This document shows positions 1 through 64,000 of a stretch of DNA of 64,000 nucleotides, in pieces (within the stretch, counting starts at the first letter, position 1; every line of letters starts with the position of its first letter). The notes under the pieces were generated by a model. The model was not told the origin of the DNA. It saw nothing but the letters and a program-made list of their open reading frames with translations, and ran no database searches. A program made the position numbers and the translations under genes. The stretch lies in NCBI RefSeq assembly GCF_006738645.1, contig NZ_AP019700.1, positions 2,864,001 through 2,928,000 of the forward strand, in the 5' to 3' direction. Source of the stretch: Stella humosa. Its GTDB lineage: Bacteria; Pseudomonadota; Alphaproteobacteria; ATCC43930; Allostellaceae.

Positions 1-670
<670 letters not shown>

Positions 671-671
<1 letters not shown>

Positions 672-1654
672 CAGCGTCGGTCCTCTGCCATCGGCACGGG
701 GTTGTGGCAGCGGAAATTGCGCTGGGCATCGCCGGTCGGCGGCGGGTCGACCTCGGCACAGACGGCGAGCGCGCGCTCGCAACGCGGTCGGAACGGGCAG
801 CCGGACGGCCGCGAATCGATGCGCGGGGCCACGCCGTCGATCTGGTGCAGCTTCTGGCCCGGCTCCACCATCGAGGCGGACGAGTTCAGCAGGCCCAGCG
901 TATAGGGATGGCGCGGCAGGTCGAGGATGTCGTCGACCGGGCCGACCTCGACGATGCGGCCCGCATACATGACGGCCACGCGGTCGGCCAGCTCGGCCAC
1001 CACGGCCAGGTCGTGGGTGATCCACAAGACCGCCGTGCCGGTCTCGCGGCTCAGCTTCTGGACCTCGAACAGGATCTGGCTCTGGATGGTGACGTCGAGC
1101 GCCGTCGTCGGCTCGTCGGCGATGATGAGATCGGGTTCGTTCAGCAATGCCGTGGCGATCGCCACGCGCTGGCGCATCCCGCCCGAGAATTCGTGCGGGT
1201 ATTGCTTGAGCCGCGTCTGCGGCGAGGAAATGCCGACCCGGGCCAGCGCGTCGGCGGCGCGGCGCATGGCGCCCGGTCGGTCGCCGGGCCGGTGCTCCAG
1301 GATCGCCTCGGCCATCTGCTCGCCGATGGTCAGCACCGGGTTCAGGGTCATCAGCGGGTCCTGGAAGATCATGGCGATGCGGTCGCCGCGCAGGCCCCGC
1401 AGCGTCTCGGGCGTGGCCCGGCACAGGTCGCGGCCCCGGAACAGCACCTCGCCCGCGACGATCTCCCCCGGCGGGTCGACCAGTTGGACCAGCGAGAAGC
1501 CGGTCACCGACTTGCCCGACCCCGATTCGCCCACCAGGCCCAGCACCTCGCCGAGGGCGATGGTGAAGTCGACGCCGTCGACCGCAGCCCACGCGCCGTC
1601 GGCAGCGTGGAACACCGTGCGCAAGCCACGGACGGCGAGCAACGGCTCGGTCAT
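671..1654 (-). CDS. dppD: Oligopeptide/dipeptide ABC transporter ATPase (DppD-type)
   Basis: First ATPase subunit of the importer, 327 residues, the usual length for the family. Walker A GESGSGKS lies near residues 42-49, the signature is FSGGMRQRVAIATAL, Walker B ends IIADEPTTALDVT and the H-loop is WITHD. After the ATPase core comes the C-terminal extension typical of peptide/nickel transporters (RHPYTLGLL, then the cysteine-bearing CPFRPRCERALAVC). The start at MTEPLL was chosen because the longer open frame upstream belongs to the dppC shadow, and because this ATG overlaps the dppC stop by four bases. It is the fourth gene of the five-gene leftward operon. Confidence 0.95.
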
Positions 1655-2568
1655 TGGCCGCGCACGTTGAGGCTGCGGCGCAGACGGTCGCCGAAGACGT
1701 TGAGCGACATGATCAGCAGCACCAGCGCAATGCCCGGGAAGACCGCGATCCAGTATTCGCCCGACAGCAGGAACTCGAAGCCGTTGGCGATGAGCAGGCC
1801 GAGCGAGGGCTGGGTCACCGGCACGCCGACGCCGAGGAAGGACAAGGTCGCCTCCAGGGTGATGGCGCCGGCGACGCTGATCGTCGCCACCACCAGGACC
1901 GAGCCGATCGAGTTGGGCAGCAGGTGGGCCAGCATGATGTGGCGGCGCGGCAGGCCGAAATTGACCGCCGCCTCGATGTATTCCTTGCGCCGCTCCACCA
2001 TGGCGGCCGCCCGCATCAGCCGGGCGTAGTGGGCCCACTGCACGATGATGATGGCGAAGATCACCTTGTCGACGCCGCGCCCGATCGAGGCGAGCAGGAC
2101 GAGCGCCACCAGGATCGAGGGGAAGCCCAGCATGAAGTCGACCACGCGCATCAGGGCTGCATCGACCCAGCCGCCGAACTGGGCCGCGACCAAACCTGCC
2201 GTGATGCCGATGACGAGCGCGCCCGATGTGGCCGACAGCCCGACCATCAGGCTGGTGCGCAGCCCGTAGAGGATGGCGCTCAGCATGTCGCGGCCCTGCG
2301 AATCGGTACCGAGCCAGTAGGTGATGCCGGTCATGCCGCTCTCGCCGGGGGCCAGGCGGTTGTCCATGACGCTGAGCTTGGCAAGATCGTAGGGGTTCTG
2401 CGGCGCGATCACCGGCGCCAGCACCGCCAGCAGCACCAGCGCGCCCAGCAGCAGGCCGGCCCCCTTCGGTGTCGGACGCCGGCGCAGGCGGCGCAGCACC
2501 TGGCGGCGGAGCGGCGTGTCCGCCGCCGTCGGCGGGGCCGCGGTGGAGGCCGGGGGCGACGCGGTCAT
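1651..2568 (-). CDS. dppC: Peptide-type ABC transporter permease (DppC-like)
   Basis: Inner-membrane permease of 305 residues. A Pro/Ala/Arg-rich cytoplasmic N-terminus precedes the first membrane helix (LLLGALVLLAVLAPVIAP). A periplasmic stretch with the family motif YWLGTDSQGRDMLSAILYG follows, then about five more helices. The coupling loop contains KEYIEAAVNFG, the EAA-type motif that contacts the ATPase. Its ATG overlaps the dppB stop by four bases and its stop overlaps the dppD start by four, consistent with one mRNA and fixed stoichiometry. It pairs with the DppB-type permease to form the translocation channel. Confidence 0.95.
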   Translation of the reverse strand: MTASPPASTAAPPTAADTPLRRQVLRRLRRRPTPKGAGLLLGALVLLAVLAPVIAPQNPYDLAKLSVMDNRLAPGESGMTGITYWLGTDSQGRDMLSAILYGLRTSLMVGLSATSGALVIGITAGLVAAQFGGWVDAALMRVVDFMLGFPSILVALVLLASIGRGVDKVIFAIIIVQWAHYARLMRAAAMVERRKEYIEAAVNFGLPRRHIMLAHLLPNSIGSVLVVATISVAGAITLEATLSFLGVGVPVTQPSLGLLIANGFEFLLSGEYWIAVFPGIALVLLIMSLNVFGDRLRRSLNVRGQ

Positions 2569-3542
2569 GCCAGTTCCCCCGTCAGCTTCACGCGCGGGTC
2601 CAGCGCGGCATAGAGGATGTCGACCAGCAGGTTGACGGCGACGAACAACAGCGTTGCCAGCATGACGTAGGCGACCACGACCGGCCGGTCGAGCTGGTAG
2701 ATGCTGTCGATCAGCAGCTTGCCCATGCCGGGCCAGGCGAACACCGTCTCGGTGATGGTCGAGAAGGCGACGAGGCTGCCGAATTCGATCCCGACCACGG
2801 TGACGACGGGGATCAGGATGTTGCGCAGCACGTGCCGGCCGACGATGCGGCGGCGGCGCACGCCCTTGGCGCGGGCGTATTTCACATAGTCCTGGGTCAT
2901 CGTCTCGGTCGTGCCGGCCGCGACCAGGCGGATGATCAGCGCCAGGTTGGGGATCGCGAGGTTGAGCGCCGGCAGGACCAGGTGCCGCAGCCCGTCCAGC
3001 GTCAGCAGGCTGGTCTGCACCCCCAGCACCGAGACCGTGTCGCCGCGCCCGGCGGTCGGCAGCCAGCGCAGCACGACGGCGAAGAGGAGGATCAGCATCA
3101 TCCCCTTCCAGAAATTGGGCAGCGAATAGCCCAGCACCGTGCCCGCCATGATCACCCGGGCCGGCCGGCTCTCCGGGTCGAGCCCGGCCAGCAGGCCGAG
3201 CGGGATGCCCAGCGTCAGCGCGAAGGTCATCGCCAGCAGCACCAGCTCGAAGGTGGCCGGCAGGCGCGCCAGGATCAGGCCCGCCGCCGGGACCCCATGC
3301 ACGAAGGAGCGGCCGAGGTCGCCCTTCAGGGCGTTGCCCATGAAGACCAGGTATTGCTGCCAAACCGGCAGGTCGAGGCCGAGCCGGCGGATCATCGCCT
3401 CCCGCTCGACGGCGCTGACCTGCGGCGGCACCAGCACCTCGATCGGGTCGCCGATGCCGTAGACGGCAAAGAAGACCACGACCGAGACCGCCAGCAGCAC
3501 CAGGATGCTCTGGATCAGCCGCTGCAGGACATAGGCGCCCAT
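2565..3542 (-). CDS. dppB: Peptide-type ABC transporter permease (DppB-like)
   Basis: Inner-membrane permease of 325 residues, the usual size for DppB/OppB. The N-terminal helix (LIQSILVLLAVSVVVFFAVYGIGD) is followed by a large periplasmic loop and five further helices. The loop around DYVKYARAKGVRRRRIVGRHVLRN is the EAA-like ATPase-contact motif. It starts 32 bases after the binding-protein gene and overlaps dppC. Subfamily assignment as DppB rather than GsiC/NikB rests on general resemblance only. Confidence 0.95.
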   Translation of the reverse strand: MGAYVLQRLIQSILVLLAVSVVVFFAVYGIGDPIEVLVPPQVSAVEREAMIRRLGLDLPVWQQYLVFMGNALKGDLGRSFVHGVPAAGLILARLPATFELVLLAMTFALTLGIPLGLLAGLDPESRPARVIMAGTVLGYSLPNFWKGMMLILLFAVVLRWLPTAGRGDTVSVLGVQTSLLTLDGLRHLVLPALNLAIPNLALIIRLVAAGTTETMTQDYVKYARAKGVRRRRIVGRHVLRNILIPVVTVVGIEFGSLVAFSTITETVFAWPGMGKLLIDSIYQLDRPVVVAYVMLATLLFVAVNLLVDILYAALDPRVKLTGELA

Positions 3543-3574
3543 CGCCGGTGCCGCCCGCCCTCAGCCGCTCCCGG

Positions 3575-5194
3575 TCAGCGCGCGGCTGGCCGGATCGACA
3601 TGGCCAGCGTCTGCTGGTCGGAGCGGCCGGTCATCGTCAGCCCGGCCTTGTAGCCCCAGATCGAGCTTTCGAAGTGCAGCGGGATGAAGGCCCCGTCCTC
3701 CAGCGCCTTGGCCATCGCCTGCTGCAGGAGCCCCGCCCGCTTGCCGTCGTCCAGGGTGGAGATGGCGCTGCGGATCAGCCGGTCGAAGTCGGGATTCGAG
3801 TAGCCGCCATAGTTCGAGCCGCCGACCGTCTTGGCTTCGTCCGGCGTCGCCGGCCACTGCCGCAGGAAGGATGCCGCCTCGCCGGTGCCAGACCCCCAGC
3901 CGCCCATTGCGAAGCTGAATTCCTTCTTGGCGCGGCGCGAGAAGTAGATGGCGCGCGTCATCGTATCGACCTCGGCCTTGATACCGACCTGGGTCAGGTA
4001 CTGGGCGACCGCCTGGGTGATCTGGCTGTCGTTGATGTAGCGGTCGTTGGTCGCCGACAGCGTCACCTGGAAGCCGTTGGGGTATCCCGCCTCGGCCAGC
4101 AGCTTCTTCGCCTGGGCCGGGTCGTAGCGCAGCACGGGCGGGTTCGGCAGGGTCCCGAACATGCCGGTCGGCAGGAACTGGTAGGCCGGGGTGGCAGCCC
4201 CGTCCATGATCCGCTTCACGATGGCATCGCGGTCGATCGCCAGCGACATCGCCTGGCGGACCCGCGGGTCCTTCATCGGGTTGCCGCCCTTGTCCGACTT
4301 GACGAAGGGGCTGTTGTCGCGCGCCACGTCGAGCTGGAAGTAGATGACGCGGGTGGACGGCGTCACGACATGGCCGAAGCGCGCATCATTGCGGATGCGG
4401 CCCAGATCGCGCGCGGCCGGGTTCTCGATCAGGTCGTAGTCGCCGGCCAGCAGCCCGGCCAGGCGCGGGCCGGCATTGGTGACGGGCACGTAGCGGACAT
4501 TGGCCCAGGGCTCTGCCGCGCCCCAGTGGCGCTCGTTGCGCTCCAGCTCGATGGCCGAGCCGCGGACGTAGCTCTTCAGCTTGTAGGGGCCGGTGCCGAT
4601 GGCAGCCGTGCCGTCGTTGAAGTTGGCGACGCCGGGCCAGGGGCTGGTGACGCCGCAGCCCTTGGCGACGTCGAACGCGATCGGTCCATGCTCGACGATG
4701 GACGCGCTGAGGATCATCAGGCCGGACAGGTGGGTGGCCAGCAGCGGCTCCGGCGTCTTGGTGGTGATGACGACGGTGCCGGCGTCGGGCGCCTCGACCG
4801 AGGCGAAGTTGGCCGTGGTATCGGCGAACGACCCGGCGATCGCGGTCTCGTTCTTCAGCGTGCGGCAGAAGGTGAAGAGCACGTCCTCGGACGTGAAGGG
4901 CTTGCCGTTCGAGAAGGTCACGCCCGGCCGCAGCTTGAAGGTCCAGCGGTTGGCGCCGTCGTTCTCGAACGAGGTCGCCAGCGCCGGGTGCAGCTTCTGC
5001 ATCTCGTCCTGGCGCAGCAGGCCTTCGTAGATGTGGGCGGCGAGCGCGTTGTTCGGCGTCAGGTCGTGATAGTGCGGGTCGACCGCCGTCGGCTCGGAGG
5101 CGAGCGCGATGCGCAGGTTCTGCGACCAGGCCGGACCGGCCAGAAGGCAGGCCCCGGCAACGCTTGCGACCAACACGCGGCTGTGCATCGACAT
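3575..5194 (-). CDS. Periplasmic solute-binding protein family 5 (peptide/nickel type)
   Basis: Captures the substrate in the periplasm and delivers it to the DppBC-type channel. It has 539 residues, typical of SBP family 5. The chosen start (ATG 5192-5194) follows a GGAG box about nine bases upstream; a start 12 codons earlier is open but lacks one. An Ala-rich signal peptide ends near AGPAWSQ. The mature protein opens with the family pattern (RIALASEPTAVDPHY, then AAHIYEGLL) and carries the internal sequence SFENDGANRWTFKLRPGVTFS. It is the first gene of the operon and divergent from an RpiR regulator. The ligand is unknown. Confidence 0.94.
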   Translation of the reverse strand: MSMHSRVLVASVAGACLLAGPAWSQNLRIALASEPTAVDPHYHDLTPNNALAAHIYEGLLRQDEMQKLHPALATSFENDGANRWTFKLRPGVTFSNGKPFTSEDVLFTFCRTLKNETAIAGSFADTTANFASVEAPDAGTVVITTKTPEPLLATHLSGLMILSASIVEHGPIAFDVAKGCGVTSPWPGVANFNDGTAAIGTGPYKLKSYVRGSAIELERNERHWGAAEPWANVRYVPVTNAGPRLAGLLAGDYDLIENPAARDLGRIRNDARFGHVVTPSTRVIYFQLDVARDNSPFVKSDKGGNPMKDPRVRQAMSLAIDRDAIVKRIMDGAATPAYQFLPTGMFGTLPNPPVLRYDPAQAKKLLAEAGYPNGFQVTLSATNDRYINDSQITQAVAQYLTQVGIKAEVDTMTRAIYFSRRAKKEFSFAMGGWGSGTGEAASFLRQWPATPDEAKTVGGSNYGGYSNPDFDRLIRSAISTLDDGKRAGLLQQAMAKALEDGAFIPLHFESSIWGYKAGLTMTGRSDQQTLAMSIRPAAR

Positions 5195-5290
5195 GCTTCG
5201 TCTCCTGTCCCGACCGACCGTTTTTGACATAAATATTTTCGTTGGTTAGGAAGCATGAAACCCATCCAACGTCAATCGAGGCCATTGCCG
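5195..5290. promoter_or_regulatory. Divergent promoter/operator region between the peptide importer and its RpiR-type regulator
   Basis: A 96-base gap between divergent genes. It contains a marked AT-rich island in otherwise GC-rich DNA: TTGACA at 5224-5229 immediately followed by the palindrome AAATATTT (5231-5238). RpiR-family operators are often short AT-rich palindromes, so this is the best candidate site for the adjacent regulator. The GAGG at 5278-5281 is the ribosome-binding site that fixes the regulator start at 5291. The regulatory assignment is inference. Confidence 0.45.
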
Positions 5291-6163
5291 ATGTCCCAGC
5301 CCTTGCGCCCGACGACAGACTTGGCCAACCGGATCGCCGGGGCCTATCCGTCGCTCAGCGCCGGGCACCGCAAGGCGGCCGACTTCGTGCTGCAGAACCC
5401 GCTCGACACCGCGACCATGACGATCGAGGGTTTCGGCGCGCAGAGCGGCACCTCGACCGCCACGGTAACCCGCTTCGTGCGGGTGCTGGGCTTTGCCGGT
5501 TATGGCGAGTTCCGCGCCGCCCTGTCCGCCGCACTCAAGCTGGCGATGGCCCCGGTCGACGGCTTCGCCGATGCCCGTGCCGCCGCCGGCTCGACCTTCG
5601 CCACTCTGGCCGGCGCGCTGCGGGACCAGGCGGCCAACTTCGATGAGGCGATCTCCCAGCTCGACGAGGCCGTCGTGTTGCGCGCGGTCGCCACGCTGCT
5701 GGGCGCCCGCCGCATCTTCCTGCTGGGATCGGGCGCCAGCCACCACGTCGCCTCCTTCCTGGAGGACGGCTTCGCGCTCTACCTGGATGCGGACGTGATC
5801 TTCGCCGCCTCGCGCGGCGGGCCGGAGCGGGCGATCCGCCACATGCTGTCGGCCGGCCCCGAGGACCTCGTGGTCGCGGTCTCGATCCCGCGCTACTCCC
5901 GCACCACGGTCGACCTCTGCCATTTCGCGCGCAAGCGCGGCGTGCCGGTGCTCGCACTCACCGACGCCGCCACCTCGCCGCTCGCCCGCATCGCCGACAT
6001 GACGCTCTACGCGCCCGCCCGCAACCGCCTGCTACCCAACTCGCCGACGGCGGCCTTCGCGCTGGCCGACGGGCTGGTCACCACGATCGCCAAGGAACGG
6101 CCCGACGCGGTCGAGACCCTGAAGGGGCTGAGCGAAGGGCTATTGTGGACGTTCCATCACTGA
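5291..6163 (+). CDS. RpiR/MurR-family transcriptional regulator
   Basis: Phosphosugar-responsive DNA-binding regulator, 290 residues. Residues about 10-85 form the HTH_6 domain (HRKAADFVLQNP, then the recognition region GTSTATVTRFVRVLGFAGYGEFR). Residues about 125-270 form the SIS domain (RIFLLGSGASHHVASFL, DLVVAVSIPRYSRTTVDLC, VPVLALTDAATSPLARIAD). The ATG at 5291 was preferred over 5255 because GAGG lies nine bases upstream. It is divergent from the peptide-type importer and most likely controls it. SIS domains usually sense sugar phosphates, so the true substrate of the importer may be sugar- or amino-sugar-linked. Confidence 0.92.
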   Translation: MSQPLRPTTDLANRIAGAYPSLSAGHRKAADFVLQNPLDTATMTIEGFGAQSGTSTATVTRFVRVLGFAGYGEFRAALSAALKLAMAPVDGFADARAAAGSTFATLAGALRDQAANFDEAISQLDEAVVLRAVATLLGARRIFLLGSGASHHVASFLEDGFALYLDADVIFAASRGGPERAIRHMLSAGPEDLVVAVSIPRYSRTTVDLCHFARKRGVPVLALTDAATSPLARIADMTLYAPARNRLLPNSPTAAFALADGLVTTIAKERPDAVETLKGLSEGLLWTFHH

Positions 6164-6181
6164 GAGGCACCGAGCGACCCC

Positions 6182-8530
6182 TCACCCCTCCAGCAGGCCG
6201 CGCGCAACGGCATCGACGATGGCATCGGCGTCGATGCCGTGCACGCGGTAGAGGTCCTGGATGTCGCCCGACTGCCCGAAGCTGTCGACGCCCAGCGGCA
6301 CCACGCGGTGGCCGTCGACGGCACCCAGCCAGGACAGGGTCGCCGGGTGGCCGTCCACCACCGTCACGATGACGGCATCGGCCGCCAGTGGTGCCAGCAA
6401 ACGCGCGATCCGGCTGTCCCCGCCTGACGTGGCGGCCGTCCGCCAGCCGGCATGCAGGATGTCGGCCGAGGTAACCGCCAGCAGGCCCGCACCCGGCACG
6501 TCCTCCAGGATCGCCGCATGGGCGGCGATCGCCTCGGGTGCCACCGCGCCCACATAGACGATGGCGACCGGGGCACCCTTGGCCGGCGGTGCCAGCCAGT
6601 AGCCGCCCGACAGCACGTCGGCGCGACGGCGATCCTGGTCGGCAGCGGGGGCCGGCTGCTCGAGCTGGCGGGTGGACAGGCGCAGATAGACCGATCCCCC
6701 CTCCTCGGCCTGCATGTGACGGAAGCCCCAGGCCATGACGATCGCCAGCTCGTCGACGAAAGCCGGCTCGAAGGCCGTCAGGCCCGCCTGGCCGATGCCG
6801 ATCAGGGGGGTGCTGATCGACTGGTGCGCGCCGCCTTCCGGCGCCAGCGTCAGGCCGGACGGCGTCGCCACCAGCATGAAGCGGGCATCCTGGTAGCAGG
6901 CATAGTTGAGCGCATCGAGGCCGCGCATGATGAAGGGATCGTAGAGCGTGCCGATCGGCAGCAGCCGGCGGCCATAGAGGCTGTGCGTCAGGCCGAACGC
7001 AGCCAGCGTCAGGAACAGGTTGTGCTCGGCGATGCCGAGTTCGACATGCTGGCCGGACGGCCCCATCGCCCAGCGCTGGGCCGACACCACCTTCTCGTCC
7101 CGGAAGATGTCGTGGCGCTCGCTGCGGTCGAAGATGCCGCGGCGGTTGACCCAGCCGCCGAGGTTGGTCGACACGGTGACGTCGGGCGAGGTCGTGACGA
7201 TGCGCTCGGCCAGCTGGCTTTCCCCGGCCGCCAGCTCCGACAGCATGCGCCCGAAGCCTTCCTGGGTGGACATGCGCTGGGCGGTCGGCACCGGCAGCGC
7301 ATCCGGCACCGGCACGGACTGGTCCTCGAACCGCCGGAAGCCCTCGCGGGCGAACGGCACCCGCGCCAGGAATTCCTTCAGCACCGGCGCCGGCAGGTCG
7401 AGGCCGGCGAAGTGATCCCATTCCTGGCCGTCGGCGATGCGGTTGGCCTTCTTGAAGCCCGCCATCTGGTCGCGGTTCATCAGGCCGGAATGATTGTCCT
7501 TGTGGCCGGCGAAGGGCAGGCCGAAGCCCTTCACCGTATAGGCGATGAAGCAGGTCGGCAGGTCGTCGGTGACGGCCTCGAACGCCTCCAGCACGGCCTC
7601 GATATCGTGGCCGGCCAGGTTCGTCATGAGGACGCCCAGCGCATCGTCGTCCAACTCGTCGAGCAGCGCGCGGATGCCCGGCAGGTGGCCGATGTCGCGC
7701 TCCAGCCGCGGCCGCCAGGCCTCGCCGCCCTTGAAGACCAGCGCCGAATAGAGCTGGTTCGGGCAGGCGTCGATCCAGTCGCGGAGGGCAGCGCCGTCCG
7801 GGCGCTTGAAGGCGGCCTCCAGCTTCTTGCCGTACTTCAGGGTGACGACGCGCCAGCCCATCGACTGGAAGATGCCGTCGATGCGCATGAAAAGGCGGTC
7901 GGAAACAACGCTATCCAGGCTTTGCCTGTTGTAGTCGATGATCCACCAGAGGTTCCGGACATCATGCTTCCAGCCCTCCAGCATCGCCTCGAAGACGTTG
8001 CCTTCGTCCAGTTCGGCGTCGCCCACCACCGCCACCATGCGGCCGGCCGGGCGGTGGGTCGGCACCATCTCCTTCAGCCGCAGATAGTCCTGGGCGATCG
8101 AGGCGAACGTCGTCATCGCCACGCCGAGGCCGACCGAGCCGGTCGAGAAATCGACGTCGTCGGCATCCTTGGTGCGCGAGGGATAGGACTGCGCCCCGCC
8201 CAGCGCGCGGAACCGCTCCAGCTTGCCCTGCTCCTGCCGGCCCAGCAGGTACTGGATGGCGTGGTAGATCGGGCTGGCGTGCGGCTTGACGGCGATGCGG
8301 TCCTGCGGCCGGAGCACCGACAAATAAAGAGCGGTCAGGATCGTGGCGCAGGATGCGCTCGACGCCTGGTGGCCGCCCACCTTGAGGCCGTCGCGGCTGT
8401 CGCGCTCGTGGTTGGCCTGGTGGATCATCCAGCTCGAAAGCCAGAGGATCTTGCGCTCCAGTTCGCGCAGGATGGTAATTCGGTCGCCGGAGGCCGGCTC
8501 GGGAAAGACCTCGATCGGGAGCGCGCTCAT
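6182..8530 (-). CDS. Thiamine-diphosphate-dependent transketolase / homodimeric pyruvate dehydrogenase E1-like enzyme
   Basis: A 782-residue protein with the layout of homodimeric E1 (AceE-like). An N-terminal ThDP-binding half carries the GDAELDEGNVFEA motif, with WIIDYNRQSLD completing the GDG-N type cofactor site. A central pyrimidine-binding domain follows (SPDVTVSTNLGGW, VELGIAEHNLFLTLAAFG), then a C-terminal transketolase domain. It is about 100 residues shorter than E. coli AceE, and no E2 or E3 gene lies nearby, so decarboxylating 2-oxoacid dehydrogenase activity is not assured. The start at 8530 has a Shine-Dalgarno-like AGGATC upstream. It lies 38 bases downstream of malonyl-CoA decarboxylase and is probably co-transcribed with it. 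The substrate is unassigned. Confidence 0.82.
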   Translation of the reverse strand: MSALPIEVFPEPASGDRITILRELERKILWLSSWMIHQANHERDSRDGLKVGGHQASSASCATILTALYLSVLRPQDRIAVKPHASPIYHAIQYLLGRQEQGKLERFRALGGAQSYPSRTKDADDVDFSTGSVGLGVAMTTFASIAQDYLRLKEMVPTHRPAGRMVAVVGDAELDEGNVFEAMLEGWKHDVRNLWWIIDYNRQSLDSVVSDRLFMRIDGIFQSMGWRVVTLKYGKKLEAAFKRPDGAALRDWIDACPNQLYSALVFKGGEAWRPRLERDIGHLPGIRALLDELDDDALGVLMTNLAGHDIEAVLEAFEAVTDDLPTCFIAYTVKGFGLPFAGHKDNHSGLMNRDQMAGFKKANRIADGQEWDHFAGLDLPAPVLKEFLARVPFAREGFRRFEDQSVPVPDALPVPTAQRMSTQEGFGRMLSELAAGESQLAERIVTTSPDVTVSTNLGGWVNRRGIFDRSERHDIFRDEKVVSAQRWAMGPSGQHVELGIAEHNLFLTLAAFGLTHSLYGRRLLPIGTLYDPFIMRGLDALNYACYQDARFMLVATPSGLTLAPEGGAHQSISTPLIGIGQAGLTAFEPAFVDELAIVMAWGFRHMQAEEGGSVYLRLSTRQLEQPAPAADQDRRRADVLSGGYWLAPPAKGAPVAIVYVGAVAPEAIAAHAAILEDVPGAGLLAVTSADILHAGWRTAATSGGDSRIARLLAPLAADAVIVTVVDGHPATLSWLGAVDGHRVVPLGVDSFGQSGDIQDLYRVHGIDADAIVDAVARGLLEG

Positions 8531-8568
8531 CGGTGATCCTCGAGAAGGCTTGCGATTGCGGCGCCGGC

Positions 8569-9996
8569 TCACCCCTTGGCCAGCGCCCGGATCGGCGATG
8601 AGGCGGAGATCTTGCCCTCGCCGCGATAGGCCTCGTGGTTCGTGTCGATGCTGTCGAACCGGTAGAGATAGTTCACCATCATCCCGAAGGACTGGCGCAT
8701 CCCCTTGTCGGACGGATCGGCCAGCCAGTCGAGGCGCTCGACGCGGGCGCCGTTGGTCAGGTGGAAATGCGCGACCGGGTCGATCGCGCGCCGCCCCTTG
8801 GGCCGGAGCGAGGTGAGATAGGTGGCGCCCAGCCGCTCCAGCGGCGGCCGCAGCGCGTCGGCCAGCGCCGGCCGGGTGAGCCAGGTGCCGTCCGCCAGTG
8901 CCGCGGCGGCCCCGCCGGCGACGCCATGGGCCGCGGCCGCCACCGCGTCGCTTTCCCCCGGCCGCAGGAGCGCCTCGAAGCCGCCATCGGCGATGCGGCC
9001 GTCCAGCCAGGTCCGGAAGCCCGGGATCGGCGACAGGGTGGCGAACGTCTTCAGGTTGCGCAGTTCGCCCGCCAGCAGGTCGACGACGCGCTTGATCAGG
9101 AAATTGCCGAAGCTGATGCCGTCCAGCCCGCGCTGGCAGTTCGAGATCGAGTAGAAGATCGCGGTGTCGGCCGACTTGGGGTCGGCCACCGGCGCGCTCT
9201 CGTCCAGCAAGGGCTCGATATGGCCCGAGATGCCATTGACCAGCGCCACCTCGACGAAGATCAGCGGCTCGTCCGGCATGCGCGGGTGGAAGAAGGCAAA
9301 GCAGCGGCGGTCGGCCTCCAGCCGGTTCTTTAGGTCGCGCCAGTCGCGGATGGCATGCACCGCCTCGTAGGCGATCAGCTTCTCCAGGAGGGCCGCCGGC
9401 GCCTCCCAGGTGATCCGCCGCAGTTCGAGGAAGCCGACATCGAACCAGGACGCCAGCAAGCCGTGCAGGTCGGCGTCGAGAGCCGCCAGGGCCGGGTCGC
9501 CGCGTGCGATGGGCAGCAGCTCAGCCCGAAGATCAACCAGAAACTTAACACCTTCCGGCAAACCGTTGAATTGCTTCAGCAACCGAACCCTGGGTGCTTC
9601 CAGGGCGCGGGCCAGATCACGCTCGGCCCGCATCACCTTGTCCGGCTCGGCCGCGATCAGCGCCTCGGCCGCCGCCTTCACCGCGTCATGGTCGCAGCCG
9701 AAGTCGCCCGCCAACATGCGCAGGAACCGGTCCCGCCCGATCGCGCTCAGTTCCAGGTAGGTGCGGCCCAGTTCGGCCGCGCGCTGGCGGGCCGAGACCT
9801 CGCCGCCCTTGCCGTCCAGGCAGTCGCGCATCTGCGTGTGCAGGCGCTGCGCATCGTCGCTCGGCAGGTCCGGTCGGGGCCCTGCCCCGACCGCGCCGCG
9901 CGCGGATGCCGAGATGTCCCGCCATGCCGCCCGCAAATTGCCGAGCGTGCGGTCGAGGACGACATCGAGGAAGCCGGGTGCGGTACGATCGTTCAT
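8569..9996 (-). CDS. mcd: Malonyl-CoA decarboxylase
   Basis: Converts malonyl-CoA to acetyl-CoA and CO2. It has 475 residues, matching bacterial MCD. The N-terminal helical domain contains LRAELLPIARGDPALAALDADL. The C-terminal acetyltransferase-like catalytic domain has HPRMPDEPLIFVEVALVNGI, the conserved SNCQRGLDGISFGNFLIKRVV region and, near the C-terminus, HFHLTNGARVERLDWLAD followed by the conserved MVNYLYR. It is first gene of a leftward pair with the transketolase/E1-like gene. No malonyl-CoA synthetase or malonate transporter is adjacent, so it may act on endogenous malonyl-CoA or on malonate activated elsewhere. Confidence 0.93.
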   Translation of the reverse strand: MNDRTAPGFLDVVLDRTLGNLRAAWRDISASARGAVGAGPRPDLPSDDAQRLHTQMRDCLDGKGGEVSARQRAAELGRTYLELSAIGRDRFLRMLAGDFGCDHDAVKAAAEALIAAEPDKVMRAERDLARALEAPRVRLLKQFNGLPEGVKFLVDLRAELLPIARGDPALAALDADLHGLLASWFDVGFLELRRITWEAPAALLEKLIAYEAVHAIRDWRDLKNRLEADRRCFAFFHPRMPDEPLIFVEVALVNGISGHIEPLLDESAPVADPKSADTAIFYSISNCQRGLDGISFGNFLIKRVVDLLAGELRNLKTFATLSPIPGFRTWLDGRIADGGFEALLRPGESDAVAAAAHGVAGGAAAALADGTWLTRPALADALRPPLERLGATYLTSLRPKGRRAIDPVAHFHLTNGARVERLDWLADPSDKGMRQSFGMMVNYLYRFDSIDTNHEAYRGEGKISASSPIRALAKG

Positions 9997-10281
9997 GCCC
10001 TTCGATTAGCGCACCGCGCCCCTTTCCGGCAAGGCAAGGCAACCGCCATCGCCAGCCCCGCATGATCGCCGATCGCACGAGATTGGCACGGTCGGCAAAC
10101 CGCCGGCAGCATCGGCGGTTGTACGCATCGGCGCCTTTGCAGACCGGCAGGGGTGGATCGGCAGATTTGCGAGCCCGCCCGCAAGTCCAAACTTGTGCGC
10201 CCGCCGATTGAAGATCACGCTTCGTCTTGGCGTCCAATCATTCGGCCCCCAAAAGGGCAGCGTAGGCGAGGAACTGGCTTC
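9997..10281. promoter_or_regulatory. 285-base divergent intergenic region between mcd and the RTX gene
   Basis: No gene is supported here. Two symmetric elements are visible: a perfect 7-base inverted repeat AACCGCC/GGCGGTT (10098-10104 and 10114-10120) and CAAGT-4-ACTTG (10182-10195). Either could be an operator for the divergent genes. No convincing -35/-10 pair was found. GAGGAA shortly before 10282 is the RTX ribosome-binding site. Confidence 0.35.
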
Positions 10282-11997
10282 ATGGCGACGATAGGAACCG
10301 AGGGCCCGGATCTTCTGACCGGCACGGAAGGCGTGGACACGATCCTGGGTCTGGGCGGCAACGACACGGCGGCCGGCCTGGGTGGCGACGACTTCATCGA
10401 CCTCGGCCCCGGTGCCGACAGCGCCGATGCCGGCGGCGGCGCCGACTTCATGATGGGCATGGCCGGCAACGACACGTTGATCGGCGGGGCCGGCGCGGAC
10501 GCCCTGTTCGGCGGATCCAACGTCGACCAGGAGAACACGGGCAACGACCTGCTGCTGGGCGGTACCAGCGACGACCTGATCCTGGGCGGCGACGGCAACG
10601 ACGTCATCCAGGGCGAGGACGGCAATGACAGCCTGAACGGCAATACCGGCGTCGATGTCGTCTATGGCGGCCCGGGCGTCGACTTCGTGCGCGGCGGCCA
10701 GGGCAACGACAGCGTGTTCGGCGGGACCGGCAGCGACTGGCACGTCAACGGCAATATCGGCGACGACTACGTCGCCGGCGGCGAGGGCAGCGATTCGGTG
10801 TATGGCGGCCAGGGCAGCGACACGCTGCTGGGCGATTCCGGCAACGACACGATGAGCGGCGACCTCGGCGACGACTTCCTGCAGGGCGGCGACGGCGATG
10901 ATTCGCTGGATGGCGCGACCGGCGACGACACGGTGCTGGGCGGGGCCGGGACGGATTATGCGGCCGGCGGCGACGGCGAGGACAGCGTGCTGGGCGGCGA
11001 CGGCCAGGATTTCGCGATGGGGGGTCTCGGGTCCGACACGCTCGACGGTGGCACCGGCGACGACTTCATGTTCGGCGGGACTTTCGGTTTCGTTAGCGAT
11101 GTGGACGGGCCCCCAGATGGGGACAACCTGATCTATGGCGGCGACGGGTCGGATACGATGGCCGGCGACATGGCGAACGACCGGCTTCTGGGCGGGGCCG
11201 GAATCGATGTGATGCTGGGCATCGGCGGCGACGACTCGATGGATGGCGGTGCCGACGGAGACTTCCTGTCGGGCGACATGCTCACTGGCATCTTGGGCTT
11301 CGACCTGACCGAGGCGGATCTCAACATGGCCTACCAGCAGGCCATCGAGTTCAACCTCAACGGCAACGACACCCTGTCCGGCGGCGAGGGCAACGACACC
11401 ATCTTCGGTCATCTGGGCTCGGACAGCGTGTCCGGCGGCAACGGCGACGACACGATCTCGGCCGACCGCCTGCTCCTGGACGACGAGTACGAGGAGTTTC
11501 CGGCCTTCCTCTCCCTGCTGGGATATGGCGGCGGCAGCGATGTCGTGCGCGGCGGCAATGGCAACGACCTGATCTATGGCGACGAGGGCGACGATACGGT
11601 GATGGGCGATGGCGGCAACGACCGCCTCTATGGCGGTTCCGGCGGCGATCTGCTGGTTGGGGGTGCGGGCAACGACTACCTCCATTCCGGCTCCGGCAGC
11701 GACACCATGGCCTTCGGCAGCGGCAGCGGGGAGGATTCCGTCATCGGCTTCGATGCCGCGACCGACAAGCTGTCGATCGCGTCCGGCGTGAACGGCGGCA
11801 ACCTGACCACGGCCCAGGCCGTCCTCAACGCGTCCTTCGTCATCGTCGGCCGCGGGCTGATCATCGACCTGGGCGGCGGCAATGCCATTATTCTGCCCGG
11901 GATCACCAAGGCGGATATCTCGGCTGCCAACATCCAGATCAGCGCGGCCGAGGGCCTGTCGGCGCCGGCGCCAGCCGACGATCCCTACTGGTACTGA
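10282..11997 (+). CDS. RTX-type calcium-binding repeat protein
   Basis: A 571-residue acidic, Gly/Asp-rich protein made almost wholly of nonapeptide repeats of the GGxGxDxLx type, from about residue 5 to 500 (for example GGAGADALFGG, GGDGNDVIQGE, GGTGDDFMFGG). These fold into calcium-loaded beta-rolls. The last 70 residues (SGSGEDSVIGFDAATDKLSI onward) resemble the C-terminal region that RTX proteins use for type I secretion. There is no Sec signal peptide and no enzymatic domain. The start at 10282 has a GAGGAA box; the longer frame upstream is unsupported. No type I secretion genes lie in the window. Likely secreted or surface-attached; function unknown. Confidence 0.88.
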   Translation: MATIGTEGPDLLTGTEGVDTILGLGGNDTAAGLGGDDFIDLGPGADSADAGGGADFMMGMAGNDTLIGGAGADALFGGSNVDQENTGNDLLLGGTSDDLILGGDGNDVIQGEDGNDSLNGNTGVDVVYGGPGVDFVRGGQGNDSVFGGTGSDWHVNGNIGDDYVAGGEGSDSVYGGQGSDTLLGDSGNDTMSGDLGDDFLQGGDGDDSLDGATGDDTVLGGAGTDYAAGGDGEDSVLGGDGQDFAMGGLGSDTLDGGTGDDFMFGGTFGFVSDVDGPPDGDNLIYGGDGSDTMAGDMANDRLLGGAGIDVMLGIGGDDSMDGGADGDFLSGDMLTGILGFDLTEADLNMAYQQAIEFNLNGNDTLSGGEGNDTIFGHLGSDSVSGGNGDDTISADRLLLDDEYEEFPAFLSLLGYGGGSDVVRGGNGNDLIYGDEGDDTVMGDGGNDRLYGGSGGDLLVGGAGNDYLHSGSGSDTMAFGSGSGEDSVIGFDAATDKLSIASGVNGGNLTTAQAVLNASFVIVGRGLIIDLGGGNAIILPGITKADISAANIQISAAEGLSAPAPADDPYWY

Positions 11998-12004
11998 GCG
12001 ACCG

Positions 12005-13141
12005 TCAATCGAGCGTGCGGCGATAGCGAAGCAGGGCCAGCGCCATCGCCGCCGCCATGAAGGCCAGCAGCGGCCAGACCTCGGGCGCGATGTCGGTCCA
12101 GCCGCTGCCCTTCAGCAGGATTCCACGCACGATGCGCAGGAAGTGGGTGAGCGGCAGGATCTCGCCCACTACCTGAGCCCAATCCGGCATCCCCCTGTAG
12201 GGAAACATGAATCCGGACAGAAGGATCGACGGCAAGAAAAAGAAGAAGGCCATCTGCATGGCCTGGAGTTGGTTGGCCGCCACGGTCGAGAACGTGAAGC
12301 CGATCGCCAGGTTGGCGGCGATGAAGATGACCAGCACCAGCGACAGCAGGACCAGGCTGCCCGCCATCGGCACCCCGAACAGGAAGCGCGCGGCCAGCAG
12401 GATCACCGTCACCTGGACATAGCCGACCAGGATGTAGGGCACGATCTTGCCCAGCATCACCTCGGCCGGGCGTACCGGCATGGCCAACAGGTTCTCCATC
12501 GTGCCGCGCTCGCGCTCCCGCGTCATGCCGAGCGAGGTCATGATGACCATGGTCATGGTCAGGATCGTCCCCATCAACCCGGGAACGACGTTGTAGGCGG
12601 TGACGCCCTCGGGGTTGTAGCGCCGGTGGATGCGGACCTCGAACGGCGGCGGTCGCGCCGCCAGGCCGGCCTGGGCGCCGCCCAGGTCGCGCACGGCCGC
12701 CGTCTCGGCGATGCGCGACAGGGCCGCCAGGGCGTTGCTGGTGGCGGCCGGGTCGGTCGCATCGGCCTCGACCAGAACAGCCGGATGCTCGCCGCGCAGC
12801 AGTCGGCGCTGGAAGTCGACAGGGATGGTGACCACGAACTGCACGTCGCCGCGCGCCAGCATCCGGTCGGCGGCCTGTTCGTCCACCGCCTCCCCGACCA
12901 GGCGGAAATAGCCGGAATTGCCGATCCCGGCCAGGAATGCGCGGGCGAAGGGGCTGGCCTCGCCCATCACCACCGCGGTCGGCAGCGACTTGGGGTCGGC
13001 ATTGATGGCATAACCGAACAGCAGCAGTTGCAGCACCGGCACCCCCACCATCATGGCGAAGGTCAGCCGGTCGCGGCGCATCTGCACGAACTCCTTCACC
13101 AGGATCGCCCAGAAGCGCCGCAGCGAGATCACACCCCTCAT
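12005..13141 (-). CDS. ABC-2 type permease (YbhR/YbhS-like)
   Basis: A 378-residue export permease. One N-terminal helix (FAMMVGVPVLQLLLFGYAINADP) is followed by a large periplasmic domain of about 140 residues. Five C-terminal helices follow, with the family-typical NVVPGLMGTILTMTMVI, ERERGTMENLLAMPVRPAEVMLGKI and a final SGFMFPYRGMPDWAQ loop. Its start overlaps the ATPase stop by four bases. E. coli YbhFSR has two such permeases; only one is present here, so it presumably forms a homodimer. Likely role: efflux of toxic or amphiphilic compounds together with the HlyD-type adaptor. Confidence 0.92.
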   Translation of the reverse strand: MRGVISLRRFWAILVKEFVQMRRDRLTFAMMVGVPVLQLLLFGYAINADPKSLPTAVVMGEASPFARAFLAGIGNSGYFRLVGEAVDEQAADRMLARGDVQFVVTIPVDFQRRLLRGEHPAVLVEADATDPAATSNALAALSRIAETAAVRDLGGAQAGLAARPPPFEVRIHRRYNPEGVTAYNVVPGLMGTILTMTMVIMTSLGMTRERERGTMENLLAMPVRPAEVMLGKIVPYILVGYVQVTVILLAARFLFGVPMAGSLVLLSLVLVIFIAANLAIGFTFSTVAANQLQAMQMAFFFFLPSILLSGFMFPYRGMPDWAQVVGEILPLTHFLRIVRGILLKGSGWTDIAPEVWPLLAFMAAAMALALLRYRRTLD

Positions 13142-14058
13142 TGCTGCGGGTCCTTCACGCTGGCCATGAGTGCGATGAAGACGTCCTCCAGGCCGGGCTC
13201 GGCCTCGCTCCAGCGGATCGCCGGGTCGTCGCGGAAGGGGGTGAGTGCCGCATCCATGGCGGCGGCATCATGGCCGCTGACATGGAGTGCTCCGCCGAAG
13301 CGCACCACCATCTCGATTCCGGGCAGCCCCTCCAGCCGCGCCGCCAGCCGGTCGGGTTCCGCTGTCGCCGCCCGCCGCGTCACCAGCCCGGAGGCCCGGA
13401 CGACGGCGTCGACCGTCCCCTCCGCCAGCAGCCGGCCATAGGCGATGTAGGCGATGGCATGGCAGCGCTCGGCCTCGTCCATGTAGTGGGTGCTGACCAG
13501 GACGGTCAGCCCGTCCGCAGCCAGGCGATGCAGCTCCTCCCAGAACTCGCGCCGCGCGCGCGGGTCGACGCCGGCGGTGGGCTCGTCCAGCAGCAGCAGT
13601 TGCGGACGGTGGAGGATGCAGGCGGCGAGCGCCAGCCGCTGCTTCCAGCCGCCGGAAAGCTGGCCCGCGAGTTGGCGCTGGCGGCTGGCGAGGCCCAGCC
13701 GTTCCAGCGCCTCGTCGACCGCGGCCCGCCGCGCGGGCAAGCCATAGATGCGGGCGACGAAATCGAGGTTCTCGCGGATGCTGAGATCCTCGTAGAGGCT
13801 GAAGCGCTGGGTCATGTAGCCGACCTGGCGCTTGATCGCCGCGGCGTCGCGGATGATGTCGAGCCCAAGACACGTGCCGCTGCCGGAATCGGGCGTCAGC
13901 AGGCCGCAGAGCAGGCGGATCGTTGTCGTCTTGCCGCTGCCGTTGGGGCCGAGGAAGCCGCAGATGCGGCCCCGCTCGACCCGCATCGACAGGTCGCGCA
14001 CGACCGGGCGGCCGCCGAAGCTTTTGTTCAGGCCATGGACGTCGATGGCGTATTCCAT
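13138..14058 (-). CDS. ABC exporter ATPase (YbhF-like, single-domain)
   Basis: A 306-residue nucleotide-binding subunit with Walker A GPNGSGKTT, signature LSGGWKQRLALAACI, Walker B LLLDEPTAGVDP and H-loop VSTHYMDEAERC. It is half the size of E. coli YbhF, which carries two ATPase modules, so it should dimerise. The C-terminal 80 residues are an accessory domain common in ABC-2 drug exporters. It sits between the HlyD adaptor (7-base gap) and the permease (4-base overlap). Confidence 0.93.
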   Translation of the reverse strand: MEYAIDVHGLNKSFGGRPVVRDLSMRVERGRICGFLGPNGSGKTTTIRLLCGLLTPDSGSGTCLGLDIIRDAAAIKRQVGYMTQRFSLYEDLSIRENLDFVARIYGLPARRAAVDEALERLGLASRQRQLAGQLSGGWKQRLALAACILHRPQLLLLDEPTAGVDPRARREFWEELHRLAADGLTVLVSTHYMDEAERCHAIAYIAYGRLLAEGTVDAVVRASGLVTRRAATAEPDRLAARLEGLPGIEMVVRFGGALHVSGHDAAAMDAALTPFRDDPAIRWSEAEPGLEDVFIALMASVKDPQQ

Positions 14059-14065
14059 CGGCGGG

Positions 14066-15016
14066 CTAACGGGACGGCCGCGACAGCTCGACCGGCTGGC
14101 CGGGGTTCAGGGAAGCACCCGCGAGCGGCCGCGCCTCCACCAGATAGACCAGCTTGGCCCGGCTCTCGCGGCTGTAGATGACGGGTGGGGTGAACTCCGC
14201 CTGGGGCGAGACGAACGACACCCTGGCCCGCAGCCCGGCCGGACAGCGGTCGCAGCCGACCGCCAGTTCCATGCCGATCGCCATGCCGGACAGAGCCGCC
14301 TCGGGCACATAGAAGCGCAGCTTCACGTTGCCCGGCGGCAGCAGCGACACGACGGCGCCGCCGGCCGGCACGAACTCCCCCGGCTCGAACAGCGTGTCGG
14401 CGGCAAGGGCGGCGACGGGTGCCGAGAGCGTGCGCTGCCCCAGCTTCCACTCGGCCTGCTCGATGCCCGCGCGGGCGATCTCGACAGCGGCCCCGGCGGC
14501 GTCGATCTCATCGTCGCGGGCCGACATGCGGGCCAGGTCCAGGTCGGCCGCCAGTTCGGCCACCCGGGCGCGATCGCGCTCGAAGGCGGCGCGCGCCTGG
14601 TCGATCCGGTCCACGGACACTACCTGCCCGGCCGGCAACTGCCGCTGCCGGCGGTACTGTGCCTCGCTGAGGCGCATGGCGGCGGCGGCCTGGGTGCGCT
14701 GGGCTTCCAGCGCCTCGATCTCGGGCGTGCGGCGGCCCTTGCGCAGGTTGGCGAGCTGGGCTTCGGCCTGGGCCAGGCGGCCCCGGGCGTCGGCCAGCGC
14801 GGCACGCTCGCTGCCATCCTCCAGCACCGCCACCGCCTGCCCGGCGGCCGCCGTCTCGCCGCGGCGGATGCGCAGTTCACGCAACGTGCCGCCTTCGCGT
14901 GGCGCCAGCCGGACATACTCGCCCTCGGCATAGCCGTAGAAGCGCGCCGGCTGATCCGGTGCCGGCGAGAAGAGGCCAAGAAGGGCGGCAACTGCCGCCT
15001 GCATCCATTCCATCAT
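14066..15016 (-). CDS. HlyD/YbhG-family periplasmic adaptor
   Basis: A 316-residue membrane-fusion-type adaptor. A short hydrophobic N-terminus (MMEWMQAAVAALLGLF) anchors or exports it. A lipoyl/barrel half motif follows (GTLRELRIRRGETAAAGQAVAVL), then an Ala/Arg/Glu-rich coiled-coil hairpin at about residues 75-190 and a return barrel (LSAPVAALAADTLFEPGEFVPAGGAVVSLLPPG). It would link the inner-membrane ABC-2 exporter to the outer membrane. Its ATG overlaps the TetR stop by four bases, which fixes the start at 15016 against a longer open frame. Confidence 0.9.
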   Translation of the reverse strand: MMEWMQAAVAALLGLFSPAPDQPARFYGYAEGEYVRLAPREGGTLRELRIRRGETAAAGQAVAVLEDGSERAALADARGRLAQAEAQLANLRKGRRTPEIEALEAQRTQAAAAMRLSEAQYRRQRQLPAGQVVSVDRIDQARAAFERDRARVAELAADLDLARMSARDDEIDAAGAAVEIARAGIEQAEWKLGQRTLSAPVAALAADTLFEPGEFVPAGGAVVSLLPPGNVKLRFYVPEAALSGMAIGMELAVGCDRCPAGLRARVSFVSPQAEFTPPVIYSRESRAKLVYLVEARPLAGASLNPGQPVELSRPSR

Positions 15017-15645
15017 GTCGCCCCCTCTTGCCGGACCAGCCCGTGCAGCAGCAGGTCGCTCGCCGCGCTTGCCAGGGCGGCGGCATCCATCCGATGCGTC
15101 GCATGGGGCTCCAGCGCGTTCTTCCACAGGGCCGTCAGCAGGATCGGTGCTGCCAGCAAGGGTGCGGCCGTCGCCGGGTCGACCGGGCGGAACTCGCCCC
15201 GTGCGACGCCCCGAGCGATGAGCTGGGTGAACACGCCGAAGCCCCGCGCCACCACCTCGTCCGCATAGAAGCGCGCCAGGTCGGGGAAGTTGGCGGCCTC
15301 GCCCACGATCAGCTTGGGGATCGCCCCCATGGGCCCGGCCGCCATTTCGATCAGGCCGCGCACCACCCCGGCCAGCAGCGGCGCTGTCGGACCCTCCGCC
15401 GTCGCTATGCGCGCCTCGGCGGCGGCAAGGTTGGGCACCAGCGTCTGGCGGACCACGGCCTTGAACAGCTCTTCCTTGCTGGAGAAGTAGAGGTAGAGCG
15501 TGCCTTTGCCGATGCCGGCCCGCTCGGCCACGTCGTCGAGCCGGGTCGCGGCATAGCCGCGCTCGGCAAAGGCGGCCAGCGCCGCATCGACGATCTCGCT
15601 CGGCCGCGCCTCCTTGCGGCGGCGCCAGCGCGGGGTGACGGGCAT
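15013..15645 (-). CDS. TetR-family repressor (CecR-like) of the export cassette
   Basis: A 210-residue regulator. The N-terminal HTH (residues about 12-60) reads SEIVDAALAAFAERGYAATRLDDVAERAGIGKGTLYLYFSSKEELF in pieces typical of TetR; the rest is a helical ligand-binding domain. It is the first gene of the regulator-adaptor-ATPase-permease operon, the same order as E. coli cecR-ybhGFSR. A palindromic operator lies just upstream of the start, so autorepression of the whole operon is the simplest model. The inducer is unknown. Confidence 0.92.
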   Translation of the reverse strand: MPVTPRWRRRKEARPSEIVDAALAAFAERGYAATRLDDVAERAGIGKGTLYLYFSSKEELFKAVVRQTLVPNLAAAEARIATAEGPTAPLLAGVVRGLIEMAAGPMGAIPKLIVGEAANFPDLARFYADEVVARGFGVFTQLIARGVARGEFRPVDPATAAPLLAAPILLTALWKNALEPHATHRMDAAALASAASDLLLHGLVRQEGAT

Positions 15646-15657
15646 TGCTAGGCCATG

Positions 15658-15681
15658 AAATAACTGACTGGTCGGTTATTT
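15658..15681. promoter_or_regulatory. TetR-type operator upstream of the export operon
   Basis: A 24-base imperfect palindrome, AAATAACTGAC then TGGTCGGTTATTT, in which 20 of 24 positions match their complement. It lies 12 bases upstream of the TetR start, where binding would block transcription. The core ACTGACTGGTCGGT is the pattern commonly seen upstream of AcrR/CecR-like TetR genes. Confidence 0.8.
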
Positions 15682-15727
15682 ATATGCGAATCCAGGGCCG
15701 GGGCAATCCCTCCGCTCGGAAAGATGC

Positions 15728-17187
15728 CTAGAGGGCCGCCAGGATGGCCGGAATGGCGGCCGGCAGGTCGTCGGCGATCAGCCCCTCCCCGCACGCCGTC
15801 GCGGCCGCGCCATGAAGCCAGACGGCCATGGCTGCCGCCTCGAACGCCGGCATGCCCTGGGCCAGCAGGCCGACCGACAGCCCGGCCAGAACGTCGCCGG
15901 TGCCGGCTGTCGCCAGCCAGGGCGGGGCGTTCTCGTTGATGGCGACGCGCCCGTCCGGGGCCGCGACGATGGTATCCGTGCCCTTCAGCACGACGACCGC
16001 GCCGCTCGTGGCGGCGGCGCCGCGCGCCCGCGTCAGCCGCTCACCCTGGGCCGGGAACAGGCGGGCGAACTCCCCCTCATGCGGCGTCAGGATCGCCGGG
16101 CCGGAAATCGCGCGGAACAGGTCGGCCGGTCGGCCGGCGAAGACGGTCAGGGCGTCGGCATCCAGGACGACGCCGCGGCCGGCGGCCAGCACCGCCAGCA
16201 CCTGGTCGCGCAGTGCCGCCCCTGCCCCACCCCCGGCCCCAGCAGCCAGGCGTTGCGGCGCGGGTCGGCCAGCAGCGCCGGGATCTCCGCCTCGGCCGCC
16301 AGCAGCAGGGCGGCCGGCTGCGCGGCATAGGAAGCGAGCGCGGCATCGGGCGCGGCCACCGTGACGAGACCCGCCCCGGCCCGCGCCGCCGCATGGCCAG
16401 CCAGCCGCGCGGCACCGGTCAGCCGGCCGCCGCCGACCACGACGGCGTGGCCGAAGCGATACTTGTGGTCCCCCGGCCCGCGCCGCCGCCGGGCCGACCC
16501 CCACAGGCCGGGCCCGTTGGCCCAGGCGCTGGGGCCGATGCCGTCCAGCACGGCGGCCGGAATGCCGATGTCGGCCACCACCACCTGGCCGCACATGGAT
16601 CGCCCCGGCTCCAAAAGGTGGCCCGGCTTGCGCCGGAAGAAGGTGACGGTCAGGGCCGCGGCCGACACCTGCCCGCGCAGACGCCCATTGTCCCCGTCGA
16701 CCCCGGACGGCACGTCGACGGCCACGATCGGGATGCCGGCGGCAGCCGCAGCCTCCAGCGTGGCGGCGGCAATCCCGGCGACCGGCCGCGACAGGCCGGC
16801 ACCGAAGATCGCATCCACCACGAGCCCCGCCCCGGCGACCGATGCCGGCCCCATGCGGCCGATCTCGCCTGTCCATGCCGCCGCATGGTGCGCGGCGTCG
16901 CCGGCGAGGTGCGAGCGGTCGATCAGCGATGCCACCGACACGGGCCAGCCGGCCCGCTCCAGCCAGCGGGCGATGACGTAGCCGTCACCGCCATTGTTGC
17001 CGGGACCGCACAGGACCGTCACCGGGCATGGCCGCCACCGCCGGGCGATCGCCACCGCCGCGGCACGTCCCGCCGCTTCCATCAGGGCGATGCCGGGCGT
17101 TCCGGCGGCAATGGCGGCGCTGTCGGCGCGCGCCATCTCGGCCACCGTCAGCAGCGCCTCGGCCGCCACCTTCGCTTGTCCCGGCAT
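15728..17187 (-). pseudogene. nnrD: Bifunctional NAD(P)HX epimerase/dehydratase (nnrE-nnrD) with an apparent frameshift
   Basis: Repairs hydrated NAD(P)H. The N-terminal epimerase domain reads from 17187 ([34 protein letters not shown]). The dehydratase domain begins in the same frame ([20 protein letters not shown]) but stops making sense after [10 protein letters not shown]. It resumes in a neighbouring frame from about 16220 as [36 protein letters not shown] and [19 protein letters not shown]. The break coincides with a G run (C at 16225-16228 on the plus strand); one extra G would restore a continuous protein. This is either a sequencing/assembly error or a real loss of the dehydratase half. 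The start overlaps the SDR stop by one base. Confidence 0.85.
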
Positions 17188-17948
17188 CACAGCGGCGAGA
17201 CGACGTGACCGCCATCGACGATGATGGTGGCGCCCGTCATGTAGCGGCCGGCATCCGATGCCAGCAGCATCAGCGCCCCGTCCAGGTCCGATGGCTGCCC
17301 CAGCCGCCGCTGGGGGATGCGCTTGATCACCGCCTCGCCGGCGGGGCTGGCAAAGAAGGCGCTGTTGATCTCGGTCTCGATGTAGCCGGGCGCGATCGCG
17401 TTCACGCGGATGCCATGCCGCGCCCATTCCAGCGCCAACACGCGCGTCAGGTGGTCGAGCCCAGCCTTGGACGCAGCATAGGCGGAGAGCTGTCCCATCG
17501 TGCGCATGGCGGTGACCGAGGCGATGTTGACGATCGCCCCCGGCCGTTTGGCCGCCACCAGGTGTCGGGCCACCGCCTGCGCCACCAGAAAGGCGCCGCG
17601 CAGGTTGGTGTCCATCACCCCGTCCCAGTCCTCGGCGGTCGTCTCCAGCGCGGGCTTGGCGGTGGCGACCCCGGAGTTGTTGACCAGGATGTCAATCGGC
17701 CCCAATTCCGCCGCGACGCGGGCGATTGCAGCGTCGATCGATGCAGGGTCGGTCACGTCGAGCGCCACCGGCAGGGCCTGGCCGCCGGCCGCCGCGATCT
17801 CCCGCGCCAGGTCCTGCAGCCGGTCCGTGCGACGGGCCGCGACCGCCACGCGCGCGCCGGAAGCGGCCAGGGTGCGGGCAAAATGCCGGCCGAGGCCACT
17901 CGACGCGCCCGTCACCAGGGCTATCTTGTCGGTGAGCGAAATCTCCAT
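17187..17948 (-). CDS. Short-chain dehydrogenase/reductase (glucose/ribitol type)
   Basis: A 253-residue NAD(P)-dependent oxidoreductase. The dinucleotide motif TGASSGLGRHFA lies near residue 12, NNSGVA follows, then the catalytic Ser in IVNIASVTAM and the YAASKAG Tyr-Lys pair. The C-terminus IIVDGGHVVSPL is typical of classical SDRs. Start at MEISLTDK was chosen because the upstream open frame lacks a family counterpart. The substrate is unknown. It is first gene of the pair with nnrDE. Confidence 0.9.
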   Translation of the reverse strand: MEISLTDKIALVTGASSGLGRHFARTLAASGARVAVAARRTDRLQDLAREIAAAGGQALPVALDVTDPASIDAAIARVAAELGPIDILVNNSGVATAKPALETTAEDWDGVMDTNLRGAFLVAQAVARHLVAAKRPGAIVNIASVTAMRTMGQLSAYAASKAGLDHLTRVLALEWARHGIRVNAIAPGYIETEINSAFFASPAGEAVIKRIPQRRLGQPSDLDGALMLLASDAGRYMTGATIIVDGGHVVSPL

Positions 17949-18073
17949 CGAGCGCGGGCTCCTCCAGTGCGGGTGCCATTTGTCCCGGGCGGGCCCCGGT
18001 CGGGTCAAGCCCGCCGATGGAACCCGTGGATTTCCGTGATAGATTCGCGAACGGCACGCGACGAGGTTCGGCC

Positions 18074-18724
18074 ATGCATATCGACGTATTCTCCGACGTA
18101 ATCTGCCCTTGGTGCTTCATCGGCAAGCGCCGGCTGGCCCGGGCGCTGGCGGCCGAGAGCGATGTCTCCGTCACGCTCCGGTGGCGCGCCTTCATGCTGA
18201 ACCCCGACATGCCGGCCGAAGGCATGGACCGGCAGACCTACATGGCCATGAAGTTCGGCGGACCGGCCCAGGCGCGCCGGGTCTATGACAACGTCCTGCG
18301 CGCGGCCGAGGCCGAGGGCCTGGAACTGGCCATCGACCGCATCCCGCGGACGCCCAGCACCGTGGCGGCCCACCGGCTGATCCGCTGGGCGACCGAGCAG
18401 GGCGACGTCGATCCCGTGCTGGAGGGGCTGTTCCGCGCCTATTTCCAGGAGGGCCGCGACATCGGCCAGGCGAGCGAACTGACCGCCATCGCGGCTGCGG
18501 CCGGGCTCGATCCCGACGAGGCCCGCGCCATGCTGGCGCGCCCCGGCGGGGATGCCGACATCGTGGCCGAGGACCGCTCCGCCCGGCGCATCGGCATCAA
18601 CGGCGTCCCCTGCTTCATCTTCGATGGCCAGTACGCCGTCTCGGGTGCCCAGGAGCCGGAGGTGTTCGCGCCGATCTTCGCCGCCGCCCGCGCCGGGGCG
18701 CTCACCTCGTCGGCCGCACAGTAG
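18074..18724 (+). CDS. DsbA-family oxidoreductase, FrnE-like
   Basis: A 216-residue thioredoxin-fold protein without a signal peptide, so cytoplasmic. The active-site CPWC is at residues 11-14 (DVICPWCFIGKRRL). A helical insertion follows (YDNVLRAAEAEGLEL), and near the C-terminus come the cis-Pro region GINGVPCFIFDGQYAVSGAQ, all features of FrnE/2-hydroxychromene-isomerase-like DsbA relatives. ATG 18074 is preferred over a frame opening at 18017. It is divergent from the SDR gene. Likely involved in disulfide or redox chemistry. Confidence 0.9.
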   Translation: MHIDVFSDVICPWCFIGKRRLARALAAESDVSVTLRWRAFMLNPDMPAEGMDRQTYMAMKFGGPAQARRVYDNVLRAAEAEGLELAIDRIPRTPSTVAAHRLIRWATEQGDVDPVLEGLFRAYFQEGRDIGQASELTAIAAAAGLDPDEARAMLARPGGDADIVAEDRSARRIGINGVPCFIFDGQYAVSGAQEPEVFAPIFAAARAGALTSSAAQ

Positions 18725-18751
18725 CCTTCGTCGCCGGGCCTCCCTGACCTG

Positions 18752-19732
18752 TCAGGGGGCCTCCCAGGCCTTCCATTCGGCCTCGTGCGCGGCCAGCCAC
18801 TCGCCGGCCACCTCGAGCAGGGGTCGCTTCTCGATGTCGACCAGGGCGACCAGGCGCTCGAGCTCCGGCCCGTCGATGCGGAAGCGCGTCATGATGCGGT
18901 GGGCCTTGGGCCATTTCCGCGCCATGTCGATCGCCGCGTACTTCCAGATGTTGCCGGACGGCTTGCCGCAGTCATAGGCCTTGTCCGGATTGACGCCCCA
19001 TTTCGGGTCGCTGTAGCAGGCCGGCTCGTATTTCGGGAACTGCACCCATTCGCCCTGGAAGCGGGCGTTCACCCAGTGCGGGCTGTAGACCCAGACCATC
19101 AACGGCGCCTTGCGCTCATAGGCGTCCTTGAGGTCGGCATACATCGCCTCCTCGTTGGCGGCGTCGACCACGACGAAGGGCAGGCCGAGCGCCTCGATCC
19201 GCTCCGCGTCGTTGCCTTCCCACAAGGCCGGCAGGCCGAGATAGCGGCCGAGCGGCGCCGTGTCGGGCGTGGCGAAGGCCTGGCCGCATTTCAGCAGCGC
19301 GCGCCAGTCGGGCAGGCCGGGGCAGCGCTCCTTCATGTAGAGCGGATACCACCAGTCCTCGATCGCGATCGGCCCCAGCGGTCCCAGCCGCTCCACCTTG
19401 CCGGTCGCCTCGCCCCGGCGCATCGCCGGCTGGGCGGTGGTCTCCCACTGCTCGGTCACGAGGTCGATGCGGCCGGCCGCCATTGAGTCCAGCCCCGCCA
19501 TGTAGTCCGTGACGACGTAGCGCACGCGATAGCCGCTGCGCTCCAGGATGCCGCCGGCCAGCCGCGCGGTCAGTTGCTGGCCGGTCCAGTCATGGACGGC
19601 GATGCGGATGGGGTCGCGGGATTCCTGGGCCGCGGCTTCGGTCGATTCCACGGTCACGGCCAGGACCGCGGCCAGGACGATGCCCGCCAGCACGCGCGCC
19701 AGCCTCCACCCACGTCGCGCCATCCGTGCCAC
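18752..19732 (-). CDS. OpuAC/ProX-type glycine-betaine-like ABC substrate-binding protein
   Basis: A 326-residue periplasmic protein with a twin-Arg-rich, Ala/Val signal region (ARVLAGIVLAAVLAVTVEST) and mature start near QESRDPIRIAVHDWTGQQL. The fold and aromatic residues (DWWYPLYMKERCPGLPDW, WVYSPHWVNARF) fit quaternary-amine binding proteins. No permease or ATPase gene is adjacent. It ends a tight leftward run after the dioxygenase (26-base gap), suggesting that the dioxygenase and lyase act on its ligand. Confidence 0.87.
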   Translation of the reverse strand: MARMARRGWRLARVLAGIVLAAVLAVTVESTEAAAQESRDPIRIAVHDWTGQQLTARLAGGILERSGYRVRYVVTDYMAGLDSMAAGRIDLVTEQWETTAQPAMRRGEATGKVERLGPLGPIAIEDWWYPLYMKERCPGLPDWRALLKCGQAFATPDTAPLGRYLGLPALWEGNDAERIEALGLPFVVVDAANEEAMYADLKDAYERKAPLMVWVYSPHWVNARFQGEWVQFPKYEPACYSDPKWGVNPDKAYDCGKPSGNIWKYAAIDMARKWPKAHRIMTRFRIDGPELERLVALVDIEKRPLLEVAGEWLAAHEAEWKAWEAP

Positions 19733-19758
19733 CCTCTTTCCTGCCCAGCGTCCGGGGG

Positions 19759-20676
19759 CTAGCCCGCGGGCGCCGGCTCCTGCCGCATCTCGAAATAGCG
19801 CTTGGCTATCGCCGTCTGGCTTTCATAGATCGAGCCCTGGAAACGCGGCGGCGGAAACGGCATGCGGATCGGTGCCGGCACCACCCGCGGCTCGATGCTG
19901 GAACTGCCAGCGACCATGCAGGATTCATACTCCGCGAAGTTCGATATGCCCTTCAGCGGGAACGCGTCGGCCGCGGCGAACTCGTAGAGCAGCAGCGTGC
20001 GCGGCCGGCTGGAGAAGTTCTGGGCCGAACCATGGACGGCACGCACATGGTGAAAGGTCATGGAGCCGGCCCGGGCCGGCATCAGGGCCGCCGTTGACAG
20101 GTCCAGCCCCGGGCACTGGGCCGGGTCCATGGCGCCGCAAAAATGCCCGGTCTCGTCGTGATGGTTCCAGGTCGGCCCGCGGTGGGAGCCCGGCACCACC
20201 ATCATCGCCCCGTTGTCCCGGTCGGCATCGTCGAGCAGCACGCCCACGGCCAGCACGTCGTCGTTGGTATGGGGATAGAAGGCCCAGTCCTGATGCCATT
20301 CCACGGGCGAGCCGTAGCCGGGGGCCTTCATGTTGATCTTGGACCCGTGCAGGCGAACGTCCGGGCCCAGCAACTGCTGCAGGATGGCCACCATCGGCCC
20401 GTAGCCCGCCAGTTCCCGGAAGAAGGGGAAGTTGCTGTGCGGCACCTTGATCCGGCGCACCCGCGGCGCGTCCGGCCGGTGCGACGGCTCAAGATCAAAT
20501 ACCTTGTCGTGCGTCTCCAGCCCGCGGGCGCCCTCGCAGATCTCGGCGACGACCTGGCGGATGCGGCTGAGCGTGGCACCGTCCAGCACGTCCGGGGCGA
20601 CGACATAGCCATTCTCGCGATAGAACTCGACATCGGCGGCGGACAGCATCGACGGGACCTCCAGGGCTATGCCCAT
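19759..20676 (-). CDS. Phytanoyl-CoA dioxygenase (PhyH)-family Fe(II)/2-oxoglutarate oxygenase
   Basis: A 305-residue cupin-fold hydroxylase. The iron-binding triad is visible as H-x-D in VEWHQDWAFYPH and the distal His in RAVHGSAQN. The following Arg (SSRPRTLLLYEF) can bind 2-oxoglutarate. The N-terminus FYRENGYVVAPDVLD is the standard PhyH opening. Bacterial members hydroxylate amino acids, ectoine, betaines or phosphonates. Its neighbours, a C-N lyase and a betaine-type binding protein, favour a small nitrogenous substrate. Exact substrate unknown. Confidence 0.88.
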   Translation of the reverse strand: MGIALEVPSMLSAADVEFYRENGYVVAPDVLDGATLSRIRQVVAEICEGARGLETHDKVFDLEPSHRPDAPRVRRIKVPHSNFPFFRELAGYGPMVAILQQLLGPDVRLHGSKINMKAPGYGSPVEWHQDWAFYPHTNDDVLAVGVLLDDADRDNGAMMVVPGSHRGPTWNHHDETGHFCGAMDPAQCPGLDLSTAALMPARAGSMTFHHVRAVHGSAQNFSSRPRTLLLYEFAAADAFPLKGISNFAEYESCMVAGSSSIEPRVVPAPIRMPFPPPRFQGSIYESQTAIAKRYFEMRQEPAPAG

Positions 20677-20700
20677 GTTGGCGCCACCGGCCGACGGTGG

Positions 20701-22053
20701 TCAACAATCGGCGAGCCGGGCCAGCACCCGGTCGACCATCGCCCCGGCCAGGCCCAGATAGTTGGCGGGATCGCAGAGGCGGTCGAGGGCGGGCCGGTCC
20801 AGGTGGTCGGCGACCTCGGGCGTCTCGGCCAGCAGCTCGACCAGCGGCCGACCACCCGCGATCGCCGTGCGGCAGAGGTCGTAGACCAGGTGGTGGGCAC
20901 GCTCGCGGCCGAGATGGGGGGCCAGCCCCATCATCACCGCCTCGGACACCACCAAGCCGTGCGTCAGGTCGAGATTGGCGCGCATCCGGGGCACATCCAC
21001 CTCCAGCCCCGCGGCCAGGAACCGGGCATGGGCGAGCGCACCCGCCATCAGGCAGCAGATCTGCGGCAGGGCCGCCCATTCGATCTGCCAGGGGCCGGCC
21101 GACCGCTCATGCTCGGCCACCACCGCTTCCAGCAGTGCCGTGACCTGAGGCCGGGCGGCGGCAACGGCGGCGTGGATGTAGATGCAGGATACCGGGTTGC
21201 GCTTCTGCGGCATGGTGCTGCTGGAGCCGCGGCCGTGGGCGAAAGGCTCGTAGACCTCGGCCACCTCGGTCTGCATCATCAGCTTCACGTCGGTCGCGAA
21301 CTTGCCCAGCGTGCCGCCCACCAGCCCCAGGAAGCAGCCGACCTCGGCGATCGCGTCGCGCTGCGTGTGCCAGGCGATGTCGGGCTGGCCCAGGCCAAGC
21401 TCCACCATCAGCAGCCGCTGCGTCTCCAGCCCGCCTTCCGGCAACGAGGCCAGCGTCCCGGCCGCGCCCGCAAACTGCCCCACCAGCAGTCGCGGCCGCA
21501 GCTCGTCGAGCCTGCGGCGGTGGCGCTCGACCGCGCTCAGCAGCCCCGCCATCTTGTAGCCGAAGGTGACCGGCACGGCCTGCTGCAGGTTGCTGCGGCC
21601 GATCACCGGCGTGTCGCGATGGCGGCGAGCCAGGTCCGCCAGCGATGCCGAGAGGCCGCGCAGGTCGCCCTCCACCAGGTCCAGCGCCTCGCGCAGTTGC
21701 AGCACGGTGGCGGTATCAGTGATGTCCTGGGTGGTGGCCCCCCAGTGGCAGTATTCGCCCTGCCCGTCGACGCACAACTCGACGAGTTGCTGCACCAGCC
21801 CGATGACGGGTGAGCCGGCGCGCTCGGTCTGCTGGCGCAGCCGTTCCAGGTCGATCCGGTCGATACGGCAATTGCGCTCGATCTCGGCCGCCGCCGCCGC
21901 CGGGATCAGCCCCAGCCGGCCCTGGACCCGCGCCAAGGCCGCCTCGACCTCCAGATACTTCGCGGTCCGCGTTTCATCGGAGAAGATCGCCCGCATCGCC
22001 TCGGTCGAGAAGAGGTTGCCGAGGATGCTGGAGTCGATGATCGAGGCGGGCAT
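20701..22053 (-). CDS. Adenylosuccinate lyase / 3-carboxymuconate cycloisomerase-like (aspartase/fumarase superfamily) enzyme
   Basis: A 450-residue lyase. Superfamily regions are clear: HWGATTQDITDTA (region 1), TPVIGRSNLQQAVPVTFG (region 2) and the mobile signature loop GSSSTMPQKRNPV (GSxxMPxKxN pattern with catalytic Ser). It is closest in look to PcaB/PurB relatives, but an adenylosuccinate role is unlikely because it sits among non-purine genes. It starts six bases after the glucokinase stop and precedes the PhyH dioxygenase by 24. Probably eliminates fumarate or a related acid from a substituted dicarboxylate. Confidence 0.85.
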   Translation of the reverse strand: MPASIIDSSILGNLFSTEAMRAIFSDETRTAKYLEVEAALARVQGRLGLIPAAAAAEIERNCRIDRIDLERLRQQTERAGSPVIGLVQQLVELCVDGQGEYCHWGATTQDITDTATVLQLREALDLVEGDLRGLSASLADLARRHRDTPVIGRSNLQQAVPVTFGYKMAGLLSAVERHRRRLDELRPRLLVGQFAGAAGTLASLPEGGLETQRLLMVELGLGQPDIAWHTQRDAIAEVGCFLGLVGGTLGKFATDVKLMMQTEVAEVYEPFAHGRGSSSTMPQKRNPVSCIYIHAAVAAARPQVTALLEAVVAEHERSAGPWQIEWAALPQICCLMAGALAHARFLAAGLEVDVPRMRANLDLTHGLVVSEAVMMGLAPHLGRERAHHLVYDLCRTAIAGGRPLVELLAETPEVADHLDRPALDRLCDPANYLGLAGAMVDRVLARLADC

Positions 22054-22059
22054 GGCGGG

Positions 22060-23019
22060 TCAGTCCTCGTCGGCGAGCCGGGCCAGGCCCACCAGGGCCG
22101 CCGCCGGATGGGTCACTATGGCGACCGGCACCGTCTCCAGCCATGGGCGAAAGCGCCCCTTGGCGACGAAGCGCTCATGGAACCGGCTGGCCGCCAGGAA
22201 GTCGGCGATGCGCGGGGCGATGCCGCCCGCGATGCGGACACCACCCGCGGACCGGAAGGTCAGCGCCAGGTTGCCCGCCACGCCGCCCAGCATCGCACAG
22301 AACATCTCCAGCGCCGCCCGCGCGACGGCGCAGCTTCCGTCCAGAGCCGCCCGTGTGATCGCCTGCGGCGGCTCGTCCGGCACACTCACCCCGCGACATT
22401 CCGAAATCGCCCGACGGAGGTTGGCCAAGCCCGGGCCGGACAATGCGCGCTCCGCCGAGACATGGCCGAATCTGGCGCGCAGGCGGGCGATCACCGCCTC
22501 CTCCTCAGGGTCAGCCGCGGGCAGCGTGCCATGCCCCCCCTCCCCTGCCACGACCCGAGCCGGGCGGCCCGGCAGGAAGGCGGCCACGCCCAGGCCGGTG
22601 CCGGGACCGAGCGTCACGATCGGCGCCTCGGGATCGGCCTCGCCCGGCGCCAGCGGCCGCAGATCACCCGCATCCAGCCCCGGCATGGACCAGGCGACGG
22701 CCGCGAAATCGTTGACCAGCCGCACGTCGGACATGTCGAACGTGCGCCGCAGCCGCAGGCCGTTCACTTCCCACGGGGCGTTGGTCAGCTGCATTCGGTC
22801 GCCGTCCACCGGGCCGGCCACGGCCAGCAGCGCCTTGGTCGGCCGCGCGCCGGTCCAGCCGGCGAGCGCCACCTCCATGGCGGCCTCCAGCGTCGGGTGA
22901 TCGGCGGTCGCGACCGGGGCCAACTGGCGGATCGTGTCCTCGTCGAGGATCGCAAAACGGGCGTTCGTGCCGCCGATGTCGGCCAGCAGGGTCGGTCTGG
23001 GAATGCGGGAACGGATCAA
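22060..23019 (-). CDS. glk: Glucokinase
   Basis: Phosphorylates glucose with ATP at the head of the Entner-Doudoroff route. It has 319 residues, as in proteobacterial Glk. Motifs: phosphate 1 LLADIGGTNARFAI near residue 11, LTNAPWEVNG, the glucose-contact LVNDFAAVAWSMP, phosphate 2 TLGPGTGLGVAAFL, GEGGHGTLPAAD and adenosine motif VRIAGGIAPRI. The downstream lyase begins within six bases, an unusual operon partner for glk. Confidence 0.94.
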   Translation of the reverse strand: MIRSRIPRPTLLADIGGTNARFAILDEDTIRQLAPVATADHPTLEAAMEVALAGWTGARPTKALLAVAGPVDGDRMQLTNAPWEVNGLRLRRTFDMSDVRLVNDFAAVAWSMPGLDAGDLRPLAPGEADPEAPIVTLGPGTGLGVAAFLPGRPARVVAGEGGHGTLPAADPEEEAVIARLRARFGHVSAERALSGPGLANLRRAISECRGVSVPDEPPQAITRAALDGSCAVARAALEMFCAMLGGVAGNLALTFRSAGGVRIAGGIAPRIADFLAASRFHERFVAKGRFRPWLETVPVAIVTHPAAALVGLARLADED

Positions 23020-23089
23020 TTTTCGGGCAACTCCTCCGCTGTGCCGGGCTGGCGGACATGGTCAACGCACAGGGCGTGCATACGGCTCC

Positions 23090-23761
23090 TTACGCGCCGG
23101 CATGCGATGCGCCCTCGATCATCGGCGAGGGCGTCGCCAGCATCGACGGCCGGGCCGCCATCCGGCGATACCAGCGGTCGAGCGCGGCATGCGCGGCCAG
23201 CATGGACGCCCCTTCCGGCGCCATGCGGAAGCAGGCGAACATCGGCGCGGCGTGCAGGTCGGCCAGCGTCGGCCCCAGTCCTTCGCCTGCCAGCCAGTCG
23301 CCACCGCCAAGGAACCCTTCCAGCACCCGGCAGCAGCGCGCCGCCTGCGGCAAGGCCGCCGCGATGCGTCCTTCGTCCACCGGCTCGCCGCGCACGGGCT
23401 TGCGCACCCGCTCCACGAACACGTCCCACACCAGCGTGCGATAGGCATAGGCGTCGAGCAACCCCACGATCTGCGCCATGCGCGCCCGCGCGCCGGGGGC
23501 GGCCGGCTGCAACGGCGGCCCGGCGAAGCCCTCGTCGACGTAGCGCGCGATTGCCGCCGTCTCGAACAGGTCGAGCGCGCCGTGCCGCAGGGCCGGGATG
23601 CGGTCGAACGGGTGCAGGCCACGATATTCGGCCGGTACCGAGGGCGGGTCGAAGATGTCGACCGGCTCGAAGCGATGGGCGACACCCTTCTCGGCCAGGG
23701 CCAGGCGGGCGATGCGGGTGTAGACGCTGTAGATGGCGCCGAAGAGGACGGGGGCGGTCAT
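23090..23761 (-). CDS. Glutathione S-transferase family protein
   Basis: A 223-residue cytosolic GST. The N-terminal thioredoxin-like domain contains IYSVYTRIARLALAEKGV, the cis-Pro segment FDRIPALRHG and the glutathione-contact LFETAAIARYVDE. The C-terminal helical domain includes GLGPTLADLHAAPMF, the N-capping-box region of GSTs. The start at 23761 removes an unsupported 13-residue extension. Substrate class cannot be told from sequence. Its presence implies glutathione use, relevant to the bacillithiol-like locus at 30354-33347. Confidence 0.9.
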   Translation of the reverse strand: MTAPVLFGAIYSVYTRIARLALAEKGVAHRFEPVDIFDPPSVPAEYRGLHPFDRIPALRHGALDLFETAAIARYVDEGFAGPPLQPAAPGARARMAQIVGLLDAYAYRTLVWDVFVERVRKPVRGEPVDEGRIAAALPQAARCCRVLEGFLGGGDWLAGEGLGPTLADLHAAPMFACFRMAPEGASMLAAHAALDRWYRRMAARPSMLATPSPMIEGASHAGA

Positions 23762-23886
23762 GGCGCCCGCAGGTTCGACTGCGGACGGGATCCAAGGCAA
23801 GGGCGAAGGCGGCGCCTTCTCTGGACGCCGGTCGGCCCAGGCGCTAGGTCTTGCCCTGGGCAGGGAAACCGGGTGGGCGACGGGGA

Positions 23887-24909
23887 ATGATCGAGCTTGG
23901 CGCGGCGACGCCGCTGGACCTGCTGCGCACCTATCGCCGGCGGATGATCGAGGAGGTCTCGCCCAACGACCAGATGGTCCTGCCGCAGGATGCGCTCGAC
24001 AGCGCCACCCTGCCCGAGACCGACTGGTGCGCGCAGTACTTCTGGGTCACGGAAGAGGCACTGCGCGTCGTCGCCAAGGCGATGCTGCTGGGCGAACAGC
24101 CCGAGATCCGCCGCATCCTCGACCTGCCCTGCGGCCATGGCCGGGTCCTGCGCGGCCTGCGCGCGGCCTTTCCCGAGGCCGAGATCACCGCCTGCGACAT
24201 CGACCGCGACGGCGTCGATTTCTGCGCCCGCACCTTCGGCGCACTGCCGGTCTATGGCGACCCCGACCCGGACCGCATCGAGCTGGGCGACGCCACCTTC
24301 GACCTCATCTATTGCGGCTCGCTGCTGACGCATCTCGATGCCGGGCCGTTCCGCCGCTTCCTCGCCAAGATGTCGCGCCACCTGGCCGAGGATGGGCTGC
24401 TGGTCTTCACCACGCATGGCCGCTGGTGCCTGACCTTCCATCGCACTATCATGCCCTTCATCGCGCCGGAGCCGTGGCAGGTGATCGAGGACGGCTTCCG
24501 CGCGACCGGCTTCGGCTATCACGACTATGCGGAATCCCCCGGCTACGGCGTGTCGCTGTCCAGCGTCGCCTGGGTGCAGCAGGCGATCGAGGCGGATCCG
24601 TCGCTGACCACGATCGGCCTGATGGAGAAAGGCCTGGGCAACTTCCAGGATGTCTTCGTCTGCCGCAAATGGCCGATCGACGCCCCACGCGGGCCGCTGC
24701 ACCCCAAGCGCCGTCCGGCGATCTACCAGGGCGAGACCGAGATGCTGGGCCCGCCGCGCCCGGCCCGCGGCCCGCGGGTGTCGGTCGGCTTGTCGCCCGA
24801 ACTGCAAAGGCAGCCAGCGGCTGCAGCGCCAGCCGCGCCAACACCGGCGGTAGAATCGCCTCGCCCATTGCTGCAAAGGCTGGCGGGCAAGATCCTCGGA
24901 CGCTCCTAG
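23887..24909 (+). CDS. SAM-dependent methyltransferase (class I)
   Basis: A 340-residue protein. The SAM-binding motif ILDLPCGHGRVLRGL is near residue 75, motif II is ITACDIDRDGVDF, and a post-motif segment FDLIYCGSLLTHL follows. The last 80 residues are Pro/Ala-rich and probably disordered. The start is ATG 23887 within GGGGAATG. It is followed 33 bases later by an acyltransferase 3 gene. Methyl acceptor unknown; context suggests a surface glycan or lipid. Confidence 0.85.
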   Translation: MIELGAATPLDLLRTYRRRMIEEVSPNDQMVLPQDALDSATLPETDWCAQYFWVTEEALRVVAKAMLLGEQPEIRRILDLPCGHGRVLRGLRAAFPEAEITACDIDRDGVDFCARTFGALPVYGDPDPDRIELGDATFDLIYCGSLLTHLDAGPFRRFLAKMSRHLAEDGLLVFTTHGRWCLTFHRTIMPFIAPEPWQVIEDGFRATGFGYHDYAESPGYGVSLSSVAWVQQAIEADPSLTTIGLMEKGLGNFQDVFVCRKWPIDAPRGPLHPKRRPAIYQGETEMLGPPRPARGPRVSVGLSPELQRQPAAAAPAAPTPAVESPRPLLQRLAGKILGRS

Positions 24910-24942
24910 GCGGCGCCAGGCACGCCCGCGGAGCCCCCGCGC

Positions 24943-25950
24943 GTGATCCGCAACATCCAGGCCCTGCGCTTCCTGGCGGCCTTTGCCGTCGTGGGGTATC
25001 ACGCTGGCACGCTCTACTTCGCGCTCGACAAGAGCCAGGGCCTAGCGCCGCTGTTCGCCCCGCTGGTCGCCTATGGGATGACCGGCGTCGACCTCTTCTT
25101 CGTCATCTCCGGCTATGTCGTGCAGATCACGACGGCCGGCCGCGCCGGTCCGGCGGCGGCCACCTCGTTCATGCTGCGGCGCTCGGCCCGCATCTATCTG
25201 GGCTACTGGCCCTGGCTGGTCGTCGCCTATCTGGTCGGACGCTTCGTCGTCGGCATCGACTATTCCGGCCACAGCGCCGTGCGCTCGATCGCGCTCACCA
25301 TCTTCATCCGCGGCCAACTGGTCATGATCGTCAGCTGGACCCTGATGTTCGAGCTGATGTTCTATTTCGCCTTCGCGGTCGCCATGCTGCTGCCGCGCCG
25401 GGTCGGGCTGGTCCTGCTGGCGGCCTGGGCCGTGGCGAGCCTGGTCTGGCCCAGCCGCTGGTGGCTCAACCCCTTCATCGCGGAATTCGCCGCCGGCGCC
25501 CTGCTGGCTGCCGCCATCGGCCGCTTCGGCCCGCCGCCGGCATGGCCCGCTGCCATCGCGACCGCGCTGCTGGCCGCAGTCGGCGTCTATGTCGGCCAGC
25601 GCTACGGGCTGCTGGGGCGGCTGGACGTGCTGGGCCGGGTGCTGTGCGTGGCCCCGTTCGCGGTCGCCACCGTGGCACTTGCCGTGGCGCTGGAGCATCG
25701 CGGCGTCACCTGCGGTCGCACGCTGGTGCTGCTGGGCGACAGCTCCTACGCCCTCTATCTCTGCCATGTGCCGGTACTGACGCTGGCGACCCAGGTATGG
25801 TGGCCGACCGTCCATGCCCATCCTGATATCCTCTACCCGGTCATCACGGCGGCGACCGTCGTGGTGGCGGTGGCCTGGTATCTGGCGGTCGAGCGGCACC
25901 TGACGGCGGCATCCACCCGCATCGTCCGCAGCGCTTTCCGCGAGCGGTAG
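24943..25950 (+). CDS. Acyltransferase 3-family membrane protein
   Basis: A 335-residue integral membrane acyltransferase starting with GTG. The family motif RFLAAFAVVGYHAG (catalytic His) is near residue 20; GVDLFFVISGYVV and RRSARIYLGYWPW follow, then about ten hydrophobic helices ending with the LLGDSSYALYLCHVP motif. Members O-acylate exopolysaccharides, LPS or peptidoglycan. Likely works with the preceding methyltransferase on an envelope component. Confidence 0.92.
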   Translation: MIRNIQALRFLAAFAVVGYHAGTLYFALDKSQGLAPLFAPLVAYGMTGVDLFFVISGYVVQITTAGRAGPAAATSFMLRRSARIYLGYWPWLVVAYLVGRFVVGIDYSGHSAVRSIALTIFIRGQLVMIVSWTLMFELMFYFAFAVAMLLPRRVGLVLLAAWAVASLVWPSRWWLNPFIAEFAAGALLAAAIGRFGPPPAWPAAIATALLAAVGVYVGQRYGLLGRLDVLGRVLCVAPFAVATVALAVALEHRGVTCGRTLVLLGDSSYALYLCHVPVLTLATQVWWPTVHAHPDILYPVITAATVVVAVAWYLAVERHLTAASTRIVRSAFRER

Positions 25951-26016
25951 CGGCGGGCTACTCCGGCGGCGGCCGGCCTGTCATGCTGGGCCGAACATCG
26001 AACGGGAGACGGCACC

Positions 26017-26991
26017 ATGGAGATGCGGGATTTCGGCCGGACAGGCCTGCGCCTGTCGGCCCTGGGCTTCGGTTGCGGCGCCGTCGGCGGCCTGATGGTG
26101 CGCGCCGACGCGGCCGAGCAGGAGCGCGCCGTCGCCCGGGCACTCGATGCCGGCATCAACTATTTCGACACGGCCGTGCAGTATGGCGACGGGCAGTCGG
26201 AACGCAATCTGGGCCGCGTCCTGGCCCGGCTGAAGCCGGCCGAAGCCGTGATCGGCACCAAGGTCCGGCTGCTGGGCGACGACTTCTCGGATGTCGGCGG
26301 CGCCGTCGTCGGGTCGCTCGAGGGCAGCCTTGCCCGCCTCGGCCGCGAGCGGGTGGATATCCTCTATTTCCACAACCCGGTCACCATGGACGGCAGCCCC
26401 GGCAGCCTGTCGGTCGCCCGCCTGCTGGAAGAGTTCGTGCCGGCCGTCGAGCGGCTGCGCGATGCCGGCAAGGTCGGTTTCGTCGGCATCACGGCGGTCG
26501 GCGACACGGCAGCGCTGAAGGCCGTGCTGGCGTCGAGCAAGGTCGAAGCCGCCCAGGTGGTGTTCAACCTGCTGAACCCGTCGGCCGCCGACCGCCTGCC
26601 TGCCGGCTGGCCCGGCCAGGACTATGACGGACTGCTGGGCGATGCCGCGACGGCCGGAGCCGGCGTCGTCGCCATCCGCGTGCTGGCCGGCGGCGCGCTC
26701 TCCGGATCGGCCGAGCGCCACCCGATCGCCAGTCCCGCCCCGGCACCGATCGGCTCCAGCGACACCTACGCGGGCGACCTCGACCGTGCCCAGGCCCTGC
26801 TGCCCCAGGCAGGCGGGACGACCGCCGGACTGACGGATCTGGCGACCCGCTATCCCCTGTCGCAGGCTGCCATCGGCACGATCCTGGTGGGCATGGCAAG
26901 TTTCGAGCAATTCGAGCTGGCGCTCGCCGCCATCGAACGCGGCGCGCCATCGGCGGGTGAACTCGCCCGGCTGGCCGGCGGGCAGCGTTGA
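26017..26991 (+). CDS. Aldo/keto reductase
   Basis: A 324-residue NADPH-dependent reductase of the (beta/alpha)8 fold. The catalytic Asp and Tyr are seen in NYFDTAVQYGDGQSE, the Lys in VIGTKVRLL and the His in DILYFHNPV. A GGGAG ribosome-binding site precedes the ATG. It converges on a TetR gene 7 bases away. Physiological substrate unknown. Confidence 0.92.
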   Translation: MEMRDFGRTGLRLSALGFGCGAVGGLMVRADAAEQERAVARALDAGINYFDTAVQYGDGQSERNLGRVLARLKPAEAVIGTKVRLLGDDFSDVGGAVVGSLEGSLARLGRERVDILYFHNPVTMDGSPGSLSVARLLEEFVPAVERLRDAGKVGFVGITAVGDTAALKAVLASSKVEAAQVVFNLLNPSAADRLPAGWPGQDYDGLLGDAATAGAGVVAIRVLAGGALSGSAERHPIASPAPAPIGSSDTYAGDLDRAQALLPQAGGTTAGLTDLATRYPLSQAAIGTILVGMASFEQFELALAAIERGAPSAGELARLAGGQR

Positions 26992-26998
26992 CCCGCGG

Positions 26999-27652
26999 TC
27001 AGCGGCCGGCGGGGACGGTCATCTGCCCGATGAATAGACCGAGCGCTCGCTGCATGGCGACCTGCGGCGGCTCCGACGGATGCCACTCGGGGAAGTGGCC
27101 GTCGATCGCCATCCGCGCCAAACCGTAGACCAGCGCGCGCGCGGCCAGCACCAGACGGTCGAGATCGACGCCTTCGGCAAGCCGCCCGCGGTCGCGGGCC
27201 TGGGTCAGCAGTTCGACCATCCGGCGCCGGATCGCTTCGTTCTGCCCGCGCAGGCTGTCCGACGACGCGAAGTCGATGAGGGTGCGGGAACTGATGATCG
27301 CGAAGTGGGTCGGATTGGCGACCGCCCAACCGAGATAGCCCCGGCCGATCGCCTCGAACATCGCCACCGGGTCGTCCGGGTCGGCGTCCGACTGGGCTCG
27401 GGCCACCGCCAGGGTCAGCCGCCCCATCGCCTGTTCGGCGACGGCGGTCAGCAGCGCAGTCTTCGAGCGGAAATGCTGGAACGGCGCGCCGGGCGACACG
27501 CCCGCCCGCTTGGCGGCCTCGCGCACCGAGACATGCTCGACACCCCGCTCCTCGATGATCTCGACGGTCACGGCAATCAGCGTCTCGACGAGATTGCCGT
27601 GATGGTAGGGCCTCGCAGGCCCCGCCTTGGTCTTGGACGGTCGGTCGCTCAT
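26999..27652 (-). CDS. TetR-family regulator with WHG-type C-terminal domain
   Basis: A 217-residue regulator. The opening PYHHGNLVETLI is typical of the WHG subgroup, and the HTH follows (EHVSVREAAKRAGVSPGAPFQHFRSKTALLTAV). The C-terminal domain has RGYLGWAVANPTHFAIISS. It is divergent from a small secreted protein; two TAATC-3-GATTA palindromes lie in the gap, so autoregulation plus control of the neighbour is likely. Confidence 0.93.
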   Translation of the reverse strand: MSDRPSKTKAGPARPYHHGNLVETLIAVTVEIIEERGVEHVSVREAAKRAGVSPGAPFQHFRSKTALLTAVAEQAMGRLTLAVARAQSDADPDDPVAMFEAIGRGYLGWAVANPTHFAIISSRTLIDFASSDSLRGQNEAIRRRMVELLTQARDRGRLAEGVDLDRLVLAARALVYGLARMAIDGHFPEWHPSEPPQVAMQRALGLFIGQMTVPAGR

Positions 27653-27680
27653 GCGCCGACCAGTATCACGAGCGCCTATC

Positions 27681-27693
27681 TAATCAGTGATTA
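27681..27693. promoter_or_regulatory. TetR operator candidate 1 (TAATC-N3-GATTA)
   Basis: The 13-base perfect-armed palindrome TAATCAGTGATTA lies 28 bases upstream of the TetR gene start. The same arms recur 51 bases away, about five helical turns, on the side of the secreted-protein gene. Confidence 0.75.
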
Positions 27694-27731
27694 ATTCTGC
27701 TTGCATCCCCACCCGCCATGCCGCTTTAATC

Positions 27732-27744
27732 TAATCGTCGATTA
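27732..27744. promoter_or_regulatory. TetR operator candidate 2 (TAATC-N3-GATTA)
   Basis: TAATCGTCGATTA, with arms identical to the site at 27681 and a different 3-base spacer. It lies 19 bases before the start codon of the secreted-protein gene, between it and any promoter, a good position for repression. Confidence 0.75.
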
Positions 27745-27763
27745 TATTCCTTGGGAGACCAGC

Positions 27764-28204
27764 ATGGCCCGTTCACACCTCACCCTCGCATTCCTGGCGA
27801 TATCGTTCACGACGGCGCATGCACAGGACCGCCCCATGCTCGAGATCACCTGGCCGCACGCGGGCGCCGTCATCGCGCTGGGCAGCGATGCAGAGAAGGC
27901 CGTCGGGGTGGTGGTGAAGAGCAACTTCGCGCTGCGCCCGGCTGGCAAATGCGGCGACGACCGGCGCTGCGGCCACGTCCACATGAAGATCGATCCCGCC
28001 GGGGATAGCTGCAACATCCCGGGCCGGCCCTACAACAGCATGAACAGCGACTTTGGCGGCGACCTCATCAAGGCGCGCTTCGGCCATTGCCCGAGTGCCG
28101 CCGGCAGCCATGTGATCGGCGTCCTGCTCGCCGACGACCATCACCGACCCATTCTGGTCGACGGCAAGCCCGTCACCGCGCTGGTGACGGTGACGACGAA
28201 GTAG
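27764..28204 (+). CDS. Small secreted protein of unknown function, TetR-controlled
   Basis: A 146-residue protein with a clear signal peptide (HLTLAFLAISFTTAHAQ). The mature part has LEITWPHAGAVIAL, two cysteines flanking GDDRRCGHVHMKIDP, further Cys residues at DSCNIPG and FGHCPS, and a repeated His pattern (ADDHH). Four Cys suggest disulfides; GHVHMKID recalls small periplasmic domains of the DUF4399 kind, but I cannot assign a family. GGGAGACC is the ribosome-binding site fixing the start at 27764. Divergent from the TetR gene. Confidence 0.75.
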   Translation: MARSHLTLAFLAISFTTAHAQDRPMLEITWPHAGAVIALGSDAEKAVGVVVKSNFALRPAGKCGDDRRCGHVHMKIDPAGDSCNIPGRPYNSMNSDFGGDLIKARFGHCPSAAGSHVIGVLLADDHHRPILVDGKPVTALVTVTTK

Positions 28205-28263
28205 GCCGGTGGGCGCCCCTCCCAAGCCTGGGCATGGGACGGGCGCCCCCTGCGAAACGCGAA

Positions 28264-29490
28264 CTACCCGCGCGCGGTCGTCGCCTTCGCCTTGCGCTTG
28301 GCGGCGATCGGCGCATCGACCGCCGGGAAATCCGGCCCGCGCAGGGCCCCGGAGCCGCCCGGCAGCGCGATCGGCTGGCCGGTGTCGACCAGTTTGTTCC
28401 GCTCGATGCGAAACACCTGGATGTTCTTTTCCATAACGTTGCCCACCGCCAGCGTGCGGCCGTCGGCCGAGAAGGCCGCACCCTGGGACCAAGTGCCGAT
28501 CGGCGCCTCGGCGATCCGCGTCATCCGGCGATCCTGGATGCGCAGGAGCACGACCTTGCCGGCTGCTGCATAGAACGGCGAGTTCTTCGCCTTGTTCGAG
28601 CCGTTGATGACGACGGCCGCCGCCAGCTTGCCGTTGGGCGAGATGGCGATCCCTTCCGGCGTCTGCCCGACGCTGACCGTGTCGGCGACGCGGAAGGGCT
28701 CCTGCCCCAGGTCGATCAGGCTGACCGTGTCGGTGTCGCCCGCCCCGCGGCCGATATTGGCGACGACGGCGACGTCGCCCAGCGGGCTGATCGCCAGGCC
28801 GTAGGGCCGCAGGCCCGCATTGAAGTCCCGCTTGGTGTACTCGACCTTGCCGCCCTCGATCTTCAGGACAGAGATGCGGTTGTCGGTGTCGCCATCGCGG
28901 GTGACCAGCGCGTGCTTCCCGTTCGGCGTGACCGCGACATGGCTGACGCCGATTTCGGGCTTGCCGATCGTCACCGTGTCGACCTTGGTCAGCGTCATTC
29001 CCTCGACCTTGAAGACCGAGATGGTGCCGGCCGAACGGTCGGCCACCAGGGCCATGCGATCGTCCGGGGTGAAGGAGACCCCGGCCGCGCCCGCGCCGGC
29101 CTCGACCGTCTGCACGACCTTGGGCGGGTTCTGGGTCAGGTCGATCACCGAGACGCGGTTGTCCGGGATCTGCTTGGTCGGGTCGGCCGGGTCGATCTTC
29201 ATGGCCGCGGTGACGAGCGCCAGCTTCTCGCTGCGGCTGACGGCGACGCTGTTGGGCGGGCCGACCAGCGAGGCCGGGACGGAGACCTGGGCCTTCACCT
29301 CCAGCCCGCCCTTCGTGAAGCGCATCACCGTGATGCTGTCGCCCGCCGGGTTCGCCACTACCTTGGCGACCCCGTTGTCGAGCGTCATCTTGGTTTCGTT
29401 CGCCGATATGATCGTCTGTGCGGCGGCAAGGCCCGGCAGGGCCGCGAGCAACGCACCCAGGGCCGCAACGCGGCGCCCTCGAATCGTCAT
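28264..29490 (-). CDS. Secreted YncE-like beta-propeller protein
   Basis: A 408-residue protein with a signal peptide (RRVAALGALLAALPGLAAAQ) followed by seven or so blades of about 45 residues. Each blade shows the pattern of a short hydrophobic strand, PDG/PNG turn and GxxxVxxxxDxT (FTPDDRMALVADRSAGTISVF, VTPNGKHALVTRDGD, ISPNGKLAAAVVING, FSADGRTLAVGN). The Lys/Arg-rich C-terminus (KRKAKATTARG) is unusual. Such propellers act as periplasmic binding scaffolds or lactonases; no catalytic set is evident. Confidence 0.85.
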   Translation of the reverse strand: MTIRGRRVAALGALLAALPGLAAAQTIISANETKMTLDNGVAKVVANPAGDSITVMRFTKGGLEVKAQVSVPASLVGPPNSVAVSRSEKLALVTAAMKIDPADPTKQIPDNRVSVIDLTQNPPKVVQTVEAGAGAAGVSFTPDDRMALVADRSAGTISVFKVEGMTLTKVDTVTIGKPEIGVSHVAVTPNGKHALVTRDGDTDNRISVLKIEGGKVEYTKRDFNAGLRPYGLAISPLGDVAVVANIGRGAGDTDTVSLIDLGQEPFRVADTVSVGQTPEGIAISPNGKLAAAVVINGSNKAKNSPFYAAAGKVVLLRIQDRRMTRIAEAPIGTWSQGAAFSADGRTLAVGNVMEKNIQVFRIERNKLVDTGQPIALPGGSGALRGPDFPAVDAPIAAKRKAKATTARG

Positions 29491-29628
29491 GGCATCCCCT
29501 CCCCGACTGCGCCGTTGTTCTCCCGCGAAGGGGTGCCCCGATCCCGGGCGGCACTTGTCGGTGCGCGCAGGATAGGCCGCGCGCGATACCCGGAATAGGG
29601 GAAGTTGGCCCAGGCTGGCGGCGTCGCC

Positions 29629-30222
29629 CTAACGCGGGCGGGCGACTGGCCTCGGTCGCTGGGCCGGCTTCGCGGGCACGGGCTTGCGGGTTGCCGCCTT
29701 CACCGGTGCGACCTTGGCGGGCGCCGCCTTCGCCGGCTTGATCTTGACGGGTGCGGCCTTCGCCGGCGTGGTCTTGACAGGTCCCGCCTTTGGCGGCCGA
29801 GCGGGCGCCTTGACCGCGGCCGTCGGCTTGCGGCCGGGCACCGGGGCCGCGGCCTGCTTGCGCGCCCGCGCCTGCCCGGCATTCGACCGCGTGCGGTCGG
29901 CCCAGGGGCCCAGCGGCGGCTTGGGCATGCCGGCCGAGTCCAGTTCCTGCTGGTCCGGGTCCGGCCGGCAAGGGTCGAACAGGCCGGCACTGGCTGCTGG
30001 CTTGCACCCGCCGGCCTGCCCCTGCGGCACCAGGCGGTCGCCCGGCATGCTGACGCCGGCATTGGCCACGGGCAGTTCGTGCCGATAGAAGGTGGCGCGA
30101 ACGCGCCCGATATCGTTCAGGGTCGTAGCCGGGTCGAGGCAGGCCGCCAGCGGCAGCGCCAGGAACAGGGCAACGAACGGGGCGCCGGCAAAACGGCGGC
30201 GGGCGGCGTCTGGTCGATTCAT
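29629..30222 (-). CDS. Predicted lipoprotein with a Lys/Pro/Ala repeat tail
   Basis: A 197-residue protein. The signal ends in a lipobox (LALPLAAC), so Cys at about residue 28 would be lipidated. A short folded part follows (LNDIGRVRATFYRHELPV, with the CKP...DPCRPDPDQQELDSAGMP segment). From about residue 105 the tail is histone-H1-like: repeats of PAKAAPVK, PAKVAPVK and KPVPAKP, strongly basic. Such a tail could span or bind the peptidoglycan or anionic polymers. No family recognised. Codon bias matches neighbours. Confidence 0.7.
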   Translation of the reverse strand: MNRPDAARRRFAGAPFVALFLALPLAACLDPATTLNDIGRVRATFYRHELPVANAGVSMPGDRLVPQGQAGGCKPAASAGLFDPCRPDPDQQELDSAGMPKPPLGPWADRTRSNAGQARARKQAAAPVPGRKPTAAVKAPARPPKAGPVKTTPAKAAPVKIKPAKAAPAKVAPVKAATRKPVPAKPAQRPRPVARPR

Positions 30223-30353
30223 GGGCGGGATACTCGGCCGGTTCGCCCGGCAGGCCAACCCCCGACCATGCACTTGACCGCCCGGCATCCCGGATGGTCC
30301 CTTCGGCCAAGGTCATCGTCCACCAGGAGATCGCACCAGCCTTGTCCGACGCG

Positions 30354-31484
30354 ATGCCGACATGCGGAACGCCGCCGGCCATCGCCATCCTCTGCCATGG
30401 CGGCGGGGGCGGCAGCACGCATGCGGCGATGAACCTGGCGGCCGCGCTCGACCGGCGCGGCCGGCGCGTCGTCCTGGCGACGCTGGGCCGTCCGCTCTGG
30501 CCGGTGCCGGCCGGGCTGGACCACATCGTGATCGGGCGGGGCGGAGGGGGCGGCACAGGCCGCCTCGACACCGGGTGGGACGAAGCGGCATTGGACGGGA
30601 TGGCCCGCGCGGTCGCCCGGCTGTGCCGGCGCACCGCCATCGACATCCTGCACTATCACTATGCCCTGCCGTTCGCGGCGGTTGCCGCGCGGGTGCAGGG
30701 GTGGCTCGGCGCCGACGCACCGGCCCTGGTGGCGACCCTGCATGGCAGCGACGTGACGGCCATCGCCCGCAACCCCGGCCTAGGCAGGCCGCTGGCCGCC
30801 GCCGCCGCGGTCTCGACCGTTTCCCTGCCCTACGCCCGGATGCTGGCAGCCGCCACCGGCATGCCGGAACCCGCCGTCGTGCCCAACTTCCTGCCGGCGG
30901 CCCCGGCAGCCCGGCCGCGACCGCCGGTCCGGCGGCTGGTACCGACGATCATCCATGTGTCCAGCTTCCGCCCGGTCAAGGACACCCGCGCCGTCGCCCG
31001 CATCTTCCTGGCGATCCGCCGGCAGGTCCGCTGCCGGCTGGTTCTGGTCGGCGACGGCCCGGATCGCCGCGGCATGCGGCAGTTGCTGCGCGCCCGCGCC
31101 GGCGATGTCTCCCTGTCCGGCTTCCGCCGCGACGTGGCGGCGCTGCTGAGGGCGGCCGACCTGATGCTGCTCGCCAGCCGGGCCGAGAGCTTCGGCCTGG
31201 CGGCGCTGGAGGCGATGGCGGCTGGCGTGCCGGTCGTCGCCCCGCGCGTCGGTGGCCTGCCGGCGGTCGTCGGCGACGGGGTCGGCGGTCGCCTCTTCCA
31301 TCCCGGCCGCCATGCGGACGCCACCGCCCGGGCGGTGGCGCTGCTGCTGGCGCCGATCCACCGCCGCCGCATGGCCGACCGCGCCCGCCGCCGCGCGGCA
31401 ACGTTTTCCGAGGAGCGCGCCATCGCGGGCTACGACCGGCTCTATGCGCTGGCACTGGCGCGGACCCCGGCAGTCGCCGGGTGA
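30354..31484 (+). CDS. bshA: GT4 glycosyltransferase resembling BshA (N-acetylglucosaminyl malate synthase)
   Basis: About 376 residues, the BshA length. The pattern follows BshA closely: N-terminal glycine-rich GGGGGSTHAAMNLAAAL, the BshA-type DILHYHYALPFA, TLHGSDVTAIA, STVSLPYARML, VVPNFLP, IIHVSSFRPVKD, LVLVGDGPD and the GT4 retaining motif ESFGLAALEAMAAGVPVVAPRVGGLPAV (in overlapping parts). BshA transfers GlcNAc to L-malate, the first step of bacillithiol synthesis. The start is uncertain: ATG 30294 and TTG 30342 are also in frame; 30354 gives the usual N-terminal length. Its stop overlaps the start of a BshC-like gene and a BshB homologue follows, which supports the call. Confidence 0.75.
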   Translation: MPTCGTPPAIAILCHGGGGGSTHAAMNLAAALDRRGRRVVLATLGRPLWPVPAGLDHIVIGRGGGGGTGRLDTGWDEAALDGMARAVARLCRRTAIDILHYHYALPFAAVAARVQGWLGADAPALVATLHGSDVTAIARNPGLGRPLAAAAAVSTVSLPYARMLAAATGMPEPAVVPNFLPAAPAARPRPPVRRLVPTIIHVSSFRPVKDTRAVARIFLAIRRQVRCRLVLVGDGPDRRGMRQLLRARAGDVSLSGFRRDVAALLRAADLMLLASRAESFGLAALEAMAAGVPVVAPRVGGLPAVVGDGVGGRLFHPGRHADATARAVALLLAPIHRRRMADRARRRAATFSEERAIAGYDRLYALALARTPAVAG

Positions 31485-32605
31485 AGGACCTGCGTGCACT
31501 ACTGGGGGAAGCCGATGGCCGCGCCAGGCTGGCGGCAGGCGGGGTATTCACCGACCCGGCCGCATTCCTGGATGCCCTGGCACCACCGGCTGTCCTCCCC
31601 GGCAGCGACCGGCGCCCGATCCACACCCACCAGCAGCCCGGCCCCGATATCCGGCGGTCGGTCCTGGCCAAGCTCTCCACGCTGGAAGACCTGCGGCGGC
31701 GCCAGCCGGAGGTGGTCGATACGGCGTTCGTCCTCATCGACACCGACCGGGCCGCATCCAGCAAGGTGGCGACGCGCATCGCCTGGGATGGGCCGGACGG
31801 CCGCCGCCATATGCTGAAGGTGACGCCGCCCGGCACCGAGCCGCTGGAGTTCCGCCACCTCGGCCTCGACCCAGCCCAGCTCGATCGGGTGGCCGACCGG
31901 CTGGCCGCCTACCTGCGGCAGATCCCGGGCGACCGGGCAGCCGCTACTTCCCGGATGGCACGACTGCGGCCGCTGCTGGCGCCCGCGCGCGCGCTGACCC
32001 TGGCCGAGTACGCAACCTCGCTCAGCCAGTTCCTGCTGGCGGCGCGGCTTGGCCAGGCGCCGAGGCCGGTCATGGTGTCCACCCTGGCCGAGTCTGGGCA
32101 GTTGACGCAGGCCCTGGCGACGATGCTGGCGGGGCTGGAGGGATTCGTCGCCGCGTTCAACCGGGCGGTGCACGACCTGACCGCCGCCGGCATCGACCCG
32201 GCGGTCGGCGCCCTGGCGGCCGACTGGCTGCCCCTCTTCTATTCCTGCCCGGTCGATGGCGAGCGCATGCGGCTGCGGCGGCAACGGAGCGGCCGGGATG
32301 TGGTGGCGGCCGGCCGCAGCCGGGCCGGCCGCGCCTACGCCTTTCCCCTGGGTGCCACCGGGTGCGACCTGGGCGCCCTGCTGGCCGCCGGCCGCTGGAG
32401 CCCGGACGTGACCCTGCCGGTCCTGCTGAACGACCGCTTCAGCGGCATGGTCGCCGGGCGCAGCTCGGCGCTCTACGGGCTGGTCCTGGCCACCGCGATG
32501 CGGACGGCGCTGGGCATCCGGCCGATCCCGATGCTGGTGCCGACGACCCTGGCCGAGCCCCCTTCGGGGCCGGACGGGCTGCTGCAAAGCTGGCTGACGG
32601 GGTAG
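31481..32605 (+). CDS. Divergent, shortened BshC-like protein (putative cysteine-adding enzyme)
   Basis: 374 residues, GTG start overlapping the bshA stop (GTGA). Weak but ordered similarity to BshC is visible. HQQPG followed by VLAKLSTLEDL stands where BshC has GQQxG...GP...K. FVLIDTDR stands where BshC has the VFW..GEDHD strand. Then LFYSCPVDGERMRL with SGRDVV, and SPDVTLPVLLNDRF-AGRSSALYGL-PIPMLVP stand where BshC has LF...ER-L...GR, then SPNV.LRP..Q......GPGE..Y......MP...PR. It lacks the C-terminal coiled coil (family about 540 residues) and the EDHD histidine is not kept. Inferred role: last step of a bacillithiol-like thiol, possibly altered. Confidence 0.5.
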   Translation: MKDLRALLGEADGRARLAAGGVFTDPAAFLDALAPPAVLPGSDRRPIHTHQQPGPDIRRSVLAKLSTLEDLRRRQPEVVDTAFVLIDTDRAASSKVATRIAWDGPDGRRHMLKVTPPGTEPLEFRHLGLDPAQLDRVADRLAAYLRQIPGDRAAATSRMARLRPLLAPARALTLAEYATSLSQFLLAARLGQAPRPVMVSTLAESGQLTQALATMLAGLEGFVAAFNRAVHDLTAAGIDPAVGALAADWLPLFYSCPVDGERMRLRRQRSGRDVVAAGRSRAGRAYAFPLGATGCDLGALLAAGRWSPDVTLPVLLNDRFSGMVAGRSSALYGLVLATAMRTALGIRPIPMLVPTTLAEPPSGPDGLLQSWLTG

Positions 32606-32615
32606 TGTGGCACCC

Positions 32616-33347
32616 ATGACCCCGGTCGACATCCTGGCCATCTCCACCCATCCCGACGACGTCGAACTGGCTTGTGGCGGCACCTTGATCCTAGCGGTGC
32701 GCCAGGGCCTGCGGGTCGGCCTCGCCGACCTTTCGGCCGGCGAAGCAGCGACCCGCGGCACGCCCGCGCTGCGCCGGGAGGAAGCGGCCGAGGCCGCGCG
32801 CCGGCTGGGTGTCGCCTGGCGCTGCTGCCTCGACCTGCCCGACGGCCGCATTGGCGACACACCCGAGCAGGTGGAACCCGTGATCGCGCTGCTGCGGCAG
32901 GCGCGCCCGCGCATTCTGCTGCTGCCCTATCCCCAGGACCGCCATCCCGACCATGCCGCGGCCGCCCGGCTGGTCGAGCGCGCAGCCTTCCTCGCCCGGC
33001 TGAAAGGCCATGGCGCGGGGGCGCCGCACGCCGTCAACCGCCTGCTGCACTATTGCGGCCACCACCCCTTCCAGCCCGCGATCGTCATCGACGTCAGCAC
33101 CGTGTGGGAGGAACGGATGGCAGCCCTGCTGGCCCATGCCAGCCAGTTCGAATCCGGCACCGGTTCGCCCACCGCGCTCAGCGACGGCAGCTTCCTGCGC
33201 TTCGTTGAGGCACGCGCGGTGTGCCACGGCGCGATGATCGGGGTGGCCCACGGCGAAGGCTTCGCCATGAGCGGGCCGGTCGGCCTTAGCGGCATCGACC
33301 TGCTGCTGCCGCCGGCCGGTCCGCGCGCCTACCGGAACTTCGCCTGA
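32616..33347 (+). CDS. bshB1: BshB1-like N-acetylglucosaminyl-malate deacetylase (LmbE/PIG-L family)
   Basis: 243 residues, as for BshB1. The zinc motif HPDDVELACGGTL is at the N-terminus and DRHPDHAAAARLV mid-protein. BshB1-specific patterns are present: VGLADLSAGEAATRGTPALRREEA in parts, LPDGRIGDT, LLPYPQDRHPDH, IVIDVSTVWEERMAALLAHASQF and the end GVAHGEGFAM. Removes acetate from GlcNAc-malate to give GlcN-malate. The ATG at 32616 lies 10 bases after the previous stop; a GTG at 32607 is an alternative start. Converges with the ATP-grasp gene with one base between stops. Confidence 0.82.
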   Translation: MTPVDILAISTHPDDVELACGGTLILAVRQGLRVGLADLSAGEAATRGTPALRREEAAEAARRLGVAWRCCLDLPDGRIGDTPEQVEPVIALLRQARPRILLLPYPQDRHPDHAAAARLVERAAFLARLKGHGAGAPHAVNRLLHYCGHHPFQPAIVIDVSTVWEERMAALLAHASQFESGTGSPTALSDGSFLRFVEARAVCHGAMIGVAHGEGFAMSGPVGLSGIDLLLPPAGPRAYRNFA

Positions 33348-33348
33348 A

Positions 33349-34458
33349 TCAGCCGGGCAGGTTCGGCCGCAATGCTAGCCGGCCGGCAGCACCGCGGTCG
33401 TAGCGCCGCAGCATCTCGATCGGCTCCGGCACGGGCAGGCCGGCGCGTTCGAGATAGAGGCCGGCCATGGCCGCGAACTGGCGGTGGACCGGCTGGTCGC
33501 GATAGGCGAGTTCGGCAACGCGCGGGCCGAACTGGATGAAGGGAAAGGGGTTGGCCTCCCACACCACGATCCCACCCGCCGGCAGGTAGCCATAATCGAA
33601 GGCGACCACATCCAGTTCCATGGCGACGCGGGCGCGGGCGAACAGGTCGGCATGGCGATCGGGACCAGCGACGTGGGCCGCCTCCGCCGCCAACAGGTCC
33701 GGCGTCGAGCGCTTGTTGCCGCCGCGCACCTCCCAGTCCGGCGCGGCCAGGCGGTGGACGGCGACATGATGGTCGCCGGCGACGAAACAGCGATATTTGC
33801 AATAGAGCCCGTCGGGGCCCCTGGTGTCGACGAACTCGACCGCGATCGGCCGGCGGAAGCGGGCGAGTGCGGTGGGCGTGATCGGCTCGCCGGGTCCAAG
33901 GCGCAGCGATGGCACGCCATGGCCCCAATCCTCGCGGATCAGAATCTGGCCCGGCAGCGCTTGCCGCACCGCGTCGGCCGAGGCCGTATCGACCGCCAGC
34001 GTGCGCGGCGTGCGGATGCCGATGGCCGCCAGCCGCTCCGCTGCCGCGCGCTTGCCGCCATTGGCCAGCCGCGCCGGATGGTTCACCACCGGGATGCCGC
34101 GCGCGGCCGCCGCCTCCACAAGTTGGCAGGCGGCGTCGAGCGCCACTGGCGACCAGGCCTCCACCGGGTCCTGCAGCCAGGGCACGACGACGGCGACCTG
34201 GGCCAGGTCGACCCCGGCGCATGGCAGCAGCGCCAGCTCGAAGCGGCGTCGCAGGTCGGGAAAGTGCCGCGCGAGCCAGAACAGGAACTGATCGTGGAAC
34301 CCAGCCTGGCGAAAGGGGTGGCGGACGGCCAGGATGCGCCCTGGCGCCCGGCACCAGGCGCGGTTGGCGGTATCGTCGGCTTGCCGCAGGTCGGCCCAGC
34401 GGGCGAGCAGGTCCCGGGCCCGGTCGATCAGCTCCGGTGGATCGAATGACCAGGTCAT
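33349..34458 (-). CDS. ATP-grasp-fold ligase-like protein
   Basis: 369 residues. The N-terminal Rossmann-like part includes VVVPWLQDPVEAW and IPVVNHPARLANGGKRAAAERLAAIGIRTPRTL, the RimK-type hinge. The ATP-grasp core shows ILIREDWGHG, IAVEFVDTRGPDGLYCKYRCFV, LDVVAFDYGYL and the metal-binding pair in VVWEANPFPF. Such proteins join a carboxylate to an amine through an acylphosphate. It is tail to tail with bshB, so co-function is plausible but not shown; it could add or exchange an amino acid on a GlcN-malate type product. Substrate unknown. Confidence 0.75.
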   Translation of the reverse strand: MTWSFDPPELIDRARDLLARWADLRQADDTANRAWCRAPGRILAVRHPFRQAGFHDQFLFWLARHFPDLRRRFELALLPCAGVDLAQVAVVVPWLQDPVEAWSPVALDAACQLVEAAAARGIPVVNHPARLANGGKRAAAERLAAIGIRTPRTLAVDTASADAVRQALPGQILIREDWGHGVPSLRLGPGEPITPTALARFRRPIAVEFVDTRGPDGLYCKYRCFVAGDHHVAVHRLAAPDWEVRGGNKRSTPDLLAAEAAHVAGPDRHADLFARARVAMELDVVAFDYGYLPAGGIVVWEANPFPFIQFGPRVAELAYRDQPVHRQFAAMAGLYLERAGLPVPEPIEMLRRYDRGAAGRLALRPNLPG

Positions 34459-34683
34459 CGCGAGCGGATTCTCGGGCGGACGTTTGTACCCGCCTTCTCT
34501 AGCAGGTCGCCCTGCCGCGCAGTCGGGGAAATAGCGCTTGTGTCGCGCACCGCGATCCTGGAACCATCCCGGCGCAAATTCCGGCCCGGGGCGATGCCGC
34601 CCCCGCTCGAGCCATAACGCGACAGGGACGACGCCTGCCCGCGGCCGATCCGGCCTCGGTCACCCAACGGAGACTCCAGGGCA
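34459..34683. other. Divergent gap, no gene seen
   Basis: 225 bases between the ATP-grasp gene and the STAS-kinase gene. It should hold both promoters, but I see no persuasive -35/-10 pair or palindrome. GGAGACTCC just before 34684 is the ribosome-binding region of the STAS-kinase gene. Confidence 0.4.
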
Positions 34684-35820
34684 ATGCAAATCGACGCTCG
34701 CCGCACGAACGACACGCTGACCCTGGCATTGGCCGGCCGGCTCGACATCACCACCGTGCCCCTGCTGGAGCGCGAGCTGGGGCTGGACGGCGTCCGGCAT
34801 CTCGTCCTCGACTTCGACGCCTGCCCATACATCTCCAGCGCTGGGCTGCGGGAACTGCTGCGCGCGCAGAAGCGGCTGAGTACGGCCGGCGGCACGATGC
34901 TGCTGACCAACGTGTCGCGCGAGGTCCAGGACGTGCTGGACATGACCGGCTTCTCCACGATCATCCCGACCCGGCGCAAGGCGCGGGAGATCTCGCTCGA
35001 CGGCCGCGAGTTCCTGTCGGCCGGCGTCTGCGGCGAGTGCTATCGCCTCGACCAAGAGACCATCGTCAAGCTCTACAACGAAGGCGTCGAGCTCCACATC
35101 GCCGAGAAGGAGAAGGAGTTCGCCAAGGCGGCCTTCCTGCTCGGCATCCCGACCGCCATCTCCTACGACGTGGTCGCCTGCGGCAGCCGCTCGGGCGTCG
35201 TCTACGAGATGCTGGACGCCACGCTGTTCAGCGCCGTCATTCGCAACGACCTGGAAAACCTCGAGCACCATGCCCAGACGCTGGCCGAGATCACCCGCAC
35301 GGTGCACGCCACCCCTGCCGACCGGGATGTGTTCCCGGACATCAAGAAGAACTTCCGCGGCTACATCGACCAGATGGACTTCTTCCTGTCGACCGAGGAG
35401 ATCGCCTTCCTGCAGGCCAAGCTGGAAGAGATCCCGGACGCCGACACGCTGGTCCATTTCGACCTGCACACGAGCAACATCATGATCCGCGGCGGCGAGC
35501 CCGTGATCATCGACATGGGCGACCTGTCGCGCGGCCACTACATGTTCGACATGGGGCTGCTGGCCACCATCTACGGCTACCCGGAGACGGGCATCTCCGA
35601 ACTGGCGACCAAAATCCCGTCGGCCGACGGCGCCCGGCTGCTGGAGCATTTCCTGAAGCACTACTTCGCCGACAAGCCGGACGCGGACTACCAGTATTTC
35701 CTGCGCAACAAGGCCTTCCTGGCGTCGCTCCGGCTCATCTACACCGTCACTTTCCTGCCCAAGCTGCGCGAACAGCTTGCCACGACGATCAAGGACCTGC
35801 TGCTGCCCCAGATGCGCTGA
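34684..35820 (+). CDS. STAS domain fused to an aminoglycoside-phosphotransferase-like kinase
   Basis: 378 residues. Residues 1-100 are an anti-sigma-antagonist-type STAS domain (LALAGRLDITTVPLLE, VLDFDACPYISSAGLRELL) with the phosphorylatable Ser at 51/52. Residues about 110-340 form an APH-fold kinase: a short N-lobe with IVKLYNEG and EKEKEFAKAAFLLGIPTA, then catalytic HFDLHTSNIMI (D260, N265) and the metal-binding IIDMGDLSRG. The arrangement resembles the TIGR02172 group of APH-like proteins. It suggests a small-molecule or protein kinase steered by STAS interactions. It is convergent with RpiR, with one base between the stops. Confidence 0.85.
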   Translation: MQIDARRTNDTLTLALAGRLDITTVPLLERELGLDGVRHLVLDFDACPYISSAGLRELLRAQKRLSTAGGTMLLTNVSREVQDVLDMTGFSTIIPTRRKAREISLDGREFLSAGVCGECYRLDQETIVKLYNEGVELHIAEKEKEFAKAAFLLGIPTAISYDVVACGSRSGVVYEMLDATLFSAVIRNDLENLEHHAQTLAEITRTVHATPADRDVFPDIKKNFRGYIDQMDFFLSTEEIAFLQAKLEEIPDADTLVHFDLHTSNIMIRGGEPVIIDMGDLSRGHYMFDMGLLATIYGYPETGISELATKIPSADGARLLEHFLKHYFADKPDADYQYFLRNKAFLASLRLIYTVTFLPKLREQLATTIKDLLLPQMR

Positions 35821-35821
35821 T

Positions 35822-36709
35822 CTAGCGGGCGGGGTCGCCGGCGTCCGGGGCATTGTCCGGCCCGAACTCCAGCACCTCGCCCTGCCGCAGCGTCCATTCA
35901 AGCTGGGCCAGGACCTTGACCGCGCGCGGCTTGTTGCGGACGGCGACCTCGGCCACCAGCGCGTTCACCAGCGCCACGGCGGCCACGTTGGAATTGGCAA
36001 AGCCGCTGCCGCCGCAACTGGCCTTCAGCACCACCTCCGCCCGGGCGGCCAGCGGCGACAGCGGGCCGTCGGTGATGGCGATCAGCCGCGCCTTGCGCGC
36101 CGCCGCCAGGTCCATCGTCTCGATCACCTGGCGGGTGTAGCGCGGGAACGAGATCGCGATCAGCACGTCGCGCGGCCCGATCTCCATCAACTGGTCGGGC
36201 AGTTCGCCACGCCCGGCATCCAGCAGCCTTGCCGTGCCCAACGTCTGGTGCAGCAGGTAGGAGAGCGTGTGGGCGATGCCGAACGAGCTGCGCAGCCCGA
36301 AGATGTAGACGGTGCGCGCGGCCGAGATCAGCGACACCGCGGCATCGAAGTCCCGCGCCACGACGCCCTGCTCGGTGACCGCCAGATTGTCGGCGTCGGA
36401 CTGGAACGACCGATGCAGCGGCCGCTGCCCGTGCGCGCCGGTGGCGAAGTCGTTCAGCCGCTGCGCCGGCTCCAGGTTGCGGCGGATGAGATCCTGCAGC
36501 TCCCGCCGCAGGGCGGGATAGCCGTCATAGCCCAGCGCCGTCGCGAAGCGGACCACCGTTGACTGGCTGATGCCCAGCCGCTCGGCCACGCGCGCGGCCG
36601 TCGACAAGGCCACCTCCTGCGGGCTTTCGACGATCAGCTCGGCCACTTTCCGGGCGCCGCCCGTCAGGCGCCCGGTCATCTGCTGGATGCGCTCGATGAC
36701 CTCTGCCAT
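35822..36709 (-). CDS. RpiR-family transcriptional regulator of the amino-acid catabolic cluster
   Basis: 295 residues. HTH_6 at residues about 5-80 (GGARKVAELIVESPQEVALS, GISQSTVVRFATALGYDGYPALR). SIS domain at about 125-255 (TVYIFGLRSSFGIAHTLSYLLHQ, DVLIAISFPRYTRQVIE, LIAITDGPLSPLAARAEVVL). ATG 36709 is preceded by GAGAGGGG; the longer frame starting at 36742 is less likely. Divergent from RraA, aminotransferase and ABC genes, which it probably controls. Confidence 0.92.
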   Translation of the reverse strand: MAEVIERIQQMTGRLTGGARKVAELIVESPQEVALSTAARVAERLGISQSTVVRFATALGYDGYPALRRELQDLIRRNLEPAQRLNDFATGAHGQRPLHRSFQSDADNLAVTEQGVVARDFDAAVSLISAARTVYIFGLRSSFGIAHTLSYLLHQTLGTARLLDAGRGELPDQLMEIGPRDVLIAISFPRYTRQVIETMDLAAARKARLIAITDGPLSPLAARAEVVLKASCGGSGFANSNVAAVALVNALVAEVAVRNKPRAVKVLAQLEWTLRQGEVLEFGPDNAPDAGDPAR

Positions 36710-36743
36710 CCACCCCTCTCCCCTCCTGGGCGCCCGGCCCATG

Positions 36744-36781
36744 AAAATTTTGTTGCAGCAGTGAAGTTTCTTTGCAAGAAA
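36744..36781. promoter_or_regulatory. AT-rich palindromes between rpiR and the aldolase operon, candidate RpiR operators
   Basis: Two symmetric AT-rich elements stand out in GC-rich surroundings: AAAATTTT (36744-36751) and the perfect 6-3-6 palindrome TTTCTT-TGC-AAGAAA (36767-36781). GAA-rich/TTC-rich palindromes are common for RpiR proteins. The second lies 76 bases before the RraA start. Confidence 0.5.
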
Positions 36782-36856
36782 TTATGCGCTCATCGTTGAC
36801 GGCTTGCGAAGCCGAGCACGATGTCCGCGGCCTCGCGCACGCAAGAAGGGTGCCTC

Positions 36857-37531
36857 ATGACAATCGGTTTCAGGGTCCTGGCCCGCTCCCGCGCCGTCGG
36901 CGCGGACATCGTCCGCGACTTCCGCAAGCTGCCGGTGGCCAATGTCAGCGATGTCATGGCGCGCATGACGGCCGGCGGCTCACGCCTGCGGCCGATGCAT
37001 GCGGGCGGCTTCATGGCCGGTCCGGCGCTGACCGTGAAGGCGCGCCCCGGCGACAACCTGTTGGTGCACAAGGCGTTGCAGATGGCCGAGGCCGGCGACA
37101 TCATCGTCGTCGATGCCGGCGGCGACCTGACCAACGCCATCATCGGCGAGCTGATGCTGGCCCATGCCGAGGAGATCGGCCTCGGCGGCTTCGTCATCGA
37201 CGGGGCGATCCGCGACAGTGCCGCCATCCGCGCCGGCAACCTGCCGGTCTATGCCGCGGGCGTGACCCATCGCGGCCCCTACAAGGACGGCCCGGGCGAG
37301 GTGAACGTGCCGATCGCCATCGACGGCATGGTGATCCAGCCGGGCGACCTCGTCATCGGCGACGAGGACGGGCTGCTGTGCGTGCCCTACGACGACGTGG
37401 GCGCCATCTACCAGGCGGCGGCGGCCAAGCAGGCGGCCGAGGAGAAGATGATGGCCGAGACCCGCAAGGGCAACGTCCGCAAGCCCTGGGTCGACCAGCG
37501 GCTGAAGGAACTGGGCTGGACCGGCATCTAG
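36857..37531 (+). CDS. RraA-like class II pyruvate aldolase / oxaloacetate decarboxylase family protein
   Basis: 224 residues. The RraA/HMG-CHA aldolase active-site motif VIDGAIRDSAAI is present, with Arg119 (enolate contact) and Asp120 (metal). LLVHKALQMAEAGDIIVVDAGGD and GPGEVNVPIAIDGMVIQPGDLVIGDEDG are the remaining signature segments. These enzymes split 4-hydroxy-4-methyl-2-oxoglutarate or 4-carboxy-4-hydroxy-2-oxoadipate and decarboxylate oxaloacetate. AAGAAGGG before ATG 36857 fixes the start. Placed before an aminotransferase, it could act on the 2-oxo acid that enzyme makes. Confidence 0.88.
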   Translation: MTIGFRVLARSRAVGADIVRDFRKLPVANVSDVMARMTAGGSRLRPMHAGGFMAGPALTVKARPGDNLLVHKALQMAEAGDIIVVDAGGDLTNAIIGELMLAHAEEIGLGGFVIDGAIRDSAAIRAGNLPVYAAGVTHRGPYKDGPGEVNVPIAIDGMVIQPGDLVIGDEDGLLCVPYDDVGAIYQAAAAKQAAEEKMMAETRKGNVRKPWVDQRLKELGWTGI

Positions 37532-37577
37532 GTCCGTCCGCGCGATCGCGCTTGAATCACGGAATGGCAGGAAGACC

Positions 37578-38786
37578 ATGAGCAGCTCCTATCTGGCGAC
37601 GCGCATGAAGACGGTCGCCCCGTCGGCCAGCGGTGCGGCGGCCCAGCGCGCCCGCGCCCTGGCCGCGGCCGGCCGCGACATCATCAACCTGACGGCGGGC
37701 GAGCCGGACTTCGACACCCCGGCCCACATCCAGCAGGCGGCCAACGACGCCATCGCCCGCGGCGAGACGCGCTACACCAACGTCGACGGCACGGACGCGC
37801 TCAAGCGCGCCATCATCGGCAAGTTCGCCCGCGAGAACGGGCTCGACTACAGTCCGGCCGAGGTGATGGCGGGCACGGGCGCCAAGCAGCTCATCTTCAA
37901 CGCCTTCCTCGCCACGCTCGACGTGGGCGACGAGGTGATCATCCCCGCCCCCTGCTGGGTGTCCTATCCCGAGATGGTGAAGCTGATGGGCGGGACCCCG
38001 GTGGTCGTGCCGTGCAGCGAGAATGCCGGCTTCAAGCTCGATGCCGAGCAGCTCGCCGCCGCCATCACGCCCAGGACCAAGTGGCTGACGCTGAACACGC
38101 CGAACAACCCGTCCGGGTCGGTCTACAGCGAGGCCGAGCTCCAGGCCCTGGGCCGGGTCCTCCAGGACCATCCCGGCATCCTGGTGATGACCGACGACAT
38201 CTACGAGCACATCCTGTTCGACGGCGGCCGGTTCAGCACGATGGCAGCCGCCGTGCCGGCGCTGCGCGACCGGGTGCTGACGATCAACGGCGTGTCCAAG
38301 GCCTATTCGATGACCGGCTGGCGCATCGGCTATGCCGCCGGCCCGGCCGACCTCATCCGCGCCATGAAGACCTTGCAGTCGCAGAGCACGTCCTGCGCGT
38401 CTGCCGTCAGCCAGGCGGCCGCCGTCGAGGCGCTGAACGGCCCGCAGGACCTGGTGGCCAAGCGCAACGCCGAGTTCCGCGATCGCCGCGACCTGATCGT
38501 GGGCGAGCTCGCCACCATCCCCGGCCTGTCGTGCCTGTCGCCGCAGGGTGCCTTCTATGTCTATCCGTCCTGCGCCGGGCTGATCGGCAAGCGCACGCCC
38601 GAAGGCACGGTCATCCGCACCGACGAGGATTTCGTCGCCTACCTGCTGGAGTCGCAGGGCGTGGCGGTGGTCGCCGGCTCGCCCTACGGCCTCAGCCCCT
38701 ATTTCCGCATCTCCTTCGCCGTCTCGGAGGAGACGCTGCGCAAGGCGGCGGCACGCATCCGGACCGCCTGCGAGAGCCTGCAATAG
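37578..38786 (+). CDS. Class I/II PLP-dependent aminotransferase (aspartate aminotransferase-like)
   Basis: 402 residues, fold type I. Cofactor Lys241 lies in VSKAYSMTGWRIGY; NTPNNPSGSVYSE, VMTDDIYEHILFDG and the C-terminal Arg in YFRISFAVSEE (alpha-carboxylate binding) are the family landmarks. The N-terminal IINLTAGEPDFDTP is typical of Igamma aspartate aminotransferases. 46 bases after the RraA gene and 41 before the binding protein gene. Likely transaminates the imported amino acid. Confidence 0.93.
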   Translation: MSSSYLATRMKTVAPSASGAAAQRARALAAAGRDIINLTAGEPDFDTPAHIQQAANDAIARGETRYTNVDGTDALKRAIIGKFARENGLDYSPAEVMAGTGAKQLIFNAFLATLDVGDEVIIPAPCWVSYPEMVKLMGGTPVVVPCSENAGFKLDAEQLAAAITPRTKWLTLNTPNNPSGSVYSEAELQALGRVLQDHPGILVMTDDIYEHILFDGGRFSTMAAAVPALRDRVLTINGVSKAYSMTGWRIGYAAGPADLIRAMKTLQSQSTSCASAVSQAAAVEALNGPQDLVAKRNAEFRDRRDLIVGELATIPGLSCLSPQGAFYVYPSCAGLIGKRTPEGTVIRTDEDFVAYLLESQGVAVVAGSPYGLSPYFRISFAVSEETLRKAAARIRTACESLQ

Positions 38787-38827
38787 CGGTCGCGAGCCGC
38801 AACACGAATTCGACCAGGGAGGCATCG

Positions 38828-39649
38828 ATGAAGACTTTGAACGTGATCCTCAGCGCCGCTGCGGCCTGCGTGCTGCTGGCCGGTGCGGCACAGGCCGACC
38901 AGCTCCAGGACATCAAGGCGCGCGGCAAGCTGGTATGCGGCACGCTGGGCACGTCCCAGCCCTTCAGCTACCAGGACCCCAAGACGCGCGAGATCATCGG
39001 CTATGACGTGGCCGTGTGCGGCGCCATCGCCAAGAGCCTCGGCGTGCCGATGGAGCTGAAGGCGATCTCGGTCGATGCCCGCATCCCCGAGCTGACCCAG
39101 GGCCGCGTCGATATCCTGGCCGCCAACCTCGGCTGGACCAAGGCGCGGTCCGAGCAGATCGACTACAGCTACAGCTACTTCGTCAGCCAGCAGAAGATCC
39201 TGGTCCGCCGCGATTCCGGCATCACCACGCTGGAGCAACTGAAGGGCCAGAAGATCAGCGCCGTGAAGGGCTCCAGCTCCGAGCAGGGCGTGAAGCGCGA
39301 GATCCCCAACGCCCAGACGCTGACCTACCAGGACGGCTCGGCCTCGTTCCTGGCGTTGCAGCAGGGCAAGGTGAACGGCTTCTGCGCGTCCGAACTGGTG
39401 CTGGTGAAGCTGAAGGAGCAGACGGACGGCTCGGCCAACCCGGTCGACATCGTGAAGAAGTCGCTGTTCGTGGAGCCTTGGGGCCTCGGCATCCGCAAGG
39501 GCGAGCCCGCCTTCCTGAAGCACGTCAACGACACCCTGGTGAAGATGGAGCAGTCGGGCGAGGCCGCCCGCGTGTTCGAGGAATGGTTCGGCCCGGCCAC
39601 GGCCTACAAGCTCGAGCGCGACTTCAAGATCGAAGAGATCAAGGGCTGA
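38828..39649 (+). CDS. Polar-amino-acid ABC transporter substrate-binding protein (family 3)
   Basis: 273 residues with signal peptide (NVILSAAAACVLLAGAAQA). The mature chain shows GKLVCGTLGTSQPFSYQDP, IIGYDVAVCGAIAKSLGVPMELKAI, RIPELTQGRVDILAANLGWT and QKISAVKGSSSEQGVKREIP, all SBP family 3 features. GGGAGG precedes the ATG. Captures the substrate for the following permease pair; an acidic or hydroxylated amino acid is a fair guess from the downstream enzymes. Confidence 0.94.
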   Translation: MKTLNVILSAAAACVLLAGAAQADQLQDIKARGKLVCGTLGTSQPFSYQDPKTREIIGYDVAVCGAIAKSLGVPMELKAISVDARIPELTQGRVDILAANLGWTKARSEQIDYSYSYFVSQQKILVRRDSGITTLEQLKGQKISAVKGSSSEQGVKREIPNAQTLTYQDGSASFLALQQGKVNGFCASELVLVKLKEQTDGSANPVDIVKKSLFVEPWGLGIRKGEPAFLKHVNDTLVKMEQSGEAARVFEEWFGPATAYKLERDFKIEEIKG

Positions 39650-39684
39650 TCGGTATCGGCTGAGGCAGCGGCACGCGGCCTGCC

Positions 39685-40383
39685 ATGACACCCCGGTTCG
39701 ACCTCGCGACCGTCCTGTCGGGCGAGTACCTGGCCCGCTACGTCACCGGCTTCATCACCACGATGGAGCTGGCCGTAGCGGCCTGGATACTGGCCTTCCT
39801 ACTGGCCGTCCTCCTCACCGTCGTGCGGATGGCGCCCTTCAAGCCGGCGGACTGGGCGGTCGCGGCGTTCGTCGAGTATCATCGCAACGTGCCGCTGCTG
39901 ATCCAGATCCTGCTCTGGTATTTCGGCGTGCCCGAGCTGCTGCCGAACTCGGCCCGCATGTGGATCAACCAGCAGAACAGCGAGTTCTTCTTCGCGCTGG
40001 TGGCGATCGGGCTGTGCTTCTCGGCCTACATGTCCGAGGACCTGCGCAGCGGCATCCGCTCGATCCCTGGGACGCAGTACGAGGCCGCCCGCGCGCTGGC
40101 CTTCGGCTACTTCCGCAGCATGTACTATGTGATCCTGCCGCAGGCGCTGCGGGTGTCCGGTCCGCCGCTGATCAACCAGACGCTTTTCCTGTTCAAGAAC
40201 ACCAGCCTCGCCATGGCGATCGGCGTCGCCGAGCTGACCTACCAGGCCAAGGAGATCGAGAGCTACACCTTCAAGACGTTCGAGGCCTTCTTCGTCGCCA
40301 CGGCCGTCTACCTCACGATCTCGCTCGGCATCATGCTGCTGGGCGACCACGCCGCCCGCCGCTCGCAGATCGACGCGCGCTGA
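39685..40383 (+). CDS. Amino-acid ABC transporter permease (HisM/GltK type) 1
   Basis: 232 residues, five helices. The conserved EYHRNVPLLIQILLWYFGVPELLP and the ATPase-contact EAARALAFGYFRSMYYVILPQALR are clear. Two bases separate it from the second permease, so they are co-translated and form the heterodimeric channel. Confidence 0.95.
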   Translation: MTPRFDLATVLSGEYLARYVTGFITTMELAVAAWILAFLLAVLLTVVRMAPFKPADWAVAAFVEYHRNVPLLIQILLWYFGVPELLPNSARMWINQQNSEFFFALVAIGLCFSAYMSEDLRSGIRSIPGTQYEAARALAFGYFRSMYYVILPQALRVSGPPLINQTLFLFKNTSLAMAIGVAELTYQAKEIESYTFKTFEAFFVATAVYLTISLGIMLLGDHAARRSQIDAR

Positions 40384-40385
40384 CC

Positions 40386-41090
40386 ATGTGGGCCATCGTC
40401 GAAGAGAACTGGCTGCTGTTCCTGATCGGGCAGTATCCCCATGGGCCGATCGGCGGCCTGACCGTCACCGTCATCCTGGCCCTGCTCGGCCTGATCCTCT
40501 CCTTCCCCTGCGCGCTGGCGCTGGCGCTGGCCCGGCTCAGCCCGTTCCGCTGGCTGCGCTGGCCGGCGGTCGCGATCATCTATGCCGTCCGCGGCGTGCC
40601 GCTGCTGATGCTGCTGTTCTGGGCCTATTTCTTCGTGCCGATCGTGACCGGCCAGGCCGTCAGCGGCTTCACGACGCTGCTCTGCGCGCTCGTCATCTAT
40701 GAGAGCGCCTACCTGTCGGAGATCATCCGCGCCGGCATCGAGGGCATCCCGGCCGGGCAGACCGAGGCCGCGAAGTCGCTGGGCCTGCGCTACTTCCCGA
40801 CCATGTACAAGATCATCCTGCCGCAGGCGCTGTTCAACATGCTGCCCAGCATGGTCAACCAGTTCGTCTCGCTGATCAAAAGCACGTCGGTCGGCTACAT
40901 CATCAGCGTCAACGAGATCACCTTTGCCGCCTACCAGGTGAACAACCGGCTGCTGACCAAGCCGTTCGAGGTCTATGGGCTGCTGGCGCTCACCTTCTTC
41001 GTGCTGTGCTTTGCGTTGACGCGACTGGCCAAGCTGCTGGAGCGCCGCATCGGCACGCGGCGCGCCGGCCAGGTGGCGGAGGCGGCCTAG
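40386..41090 (+). CDS. Amino-acid ABC transporter permease (HisQ/GltJ type) 2
   Basis: 234 residues. Membrane helices include [46 protein letters not shown] and [29 protein letters not shown] are the family motifs. It is followed after two bases by the ATPase gene. Confidence 0.95.
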
Positions 41091-41092
41091 CC

Positions 41093-41821
41093 ATGATCCG
41101 CTTCGAGGGCGTCAACAAGTGGTTCGGCAAGCTGCACGTCCTGCGCGACGTCGACGGCGAGGTGGCGCGCGGCCAGGTGATCGTGCTGTGCGGCCGCTCG
41201 GGCTCGGGCAAGTCGACCCTCATCCGCGCCGTCAACCGGCTGGAGCCGATCCAGAAGGGGCGGATCACCGTCGACGGCGCGGACGTGGCGGCGACCGCAG
41301 ACATCAACCGCCTGCGCAGCGGCATCGGCTTCGTATTCCAGCAGTTCAACCTCTTCCCGCATCTGTCGGTGCTGCAGAACGTGACGCTGGCGCCGCGCCG
41401 GCTGCGCGGGGTGCCGGCGCGGGAGGCGGACGCACTCGCCCTCGACCTGCTGGCCAAGGTCGGCCTGGCCGAGAAGGCGTCGGCCTTCCCCAACCAGCTT
41501 TCGGGCGGCCAGCGGCAGCGGGTCGCCATCGCTCGCGCGCTCGCCATGCGGCCGCCGCTGATGCTGTTCGACGAGCCGACCAGCGCGCTCGACCCCGAGA
41601 TGGTGGGCGAGGTGCTGTCGGTCATGCGATCGCTCGCCGACGAGGGCATGACGATGATGTGCGTCACCCATGAGATGGGCTTCGCCGAGGAAGTGGCCGA
41701 CGAGGTCTGGTTCATGGATGCCGGGTCCATCATCGAGAAGGCGCCGCCGAAGCAGTTCTTCGGCGCGCCGGAGCACCCGCGGCTGCAAAGCTTCCTGAAG
41801 GAGATCCTACGGGTCGGCTGA
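41093..41821 (+). CDS. Amino-acid ABC transporter ATPase (GlnQ/GltL type)
   Basis: 242 residues. Walker [21 protein letters not shown]-loop [14 protein letters not shown], signature [15 protein letters not shown], Walker [21 protein letters not shown] and H-loop [13 protein letters not shown] match GlnQ. Completes a four-gene importer. The ATG at 41093 was chosen over an upstream frame that overlaps the permease. Confidence 0.96.
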
Positions 41822-41895
41822 CCTCCAGAGAGCTTGACGAAGGCGACCCTGCCGACGCACCCCTTGCCCCCCGCATGCGTTGAGGGACCATCGCC

Positions 41896-42762
41896 ATGAA
41901 GCCAGCCCACCCCGATGCCGCGCCGCCGGCGGATGCCGCCGCCCGGCGCGCCATCCGCCCCGTCATCTGCTATCCCGTGGACGCCCTGCCCCCGCCCGAC
42001 ATCGTTGGCTATCGCGCCGCGCGCGACGGCTGGGAACAGGTGGGCCAGGTGCTGGTACCGCCGCGCGAGGCGCGCTGCTTCGAGGTGCCGGCCGGGCATT
42101 TCTTCCGCATCGTCGGCGTCGACGGGCCGCAGGTGGGCGACCTCAACCTGTGGAACGCGCACGACCTGGGCGAGCGCTTCTTTTCCGGCAAGACGCGGGC
42201 GCTGCACGGCACGCACCTGTCGACCGGCGACCGGATGTGGTCGTCCCTGCCCCACCTGCGCCCGATGGCAACCATCACCCAGGACACGCTCGACTGGTAC
42301 GGCTTCGACGAATGGGGCGGGTCGGTGCACGACGTCATCGGCACGCGCTGCGACCCCTACACCCACCGCCTGCTGTCGGGCGGTGACTATCATCATTGCT
42401 GCCACTCGAACCTGACCTGGGCGCTGGCCCGCCACACCGCCCGCCCGCCGGCCGAAGCCGAGCCCGACGTGCACGACGTCCTCAACGTCTTCATGTGCAC
42501 CGGCTTCACCCGCGACACCGGCCAGTACTTCATGAAGGCAAGCCCAGTCCGCGCCGGCGACTTCCTGGAATTCTTCGCCGAGATCGACCTGCTGGGCGCC
42601 TTGTCCGCCTGCCCCGGCGGCGATTGCAGCGCCGAGCATTCGAGCGACACGGCGGCGTGTCATCCGTTGCGGGTGGACATCTTCCGGCCGCGGGCGGCGC
42701 CGGCGGGGTGGGTGTCGCCGGGAAGGAGTGGGTATGGCGGTATCTCGGGCAGATTGGCGTAG
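41896..42762 (+). CDS. DUF1989 / urea-carboxylase-associated family protein
   Basis: 288 residues. Family marks: ARCFEVPAGHFFRIVGVDGPQVGDLNLWNAHD, FSGKTRALHGTHLSTGDRMWSSLP, ACPGGDCSAEHS near the end (metal-like Cys/His cluster), and GDYHHCCHSNL with TRDTGQYFMKASP. In other bacteria DUF1989 genes sit by urea carboxylase or amino-acid ABC systems; no urea genes are here. It trails the amino-acid importer by 74 bases. The last 25 residues (Gly/Arg/Ser-rich) look like an untidy read-through tail. Enzymatic activity is not established. Confidence 0.85.
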   Translation: MKPAHPDAAPPADAAARRAIRPVICYPVDALPPPDIVGYRAARDGWEQVGQVLVPPREARCFEVPAGHFFRIVGVDGPQVGDLNLWNAHDLGERFFSGKTRALHGTHLSTGDRMWSSLPHLRPMATITQDTLDWYGFDEWGGSVHDVIGTRCDPYTHRLLSGGDYHHCCHSNLTWALARHTARPPAEAEPDVHDVLNVFMCTGFTRDTGQYFMKASPVRAGDFLEFFAEIDLLGALSACPGGDCSAEHSSDTAACHPLRVDIFRPRAAPAGWVSPGRSGYGGISGRLA

Positions 42763-42791
42763 GCTACCCGTCGCGCCACGCAGGAGGGATA

Positions 42792-43493
42792 ATGTCGGAC
42801 AAGCCGTGCTGGATTTGCGGCGACCCTAGCGGTAGCCGCGAGCACGCCTCGAAGAAATCAGACGTGCAGTTGAAGTTTCCCAAGGGCACAAAACGTCACC
42901 GACTATTTCGAAGTGACAGTCTACGTCGAAACCGACTGCTTCAAGGCGCTAACGCCGATGCACTGAAGTGGGATGTGCCGGTCTGCCCCTACTGCAACAC
43001 CACCCGAACGCAGCCGCACGACCGGGCCTGGGAGCGTCTATCTGCGTGGCTTCACGCCGCCAACCCTCCCATCCGGGCTGGGAGTGTGATTCGAGGCGAT
43101 CGAGTATTCGCCCAGCACGCGCGTCGTCAAATGCTACGCGTTCACCTTTATTTCGCCAAGCAAATGGGTTGCCGCATCCTGCATGTGCAGTCGCCCATCG
43201 ACGTTGCGCCGCTGGCAACGGCCATACTTGGAGAAAGGGCCTGTCCCGAACTTTTCCTGACGTTCGACAAGTCGGAAGATATCGGAATTGCGACCATTCA
43301 AATTTCGAATTTTCCGAATGTGTCCGATGAGTTCTATCGAGTGACCGCACAGTGGACCTATATAATTGATCCTATAGCGGTCACTCTTACTTATCGATTG
43401 GCGGGCTCGACATTCCCGTTACTAGCCAATAGTTGGCACCCAAGGCACGGCACCACCCGATTGGTCCTTGGTCCGATCACTGACCAGCCGTAG
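42792..43493 (+). CDS. Hypothetical HNH-like protein in an AT-richer patch
   Basis: 233 residues. Two zinc-knuckle-like pairs, CWICGDPSGSREHASKKSD and VPVCPYCNTTRTQPHDRAWERL, resemble an HNH/McrA-type treble-clef (C-x2-C, H, C-x2-C, and N/H-bearing helix). The C-terminal 110 residues are a separate domain of unknown type. A strong GGAGGG precedes the ATG. Base composition and codon use are clearly less GC-biased than all neighbours, and it sits beside a tRNA 3' end, so recent acquisition is likely. Could be an endonuclease or simply a zinc-binding protein. Confidence 0.65.
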   Translation: MSDKPCWICGDPSGSREHASKKSDVQLKFPKGTKRHRLFRSDSLRRNRLLQGANADALKWDVPVCPYCNTTRTQPHDRAWERLSAWLHAANPPIRAGSVIRGDRVFAQHARRQMLRVHLYFAKQMGCRILHVQSPIDVAPLATAILGERACPELFLTFDKSEDIGIATIQISNFPNVSDEFYRVTAQWTYIIDPIAVTLTYRLAGSTFPLLANSWHPRHGTTRLVLGPITDQP

Positions 43494-43524
43494 CCGCCGC
43501 CAAAAAGAAGCAACGGGTGCTGTT

Positions 43525-43564
43525 GCCAACCCGTTTAGAAATTGCCGCTATTAAACGAGTTGGC
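43525..43564. repeat. Large inverted repeat (13-base arms)
   Basis: GCCAACCCGTTTA at 43525-43537 pairs with TAAACGAGTTGGC at 43552-43564, 12 of 13 positions, around a 14-base loop. It lies 31 bases after the HNH-like gene and has no T run, so it does not look like a plain terminator. Confidence 0.7.
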
Positions 43565-43580
43565 GCAGATGCGGAAATTT

Positions 43581-43609
43581 TTCAGCCTGCTCCAAAGGCA
43601 CAGGCTGAA
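43581..43609. repeat. Inverted repeat (9-base arms) next to tRNA-Glu
   Basis: TTCAGCCTG (43581-43589) and CAGGCTGAA (43601-43609) form a perfect 9-base stem. CCTGCT/AGCAGG gives an alternative overlapping pairing. Preceded by ATTTTT on the plus strand; could act as a weak terminator for the leftward tRNA or be part of the acquired patch. Confidence 0.6.
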
Positions 43610-43643
43610 GCAGGTTTCTTCAACCCGCCAACGTAATCTGATA

Positions 43644-43719
43644 TGGCGTCCCCAAGGGGATTCGAACCCCTGTTACCGCCGTGAAAGGGCGGTGTCCTAG
43701 GCCTCTAGACGATGGGGAC
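43644..43719 (-). tRNA. tRNA-Glu (anticodon TTC)
   Basis: A 76-base cloverleaf including encoded CCA. Acceptor GTCCCCA pairs with TGGGGAC, followed by G discriminator and CCA. The anticodon stem CCGCC/GGCGG encloses CTTTCAC, giving anticodon TTC at 43683-43685 (complement GAA). The T arm AGGGGTTCGAATCCCCT is canonical. Its 3' end faces the AT-richer patch at 42780-43640. Confidence 0.97.
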
Positions 43720-43743
43720 GTCGGGTGCCGCGCGGGACGCATT

Positions 43744-43772
43744 CACCTACCGGGATGGCGCCAACAAATCAA
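43744..43772 (-). promoter_or_regulatory. Candidate promoter for tRNA-Glu
   Basis: On the minus strand TTGATT (43767-43772), 17 bases, then TAGGTG (43744-43749), placed 25 bases upstream of the tRNA 5' end. The -35 is good, the -10 is weak. Confidence 0.4.
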
Positions 43773-43875
43773 GCGCATACGCGGCTGAAACAACTGAAAC
43801 TCTGCGGGTGTGAACCGCCCGCGGGGCCTGCGCGACCCTATGCCATCGGCAACGACAACCCCGATGGAGCAAGCG

Positions 43876-44115
43876 ATGCAGACCGTTTCGATCTTTCCCG
43901 CGCCGACCGCCGCCAAGGCCCCGCCTTCTTCCCTTCGTGTACCCTCTTCCCTATTCGCGATTGGCATGGCCGTCGCCGGCGCGCTGGCCGGCTGGCAGGA
44001 CCGGATGCGGCAGCGCCGCGCCCTGACGCTGCTGGACGACCGCATGCTGCGCGACATCGGCGTCAGCCGGGCGCAGTTGGCGGGCGAGGTCGACAAGTCC
44101 TTCTGGCAGCGCTGA
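43876..44115 (+). CDS. DUF1127 small protein
   Basis: 79 residues. The C-terminal 35-residue DUF1127 motif is clear (RRALTLLDDRMLRDIGVS with RAQLAGEVDKSFW), following a hydrophobic/linker part (SSLFAIGMAVAGALAGWQDRM). GGAGCAAGCG directly before ATG 43876 favours this start over ATG 43864. DUF1127 proteins are abundant in alphaproteobacteria and have been linked to RNA turnover and phosphate/carbon regulation. Followed by a second small ORF. Confidence 0.85.
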   Translation: MQTVSIFPAPTAAKAPPSSLRVPSSLFAIGMAVAGALAGWQDRMRQRRALTLLDDRMLRDIGVSRAQLAGEVDKSFWQR

Positions 44116-44134
44116 GCGGACGGAAGAAGCCATC

Positions 44135-44308
44135 ATGCTGGCAATCCTCATCCGCGCGTCCGCCCGCTTGGCAGGTGCCGTCCGTGGCCACGGCCATGGC
44201 GGCGACCAGCCCTGCCCGGTCCGGGTCGACGCGCAAGCGCTGTGGGAGATCGACCTGAGCGGGCGGGCGATGCTGCGCCGGCCGGAGATCGACTATCGCC
44301 GGATCTGA
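44135..44308 (+). CDS. Hypothetical 57-residue protein downstream of the DUF1127 gene
   Basis: A small ORF with GGAAGAAG upstream of ATG 44135. It starts 19 bases after the DUF1127 stop and ends 14 bases before the convergent recJ stop. A hydrophobic/basic start (MLAILIRASARLAGAVRG) is followed by a His/Gly turn and an acidic/basic tail (LWEIDLSGRAMLRRPEIDYRRI). It fills the space exactly and has the codon bias of the region, so it is probably real. No family recognised. Confidence 0.5.
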   Translation: MLAILIRASARLAGAVRGHGHGGDQPCPVRVDAQALWEIDLSGRAMLRRPEIDYRRI

Positions 44309-44322
44309 ACCGGCACCGGCCG

Positions 44323-46107
44323 TCAGGCGGCCGGTGCCGCGTCGTCGATGCGGATCTGGACGGTGTCGCCGCCGTTCCAGTTGTCGATCGACAGGTGGCC
44401 CGCAACATGCACTGTGCGACCGCGGGCGGCGATCAGCGACGGGCCCAGCTCGCTGTCCATCGCCCGGAAGGCGATGCCCTTCACCCGCTCGCCGGCAGCC
44501 GACCCCAGGATCAGGCGGACATGGTTCTGCCCGGCCAGGTCGGCGCGGACGACCTTCACATGGGCCAGCGCGAAGCGCGGCTCGGACATGCCCGCACCGA
44601 ACGGCCCCAGCCCGTCCAGGCGCGCGACCAGGGCGGTGTCGAGCGCCGACAGGGCAAGGCTGCCATCCACCCCCAGTTCGGCCACCCGCCCCGTGGCGAT
44701 GCCGCAGGCGCCGAAGCGATCGCAGAGGAAGGCGCCGAATTCCGGGATGGCGCCGGCCGGCAGGGTGAAGCCCGCCGCCATGGCATGCCCGCCGCCTTGC
44801 GTCAGGATGCCCGCCTGCCGCGCGGCGATCACGGCCGCACCCAGGTCGAAGCCGGGGATCGAGCGGCCCGAGCCCTTGGCGATGCCGTCGGCCACCGCCA
44901 GCACCATGGCCGGGCGGTTGAAGCGGTCCTTCAGCCGGCTGGCGACGATGCCGATGACGCCGGGGTGCCAGCCGGCATCGCCCACGGTCAGCACGGCCGG
45001 CATGCCGCCCTGCTCCACCATCGCCATGGCGGCGACCAGAACCTCGCCCTCGATCCGCCGCCGCTCCTCGTTGAAGCGGTCGAGCTCGACCGCGATGGCG
45101 GCGGCCTCGGCCGGGTCCTCGGTCGACAGCAGGCGGGTGCCGAGGTCGGCGCGACCCACCCGGCCGCCGGCATTGACCCGCGGGCCCAGGAGATAGCCCA
45201 GGTGGAACGCCTGCGGCTTCTGGTCCAGCCGCGCGACATCGGCCAGGGCGGCGATGCCCACATTGGCGCGCCTGGCCATCACCTTCAGCCCCTGGGCGAC
45301 CAGCGCGCGGTTCAGCCCCGTCAACGGCATCACGTCGCAGACGGTGCCCAGCGCCACCAGGTCGAGCAGCGACAGCAGGTCCGGCTCCGGCCGGTCGCGC
45401 CACCAGCCAGCCGCGCGCAGCGTCCGGTTCAGCGCGACCGCCAGGAGGAAGCAGACGCCGACGGCCGCCAGGCCGCGATGCTGGCTCACCTGGTCGAGGC
45501 GGTTGGGATTGACCACGGCGACCGCGTCCGGCAGCGCCGGCTCGGCGACGTGATGGTCGATGACGATGACGTCGAGCCCCGCCTGGCGGGCGGCCGCCAG
45601 CGGCGCGAAGGCCGTGGTGCCGCAATCGACCGTGACCACCACCCCCGCCCCTTCCTGGCGCAGGCGCAGCAAGGCCGGCGTGTTGGGGCCATAGCCCTCG
45701 GTCATGCGGTCGGGGATGTAGGCGCGCACGCGGCCACCGGCCGCGCGCAGGAAGCGCACCAGCAGCGCGCTGGAGGTGGCGCCGTCGACATCATAGTCGC
45801 CGAAGATGGCGATGGCCTCGCCCGACCGGATGGCTGCGGCCAGCCGGTCGGCCGCCACGTCCATGCCCAGCAGGTGGCTCGGGTCCGGCAAGTGGTCGCG
45901 GAGCGTCGGCGCCAGGAAGCGCTCGGCCTCGTCCGGGCCGACGCCGCGCGCGGTCAGCACGCGGGCCACCACCTCCGGCAGGCCGAAGCGGTCGGCCAGC
46001 GCATAGGCGGGGCGGTCGTCGGCCAGGCGGGAGCGCCAGCGCCGGCCGGTGAACGACCGCTCCACCCCCAGGATGGTGGGCGCCGGCAGGGGCGTGGCGC
46101 CGTCCAT
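44323..46107 (-). CDS. recJ: Single-stranded-DNA-specific 5'-3' exonuclease RecJ
   Basis: 594 residues. DHH-family motifs: IAIFGDYDVDGATSSALLV (motif I), VVTVDCGTTAF (II), VIVIDHHVAEPALPDAVAVVNPNR (III, DHH), and LGPRVNAGGRVGRADLG (IV), with the C-terminal DHHA1/OB part (GGGHAMAAGFTL). Acts in recombinational repair and mismatch repair. Third gene of the hom-glpX-recJ operon, 8 bases after glpX. Confidence 0.96.
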   Translation of the reverse strand: MDGATPLPAPTILGVERSFTGRRWRSRLADDRPAYALADRFGLPEVVARVLTARGVGPDEAERFLAPTLRDHLPDPSHLLGMDVAADRLAAAIRSGEAIAIFGDYDVDGATSSALLVRFLRAAGGRVRAYIPDRMTEGYGPNTPALLRLRQEGAGVVVTVDCGTTAFAPLAAARQAGLDVIVIDHHVAEPALPDAVAVVNPNRLDQVSQHRGLAAVGVCFLLAVALNRTLRAAGWWRDRPEPDLLSLLDLVALGTVCDVMPLTGLNRALVAQGLKVMARRANVGIAALADVARLDQKPQAFHLGYLLGPRVNAGGRVGRADLGTRLLSTEDPAEAAAIAVELDRFNEERRRIEGEVLVAAMAMVEQGGMPAVLTVGDAGWHPGVIGIVASRLKDRFNRPAMVLAVADGIAKGSGRSIPGFDLGAAVIAARQAGILTQGGGHAMAAGFTLPAGAIPEFGAFLCDRFGACGIATGRVAELGVDGSLALSALDTALVARLDGLGPFGAGMSEPRFALAHVKVVRADLAGQNHVRLILGSAAGERVKGIAFRAMDSELGPSLIAARGRTVHVAGHLSIDNWNGGDTVQIRIDDAAPAA

Positions 46108-46115
46108 CGCGGGTC

Positions 46116-47099
46116 TCAGAACTCCATCGGCTTCATGACGAAGTTGTGGTGCGCCTCGATGTAGCGGACGGTGCCGGTCTTGGAGCGCATCACCAGCGAA
46201 TGGGTGATGGCGCCGCCGCCGAACAGGCGCACGCCGCGCAGCATGGCGCCGGTGGTGACGCCGGTCGCCGCGAACATCACGTCGCCGCTGGCGAGATCCA
46301 GCAGGCCATACTTCCGGTTGAAGTCGGTGATACCCATGCGCTTGGCGCGGCCGCGCTCGTCGTCGTTGCGGAACAGCAGCCGGCCCTGCATCTGGCCGCC
46401 GATGCTGCGCAGGGCGGCTGCCGCCAGCACGCCCTCCGGCGCGCCGCCCGAGCCGATATAGATGTCGACGCCGCTGTCCGGCTGGGCCGTGGCGATGACG
46501 CCGCTGACGTCGCCATCGGAAATCAGCATGATGCGCGCACCGGCCTCGCGCACCTTGGCGATCAGCTCGGCATGGCGCGGGCGGTCGAGGATGCAGACGA
46601 CGAGGTCGCCGACCTCCCCCTTCTTGGCCTTGGCCAGCGCCTTCAGGTTGACCGCCGGGCTGTTGTCGATGTCGACGACGCCATCGGGCAGGCCGCCGCC
46701 GACGGCGATCTTGTCCATGTAGACGTCGGGCGCATTGAGGAACCCGCCCTCCTCGGCCATGGCGATGACGGCCAGCGCGTTCGGGCCGCCCTTGGCGGTG
46801 ATGGTCGTGCCCTCCAGCGGATCGAGCGCGATGTCGATCTTGGGGCCCTTCCCGGTGCCGACCTTCTCGCCGATATAGAGCATCGGCGCCTCGTCGCGCT
46901 CGCCCTCGCCGATGACGACCGTGCCGGCGATCGCCAGCGCGTTCAGCGCCCGGCGCATTGCGTCCACCGCCGCCTGATCGGCCATCTTCTCGTCGCCGCG
47001 GCCCATCAGGCGTGACGCCGACAAGGCGGCCGCCTCGGTCACGCGCACGACTTCCAGCGCCAGGTTGCGTTCCATGGTGCCGGACTTAGCGTTCGACAT
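46116..47099 (-). CDS. glpX: Class II fructose-1,6-bisphosphatase GlpX
   Basis: 327 residues. Hydrolyses fructose-1,6-bisphosphate in gluconeogenesis. Metal-binding and catalytic segments are GEGERDEAPMLYIGE, IDIALDPLEGTTITAKGG, LISDGDVSGVI and IGSGGAPEGVLAAAAL. Start at 47099 (MSNAKS) has GGGAGGATAAG upstream, better than the frame start at 47114. It lies 11 bases after hom. Confidence 0.96.
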   Translation of the reverse strand: MSNAKSGTMERNLALEVVRVTEAAALSASRLMGRGDEKMADQAAVDAMRRALNALAIAGTVVIGEGERDEAPMLYIGEKVGTGKGPKIDIALDPLEGTTITAKGGPNALAVIAMAEEGGFLNAPDVYMDKIAVGGGLPDGVVDIDNSPAVNLKALAKAKKGEVGDLVVCILDRPRHAELIAKVREAGARIMLISDGDVSGVIATAQPDSGVDIYIGSGGAPEGVLAAAALRSIGGQMQGRLLFRNDDERGRAKRMGITDFNRKYGLLDLASGDVMFAATGVTTGAMLRGVRLFGGGAITHSLVMRSKTGTVRYIEAHHNFVMKPMEF

Positions 47100-47110
47100 C
47101 TTATCCTCCC

Positions 47111-48403
47111 TCACAGATCTTCGATGCGGATGGTCCGCGGCGGCTCCAGCACGGTGCCGAGTGCGGCCACCCGCGCCAATGCCCGGCGCATCCGCGCCTC
47201 CTCGGTCTCATGGGTCGTCAGGACCACGGGCACCGCCTCGCCCGGCGCCCGGCCGCGCTGCAGCATGCTTTCCATGGAGACTTCTTCGTCCCGCAGCGCC
47301 GCCGTCACATCGGCGATGACGCCCGGCCGGTCCACCACCATCAGCCGGATGTAGTAGCAGCCGCGATGCCGCTCCATCGGCGCCGGGTCCGGCGGCGCCA
47401 GCAGGGCCGACGGCCGGCCGAAGGTGGGCACCGCGCGGTTGCGGGCGATGTCGACCAGGTCGGCCACCACGGCCGACGCGGTCGGCCCGGCGCCGGCACC
47501 CCGGCCCTCCATCACCACCCGGCCGACGAAGTCACCCTCAGCCACCACGGCGTTGAAGACGCCCTCGACATTGGCGATCGGCGTGGCGACCGGCACCATG
47601 CAGGGATGGACCCGCTGCTCGATCCCGTGCTCGGTGCGGCGCGCGATGCCCAACAGCTTGATGCGGAAGCCAAGCTCGTCGGCATAGGCGATGTCGAGGG
47701 CCGAGACGTGGCGGATACCCTCGACATGGACATGCTCGAAATCGACCTGGGTCCCGAAGGCGGTCGCGGTCAGCACGGCCAGCTTGTGGGCGGTGTCGAT
47801 ACCGTCGACGTCGAAGCTGGGGTCGGCTTCGGCATAGCCCAGGCGTTGCGCCTCGGCCAGGACCTCGCCGAACTCGCGCTGCTCGCGCCGCATCGTCGTC
47901 AGGATATAGTTGCAGGTGCCGTTGAGGATCCCATACACGCGCGACACCGCATTGCCGGCCAGCCCTTCGCGCAGCCCCTTGATGATGGGTATGCCGCCGG
48001 CAACGGCCGCCTCGAAGGCGATCGGCACGCCGGCCGCCTCGGCTGCCTGGGCCAGTGCGGTGCCGTGGATCGCCAGCAGCGCCTTGTTGGCGGTGACGAC
48101 CGGCTTGCCGCGGGCGATGGCGGCCTCGACCAGCGCCCGGGCGACGCCCTCGGACCCGCCGATCAGCTCGACGACGACGTCCACCTCGGGATCGGCGGCG
48201 AGTGCCGCCGCATCCTGGTACCAGCGCACGCCGGAGAGGTCGATGCCGCGGTCGCGACGGCGGTCGCGGGCCGACACGGCCGTGACGACCAGGCGCCGCC
48301 CGGCCCGCTCGGCCAGGCGGTCGGCATGGGTCTGGAGGAGGCGCAGGGTGCCGGCGCCGACGGTTCCGAGGCCAGCCACCCCGACGCGCAGGATATTGCT
48401 CAT
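47111..48403 (-). CDS. hom: Homoserine dehydrogenase
   Basis: 430 residues. Reduces aspartate semialdehyde to homoserine for Thr and Met synthesis. NAD(P) motif GVAGLGTVGAGTLRLL at the N-terminus; VVTANKALLAIHG, YGILNGTCNYILTTM, AEADPSFDVDGIDTAHKLAVL; C-terminal ACT domain (YYIRLMVVDRPGVIADVTAALRDEEVSMESMLQ in parts) for threonine feedback. First gene of the hom-glpX-recJ operon. A 17-codon ORF overlapping its start is not convincing as a leader. Confidence 0.96.
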   Translation of the reverse strand: MSNILRVGVAGLGTVGAGTLRLLQTHADRLAERAGRRLVVTAVSARDRRRDRGIDLSGVRWYQDAAALAADPEVDVVVELIGGSEGVARALVEAAIARGKPVVTANKALLAIHGTALAQAAEAAGVPIAFEAAVAGGIPIIKGLREGLAGNAVSRVYGILNGTCNYILTTMRREQREFGEVLAEAQRLGYAEADPSFDVDGIDTAHKLAVLTATAFGTQVDFEHVHVEGIRHVSALDIAYADELGFRIKLLGIARRTEHGIEQRVHPCMVPVATPIANVEGVFNAVVAEGDFVGRVVMEGRGAGAGPTASAVVADLVDIARNRAVPTFGRPSALLAPPDPAPMERHRGCYYIRLMVVDRPGVIADVTAALRDEEVSMESMLQRGRAPGEAVPVVLTTHETEEARMRRALARVAALGTVLEPPRTIRIEDL

Positions 48404-48575
48404 GCTCTGGGTCCGACGATCATTGGAATTCGGTTCACGAAAAGGGCCTTCATCGCTCGCGCCCAGCTTGCTGGACGCACCATAGGGTGAGTCGGGGGAA
48501 GCATGATCGCCCGGCCGGATACCGGCGCCGGTGCCTGTCCGGCTGGCCGGCGACGGACCGGGCGGGGGCGCCGCC

Positions 48576-49838
48576 TCAGTTGTCGAGGTAGGTGTCGACG
48601 CGGCGGATGTCGCGGCCGGTGCCGCCCGGCACCGTCGACACGGCGATGTCGCCCTCGGGCACGCCCAGGCGCACCAGTTCGCGCATCACCGCATTGGCCC
48701 GCTCCGTGGCGGCCGCGGCCGCGGCCAGCATGACGTCGCCCGCCACGCCGCTGCCGCCGCGCGGGGTCAACGCCACCACGCGGATGCGGCCGCCGCGATC
48801 GCGGTGCTGCTGCTCGACGGTCTCCAGCGCCTGCTTGCCGCTGTCCGGCAGTGCCGTCCCGGTCTCGGGGAAGTCGATCGATGCCAGCAGGCGGCCGGCC
48901 GCCGGCACGGATGCCGAGGCCCGCGGCGGCGGGGCCGTCGCCGCGGCCATGGCGGGCGGTGGCGGCGGGGCGGCACCGATCGCGTCGGGCGCCATGCGCG
49001 CACTGTCGCCCGTGGCGGCCGCGAGCGGTGGCGGCACCGACAGCGGGGCACCGGGTCCGGCGGCAGAGGCCATCGGCGCGGTCGGCGCCGGGGCGGCGAC
49101 GCTGGGCGCCGGCAAGGCGGCGGCCGGCGGCAGGTCGGGCCGCGGCGGCGGGCTGCCGCCCGGACCCATCATCGGCACGCCGGCACCGCGCGGCGGCGTC
49201 GCCGGCACCGGGGCCATGGTGATCGGCGCCGGCATGTCGGTCGCGGCCTCGGGCTGCGGCAGCGGCTTGCCGGTGACCGGCATGGTGCCGACCGGCGCCT
49301 GCATGTTCTCGGGCGTGGCGGCCACGGTAGGACCGGTCGGCGCCACCGGCGCCGGAGCGGGCCTGGCGGCAGAGCGACCGCCGAAGGGCCACCACCAGGG
49401 CGATTCCTCCGTCTCTTCCTTGGCGACGGGCTCGGAGGCGACCGTAACCGGCGGCGGTGCCAGCGTCGGCGCGGGGACGGCACCGGCGGGTGCCTCCGCC
49501 ACGGCGGGCGCGGGTGCTGCGGCCGCGGCCGGGCGGGCGGCTGGGCGTGGCGGTGCCGGGCGCGGCGGCGGCGCCTCGGGCACGTTGCCGATGCGGAATT
49601 CCTGGTTGCTGTAGCGCGCGTTCTCGCGGTCGCGCACCAGGTCCTGGGTCAGCGCCTTGCGCTGTTCGGCCGACAGGATCGGCTGCGGCTTCTCGGGCAC
49701 GCTGGCGAGGTTCGGCTCCTTGGTCTCGGCGCCGGGCCGGCGCGGCGCGGGATCGCCGCCAAACCAGGAACAAGCGCCGACTGCGAGTGCCAGACCGGCC
49801 GCGACGAGCGGCTTTGCCGTATTGCTGCTGATGGCCAT
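48576..49838 (-). CDS. Pro/Ala-rich lipoprotein with a C-terminal OmpA-like domain
   Basis: 420 residues. Signal and lipobox LALAVGACSWFGGD anchor it as a lipoprotein (Cys about residue 19). Residues about 30-80 form a small conserved piece (LSAEQRKALTQDLVRDRENARYSNQEFRIGN in parts). Residues 85-310 are a Pro/Ala/Val linker. Residues 315-420 resemble an OmpA/MotB-type domain (LLASIDFPETGTALPDSG, ERANAVMRELVRLGVPEGDI). The linker length suggests spanning the periplasm. Start at 49838; a longer open frame to 50219 overlaps phaC and is rejected. Confidence 0.8.
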   Translation of the reverse strand: MAISSNTAKPLVAAGLALAVGACSWFGGDPAPRRPGAETKEPNLASVPEKPQPILSAEQRKALTQDLVRDRENARYSNQEFRIGNVPEAPPPRPAPPRPAARPAAAAAPAPAVAEAPAGAVPAPTLAPPPVTVASEPVAKEETEESPWWWPFGGRSAARPAPAPVAPTGPTVAATPENMQAPVGTMPVTGKPLPQPEAATDMPAPITMAPVPATPPRGAGVPMMGPGGSPPPRPDLPPAAALPAPSVAAPAPTAPMASAAGPGAPLSVPPPLAAATGDSARMAPDAIGAAPPPPPAMAAATAPPPRASASVPAAGRLLASIDFPETGTALPDSGKQALETVEQQHRDRGGRIRVVALTPRGGSGVAGDVMLAAAAAATERANAVMRELVRLGVPEGDIAVSTVPGGTGRDIRRVDTYLDN

Positions 49839-50025
49839 GTTTTCTCTGACGATCCGTTTTCCGTCCGCAACCGATGCCCCGGGTCCTGCCGACCCTTTTC
49901 CCAAGCCTGCCCGCAAATGGTGGCGGCGACGTGGCGAGACATCCCCATTATATCGAGAGTATCGTGACGACCCTAGCACGCTGGCACACTCCGCGGGAAC
50001 GGCGGCGCGCAACTGGAGACGAACC

Positions 50026-51828
50026 ATGGCCGACCAGACGAATGGCGAAACCAAGGCCCCCGACCCGGTGGAGATGTCGCGCGCCCTGGCCGGCATCGCC
50101 GAGCGCAGCCAGAAGCTGGTGGCCGAATTCCTGTCGCGCCAGACGAGCACGCGCGAGGGTGTGGGGATGGCCGACCCGCTGAACATCGGCCATGCGTTCA
50201 TGGAGATGACGGCCCGCATGATGGCCGACCCGGCGCGGCTGATGCAGGCGCAGATGCAGCTCTGGACGGACTATCTGCAGCTCTGGCAGCACACGACGCA
50301 GAAATGGCTGGGCCAGGAGACGCCGCCGCTGGTGGCCCCGGCCGACGGCGACCGCCGCTTCAAGGACGCCGCCTGGCAGGACAACGCCGTCTTCGACTAC
50401 ATCAAGCAGTCCTACCTGCTGACGGCGCGCTGGATGCAGACGACCGTGCACGACGTGCAGGGCCTGGACGACAAGACGGCCAAGAAGGTCGATTTCTATA
50501 CGCGCCAGTTCGTCGATGCGATGGCGCCGTCGAATTTCGTGCTGACCAACCCGGAAGTGCTGCGCGCCACCATCGAATCGCGCGGAGAGAACCTCGTGAA
50601 GGGGCTGGAGAACCTGCTGGGCGACCTCGAGCGCGGCGACGGCCGGCTCGAGATCCGCATGACCGACGAGGAGGCGTTCGAGGTCGGCCGCAACGTCGCC
50701 GTCACGCCTGGCAAGGTCGTCTACGAGAACGACCTGATGCAGCTCATCCAGTACGAGCCGACGACGGCCAAGGTCGACAAGCGCCCCCTGCTCGTCATCC
50801 CGCCCTGGATCAACAAGTTCTACATCCTCGACCTGCGCGAGAAGAATTCGTTCCTGAAATGGGCGACCGACGAGGGGCTGACGGTCTTCGTCGTCTCCTG
50901 GGTCAACCCCGACGAGCGCCTCGCCAACAAGAGCTTCGAGGACTACATGCTCGAAGGGCCGCTGGCGGCCCTCGACGCCATCGAGCAGGCGACGGGCGAG
51001 AAATCCGTCAACGTCATCGGCTACTGCCTGGGCGGCACGCTCCTGTCGGCGACCCTGTCCTGGATGGCGGCCAAGAAGGACAAGCGCTTCCACTCCGCCA
51101 CCTTCTTCACGACCATGGTCGACTTCACCGAGGCGGGCGAACTCGGCGTCTTCATCGACGAGGAGCAGCTCCAGGCGCTGGAAGCGCGCATGAACGAGCG
51201 CGGCTATCTCGACGGGTCGGCCATGGCCACGACCTTCAACATGCTGCGCGCCAACGACCTGATCTGGTCGTTCGTGGTGAACAACTACCTGCTCGGCAAG
51301 GAGCCGTTCCCGTTCGACCTGCTGTTCTGGAATGGCGATTCGACGCGCATGCCGGCCGCCATGCACAGCTTCTACCTGCGCCGGATGTACCAGCAGAACC
51401 AACTGGTCGAGCCGGGCGGCATCACGCTGGCGGGCGTGCCGATCGACCTTCGCCGGATCGAGCTGCCGGTCTTCATCCTGTCGACGCGTGAGGACCATAT
51501 CGCGCCCTGGAAGTCGACCTACGCCGCCACCCGCCACTATCGCGGCCCGGTGAAGTTCTGTCTGGCCGCCTCCGGTCATATCGCGGGCGTCGTCAACCCG
51601 CCCGCCGGCAACAAGTACAGCCACTGGGAGAGCGACCAGATCCAGCCGACGCCCGAGGAATGGCTGGCCGGCGCCAAGGAGGTGCCGGGCTCCTGGTGGC
51701 CGCTCTGGCGCCAGTGGCTACGGCAGTATTCCGGCGGCCAGGTGAAGGCGCGCAAGCCCGGTGCGGGCAAGCTGAAGGCGATCGAGGACGCGCCGGGCCG
51801 CTATGTGAAGGTGTCGACGCGCGACTGA
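50026..51828 (+). CDS. phaC: Class I polyhydroxyalkanoate synthase
   Basis: 600 residues, the PhaC-I length. Polymerises 3-hydroxyacyl-CoA into PHA granules. Lipase-box-like GYCLGG with catalytic Cys334; Asp in STREDHIAPW and His in AASGHIAG complete the triad. The N-terminal region has NIGHAFMEMTARMMADPARLM and FKDAAWQDNAVFDYIKQSYLL; YGPWINKFYILDLRE-type segment PPWINKFYILDL is present. No phasin or phaR adjacent. GGAGAC precedes ATG 50026. Confidence 0.97.
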   Translation: MADQTNGETKAPDPVEMSRALAGIAERSQKLVAEFLSRQTSTREGVGMADPLNIGHAFMEMTARMMADPARLMQAQMQLWTDYLQLWQHTTQKWLGQETPPLVAPADGDRRFKDAAWQDNAVFDYIKQSYLLTARWMQTTVHDVQGLDDKTAKKVDFYTRQFVDAMAPSNFVLTNPEVLRATIESRGENLVKGLENLLGDLERGDGRLEIRMTDEEAFEVGRNVAVTPGKVVYENDLMQLIQYEPTTAKVDKRPLLVIPPWINKFYILDLREKNSFLKWATDEGLTVFVVSWVNPDERLANKSFEDYMLEGPLAALDAIEQATGEKSVNVIGYCLGGTLLSATLSWMAAKKDKRFHSATFFTTMVDFTEAGELGVFIDEEQLQALEARMNERGYLDGSAMATTFNMLRANDLIWSFVVNNYLLGKEPFPFDLLFWNGDSTRMPAAMHSFYLRRMYQQNQLVEPGGITLAGVPIDLRRIELPVFILSTREDHIAPWKSTYAATRHYRGPVKFCLAASGHIAGVVNPPAGNKYSHWESDQIQPTPEEWLAGAKEVPGSWWPLWRQWLRQYSGGQVKARKPGAGKLKAIEDAPGRYVKVSTRD

Positions 51829-51852
51829 ACGGCGCGCGCTACGCCTTGCCTG

Positions 51853-52905
51853 CTACGCTTTGAAGGATTTGTTCCACCAATCGAGTAGCTGCGCCGCATT
51901 CTTCGCGTTGTAGCCATAGTCCGGCATGTTGAAGGCGGCGATCTCGGCGTCGGAGAAGCCGATCTCCTTCTGCAGGTCGGCCGGCAGCTTGGCGTTCCTC
52001 ACCGTCGGCAGGTAGCCCATCTGGTCGGCGAAGCCGACCTGGGCCTCGGGCTTCAGGGCCGCCTCCAGGTAGCGCCAGGCGCACTCCGCGTTCTCGGCGT
52101 TGCGGGCGACCGCCAGGTCAGAGATGTAGGGGGTGGCACCTTCCTTGGGCGTGGCGCTCTCGACCGGAATGCCAGCCTTCTTCCACATGAAGCCGCGCGC
52201 CTTGAACATCAGCGTGATCCACACCTCCTCGCCTTTCAGGGCGGCGGCCAGCGCCTCGTTCGAGGGGTAGACCTTGGGCTCGGACAGCTTCTTCAGCTCC
52301 AGCAGCTTGGCCTTGCCGGGCTCGTAGTTCGACATGCTGCCGCCGTTGATCAGGGCTGCCGATTCGATGTTCTGGGCGAAGTGGCCGTCCACCAGGCCGA
52401 CCCGTCCCTTGTATTTCGGGTCCCAAAGGTCGTTGAAGGATTGCGGCGCGACCGGGATCTTGGCCGGGTTGTAGACGATCACCTTGGCCGAATAGATGTG
52501 CGCCACCGCGAAGGGGCGGACCAGCGGCTTCAGCAGGTGGACATGGCTCGGCAGGCGCTGGGTATCGATCGGCGCCAGCACCCCCGCCTCGTTCATCTCG
52601 TAGGTGTCGAGGTCGCTGAGGCAGGCGATGTCCATGGCGGCCCGGCGCGAGGCGCGGCCGGCCAGCAGCTTGGTCTTGCGCACCGACGAGGTGCCGACGT
52701 CCTGGACGGACTCGATCCGCTGCGGGTCCATCAGCGGCTTGTCGATATGGGCGCTCAGCAGGCGCTGATAGTCGCCGCCCCAGGTGCCGACGACGACCTG
52801 GCTGCAGGATGCGGCACGCGCGGGCAGCCCGCCCATCGCCAGGGCGGCGGCGGCCGCCGAGCCCGCCAGGAATTCACGCCGCGTCCAACCGTTCGATGCC
52901 GACAT
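51853..52905 (-). CDS. Tat-exported PotD/spermidine-type solute-binding protein (orphan)
   Basis: 350 residues. Twin-arginine signal TRREFLAGSAAAAALAMGG. The mature part follows SBP family 1/8 features: VVVGTWGGDYQRLL, NDLWDPKYKGRVGLVDG, GEEVWITLMFKARGFMWKKAGI, YISDLAVARNAENAECAWRYLEAAL. No permease or ATPase is nearby. Converges with phaC over a 24-base gap. Polyamine or related ligand is likely. Confidence 0.9.
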   Translation of the reverse strand: MSASNGWTRREFLAGSAAAAALAMGGLPARAASCSQVVVGTWGGDYQRLLSAHIDKPLMDPQRIESVQDVGTSSVRKTKLLAGRASRRAAMDIACLSDLDTYEMNEAGVLAPIDTQRLPSHVHLLKPLVRPFAVAHIYSAKVIVYNPAKIPVAPQSFNDLWDPKYKGRVGLVDGHFAQNIESAALINGGSMSNYEPGKAKLLELKKLSEPKVYPSNEALAAALKGEEVWITLMFKARGFMWKKAGIPVESATPKEGATPYISDLAVARNAENAECAWRYLEAALKPEAQVGFADQMGYLPTVRNAKLPADLQKEIGFSDAEIAAFNMPDYGYNAKNAAQLLDWWNKSFKA

Positions 52906-52981
52906 ACCCGCCCCCTCGATGTCCAGGAAGCCAGCTTAGCGGCATCCGGGGCGCCCGCGAAAGGGTGCCCTGGATCCAGCT

Positions 52982-53545
52982 TCAGACCACGCCGACGCCG
53001 ATGCCTTCCGCGCGGTACTCCTGCCCGAACTCCGCATAGCGCTCGGCCGTGCGGGCGAAGACCTTCCAGTCCTCGGGCGAGATCTTGCGCTTGAAGGCGG
53101 CCGGGCTGCCGGCCCACATCTCGCCGGAGGGGACCCGCTTGTTGGGGGTGACGAGCGCGCCGGCCGCCACCATGGCGCCGCCCTCGACCACCGCGCCGTC
53201 GATGACGGCCGCCTTCATGCCGACGAAGGCCCCGCTTTCCAGCCTTGCGGCATGGATCAGGCACAGATGGCCGACCGTCACGTCGTCGCCGATGATCGTC
53301 GCATGCTCCTCGGGCGGATTCACATGGATGACCGTGCCGTCCTGGATGTTGCTGCGCGCGCCGATGCGGATGGTGTTGGTGTCGGCGCGCAGCACGCAGC
53401 CGAACCAGATGCTGGATTGCGGACCAACCTCGACGTCGCCGATCAGGACCGCGGTCGGCGCGATGAAGGCGTCCGGCGCGATGCGCGGGCTCTTGCCGCG
53501 ATAGGGGATCAGGATGCCGCCGGCCGTGGGGCTGAAGCTGTTCAT
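52982..53545 (-). CDS. Gamma-carbonic-anhydrase-like left-handed beta-helix protein
   Basis: 187 residues of hexapeptide repeats (IGDVEVGPQSSIWFGCVLRAD, IRIGARSNIQDGTVIHV, IGDDVTVGHLCLIHAARLE). The zinc-site histidines are in TVIHV and VGHLCLIHA. It differs from most YrdA-like proteins by HAARLE in place of the usual HGC. The final segment EMWAGSPAAFKRKISPED is standard. It ends the argC operon, 4 bases after argC. Hydratase activity unproven. Confidence 0.92.
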   Translation of the reverse strand: MNSFSPTAGGILIPYRGKSPRIAPDAFIAPTAVLIGDVEVGPQSSIWFGCVLRADTNTIRIGARSNIQDGTVIHVNPPEEHATIIGDDVTVGHLCLIHAARLESGAFVGMKAAVIDGAVVEGGAMVAAGALVTPNKRVPSGEMWAGSPAAFKRKISPEDWKVFARTAERYAEFGQEYRAEGIGVGVV

Positions 53546-53549
53546 GCTG

Positions 53550-54521
53550 CTACTCCGCTGCTGCCGCCTGGGTCGCCGCCGCCTGCCCCAGCATCAGGCC
53601 GATGTTCTGCACCGCCGCCCCCGACGCGCCCTTGCCCAGATTGTCGAGCCGGGCGACCAGGATCGCCTGCCGGTGCTTCTCGCTGGCGAAGACCCGCAGT
53701 TCGAGCCGGTCGGTATCGTTCAGCGTGTCCGGCACGATGCGATCGACCATCTCCTTGCCCTCGCCGACCGGCACGACCGAGACCAGCTCGGAGCCCCGGA
53801 AGCGCGCGGCCAGCACCGCCTCCAGGTCGCGGCCGGTCGGCCGGCCGGTCAGCGTGTCGAGATGCAGCGGGATCGACACCAGCATGCCCTGGCGGAAGTG
53901 GCCGACCGACGGCACGAAGATCGGCCGCCGCGACAGGCCGGAATAGAGCTGCGTCTCGGGCAGGTGCTTGTGCTCGAGTTTCAGGCCGTACAGCTCGAAC
54001 GCCGGGCCGCCCTCGCGGTCATGGGCCTCGATCATGCCCTTGCCGCCGCCGCTGTAGCCGCTGACGGCGTTGATGGTGACGGGATAGTCGGCCGGCATCA
54101 GCCCGGCATCGACCAGCGGCCGCAGCAGCGCGATGGCACCGGTCGGGTAGCAGCCGGGATTGGTCACCCGCCGGGCGGCCGCGATCCGGGCCGCCTGGTC
54201 GGGCGTCATCTCGGCAAAGCCGTAGGCCCAGCCTTCCGCCGTGCGATGGGCGGTGCTGGCATCCAGCACCCGCGGGCCGGCCGCGCCCAGCGCGTCGGCC
54301 AGCGCCACGGATTCGCGCGCGGCGTCGTCGGGCAGGCACAGCACGACCAGGTCGACTTCGGCCATCAGCGCCTGGCGCGCGGCCGGGTCCTTGCGCTGCT
54401 CTGCCGGGATGCTCTTCAGCTCGACCCACGGCGTCGCCAGCAGGCGCTCGCGGATGCCAAGGCCGGTGGTGCCGGCTTCGCCGTCGATGAAAACCCGGGG
54501 CTTGCCGCTCTTGTCGACCAT
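53550..54521 (-). CDS. argC: N-acetyl-gamma-glutamyl-phosphate reductase (short type)
   Basis: 323 residues, the short ArgC subtype. Reduces N-acetylglutamyl phosphate in arginine synthesis. NADP motif [17 protein letters not shown]; catalytic Cys124 in [33 protein letters not shown]; His in [19 protein letters not shown] precedes ATG 54521. Expression appears to be governed by the upstream promoter-leader-terminator element at 54561-54754. Confidence 0.96.
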
Positions 54522-54560
54522 CGAACCGCCCTCCTCCACCTCGAAACTACCTGCAAACGA

Positions 54561-54587
54561 AAAAGGCCGCGCTGAGCGCGGCCTTTT
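54561..54587 (-). terminator. Intrinsic terminator in the argC leader (attenuator)
   Basis: A 13-base perfect stem (AAAAGGCCGCGCT / AGCGCGGCCTTTT) with a one-base apex, followed on the minus strand by a T run. It lies 39 bases before the argC start and 31 bases after the stop of a small Arg-codon-containing ORF. Its 5' arm can instead pair with TGAGCGC (54615-54621), giving a mutually exclusive antiterminator. Confidence 0.75.
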
Positions 54588-54618
54588 CGGGGTCCATGGG
54601 CCTCCAGGGGCCCGGCGC

Positions 54619-54693
54619 TCAGGTCGGAATCGGCATGCTACGGCGTCGCAGCGCCGCAGCGGAACAGGTCACCCGAAGTCCGATCGTGAACAT
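54619..54693 (-). CDS. Candidate arginine leader peptide upstream of argC
   Basis: A 24-residue ORF (begins [10 protein letters not shown], ends [10 protein letters not shown]). Codons 16-18 are three consecutive Arg codons, CGA CGC CGT (54640-54648), with another Arg at codon 7. A hairpin covers the Arg codons (54637-54645 with 54652-54660) and the stop codon lies inside the antiterminator arm. This is the design of a ribosome-stalling attenuator. The Shine-Dalgarno is weak (GAAG within GTAGAAGCGACCCC). Confidence 0.5.
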
Positions 54694-54724
54694 GGGGTCG
54701 CTTCTACACCGGCTCCAGGTCCAG

Positions 54725-54754
54725 AGGATACGGGAATTTTCGCCGCCAATGCAA
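54725..54754 (-). promoter_or_regulatory. Candidate argC promoter
   Basis: Minus strand TTGCAT (54749-54754), 18 bases, TATCCT (54725-54730). Initiation would fall about 20 bases before the leader-peptide ATG. The -35 overlaps the T tract of the rpsI terminator. Confidence 0.45.
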
Positions 54755-54783
54755 AAGGGCCGCGCCTTGCGGCACGGCCCTTC
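54753..54783 (-). terminator. Intrinsic terminator of rplM-rpsI
   Basis: Stem AAGGGCCG (54755-54762) with CGGCCCTT (54775-54782), GC-rich inner pairing, and TTTTG following on the minus strand. 28 bases after the rpsI stop. Confidence 0.75.
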
Positions 54784-54810
54784 CGGTTCCAGGCCGAAGC
54801 CCGGGATGGA

Positions 54811-55326
54811 TCAGCGCTTCGAGAACTGGAAGCTGCGGCGGGCCTTGGCCTTGCCGTACTTCTTGCGCTCGACCACGCGGCTGTCGCGGGTCAGGAAGCC
54901 GACCTTCTTCAGGGCCGGACGGAGGGCCGGCTCGAAGTGGGACAGCGCCTTGGAGATGCCGTGGCGCACCGCGCCGGCCTGGCCCGAGAGCCCGCCGCCG
55001 ACGACCGTGCAGTAGATGTCGAACTGCTCTTCGCGCGACACGACCTGGAAGGGCTGGTTGATGATCATGCGCAGCACGGGGCGCGCAAAATACGTCTCCA
55101 GGTCCTTGCCGTTGACGCTGATCGCGCCGCTGCCGGGCTTCAGCCAGACGCGGGCGATGGCGTTCTTGCGCTTGCCGGTGGCATAGGCACGACCGAACCG
55201 GTCGACCTGGCGCTCGCGCAGTTCAGGCTCGGCATCGGGCGCGCGGGCATCGTCGGCCGCGGGCGGGTTCTGGGCAGCGGCCAGCGCGTCCTTGAGCTGG
55301 CCCAGGGATTCGAGAGTCTCGGCCAT
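54811..55326 (-). CDS. rpsI: 30S ribosomal protein S9
   Basis: 171 residues. The conserved S9 core ([66 protein letters not shown]-terminal SKR tail reaching the P-site tRNA) occupies the last 125. An acidic Ala-rich extension of about 42 residues precedes it. Follows rplM by 4 bases. Confidence 0.98.
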
Positions 55327-55330
55327 CGGA

Positions 55331-55798
55331 TCAGCCCTTGCGCTTGTTCTTCGGGTTCATCGCCGCAACGTCCAGCGTTTCCGGCTGCTGCGCCTCGTGC
55401 GGGTGCTCGGCACCCTTGTAGACGCGCAGATTCTTCATCTGCTGGCGGGCGAGCGGGCTGTCCTTCTTCATCATGCGCTCGACGGCCTTCTCGAGCACGC
55501 GCTCGGGATAGCGGCCACGCAGGATCTCACCCTTGGTCCGGCCCTTGATGCCGCCAGGGAAGCCGGTGTGCCAATAGAACACATCCTGCTCCAGCTTGCG
55601 GCCGGTGACATGGACCTTGTCGGCATTGACGACGATGACGTTGTCGCCGCAATCCATGTGCGGGGTGAAGGTGGTCTTGTGCTTGCCCTTCAGGCGCAGC
55701 GCAATGACGCTCGCCAGGCGGCCCAGCACCAGCCCGTCGGCATCGATCAGCACCCACTTCTTGCTGATGTCCGCGGGCTTCGCGGAATAGGTCTTCAT
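55331..55798 (-). CDS. rplM: 50S ribosomal protein L13
   Basis: 155 residues: [83 protein letters not shown]. Start 55798; the longer frame is unsupported. First gene of rplM-rpsI, with a strong promoter at 55857-55885. Confidence 0.98.
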
Positions 55799-55856
55799 TC
55801 GGACACGCTCGATCAAAAAGACAGCGCGGCACCCCTGGATGCCGCTTCGGAGGCGG

Positions 55857-55885
55857 TGTCTACGCGTCGTCCAGCCCACTGTCAA
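55857..55885 (-). promoter_or_regulatory. Sigma-70-type promoter of rplM-rpsI
   Basis: Minus strand TTGACA (55880-55885), 17-base spacer, TAGACA (55857-55862). Perfect -35 and spacing; sits 58 bases before the rplM start and just downstream of the preceding terminator. Confidence 0.75.
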
Positions 55886-55890
55886 CGCAG

Positions 55891-55915
55891 AAAAGCCCGA
55901 TGCCACGGGGCTTTT
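55891..55915 (-). terminator. Intrinsic terminator between the thioesterase gene and rplM
   Basis: Stem AAAAGCCC/GGGCTTTT around a 9-base loop, T-rich on both exits, 30 bases after the thioesterase stop. Confidence 0.65.
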
Positions 55916-55945
55916 TCGCTGGTGGTATCATGATACCGCACATTC

Positions 55946-56386
55946 TCAGGTGACTGCGCCGGGCGGGATCGAGTAGGTGCCGGTGACATGGGCGACGGGG
56001 TCCGCCTCCCCTTCCGACAGCAGCGTCACCTCGCCATAGGCCAGGCGTCGCCCGAGCTTCAGCAGGCGCGCTTCCGCGATCAAGTCAGCCGGACGCGGCC
56101 GGCGCAGGAAGTTGGTAGTCAGGCTCGTCGTGACCGCCAGCGGCACGGCACCGATGCGGCTCAGGACCGCGGCATAGAGCGCGAAGTCGGCCAGTCCCAT
56201 CAGGATCGGGCCGGCGATGGTGCCGCCGGGGCGGATGGAATCCGCCCGGAACGGCGCCCGGCAGACCGCACTGCCCCAGCCGATCGAATCGAGGCGGAAG
56301 CCGAACGAGACGGTGAAGGGCAATTCCGCCGCGCACAACGCGTCGAACGCCTCGCGCGTGATCCGTGCCTCGCCGCTGCCGTCCAT
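55946..56386 (-). CDS. PaaI-like hotdog thioesterase
   Basis: 146 residues, single hotdog domain. Family marks: SIRPGGTIAGPILMGLADFALYAAV (active-site helix with Gly and Asp), TTSLTTNFLRRPRPADLIAEARLLKLGRRLAYGEV in parts, and HVTGTYSIPP. Hydrolyses acyl-CoAs; substrate unknown. Divergent from the TPR protein gene. Confidence 0.9.
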   Translation of the reverse strand: MDGSGEARITREAFDALCAAELPFTVSFGFRLDSIGWGSAVCRAPFRADSIRPGGTIAGPILMGLADFALYAAVLSRIGAVPLAVTTSLTTNFLRRPRPADLIAEARLLKLGRRLAYGEVTLLSEGEADPVAHVTGTYSIPPGAVT

Positions 56387-56433
56387 CCCCGCCTCCCTGG
56401 TTTCGTGGCCGCGATTATGCCAGGAATCGGTGC

Positions 56434-57816
56434 ATGCCTGTCTTCTCCGATGTACGCGGCCTCGCCGTCACCGCCGCCGACCCCGCCGTGGTCGGCCATG
56501 TCGATGCCTCGATCGCGGCCTTCCTCGGCTTTCGCAAGGACACCGGCGAGCGCCTGAAGCCGGCCCTGGCGCTCGACCCGGAGTGCGTCTTCGCCAACGT
56601 GTTGCGCGGCTACTACATGCTGCTGATGGCCAATCGCACGCTGGTGCCGCGGGCGGCCAAGTGCCTGGCCGCGGCCGAGAAGGCGGCCGCCGGGGCGACC
56701 GCCCGCGAGCAGGGTCATGTTGCGGCCCTCCGGGCCTGGGTTGCGGGGGACTTCGCCGGTGCGGTCCGCCGGTGGGAGGCGCTGCTGCCCGAGAACCCGC
56801 GGGACGCGATCGCCCTGCGCCTGGCCAACTACGGGCATTTCTATGCCGGCGACGCGGCCGGCATGCGCGACAGCTTCGCGCGCTGCCTGCATGCCTGGGA
56901 CGAAAGCGTGCCGGGCTACGGCTTCATGCTGGGCGCCTATGCCTTCGCGCAGGAAGAGGCCGGCGACTATGCCGCGGCCGAACGCGACGGCCGGCGCGCG
57001 GTCGAGATGCAGCCGGCCGACATCTGGGCCACCCATGCCGTGGCCCACGTGCTGGAAATGCAGGGCCGCGCCGACGAGGGCGTCGCCTGGATCACCGGCC
57101 TGGAAGGCAATTTCGGCGAATGCCACAACTTCACCTATCATCTGTGGTGGCACCGGGCCCTCTTCCACTGGGACCGCGGCCGCTATGACGCGGCACTCGA
57201 CCTCTACGACCGCGAGGTGCGCCCGGAATCGACCGACGACGCGCTCGACATCGCCAACGCCACCTCCCTGCTGTGGCGGCTGGAGCAGGTCGGCATGGAT
57301 GTCGGCGACCGCTGGCAGGAACTGGCGGCCCGCGCGGCCGAGCGCATCGGCGACCACATGCTGGTTTTCTCCGACGCGCATTTCGCCATGGCCCTGGCCG
57401 CCGCCGGGCCGGAAGGCTCCGACCGGCGCTTCGCCGAAAGCTGCCGCGCCTTTGCCGGCGCCGGCGAGACCCAGTCCGCCGTCATGGCCGCATGCGGCGC
57501 GGACCTGGTGGACGGCGTGCTGGCCTACCGCCGCGGCGACTTCGGCCGTGCCGTCGATCATCTGTCGGCCGCCCGCCCGGCACTGCGCGGCATCGGCGGC
57601 AGCCACGCCCAGCGCGATGTCTTCGAGCAGATGCTGGCCGTGGCGGCCTTGAAGGCGGAGCGCCTGCCGCTGGCGCGCGCGCTCTGGTCCGAGCGCAGCC
57701 GGCGCAAGCCCTGGTGCGGCTGGACCTGGGGCAACCTGGCCGACAGCCTGTCCGCCACGGGCGACCCGATCGCGGCTGCCGGCGCGCGGGCCCGGGCGGT
57801 GGCGATCGCGGTCTGA
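56434..57816 (+). CDS. TTC38-like tetratricopeptide repeat protein
   Basis: 460 residues, no signal peptide. Helical TPR-like units run through the chain (AGDFAGAVRRWEALLPENPRDAIALRLANYGHFYAGD, DYAAAERDGRRAVEMQPADIWATHAVAHVLEMQGRADEGVAWI in parts). HNFTYHLWWHRALFHWDRGRYDAALDLYDREV is the strongly conserved TTC38 segment. Role unknown; family members occur in bacteria and animals. Upstream of enoyl-CoA hydratase by 82 bases. Confidence 0.88.
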   Translation: MPVFSDVRGLAVTAADPAVVGHVDASIAAFLGFRKDTGERLKPALALDPECVFANVLRGYYMLLMANRTLVPRAAKCLAAAEKAAAGATAREQGHVAALRAWVAGDFAGAVRRWEALLPENPRDAIALRLANYGHFYAGDAAGMRDSFARCLHAWDESVPGYGFMLGAYAFAQEEAGDYAAAERDGRRAVEMQPADIWATHAVAHVLEMQGRADEGVAWITGLEGNFGECHNFTYHLWWHRALFHWDRGRYDAALDLYDREVRPESTDDALDIANATSLLWRLEQVGMDVGDRWQELAARAAERIGDHMLVFSDAHFAMALAAAGPEGSDRRFAESCRAFAGAGETQSAVMAACGADLVDGVLAYRRGDFGRAVDHLSAARPALRGIGGSHAQRDVFEQMLAVAALKAERLPLARALWSERSRRKPWCGWTWGNLADSLSATGDPIAAAGARARAVAIAV

Positions 57817-57898
57817 TCCGGCGCCGATGCCCGTTGCATCCGGCCATCGCGGCCGGCATTGATGCCCAATATCGTTCCCAGGCGAGGATTCCCCCATC

Positions 57899-58696
57899 AT
57901 GCTCGCACCGGTGTCGCAGGACGAACCCTTGCTGCTGCGCGAGGACAGGGCCGGCGTGGCTCGGCTGACACTGAACCGCCCCGCCGCCCGCAACGCGCTG
58001 TCGGTGGCGCTGATGGCGGAGCTGGCCGATGTGCTGGACGAGATTGCCGACGATGCGGCCGTGAAGGTGGTGGTCATCGCCGCCAGCGGCCCGGCCTTCT
58101 GCGCCGGCCACGACCTGAAGGAGGTGCGTGCCGATTCCAGCCGCGCGGCCATGGAGGCCCTGTTCCGGCAGTGCAGCGACCTGATGCTGCAGGTCACCCG
58201 CCTGCCCAAGCCGGTGATCGCCGAGGTGCACGCGATGGCGACCGCGGCCGGATGCCAGCTTGTCGCCACCTGCGACCTGGCGGTCGCGGCCGACACCGCT
58301 CGCTTTGCGACGCCTGGGGTGAATATCGGCCTCTTCTGCTCGACGCCGATGGTGGCGCTGACCCGCAACATCGGCGCCAAGCCGGCGATGGCGATGCTGC
58401 TGACGGGCGAACCGATCGACGCCGCCACCGCGCTCGGCCTTGGCCTCGTCAACCGGGTGGTGCCGGCGGCCGGCCTGCGCGCGGCCGTGGACGGGCTGGC
58501 GGATACCATCGCGTCCAAGTCGCCGCTGGTGCTGGCGATCGGCAAGGAAGCCTTCCACCGCCAGCGCGACATGCCGTTGGCCGATGCCTATGCCTATGCC
58601 TCCGACGTGATGACGAAGAACATGATGGCGGCCGACGCAGCCGAGGGTATCGACGCCTTCGTCACCCGGCGGACGCCCGCCTGGAAGGGTTGCTGA
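57899..58696 (+). CDS. Enoyl-CoA hydratase/isomerase family protein
   Basis: 265 residues, crotonase fold. LTLNRPAARNALSVALM, oxyanion-hole segments GPAFCAGHDLKEV and the helix ATAAGCQLVATCDLAVAAD with FATPGVNIGLFCSTP. It resembles ECHDC3-type members; the second catalytic Glu position is Val/Gly-like here (NIGLFC), so hydratase activity is uncertain. Its TGA overlaps the next ATG. Confidence 0.9.
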   Translation: MLAPVSQDEPLLLREDRAGVARLTLNRPAARNALSVALMAELADVLDEIADDAAVKVVVIAASGPAFCAGHDLKEVRADSSRAAMEALFRQCSDLMLQVTRLPKPVIAEVHAMATAAGCQLVATCDLAVAADTARFATPGVNIGLFCSTPMVALTRNIGAKPAMAMLLTGEPIDAATALGLGLVNRVVPAAGLRAAVDGLADTIASKSPLVLAIGKEAFHRQRDMPLADAYAYASDVMTKNMMAADAAEGIDAFVTRRTPAWKGC

Positions 58697-59178
58697 TGGA
58701 GCATGACCGCTACGCCGACGAATACATCGCCGGCATCCTGCGCGAGACCAAGACCATCGCCATGGTCGGCGCCAGCCCGAACTGGAACCGACCCAGCTTC
58801 TTCGTGATGAAGTACCTGCAAGGCAAGGGCTTCCGGGTGATCCCGGTCAACCCGCGCGCGGCCGGGCAGGAGATCCTGGGCGAAACCGTTTACGCATCCC
58901 TGGCCGACGTGCCGGTGCCGGTCGACATGGTCGACGTCTTCCGCGCCGCCGATGCCGTGCCGGGCATCGTCGACGAGGCCATCGCCATCGGCGCCAAGGT
59001 CGTCTGGATGCAACTCGGCGTGCGCCATGACGAAGCGGCCGCCAAGGCCGAGGCCGCCGGCATCAAGGTCGTCATGAACCGTTGCCCGAAGATCGAGTAT
59101 GGCCGCCATTCGGGCGAGCTGTCCTGGGGCGGCTTCGATTCCGGCATCATCACCTCGCGGCGGACCCGAAAGGTATAG
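58696..59178 (+). CDS. CoA-binding (YccU-like) Rossmann protein
   Basis: 160 residues. ETKTIAMVGASPNWNRPSFFVMKYLQGKGFRVIPVNP is the CoA-binding motif (in overlapping parts); VDMVDVFRAADAVPGIVDEAI and VVWMQLGVRHDEAAAKAEAAGI follow, with CPKIEYGR at the end. Start overlaps the hydratase stop (TGATG). Widely found ahead of O-acetylhomoserine sulfhydrylase in alphaproteobacteria. Confidence 0.93.
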   Translation: MEHDRYADEYIAGILRETKTIAMVGASPNWNRPSFFVMKYLQGKGFRVIPVNPRAAGQEILGETVYASLADVPVPVDMVDVFRAADAVPGIVDEAIAIGAKVVWMQLGVRHDEAAAKAEAAGIKVVMNRCPKIEYGRHSGELSWGGFDSGIITSRRTRKV

Positions 59179-59180
59179 AA

Positions 59181-60479
59181 ATGACCGACAAGTCCAAGTT
59201 CGGCTTCGAGACGCGCACCGTGCATGCCGGTGCCGCCCCCGATCCCACCACCGGCGCCCGCGCCGTGCCGATCTACCAGACGACGGCCTATGTCTTCGAC
59301 GATGTCGACCACGCGGCCTCGCTCTTCAACCTGCAGACCTACGGCTACATCTATTCGCGGCTGACCAACCCGACGGTGGCGGCACTGGAAGAGCGCGTCG
59401 CCAGCCTGGAAGGCGGGCGCGGGGCGACCGGCTGCGCGTCCGGCCACGCCGCGCAGATGCTGGCATTCTTCGCCCTGATGGAGCCGGGCGACGAGTTCCT
59501 GGCATCGCGCCGGCTCTATGGCGGGTCGATCACCCAGTTCGGGCGCAGCTTCCAGAAGTTCGGCTGGCACGTCCGCTTCGTCGATTCCGACGACCCGGAG
59601 AATTTCCGCCGGGCGCTGACGCCCAAATGCAAGGCGATCTTCGTCGAGAGCCTGGCCAACCCCGGCGGCGTCATCACCGACCTGGAAGCCGTGTCGGCCA
59701 TCGCGCGCGAGGCCGGCATCCCGCTCATCGTCGACAACACAATGGCCTCGCCCTACCTGTGCCGGCCGATCGAGTGGGGGGCGGACATCGTCGTCCATTC
59801 GACGACCAAGTTCCTGTCCGGCCACGGCAATTCCATGGGCGGCATGGTCGTCGACAGCGGCCGCTTCGACTGGACGGCCAGCGGCCGCTTCCCGTCGCTG
59901 AGCGAGCCCGAGCCCGCCTATCACGGCCTGCGCTTCCACGAGACCTTCGGCGATCTCGCCCTGACCGTGCATGGCCATGCGCTGGGCCTGCGCGACCTGG
60001 GTGCCGCGATGGCGCCCTTGAACGCCTTCCTGACGCTGACCGGCACCGAGACGCTGGCGCTGCGCATGGAGCGCCATGTCGCCAACGCCCAGAAGGTGGC
60101 CGAATACCTGGAAGGCCACCCGGCCGTCGCCTGGGTCTCCTATGCCGGGCTGCCGAGCAGCCCCTACCGGGCACTGGCTGCCAAATACATGCCGCGCGGC
60201 GCCGGCTCGGTCTTCACCTTCGGCGTGAAGGGCGGCTACGACGCGGGCGTGAAGATGGTGGAGGGCTGCGAGCTGTTCTCGCATCTGGCCAATATCGGCG
60301 ATACCCGCAGCCTGATCATCCACCCGGCCTCGACCACCCATCGCCAGCTTTCGGACGAGCAGCGGGTGGCAGCCGGCGCCGGCCCGGACGTGGTCCGCCT
60401 GTCGATCGGCATCGAGAGCGTCGAGGACATCATCGCCGACCTCGACCAGGCGCTGGCCAAGGGGATGAAGGCCGGCTGA
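59181..60479 (+). CDS. metY: O-acetylhomoserine sulfhydrylase/aminocarboxypropyltransferase
   Basis: 432 residues, Cys/Met-metabolism PLP family. FETRTVHAGAAPDPTTGARAVPIYQTTAYVF at the N-terminus, YIYSRLTNPTVAALEER, the PLP lysine in VVHSTTKFLSGHGNSMGG, and SLIIHPASTTHRQLS near the C-terminus. Forms homocysteine from O-acetylhomoserine and sulfide. Two bases after the CoA-binding gene, so same operon. Confidence 0.95.
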   Translation: MTDKSKFGFETRTVHAGAAPDPTTGARAVPIYQTTAYVFDDVDHAASLFNLQTYGYIYSRLTNPTVAALEERVASLEGGRGATGCASGHAAQMLAFFALMEPGDEFLASRRLYGGSITQFGRSFQKFGWHVRFVDSDDPENFRRALTPKCKAIFVESLANPGGVITDLEAVSAIAREAGIPLIVDNTMASPYLCRPIEWGADIVVHSTTKFLSGHGNSMGGMVVDSGRFDWTASGRFPSLSEPEPAYHGLRFHETFGDLALTVHGHALGLRDLGAAMAPLNAFLTLTGTETLALRMERHVANAQKVAEYLEGHPAVAWVSYAGLPSSPYRALAAKYMPRGAGSVFTFGVKGGYDAGVKMVEGCELFSHLANIGDTRSLIIHPASTTHRQLSDEQRVAAGAGPDVVRLSIGIESVEDIIADLDQALAKGMKAG

Positions 60480-60504
60480 CCGGATGCAGCCCAGGTGGCG
60501 CAGG

Positions 60505-60948
60505 TCACTTCCAGTAGGCCAGCGTCACCCGGGTGCCGGCGCCGATCGCCGACGAGATCATGAAGTCGTGCGAGAGCAGCCGCGCGGCATACAGCCCCAC
60601 GCCCATCCCCGATCCCGTCGAGTAGCCGGGCCGCAGCGCGGCATCAATGTCGCCTATGCCCGGTCCATCGTCCCCGAAGCTGACCCGCAGCCCTGTTCGC
60701 CCGAGATCGTTCACCAGCCCGATCATCGCCCACCCGCCGCCGCCATGATCCAGCGTGTTCCGTGCGATCTCGGTCGCTGCCGTTTCGATCCTGGACTGCT
60801 GGACGCGGGAGAGCCCGATTTCGCTGGCGATAGCCCGAACGGCCCAGCGGATATTGGGAAGATCCGCCCGACGCCGGATCGGGAACGACACCGACTGCAG
60901 GACTTCCGTGGCCTCCGTGGCCCTTGCGGGGAGAAAGCGGCTTGCCAT
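60505..60948 (-). CDS. RsbT/RsbW-like ATP-binding regulatory protein
   Basis: 147 residues with a GHKL ATPase fold: N box TAATEIARNTLDHGGGG, G1 box GDDGPGIGDIDAAL, and G2 region STGSGMGVGLYAARLL. Matches the RsbT switch-kinase group more than RsbW. It is alone: no RsbR/RsbS/RsbX or sigma gene adjacent. Convergent with metY. Confidence 0.85.
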   Translation of the reverse strand: MASRFLPARATEATEVLQSVSFPIRRRADLPNIRWAVRAIASEIGLSRVQQSRIETAATEIARNTLDHGGGGWAMIGLVNDLGRTGLRVSFGDDGPGIGDIDAALRPGYSTGSGMGVGLYAARLLSHDFMISSAIGAGTRVTLAYWK

Positions 60949-61084
60949 CGATTCACCTCGGATCTGCGTTGTACCGGCGAACGCGAAAATCCTCGGAGGA
61001 GGCGACCGAATCCAATATCGATGCCGTGCGAATTGAGACTATCTTGATATGAGCGCTTAGAACTGCCCCAAGGCAGATTCCAGT

Positions 61085-62059
61085 ATGACGATCGAGCTGC
61101 GCCACTTCCGCCAATTTGCCGTTCTGGGCGAGGAACTGCATTTTGGCCGGGCCGCCGCGCGGCTTGGCATGGCGCAGCCACCGTTGAGCCAGTCTATCCG
61201 CCGCATCGAGGATCATCTGGGCTTTCCCCTCCTGGTCCGCTCGCGCCGCCATGTCGAACTGACGCCGGCGGGCCGTGTCTTCCTGGGCGAAGCCCGGCGG
61301 ACCCTGGCGCAGGCCGACGACGCGATCCTGCTGGGGCGGCGTGCCGCAGCAGAGGAAATGGCAGGCCTCAACATCGGCTTCGTCGTCTCGGCCCTGTTCG
61401 GGCTGCTGCCGGCGGCAATCCGTGCCTTCCGCCTCCGCTTTCCGCAGGTCGGGGTACGGCTCGACCAACGCTCTACCAACGAGCAGACGGCGGGGCTGGT
61501 CCAGGGCGACGTCGATGCCGGATTCCTGCATCCGCCGATTCACGACGCGGCGGGCATCACCGTCCGCACGATCCGGCAGGATCCGATGGTAGCCGCGGTG
61601 CCGGAAACCCACGCGCTGGCGCTGCGGACCGAGTTGCGGCTGGCGGACCTGGCGGGCGAACCCATGATCCTGTTCCCCCATGTCCAGGGGCCGAACCTGC
61701 ACGGCCGGCTCACCCATGCCTGCCGGATGGCGGGATTCGTGCCGCGCATTGTCCAGGAAGCCCGCCAGATGCAGGTCATCCTGACCCTCGTCGCCGCAGG
61801 CATGGGGGTGTCGATGGTGCCGTCGGGAACGCGTGCCATGAACATCGACGGCGTCCGCCTGCTGCCCATCGCCGACATGCCCCGGGACCTGACCTGGGAC
61901 ATGGCCATCGCTTGGCGACCGAAGGGCGCCGGGCGACCGTTGCGGAGCTTCATTGAGACGGTGCTGGAACTGGCCCCCGAGTATGCCACGGACACCGATT
62001 TCTGCCCTTCCGCGCGCACGAGCCGCATCGCCGAGGCCGAACCGGCCGAGAGTGCGTAG
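61085..62059 (+). CDS. LysR-family regulator 1
   Basis: 324 residues. HTH at residues 1-60 (LRHFRQFAVLGEELHFGRAAARLGMAQPPLSQSIRRIEDHLGFPL in parts), then the effector domain (LNIGFVVSALFGLLPAAIRAFRLRFPQVGVRL in parts; AAGMGVSMVPSG). CatR/BenM-like group. One base separates its stop from the next LysR gene, which is a close paralogue. Confidence 0.95.
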   Translation: MTIELRHFRQFAVLGEELHFGRAAARLGMAQPPLSQSIRRIEDHLGFPLLVRSRRHVELTPAGRVFLGEARRTLAQADDAILLGRRAAAEEMAGLNIGFVVSALFGLLPAAIRAFRLRFPQVGVRLDQRSTNEQTAGLVQGDVDAGFLHPPIHDAAGITVRTIRQDPMVAAVPETHALALRTELRLADLAGEPMILFPHVQGPNLHGRLTHACRMAGFVPRIVQEARQMQVILTLVAAGMGVSMVPSGTRAMNIDGVRLLPIADMPRDLTWDMAIAWRPKGAGRPLRSFIETVLELAPEYATDTDFCPSARTSRIAEAEPAESA

Positions 62060-62060
62060 C

Positions 62061-63071
62061 ATGGCGATCGAATTGAACCACCTGCGCCAATTCGTGGTGC
62101 TGGCCGAGGAACTGCATTTCGGGCGGGCGGCCGCCCGCCTCGGCGTCGCCCAACCGCCGCTGAGCCAGGCGATCCGCCGGCTCGAGGAGAGGCTCGGATT
62201 CTCCCTTTTCGACCGATCCGGCCGCCAGGTCGAGCTGTCTCCGGCTGGCCGCGTCTTCCTGGTCGAAACCCAGCGCTCCATTGCGCAGGCGGACGACGCG
62301 GTCATGCTGGCGCGCCGCGCGGCGGCGGAGGAGGAGGTCGAACTGACGATCGGTTTCGTCGTCTCCGCCTTGTTCGGGCTGCTGCCGGCCACGCTGCGGG
62401 CGTTTCGCGCCGAGTGGCCCGACCTCAGTATTCGGCTGGACCAGCGGCCGTCGATCGAGCAGGCGACCGGACTGGCCCAGGGCACAATCGACATAGGGTT
62501 TCTGCACCCGCCTCTCGCCAACGCCGAGGGGGTCGCACTTGAACTGATCCGCCGCGACCGCCTTGTCGCCGCGGTCCCAGAAGATAGCCCGTTCGCCCGA
62601 AGCGAGGATCTACACCTGTCCGACCTCGCCGGACAGCCCTTCATCTTGTTTCCCTGCGCCCAGGGACCACACCTTCATGCCCGCATCATTCAGGCCTGTC
62701 GCGCGGCCGGATTCGTGCCGCGTGTCACGCAGGAGGCGCGGCAGATGCACGCCATCCTGATGCTCGTGGCATCCGGCATGGGTGTGTCGCTGCTGCCGTC
62801 GCTGGCGATTGCGATGGCCGTGCCCGGCGTGCGTCTGGTGCCGATCACCGATCTTGCGAGCGATCTCACCTGGGACATGGCGATCGCCTGGCGCCCCAAG
62901 GGTGCCAGGCGATCATTGCTGCGCTTCATCGAGGTCGCGCGGGCGCTGGCGCCGGCCTACGCCGCCGGCGACGGCAGTGGCGCCCGCGAGGAGGACCGGC
63001 CGCCTGCAGGAGAATTGCCACCGCCACGATCACGTTCCCCGGGCACCGCCAACGTGACGAAGAACCCGTAG
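62061..63071 (+). CDS. LysR-family regulator 2 (tandem paralogue)
   Basis: 336 residues. Nearly the same framework as its neighbour: LNHLRQFVVLAEELHFGRAAARLGVAQPPLSQAIRRLEERLGFSL in parts, LTIGFVVSALFGLLPATLRAF, ASGMGVSLLPSLAIAM. It has a Pro/Arg-rich C-terminal tail of about 35 residues not present in regulator 1. Recent tandem duplication is the simplest reading. The target gene is not obvious. Confidence 0.95.
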   Translation: MAIELNHLRQFVVLAEELHFGRAAARLGVAQPPLSQAIRRLEERLGFSLFDRSGRQVELSPAGRVFLVETQRSIAQADDAVMLARRAAAEEEVELTIGFVVSALFGLLPATLRAFRAEWPDLSIRLDQRPSIEQATGLAQGTIDIGFLHPPLANAEGVALELIRRDRLVAAVPEDSPFARSEDLHLSDLAGQPFILFPCAQGPHLHARIIQACRAAGFVPRVTQEARQMHAILMLVASGMGVSLLPSLAIAMAVPGVRLVPITDLASDLTWDMAIAWRPKGARRSLLRFIEVARALAPAYAAGDGSGAREEDRPPAGELPPPRSRSPGTANVTKNP

Positions 63072-63107
63072 AAGCCGCCGGTGCGGTCGTAGATCACCGC
63101 CACCGGA

Positions 63108-64000
63108 CTACGCCCTGCGGACCCGGTCCCAGGCTGCCTGATACATGGCGGCGACATCTGGGCCCTGGTAGACGCGAACCCTGCAGCTCGCGAGAACGAT
63201 CTCCGACGGGAAGATCACCAGGTTGTCGCGATAGGATCTGGGCATCAGGCGCAGGGCCGCCCGGTTCGCGACGGGCAGGTTCAGGGATCGCGCAATCTTC
63301 GCCCCGTTCCGGGCGTCGAGAATGAAGTTGATGAACGCATGCGCGTTCTTCGGATGCGGCGCCCCTTTGGGAACGCACAGCGAATCCTGCGACAGGATGG
63401 AGCCCTCGCGCGGGATGATGTATCCGAGATCGGGATCCTGCGCGATCATGCCCTGCATGACGCCGCTGTAGACGAGGATCAGGTCGGCCTCGCCGGTCAT
63501 CAGCAACTTGTTCGCCGCGACCGGTCCGACGATGCGGATGTTGGGCTTCTGGCGGATCAGCAAGTGCTCGACCGCCTCGATATGGGCGGGATCCGTCGTG
63601 TTGACCGGCAGACCAAGGTAGCGCAAGGCGCAACCGAAGACGTGCGACGGCTCGTCGTACAGGGCGATCCGCCCGTTGTAGCGGTTCGACTGGAACAGCC
63701 AGCGCCAACTTCCCGGCGGCTCTGCCATCGCCGATCGCCGGTAGGCGATACCCAGGGTTCCCCAGACATAGGGGATCGAGTATCGGCGGCCGGGATCGAA
63801 CAGCGCGTCGCTGAACTGCCGTTGAATATTGAGCCTGTTCGGCAGCGCCGCCTCGTCCAGCGGCATCAGGAGATCGCTGGCCATCAACCGGCCGACGAAC
63901 TCGTTGGTCGGCACGATCACGTCATAGCCATGATCCGGCCGGCTGACGGCGTCGAACATTTCCTGGTTGTTCCGGAATGGCGTGAAAACAACGTCGACGC
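63108..64000 (-). CDS. PotD-like spermidine/putrescine-type solute-binding protein, N-terminus beyond window
   Basis: At least 297 residues, reading in from the right edge. VVFTPFRNNQEMFDAVSRP and YDVIVPTNEFVGRL are the PotD N-lobe motifs; RYSIPYVWGTLGIAYRRSAM, ANKLLMTGEADLILVYSGV, IPREGSILSQDSLCVPKGAPHPKNAHAFINFIL (in parts) complete the family pattern. The signal peptide is outside the window, so the real start lies past 64000. Convergent with LysR 2. Confidence 0.93.
   Translation of the reverse strand, partial: VDVVFTPFRNNQEMFDAVSRPDHGYDVIVPTNEFVGRLMASDLLMPLDEAALPNRLNIQRQFSDALFDPGRRYSIPYVWGTLGIAYRRSAMAEPPGSWRWLFQSNRYNGRIALYDEPSHVFGCALRYLGLPVNTTDPAHIEAVEHLLIRQKPNIRIVGPVAANKLLMTGEADLILVYSGVMQGMIAQDPDLGYIIPREGSILSQDSLCVPKGAPHPKNAHAFINFILDARNGAKIARSLNLPVANRAALRLMPRSYRDNLVIFPSEIVLASCRVRVYQGPDVAAMYQAAWDRVRRA

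Follow-up and report, generated by a model that had tools for sequence, protein, structure and literature searches.

Bacillithiol (398 Da) and glutathione are usually regarded as alternatives. Biosynthesis of bacillithiol by BshA, BshB1 and BshC is described from Bacillota, Deinococcota and Bacteroidota, and in the N-methyl-bacillithiol pathway of Chlorobiota and Bacteroidota the genes bshA-C are joined by nmbA, which encodes a methyltransferase. Mycothiol biosynthesis (MshA-D) follows a comparable route, with a GT4 glycosyltransferase, a deacetylase and a cysteine ligase resembling an aminoacyl-tRNA synthetase, and then a further step. Published surveys of the distribution of bacillithiol used BLAST orthology to canonical BshC (PMC6282198, PMC12719100). 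In vitro reconstitution of BshC's cysteine step was still lacking when a 2015 review appeared (PMC4360819).

The DNA analysed here, called the window below, is a chromosomal stretch of 64,000 nucleotides from Stella humosa ATCC 43930, a soil bacterium with star-shaped cells. At positions 30354-33347 it carries a BshA-like GT4 gene, a middle gene and a BshB1 gene, which abut one another as an earlier note on this DNA had described: the middle gene overlaps the stop of the GT4 gene (31484) by 4 bases, and is separated from BshB1 by a gap of 1 base. The note took the unit to end there, and so overlooked a fourth gene, for an ATP-grasp ligase, which is convergent with BshB1 (Table 1). In two of the other loci discussed below (L045 and L046) this gene is co-directional and stands fourth in the row. 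The base composition of the cassette, said to match that of its surroundings, does so only roughly: the cassette has about 74% GC and the window 69.8% on average, and only 2 of 123 3-kb tiles are equally GC-rich. A glutathione S-transferase (GST) gene had been placed 6 kb away, and is indeed found, about 6.6 kb upstream of the cassette. In L046, a glutathione S-transferase gene (11043-11648, minus strand) abuts the cassette at the ATP-grasp end. Two other genes in the window are listed for completeness. One encodes an unusual fusion of a STAS and a kinase domain beside the cassette, and has no match in the other cassette loci; the other encodes a protein without a family match.

Table 1. Genes of the cassette and other genes noted in the S. 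humosa window.
Feature	Position	Strand	Start codon	Assignment and basis
GST gene	23090..23758	-		Glutathione S-transferase
219-aa protein	29629..30288	-		C-terminal half rich in Ala, Lys and Pro
BshA-like GT4 glycosyltransferase, 376 aa	30354..31484	+	ATG	Predicted UDP-GlcNAc:L-malate (or similar hydroxy acid) transferase; TIGR03999, PDB matches, motifs
BshC-like amino-acid ligase (putative), 374 aa	31481..32605	+	GTG	AF2 model, Foldseek match to 4wbd, kept in 7 loci
BshB1 deacetylase, 246 aa	32607..33347	+	GTG	Predicted GlcNAc-malate deacetylase; TIGR04001 over cutoff, PDB matches
ATP-grasp amide-bond ligase (predicted), 369 aa	33349..34458	-		Linkage in 6 of 7 loci, AF2/Foldseek, weak match to the TIGR00768 RimK family
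STAS-kinase fusion protein	34684..35820	+		STAS (anti-sigma factor antagonist) domain at the N-terminus, joined to a kinase domain of APH/TIGR02172-like type

The profile search that the earlier note had proposed gave a graded answer, with BshB1 above its family cutoff, BshA the best family of the GT4 but below cutoff, and BshC without a match. The best NCBIfam model for the S. humosa GT4 is BshA (TIGR03999) at 206.9 bits, the next family reaching 102; the score nevertheless lies under the equivalog cutoff of 273.7, and the description of the protein as BshA-like holds in that sense. BshA is the top family by a wide margin for all seven cassette GT4s; the members scored one by one gave 187.8 to 270.3 bits, all below the cutoff. 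The closest solved structures are those of bacillithiol BshA (2jjm, 3mbo and 5d00), and the motifs HYAxP, TLHGSD and ESFG/EX7E line up with BshA.

The deacetylase is clearer. It scores 251.7 bits with TIGR04001, against a curated equivalog cutoff of 182.5, and the cutoff is exceeded in every cassette tested, including L041, L043, L045 and L046. Its best PDB matches are 1uan, 6p2t (annotated as GlcNAc-malate deacetylase 1) and 2ixd, and the HPDD and RHPDH motifs, from which it had originally been called BshB1-like, are invariant across the seven loci. Mycothiol-conjugate amidase had been named, beside lipopolysaccharide GT4, as an example of a clade that would speak against a bacillithiol-type set. 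The MshA equivalog gives 75 bits with the GT4 (cutoff 462.5) and the MshB equivalog 35 bits with the deacetylase (cutoff 224), and the mycothiol and MshB/Mca readings were therefore rejected on family scores. The weaker BshB1-like genes of two other genomes, G046 (134 bits) and G394 (116 bits), stand without GT4 or BshC-like neighbours and were set aside.

The protein encoded by the middle gene is divergent. It has no Pfam or NCBIfam family match, a sequence search of the PDB returned nothing, and plain HMMER gave no significant similarity to BshC. The BshC family model PF10079 matches nothing in the S. humosa genome and none of the seven middle-gene homologues; nor does it find a canonical BshC among 399 sampled Pseudomonadota, while the controls from B. 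subtilis, Thermus and Deinobacterium do score. The similarity to BshC, proposed earlier from ordered motifs, is thus absent at the level of the family HMM and rests on structure and, weakly, on profile-profile comparison. An AlphaFold2 (AF2) model was obtained with pLDDT 86.6 and pTM 0.86, the alignment comprising 7 homologues and the predictions resting on 6-7 sequences. Foldseek against 350,542 PDB chains returned B. subtilis BshC (4wbd) as the top match, with E 1.1e-11 and TMq 0.65, followed by class I LysRS and then MshC. BshC, class I LysRS and MshC are all amino-acid-activating enzymes. With hhalign, the middle-protein profile is collinear with BshC over 203 columns at a score of 26.6. 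Shuffling the columns 30 times gave no more than 20.2 and unrelated pairs no more than 20.5, and a reversed control also fell below 26.6.

A joint alignment with BshC, for which the B. subtilis reference sequence was verified against 4wbd, is likewise collinear, pairing IDTDRAAS with GEDHD, LPLF..DGER with NLF..GER, and LP..F.G.VAGRSSALY with the segment ending GPGEIAY. HQQ of the middle protein pairs with GGQQ of BshC by eye, the alignment program having offset both blocks. Many invariant residues are retained among the seven homologues. The BshC motifs EDHD, GPGEIAY and GGQQAG are however altered to IDTDRAAS, GRSSALY and HQQP respectively, and in the alignment the chain stops where the C-terminal coiled-coil region of BshC starts, so that this region is missing. 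On these grounds the middle protein is a BshC homologue at the level of the fold, its active site having been remodelled; it constitutes a new divergent BshC-like subfamily. Since the family models miss the ligase and the canonical motifs differ, it may use an amino acid other than cysteine.

The ATP-grasp gene is linked to the cassette in six of the seven loci. Its product belongs to the ATP-grasp superfamily by both fold and metal-site motif: the AF2 model (pLDDT 83.8) matches DdlA, PsnB, RimK and LysX in Foldseek with E of about 1e-11, and VVWEAN is invariant in the linked proteins. By sequence it has a weak match to the RimK family (TIGR00768) and none in Pfam over cutoff. The subfamily scores above 584 bits in cassette genomes only, the next best being 95 bits; among 385 alphaproteobacterial genomes a high-scoring copy (at least 591 bits) is found in the three cassette carriers only, the next again reaching 95. 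In the seventh locus, L043, the gene was not found anywhere in the genome, a metagenome-assembled genome (MAG) that may be incomplete. The cassette there stands head-to-head with a TupA-like gene (5819-6805, minus strand) from a different ATP-grasp family (PF14305), which is possibly a non-orthologous replacement or merely a polysaccharide neighbour.

The order GT4, BshC-like, BshB1 recurs in seven loci at 32-77% pairwise identity, so the arrangement is not due to chance. The full unit with the ATP-grasp gene is present in six of them, in distant alphaproteobacteria, and its genes diverge in step, the pairwise identities of each following those of the others (r 0.91-0.99). Its occurrence is sparse. 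Of 43 genomes from the order, 4 have the middle gene, and these are all Stella. At high score it was found in 3 of 385 genomes of the class and, in a sample of 379 genomes of the phylum, in S. humosa only. A scan of 84,980 genomes gave at least six loci, a count that is too low for relatives because exact short motifs were demanded. The middle protein had no counterpart in a search of plasmids, and two profile matches to it, in G331 and G585, were dismissed as noise, as they reached 19-20 bits and spanned about 100 columns. Within the genus, the carriers are three closed Stella genomes, including Stella vacuolata and Stella sp. ATCC 35155, and one MAG, on which ground contamination was rejected, as the earlier note had also concluded. 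Its further argument, that placement among ordinary genes speaks against import, is not supported. The flanks of the loci compared are unrelated to one another, and together with the patchy spread in distant alphaproteobacteria this suggests a functional unit that is mobile and transferred as a whole, or has been lost repeatedly, rather than an ancestral alphaproteobacterial trait.

What has been observed directly is to which families and folds the cassette genes belong, that they are linked and that they diverge jointly. From here we infer substrates, order of steps, cysteine as the amino acid, the ATP-grasp step and the identity of the product. We hypothesise, and on balance think it probable, that the four genes make a glucosaminyl-malate conjugate related to bacillithiol, in which the BshC-like ligase adds an amino acid and the ATP-grasp enzyme one further amide bond. 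The GT4 would join UDP-GlcNAc to malate and BshB1 would take off the acetyl group. The compact ligase would then use ATP to activate an amino acid, of which cysteine is the most likely, and couple it to the free amine, after which the ATP-grasp enzyme would add one more amide bond. The product is likely to be a bacillithiol derivative kept beside glutathione. S. humosa has glutathione synthetase (GshB, 419 bits), and for this reason a second thiol or GlcN-malate compound, as originally suggested, is the best reading, the product itself being predicted. The more specific version, a new alphaproteobacterial low-molecular-weight thiol in the form of an aminoacylated bacillithiol coexisting with glutathione and made by the compact BshC subfamily and the ATP-grasp enzyme, is put forward tentatively, as a possibility that we would not yet favour. 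To call the set "complete" and "bacillithiol-type" was an overstatement: the ligase is a new divergent subfamily, the ATP-grasp gene had been overlooked, and the search for redox partners that depend on bacillithiol found none. The S. humosa genome contains no bacilliredoxin BrxA/B (PF06491) and no YpdA equivalog (TIGR04018; best 58 bits against 339.9).

These absences, the altered motifs and blank family models of the ligase, the GT4 scores below cutoff and the lack of the ATP-grasp gene in L043 all count against a bacillithiol derivative. The altered motifs and the missing redox partners would suit a non-thiol specialised metabolite, in which the BshC-like ligase adds an amino acid other than cysteine to a GlcN-(hydroxy acid) scaffold and the ATP-grasp enzyme a second. 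The rare and patchy distribution, typical for accessory metabolites, and the presence of a glutathione pathway gene point the same way. We nevertheless consider this unlikely, given that the GT4 and BshB1 are specifically of the bacillithiol type, the closest fold is that of BshC, and the cassette travels without a transporter, regulator or further tailoring genes.

The order of the last steps could also be read differently. Enzymes of the RimK/LysX/Ddl kind make amide bonds, and the lack of an in vitro demonstration of BshC activity in the 2015 review (PMC4360819) leaves room for the ATP-grasp enzyme to be the real cysteine ligase, the BshC-like protein being accessory or degenerate and the product ordinary bacillithiol made by a different last step. 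This appears improbable, because it is the BshC-like gene that is present in all seven loci and the ATP-grasp gene that is absent from one whole genome, and because the BshC-like protein keeps many of its invariant residues. We give still less weight to modification of a surface glycan instead of a small soluble metabolite. It is prompted by L043, where other glycosyltransferases, methyltransferases and the TupA-like gene flank the cassette, but in the other loci the flanks are unrelated, BshB1 is far over its cutoff, and the cassette has neither a lipid carrier gene nor export genes linked to it.

Should the product of the cassette prove to be a thiol, the range of bacillithiol-type chemistry would come to include alphaproteobacteria equipped with glutathione synthetase as well. 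The BshC-like enzyme, being small and coupled genetically to its partners, offers a useful new handle on the cysteine step of BshC, and with three cultured and fully sequenced Stella strains the cassette is directly testable. Because the published surveys were keyed to canonical BshC, they would miss the Stella ligase.

The locus resembles bacillithiol biosynthesis in its BshA-like GT4, its BshB1 above cutoff and its ligase of BshC fold. It differs in that the genes form one tight unit with a linked ATP-grasp gene, in a host with glutathione synthetase, and the ligase differs from canonical BshC in escaping PF10079, in being about 165 aa shorter and in lacking the coiled-coil region. With mycothiol biosynthesis it shares the general succession of enzymes, but the GT4 scores 75 bits with MshA against 207 with BshA, the deacetylase is BshB1 and not MshB, and the fold of the ligase is closer to BshC than to MshC. 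The linked gene has the fold and the conserved metal-site motif of the RimK/LysX/Ddl ligases, from which it is set apart as a separate subfamily. In combining a bacillithiol core with a single tailoring enzyme the cassette is like the N-methyl-bacillithiol pathway, except that the candidate tailoring enzyme in Stella is an ATP-grasp ligase and not a methyltransferase.

Follow-up and report, generated by a model that had tools for sequence, protein, structure and literature searches.

A cluster of four genes in the 64,000-nt stretch of DNA analysed here (the window, whose numbering is used for all coordinates) somewhat more probably than otherwise makes a bacillithiol-like conjugate, in which a short BshC-like protein, called X below, would acylate GlcN-malate and an ATP-grasp ligase would add a second amide; we infer the substrates and the chemistry from family matches, folds and gene order. 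More tentatively, the product may be an undescribed GlcN-malate conjugate built by two unlike ligases, which would be an extended bacillithiol or else carry a different amino acid in place of cysteine. The genes are as follows.

30294..31484, forward strand: bshA-like gene, 396 aa, for a GT4 glycosyltransferase (predicted GlcNAc-malate synthase), with TIGR03999 as best NCBIfam match
31481..32605, forward strand: gene X, 374 aa, for a short protein of predicted BshC fold, with no family or PDB sequence match, an AlphaFold model and six orthologues
32607..33347, forward strand: bshB1 gene, 246 aa, for a deacetylase (predicted GlcNAc-malate deacetylase) matching TIGR04001
33349..34458, reverse strand: gene for a predicted ATP-grasp ligase of the RimK/LysX/GshB fold, 369 aa, assigned from its AlphaFold model and fold matches and present in 6/6 clusters

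Gene order and the partners of X

X is an intact open reading frame with a GTG start, a TAG stop and 374 codons free of internal stops, which confirms both that the observation is real and the size of about 374 residues given for it in a preliminary description. It lies between the BshA-like glycosyltransferase gene and the BshB1 deacetylase gene; the GTGA at 31481-31484 is a 4-nt overlap of its start with the stop of bshA, and bshB begins 2 nt past the X stop. The bshA product matches the TIGR03999 BshA model over 356 residues (E 5e-61) with 206.6 bits, below the curated cut-off of 273.7; this is by far the best among the 46 families that match it, and bshA identity is 42-60% across six clusters. 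The bshB product scores 251.7 bits against TIGR04001 (BshB1), above the curated equivalog cut-off of 182.5, and the BshB1 metal motifs HPDD..E and HPDH are invariant.

The ATP-grasp gene had been missed by the preliminary description and is present in 6/6 of the bshA-X-bshB clusters. No family model matches its product above cut-off. Its AlphaFold model (pLDDT 83) finds its best fold matches in PsnB, LysX, RimK and GshB (Foldseek E as low as 2e-12; Z as high as 20.5), and the E-x-N metal motif (E301-A-N303) is invariant. The gene is convergent with the others in the genus of the window and is the co-directional last gene in the two clusters of the second family (G304 and G783); in G783, bshA, X, bshB and the ATP-grasp gene are all joined by 4-nt overlaps.

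Two neighbouring genes in the window were also noted. At 29629-30288 on the reverse strand, divergent from bshA, lies a gene for a lipoprotein-like protein with an Ala/Lys/Pro-rich, repeat-like C-terminal tail and no family match. At 34684-35820 on the forward strand, an N-terminal STAS (anti-sigma-antagonist-like) domain is fused to an aminoglycoside-phosphotransferase-like kinase domain, an unusual pairing; this gene is not kept beside the other X clusters. No tRNA genes were found near the cluster.

Sequence, fold and altered motifs of X

PF10079 (BshC) matched neither X nor its orthologues in a Pfam search of the six X proteins; X has no meaningful match in Pfam and none at all in NCBIfam, and it matched no PDB sequence, either alone or as a five-sequence profile. 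X was also compared with four BshCs from Bacillota and Deinococcota (B. subtilis, B. velezensis, Paenibacillus and Deinococcus), of which the B. subtilis sequence is identical letter by letter to 4wbd and the other three were taken from plasmids. Aligned by hhalign, the six-X and four-BshC profiles gave an E of 0.013-0.024, as one pairwise comparison, and a probability of 2-3%. The score of 25.7 exceeds the best of 100 column-shuffled decoys (22.9), but an unrelated control family, the BshA alignment, scores nearly as high (24.4), and hhalign was for this reason not used as proof of kinship. The HMM-HMM comparison proposed in the preliminary description thus rose above the shuffled decoys without becoming significant, and sequence similarity between X and BshC, taken alone, is not significant.

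A relaxed hhalign alignment of 286 columns places QQ, the helix Lys, D, LF..ER, S..V, G..Y and the last P in order, a residue correspondence that depends on a weak-scoring profile alignment and on four BshCs; joint MAFFT alignments of X and BshC put the QQ motif out of place. The successive steps from GQQ to K, D, LF, G and P are 15, 29, 150, 66 and 26 residues in B. subtilis BshC, and those from HQQ onwards are 14, 25, 163, 74 and 28 in X, similar step lengths that bear out the BshC-like motif order and spacing claimed earlier.

Since sequence resemblance alone is not significant, the case for X is carried by its predicted fold. AlphaFold, whose training set is the PDB with 4wbd included, returned from an alignment of six sequences a best model with pLDDT 85 and pTM 0.84; the five models have pLDDT 85, 71, 67, 45 and 40, and only the best one is confident. 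Its top PDB match in Foldseek is B. subtilis BshC (4wbd, E 8.9e-12), to which VIA-align aligns 343/374 residues with Z 26.6, rmsd 3.1 and 12% identity. The second-best match is the class I LysRS 1irx (Z 18.7, 267 residues); MshC follows with Z 10.4, in the band of 9-10 where further class I synthetases also fall. A fold unrelated to BshC, which the preliminary description had named as grounds for abandoning the kinship, was therefore not what the model returned, and a BshC core fold for X is supported by the prediction. On visual inspection, the loop that follows strand 1 is QQPGPDIRRSV, in which a HIGH-like motif was not seen; GRSSALY falls roughly near the expected place of KMSKS.

The main motifs of X and their BshC counterparts are these.

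31628..31636, forward strand: HQQ (residues 50-52), counterpart of BshC GQQ by profile register, invariant in 6/6 orthologues
31736..31759, forward strand: IDTDRAAS (residues 86-93), counterpart of BshC AGEDHD, invariant in 6/6, with D89 aligned to D134
32390..32410, forward strand: GRWSPDV (residues 304-310), counterpart of BshC ERFSNNV, invariant in 6/6 orthologues
32453..32476, forward strand: AG[R/K]SSALY (residues 325-332), in place of BshC AGPGEINY, with the same G-Y spacing as BshC

Further motifs are LPLFY (250-254), GER (260-262) and a P at 354, and DTDR occupies 87-90. The six orthologues share the invariant set down to 42% identity. From the BshC invariants X keeps QQ, K, the first D, the P of RP, the G of GPGE, the next Y and the P of PR. 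In 6/6 X proteins His takes the place of the Gly of GQQ, DHD has Arg for its His and Ala for its second Asp, [R/K]SS stands where GPGE has PGE, and GP, the His of HK and the Arg in both RP and PR are likewise replaced. The earlier reading of HQQ in place of GQQ thus holds at residues 50-52; DTDR is likewise present, but rather than replacing EDHD as had been claimed, the alignment turns D-H-D into D-R-A (D134 = D89). The orthologue in G783 (L018 1453-2679) is 408 aa long, extended at both ends, and carries Lys for the Arg of AGRSSALY; this substitution is only conservative, which suggests that a positive charge is needed at that position.

X ends about 20 residues past its last core motif, where BshC continues for 163 residues, so the coiled-coil dimerisation domain is absent, and the AlphaFold model of X contains no coiled-coil helices. 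The N-terminus before QQ is also about 40 residues shorter than in BshC. The deficit of about 165 residues, previously put down to a lost C-terminal coiled coil, is therefore correct as to the coiled coil and leaves out the missing N-terminal residues. As X falls short of BshC on two sequence criteria and lacks the coiled coil, it is named BshC-like, not BshC. Within the genus, pairwise comparisons give X a dN/dS of about 0.5, similar to bshA and the ATP-grasp gene; X is under purifying selection, maintained and not decaying. Whether homologues share the truncation had been raised as a check, and the six orthologues, from two families, have the same altered residues.

Distribution of the cassette and thiol genes of its hosts

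The combination of bshA-X-bshB and the ATP-grasp gene occurs in 6/6 clusters from two alphaproteobacterial families. X is present in 4/4 species of the window's genus and in 0/39 genomes of the order's other family. Beyond the genus, one more full-length X was found among 385 alphaproteobacterial genomes (G304), in whose order 2/10 genomes carry it; among 398 Pseudomonadota it was found in its own genome only, and a second class sample returned only the known hosts. BshB1 scores above cut-off in only three of the 385 alphaproteobacterial genomes (G000, G001 and G304), the same three that carry X. Orthologues of the ATP-grasp protein (>580 bits) occur in exactly the six cluster genomes of 31 tested, where other ATP-grasp proteins reach <=90 bits, and the G304 congeners that lack X also lack the ATP-grasp orthologue. 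Because X, BshB1 and the ATP-grasp gene co-occur so strictly, the cassette behaves as a unit. Orthologues that never accompany bshA and bshB had been named as evidence against a BshC role, and X stands beside both in 6/6 clusters. Canonical BshC (PF10079) occurs neither in the genome nor in the 398 Pseudomonadota, in a search whose positive controls (B. subtilis, Thermus and Deinobacterium) matched.

Within the genus of G304, only 2/7 species carry the cassette, and it was therefore gained or lost there recently. Several weaker candidates were set aside: the X matches in G331 and G373 are spurious, out-of-context frames in unrelated genes; plasmid matches at E 0.8 are chance; and in G046 and G394 the genes resembling BshB1 score below cut-off and have neither bshA nor X beside them. 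X was not found in viral contigs. Two BshB-type deacetylases that resemble each other, at 134 and 116 bits and below the BshB1 cut-off, occur at L053 6798-7550 and L054 7213-7986; neither bshA nor X lies nearby, and they probably represent another deacetylase subfamily.

Of the six hosts, all carry GshB and five carry GshA; the one that lacks GshA is a 570-contig draft. YpdA was not found above cut-off in any of the six, where only superfamily background was seen. A bacillithiol-like compound is thus unlikely to be the main thiol buffer, and since the hosts carry glutathione genes, a specialised metabolite is a likelier product than a main redox buffer.

Proposed pathway, alternatives and known systems

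In the pathway that we propose, the BshA-like enzyme would, judging by its family, couple the GlcNAc of UDP-GlcNAc to L-malate, and BshB1, according to its equivalog match, would deacetylate the product and leave GlcN-malate with a free amine. X, by its predicted fold and its place in the cluster, would then acylate this amine with cysteine or another amino acid, acting as a BshC-fold protein from which the coiled-coil dimerisation domain is gone and whose pocket has been reshaped. The ATP-grasp ligase would finally form a second ATP-dependent amide, either by extending the amino acid or by amidating the malate carboxyl. We favour changed chemistry of X over mere shortening because most BshC signature residues are lost and a second, ATP-grasp ligase is constantly present. 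By analogy with cyclodipeptide synthases, it is possible that X takes its amino acid from aminoacyl-tRNA. The kinship with BshC first read from the sequence is upheld by the fold and by the association with bshA and bshB1; the sequence profiles do not make it significant.

Other explanations of the cassette deserve consideration. It is rather unlikely that the ATP-grasp enzyme is itself the true GlcN-malate ligase, replacing BshC, with X as a partner, a carrier or a later transfer step. Enzymes of the RimK/LysX/GshB fold ordinarily form amides, E-x-N is intact, X is without most BshC signature residues and the X/ATP-grasp pair never separates; however, X has its own invariant, pocket-like motifs in six orthologues, unexpected in a relic, and two bonds are the simpler explanation of two ligase-like enzymes. 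We give less credence to X as a minimal cysteine-adding BshC that makes true bacillithiol, with an ATP-grasp gene unrelated in function. X shares the predicted fold and the neighbours of BshC and has several BshC residues in place, but most residues invariant in four BshCs are replaced in 6/6 X, the ATP-grasp gene accompanies 6/6 clusters and lies within the operon in two, and the hosts have glutathione genes and no YpdA above cut-off.

The high rank of LysRS among the fold matches, with MshC and others at Z 9-10, and a kinship with BshC that sequence profiles leave unproven would agree with X having arisen independently from a domain like those of class I aminoacyl-tRNA synthetases, without branching off from BshC. 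This is a yet fainter prospect, as BshC lies 8 Z units above LysRS and covers 343 residues against 267, bshA and bshB1 are adjacent, and QQ and other motifs are in BshC register. Scarcely credible is a decaying bshC: X is short and without the canonical residues, but its frame is intact, identical altered motifs are kept in six species of two families, and its dN/dS matches that of its neighbours. The degraded BshC that the preliminary description had allowed for is accordingly rejected.

X is a natural stripped-down relative of BshC, with no coiled coil and a different but fixed pocket, and comparing the two could show which BshC parts are needed. According to a review from 2015 (PMC4360819), the activity of canonical BshC had never been demonstrated in vitro, so function is not transferable to X by residues; a tRNA-dependent X, if true, would bear on the unexplained mechanism of BshC. 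The presence of a second ligase in a bsh-like pathway, in bacteria that carry glutathione genes as well, suggests a sugar-malate metabolite undescribed in the literature found. Annotation would miss the cassette, because X and its ATP-grasp partner are not recognised by family models above cut-off. Surveys define the BSH and N-methyl-BSH pathways through canonical bshA-C orthologues (PMC6282198, PMC12719100), and no description of an X-type variant was found in the literature searched.

Compared with BshC (YllA, PF10079, 4wbd), X has the same predicted core fold, motif order and spacing, and bshA and bshB1 neighbours, whereas it has no profile match or coiled coil, a shorter N-terminus (by about 40 residues), most invariant residues replaced and a constant ATP-grasp partner. 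The cassette shares a BshA-like enzyme and BshB1, and hence the predicted GlcN-malate intermediate, with the bshA-bshB-bshC pathway of bacillithiol, but has X for BshC and a fourth, ATP-grasp gene, in hosts that also have glutathione genes and show no YpdA above cut-off. Class I synthetase-like folds include amide ligases such as MshC, which ligates cysteine to GlcN-inositol, and the tRNA-using cyclodipeptide synthases, which lack the HIGH motif (PMC2922099); X has a Rossmann-type fold related to that of the amide ligases, but its match to MshC is weaker (Z 10.4) and no HIGH-like motif was seen. The fourth protein shares its fold (Z up to 20.5) and E-x-N with RimK, LysX, GshB and PsnB, and differs in that its full-length orthologues, in the 31 genomes tested, are confined to those with this cluster and no family model matches above cut-off. 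Like the N-methyl-bacillithiol pathway (bshA-C plus nmbA, PMC6282198), the cassette is a bsh pathway with one extra modifying enzyme, which is a methyltransferase in that pathway and a predicted ATP-grasp ligase here.
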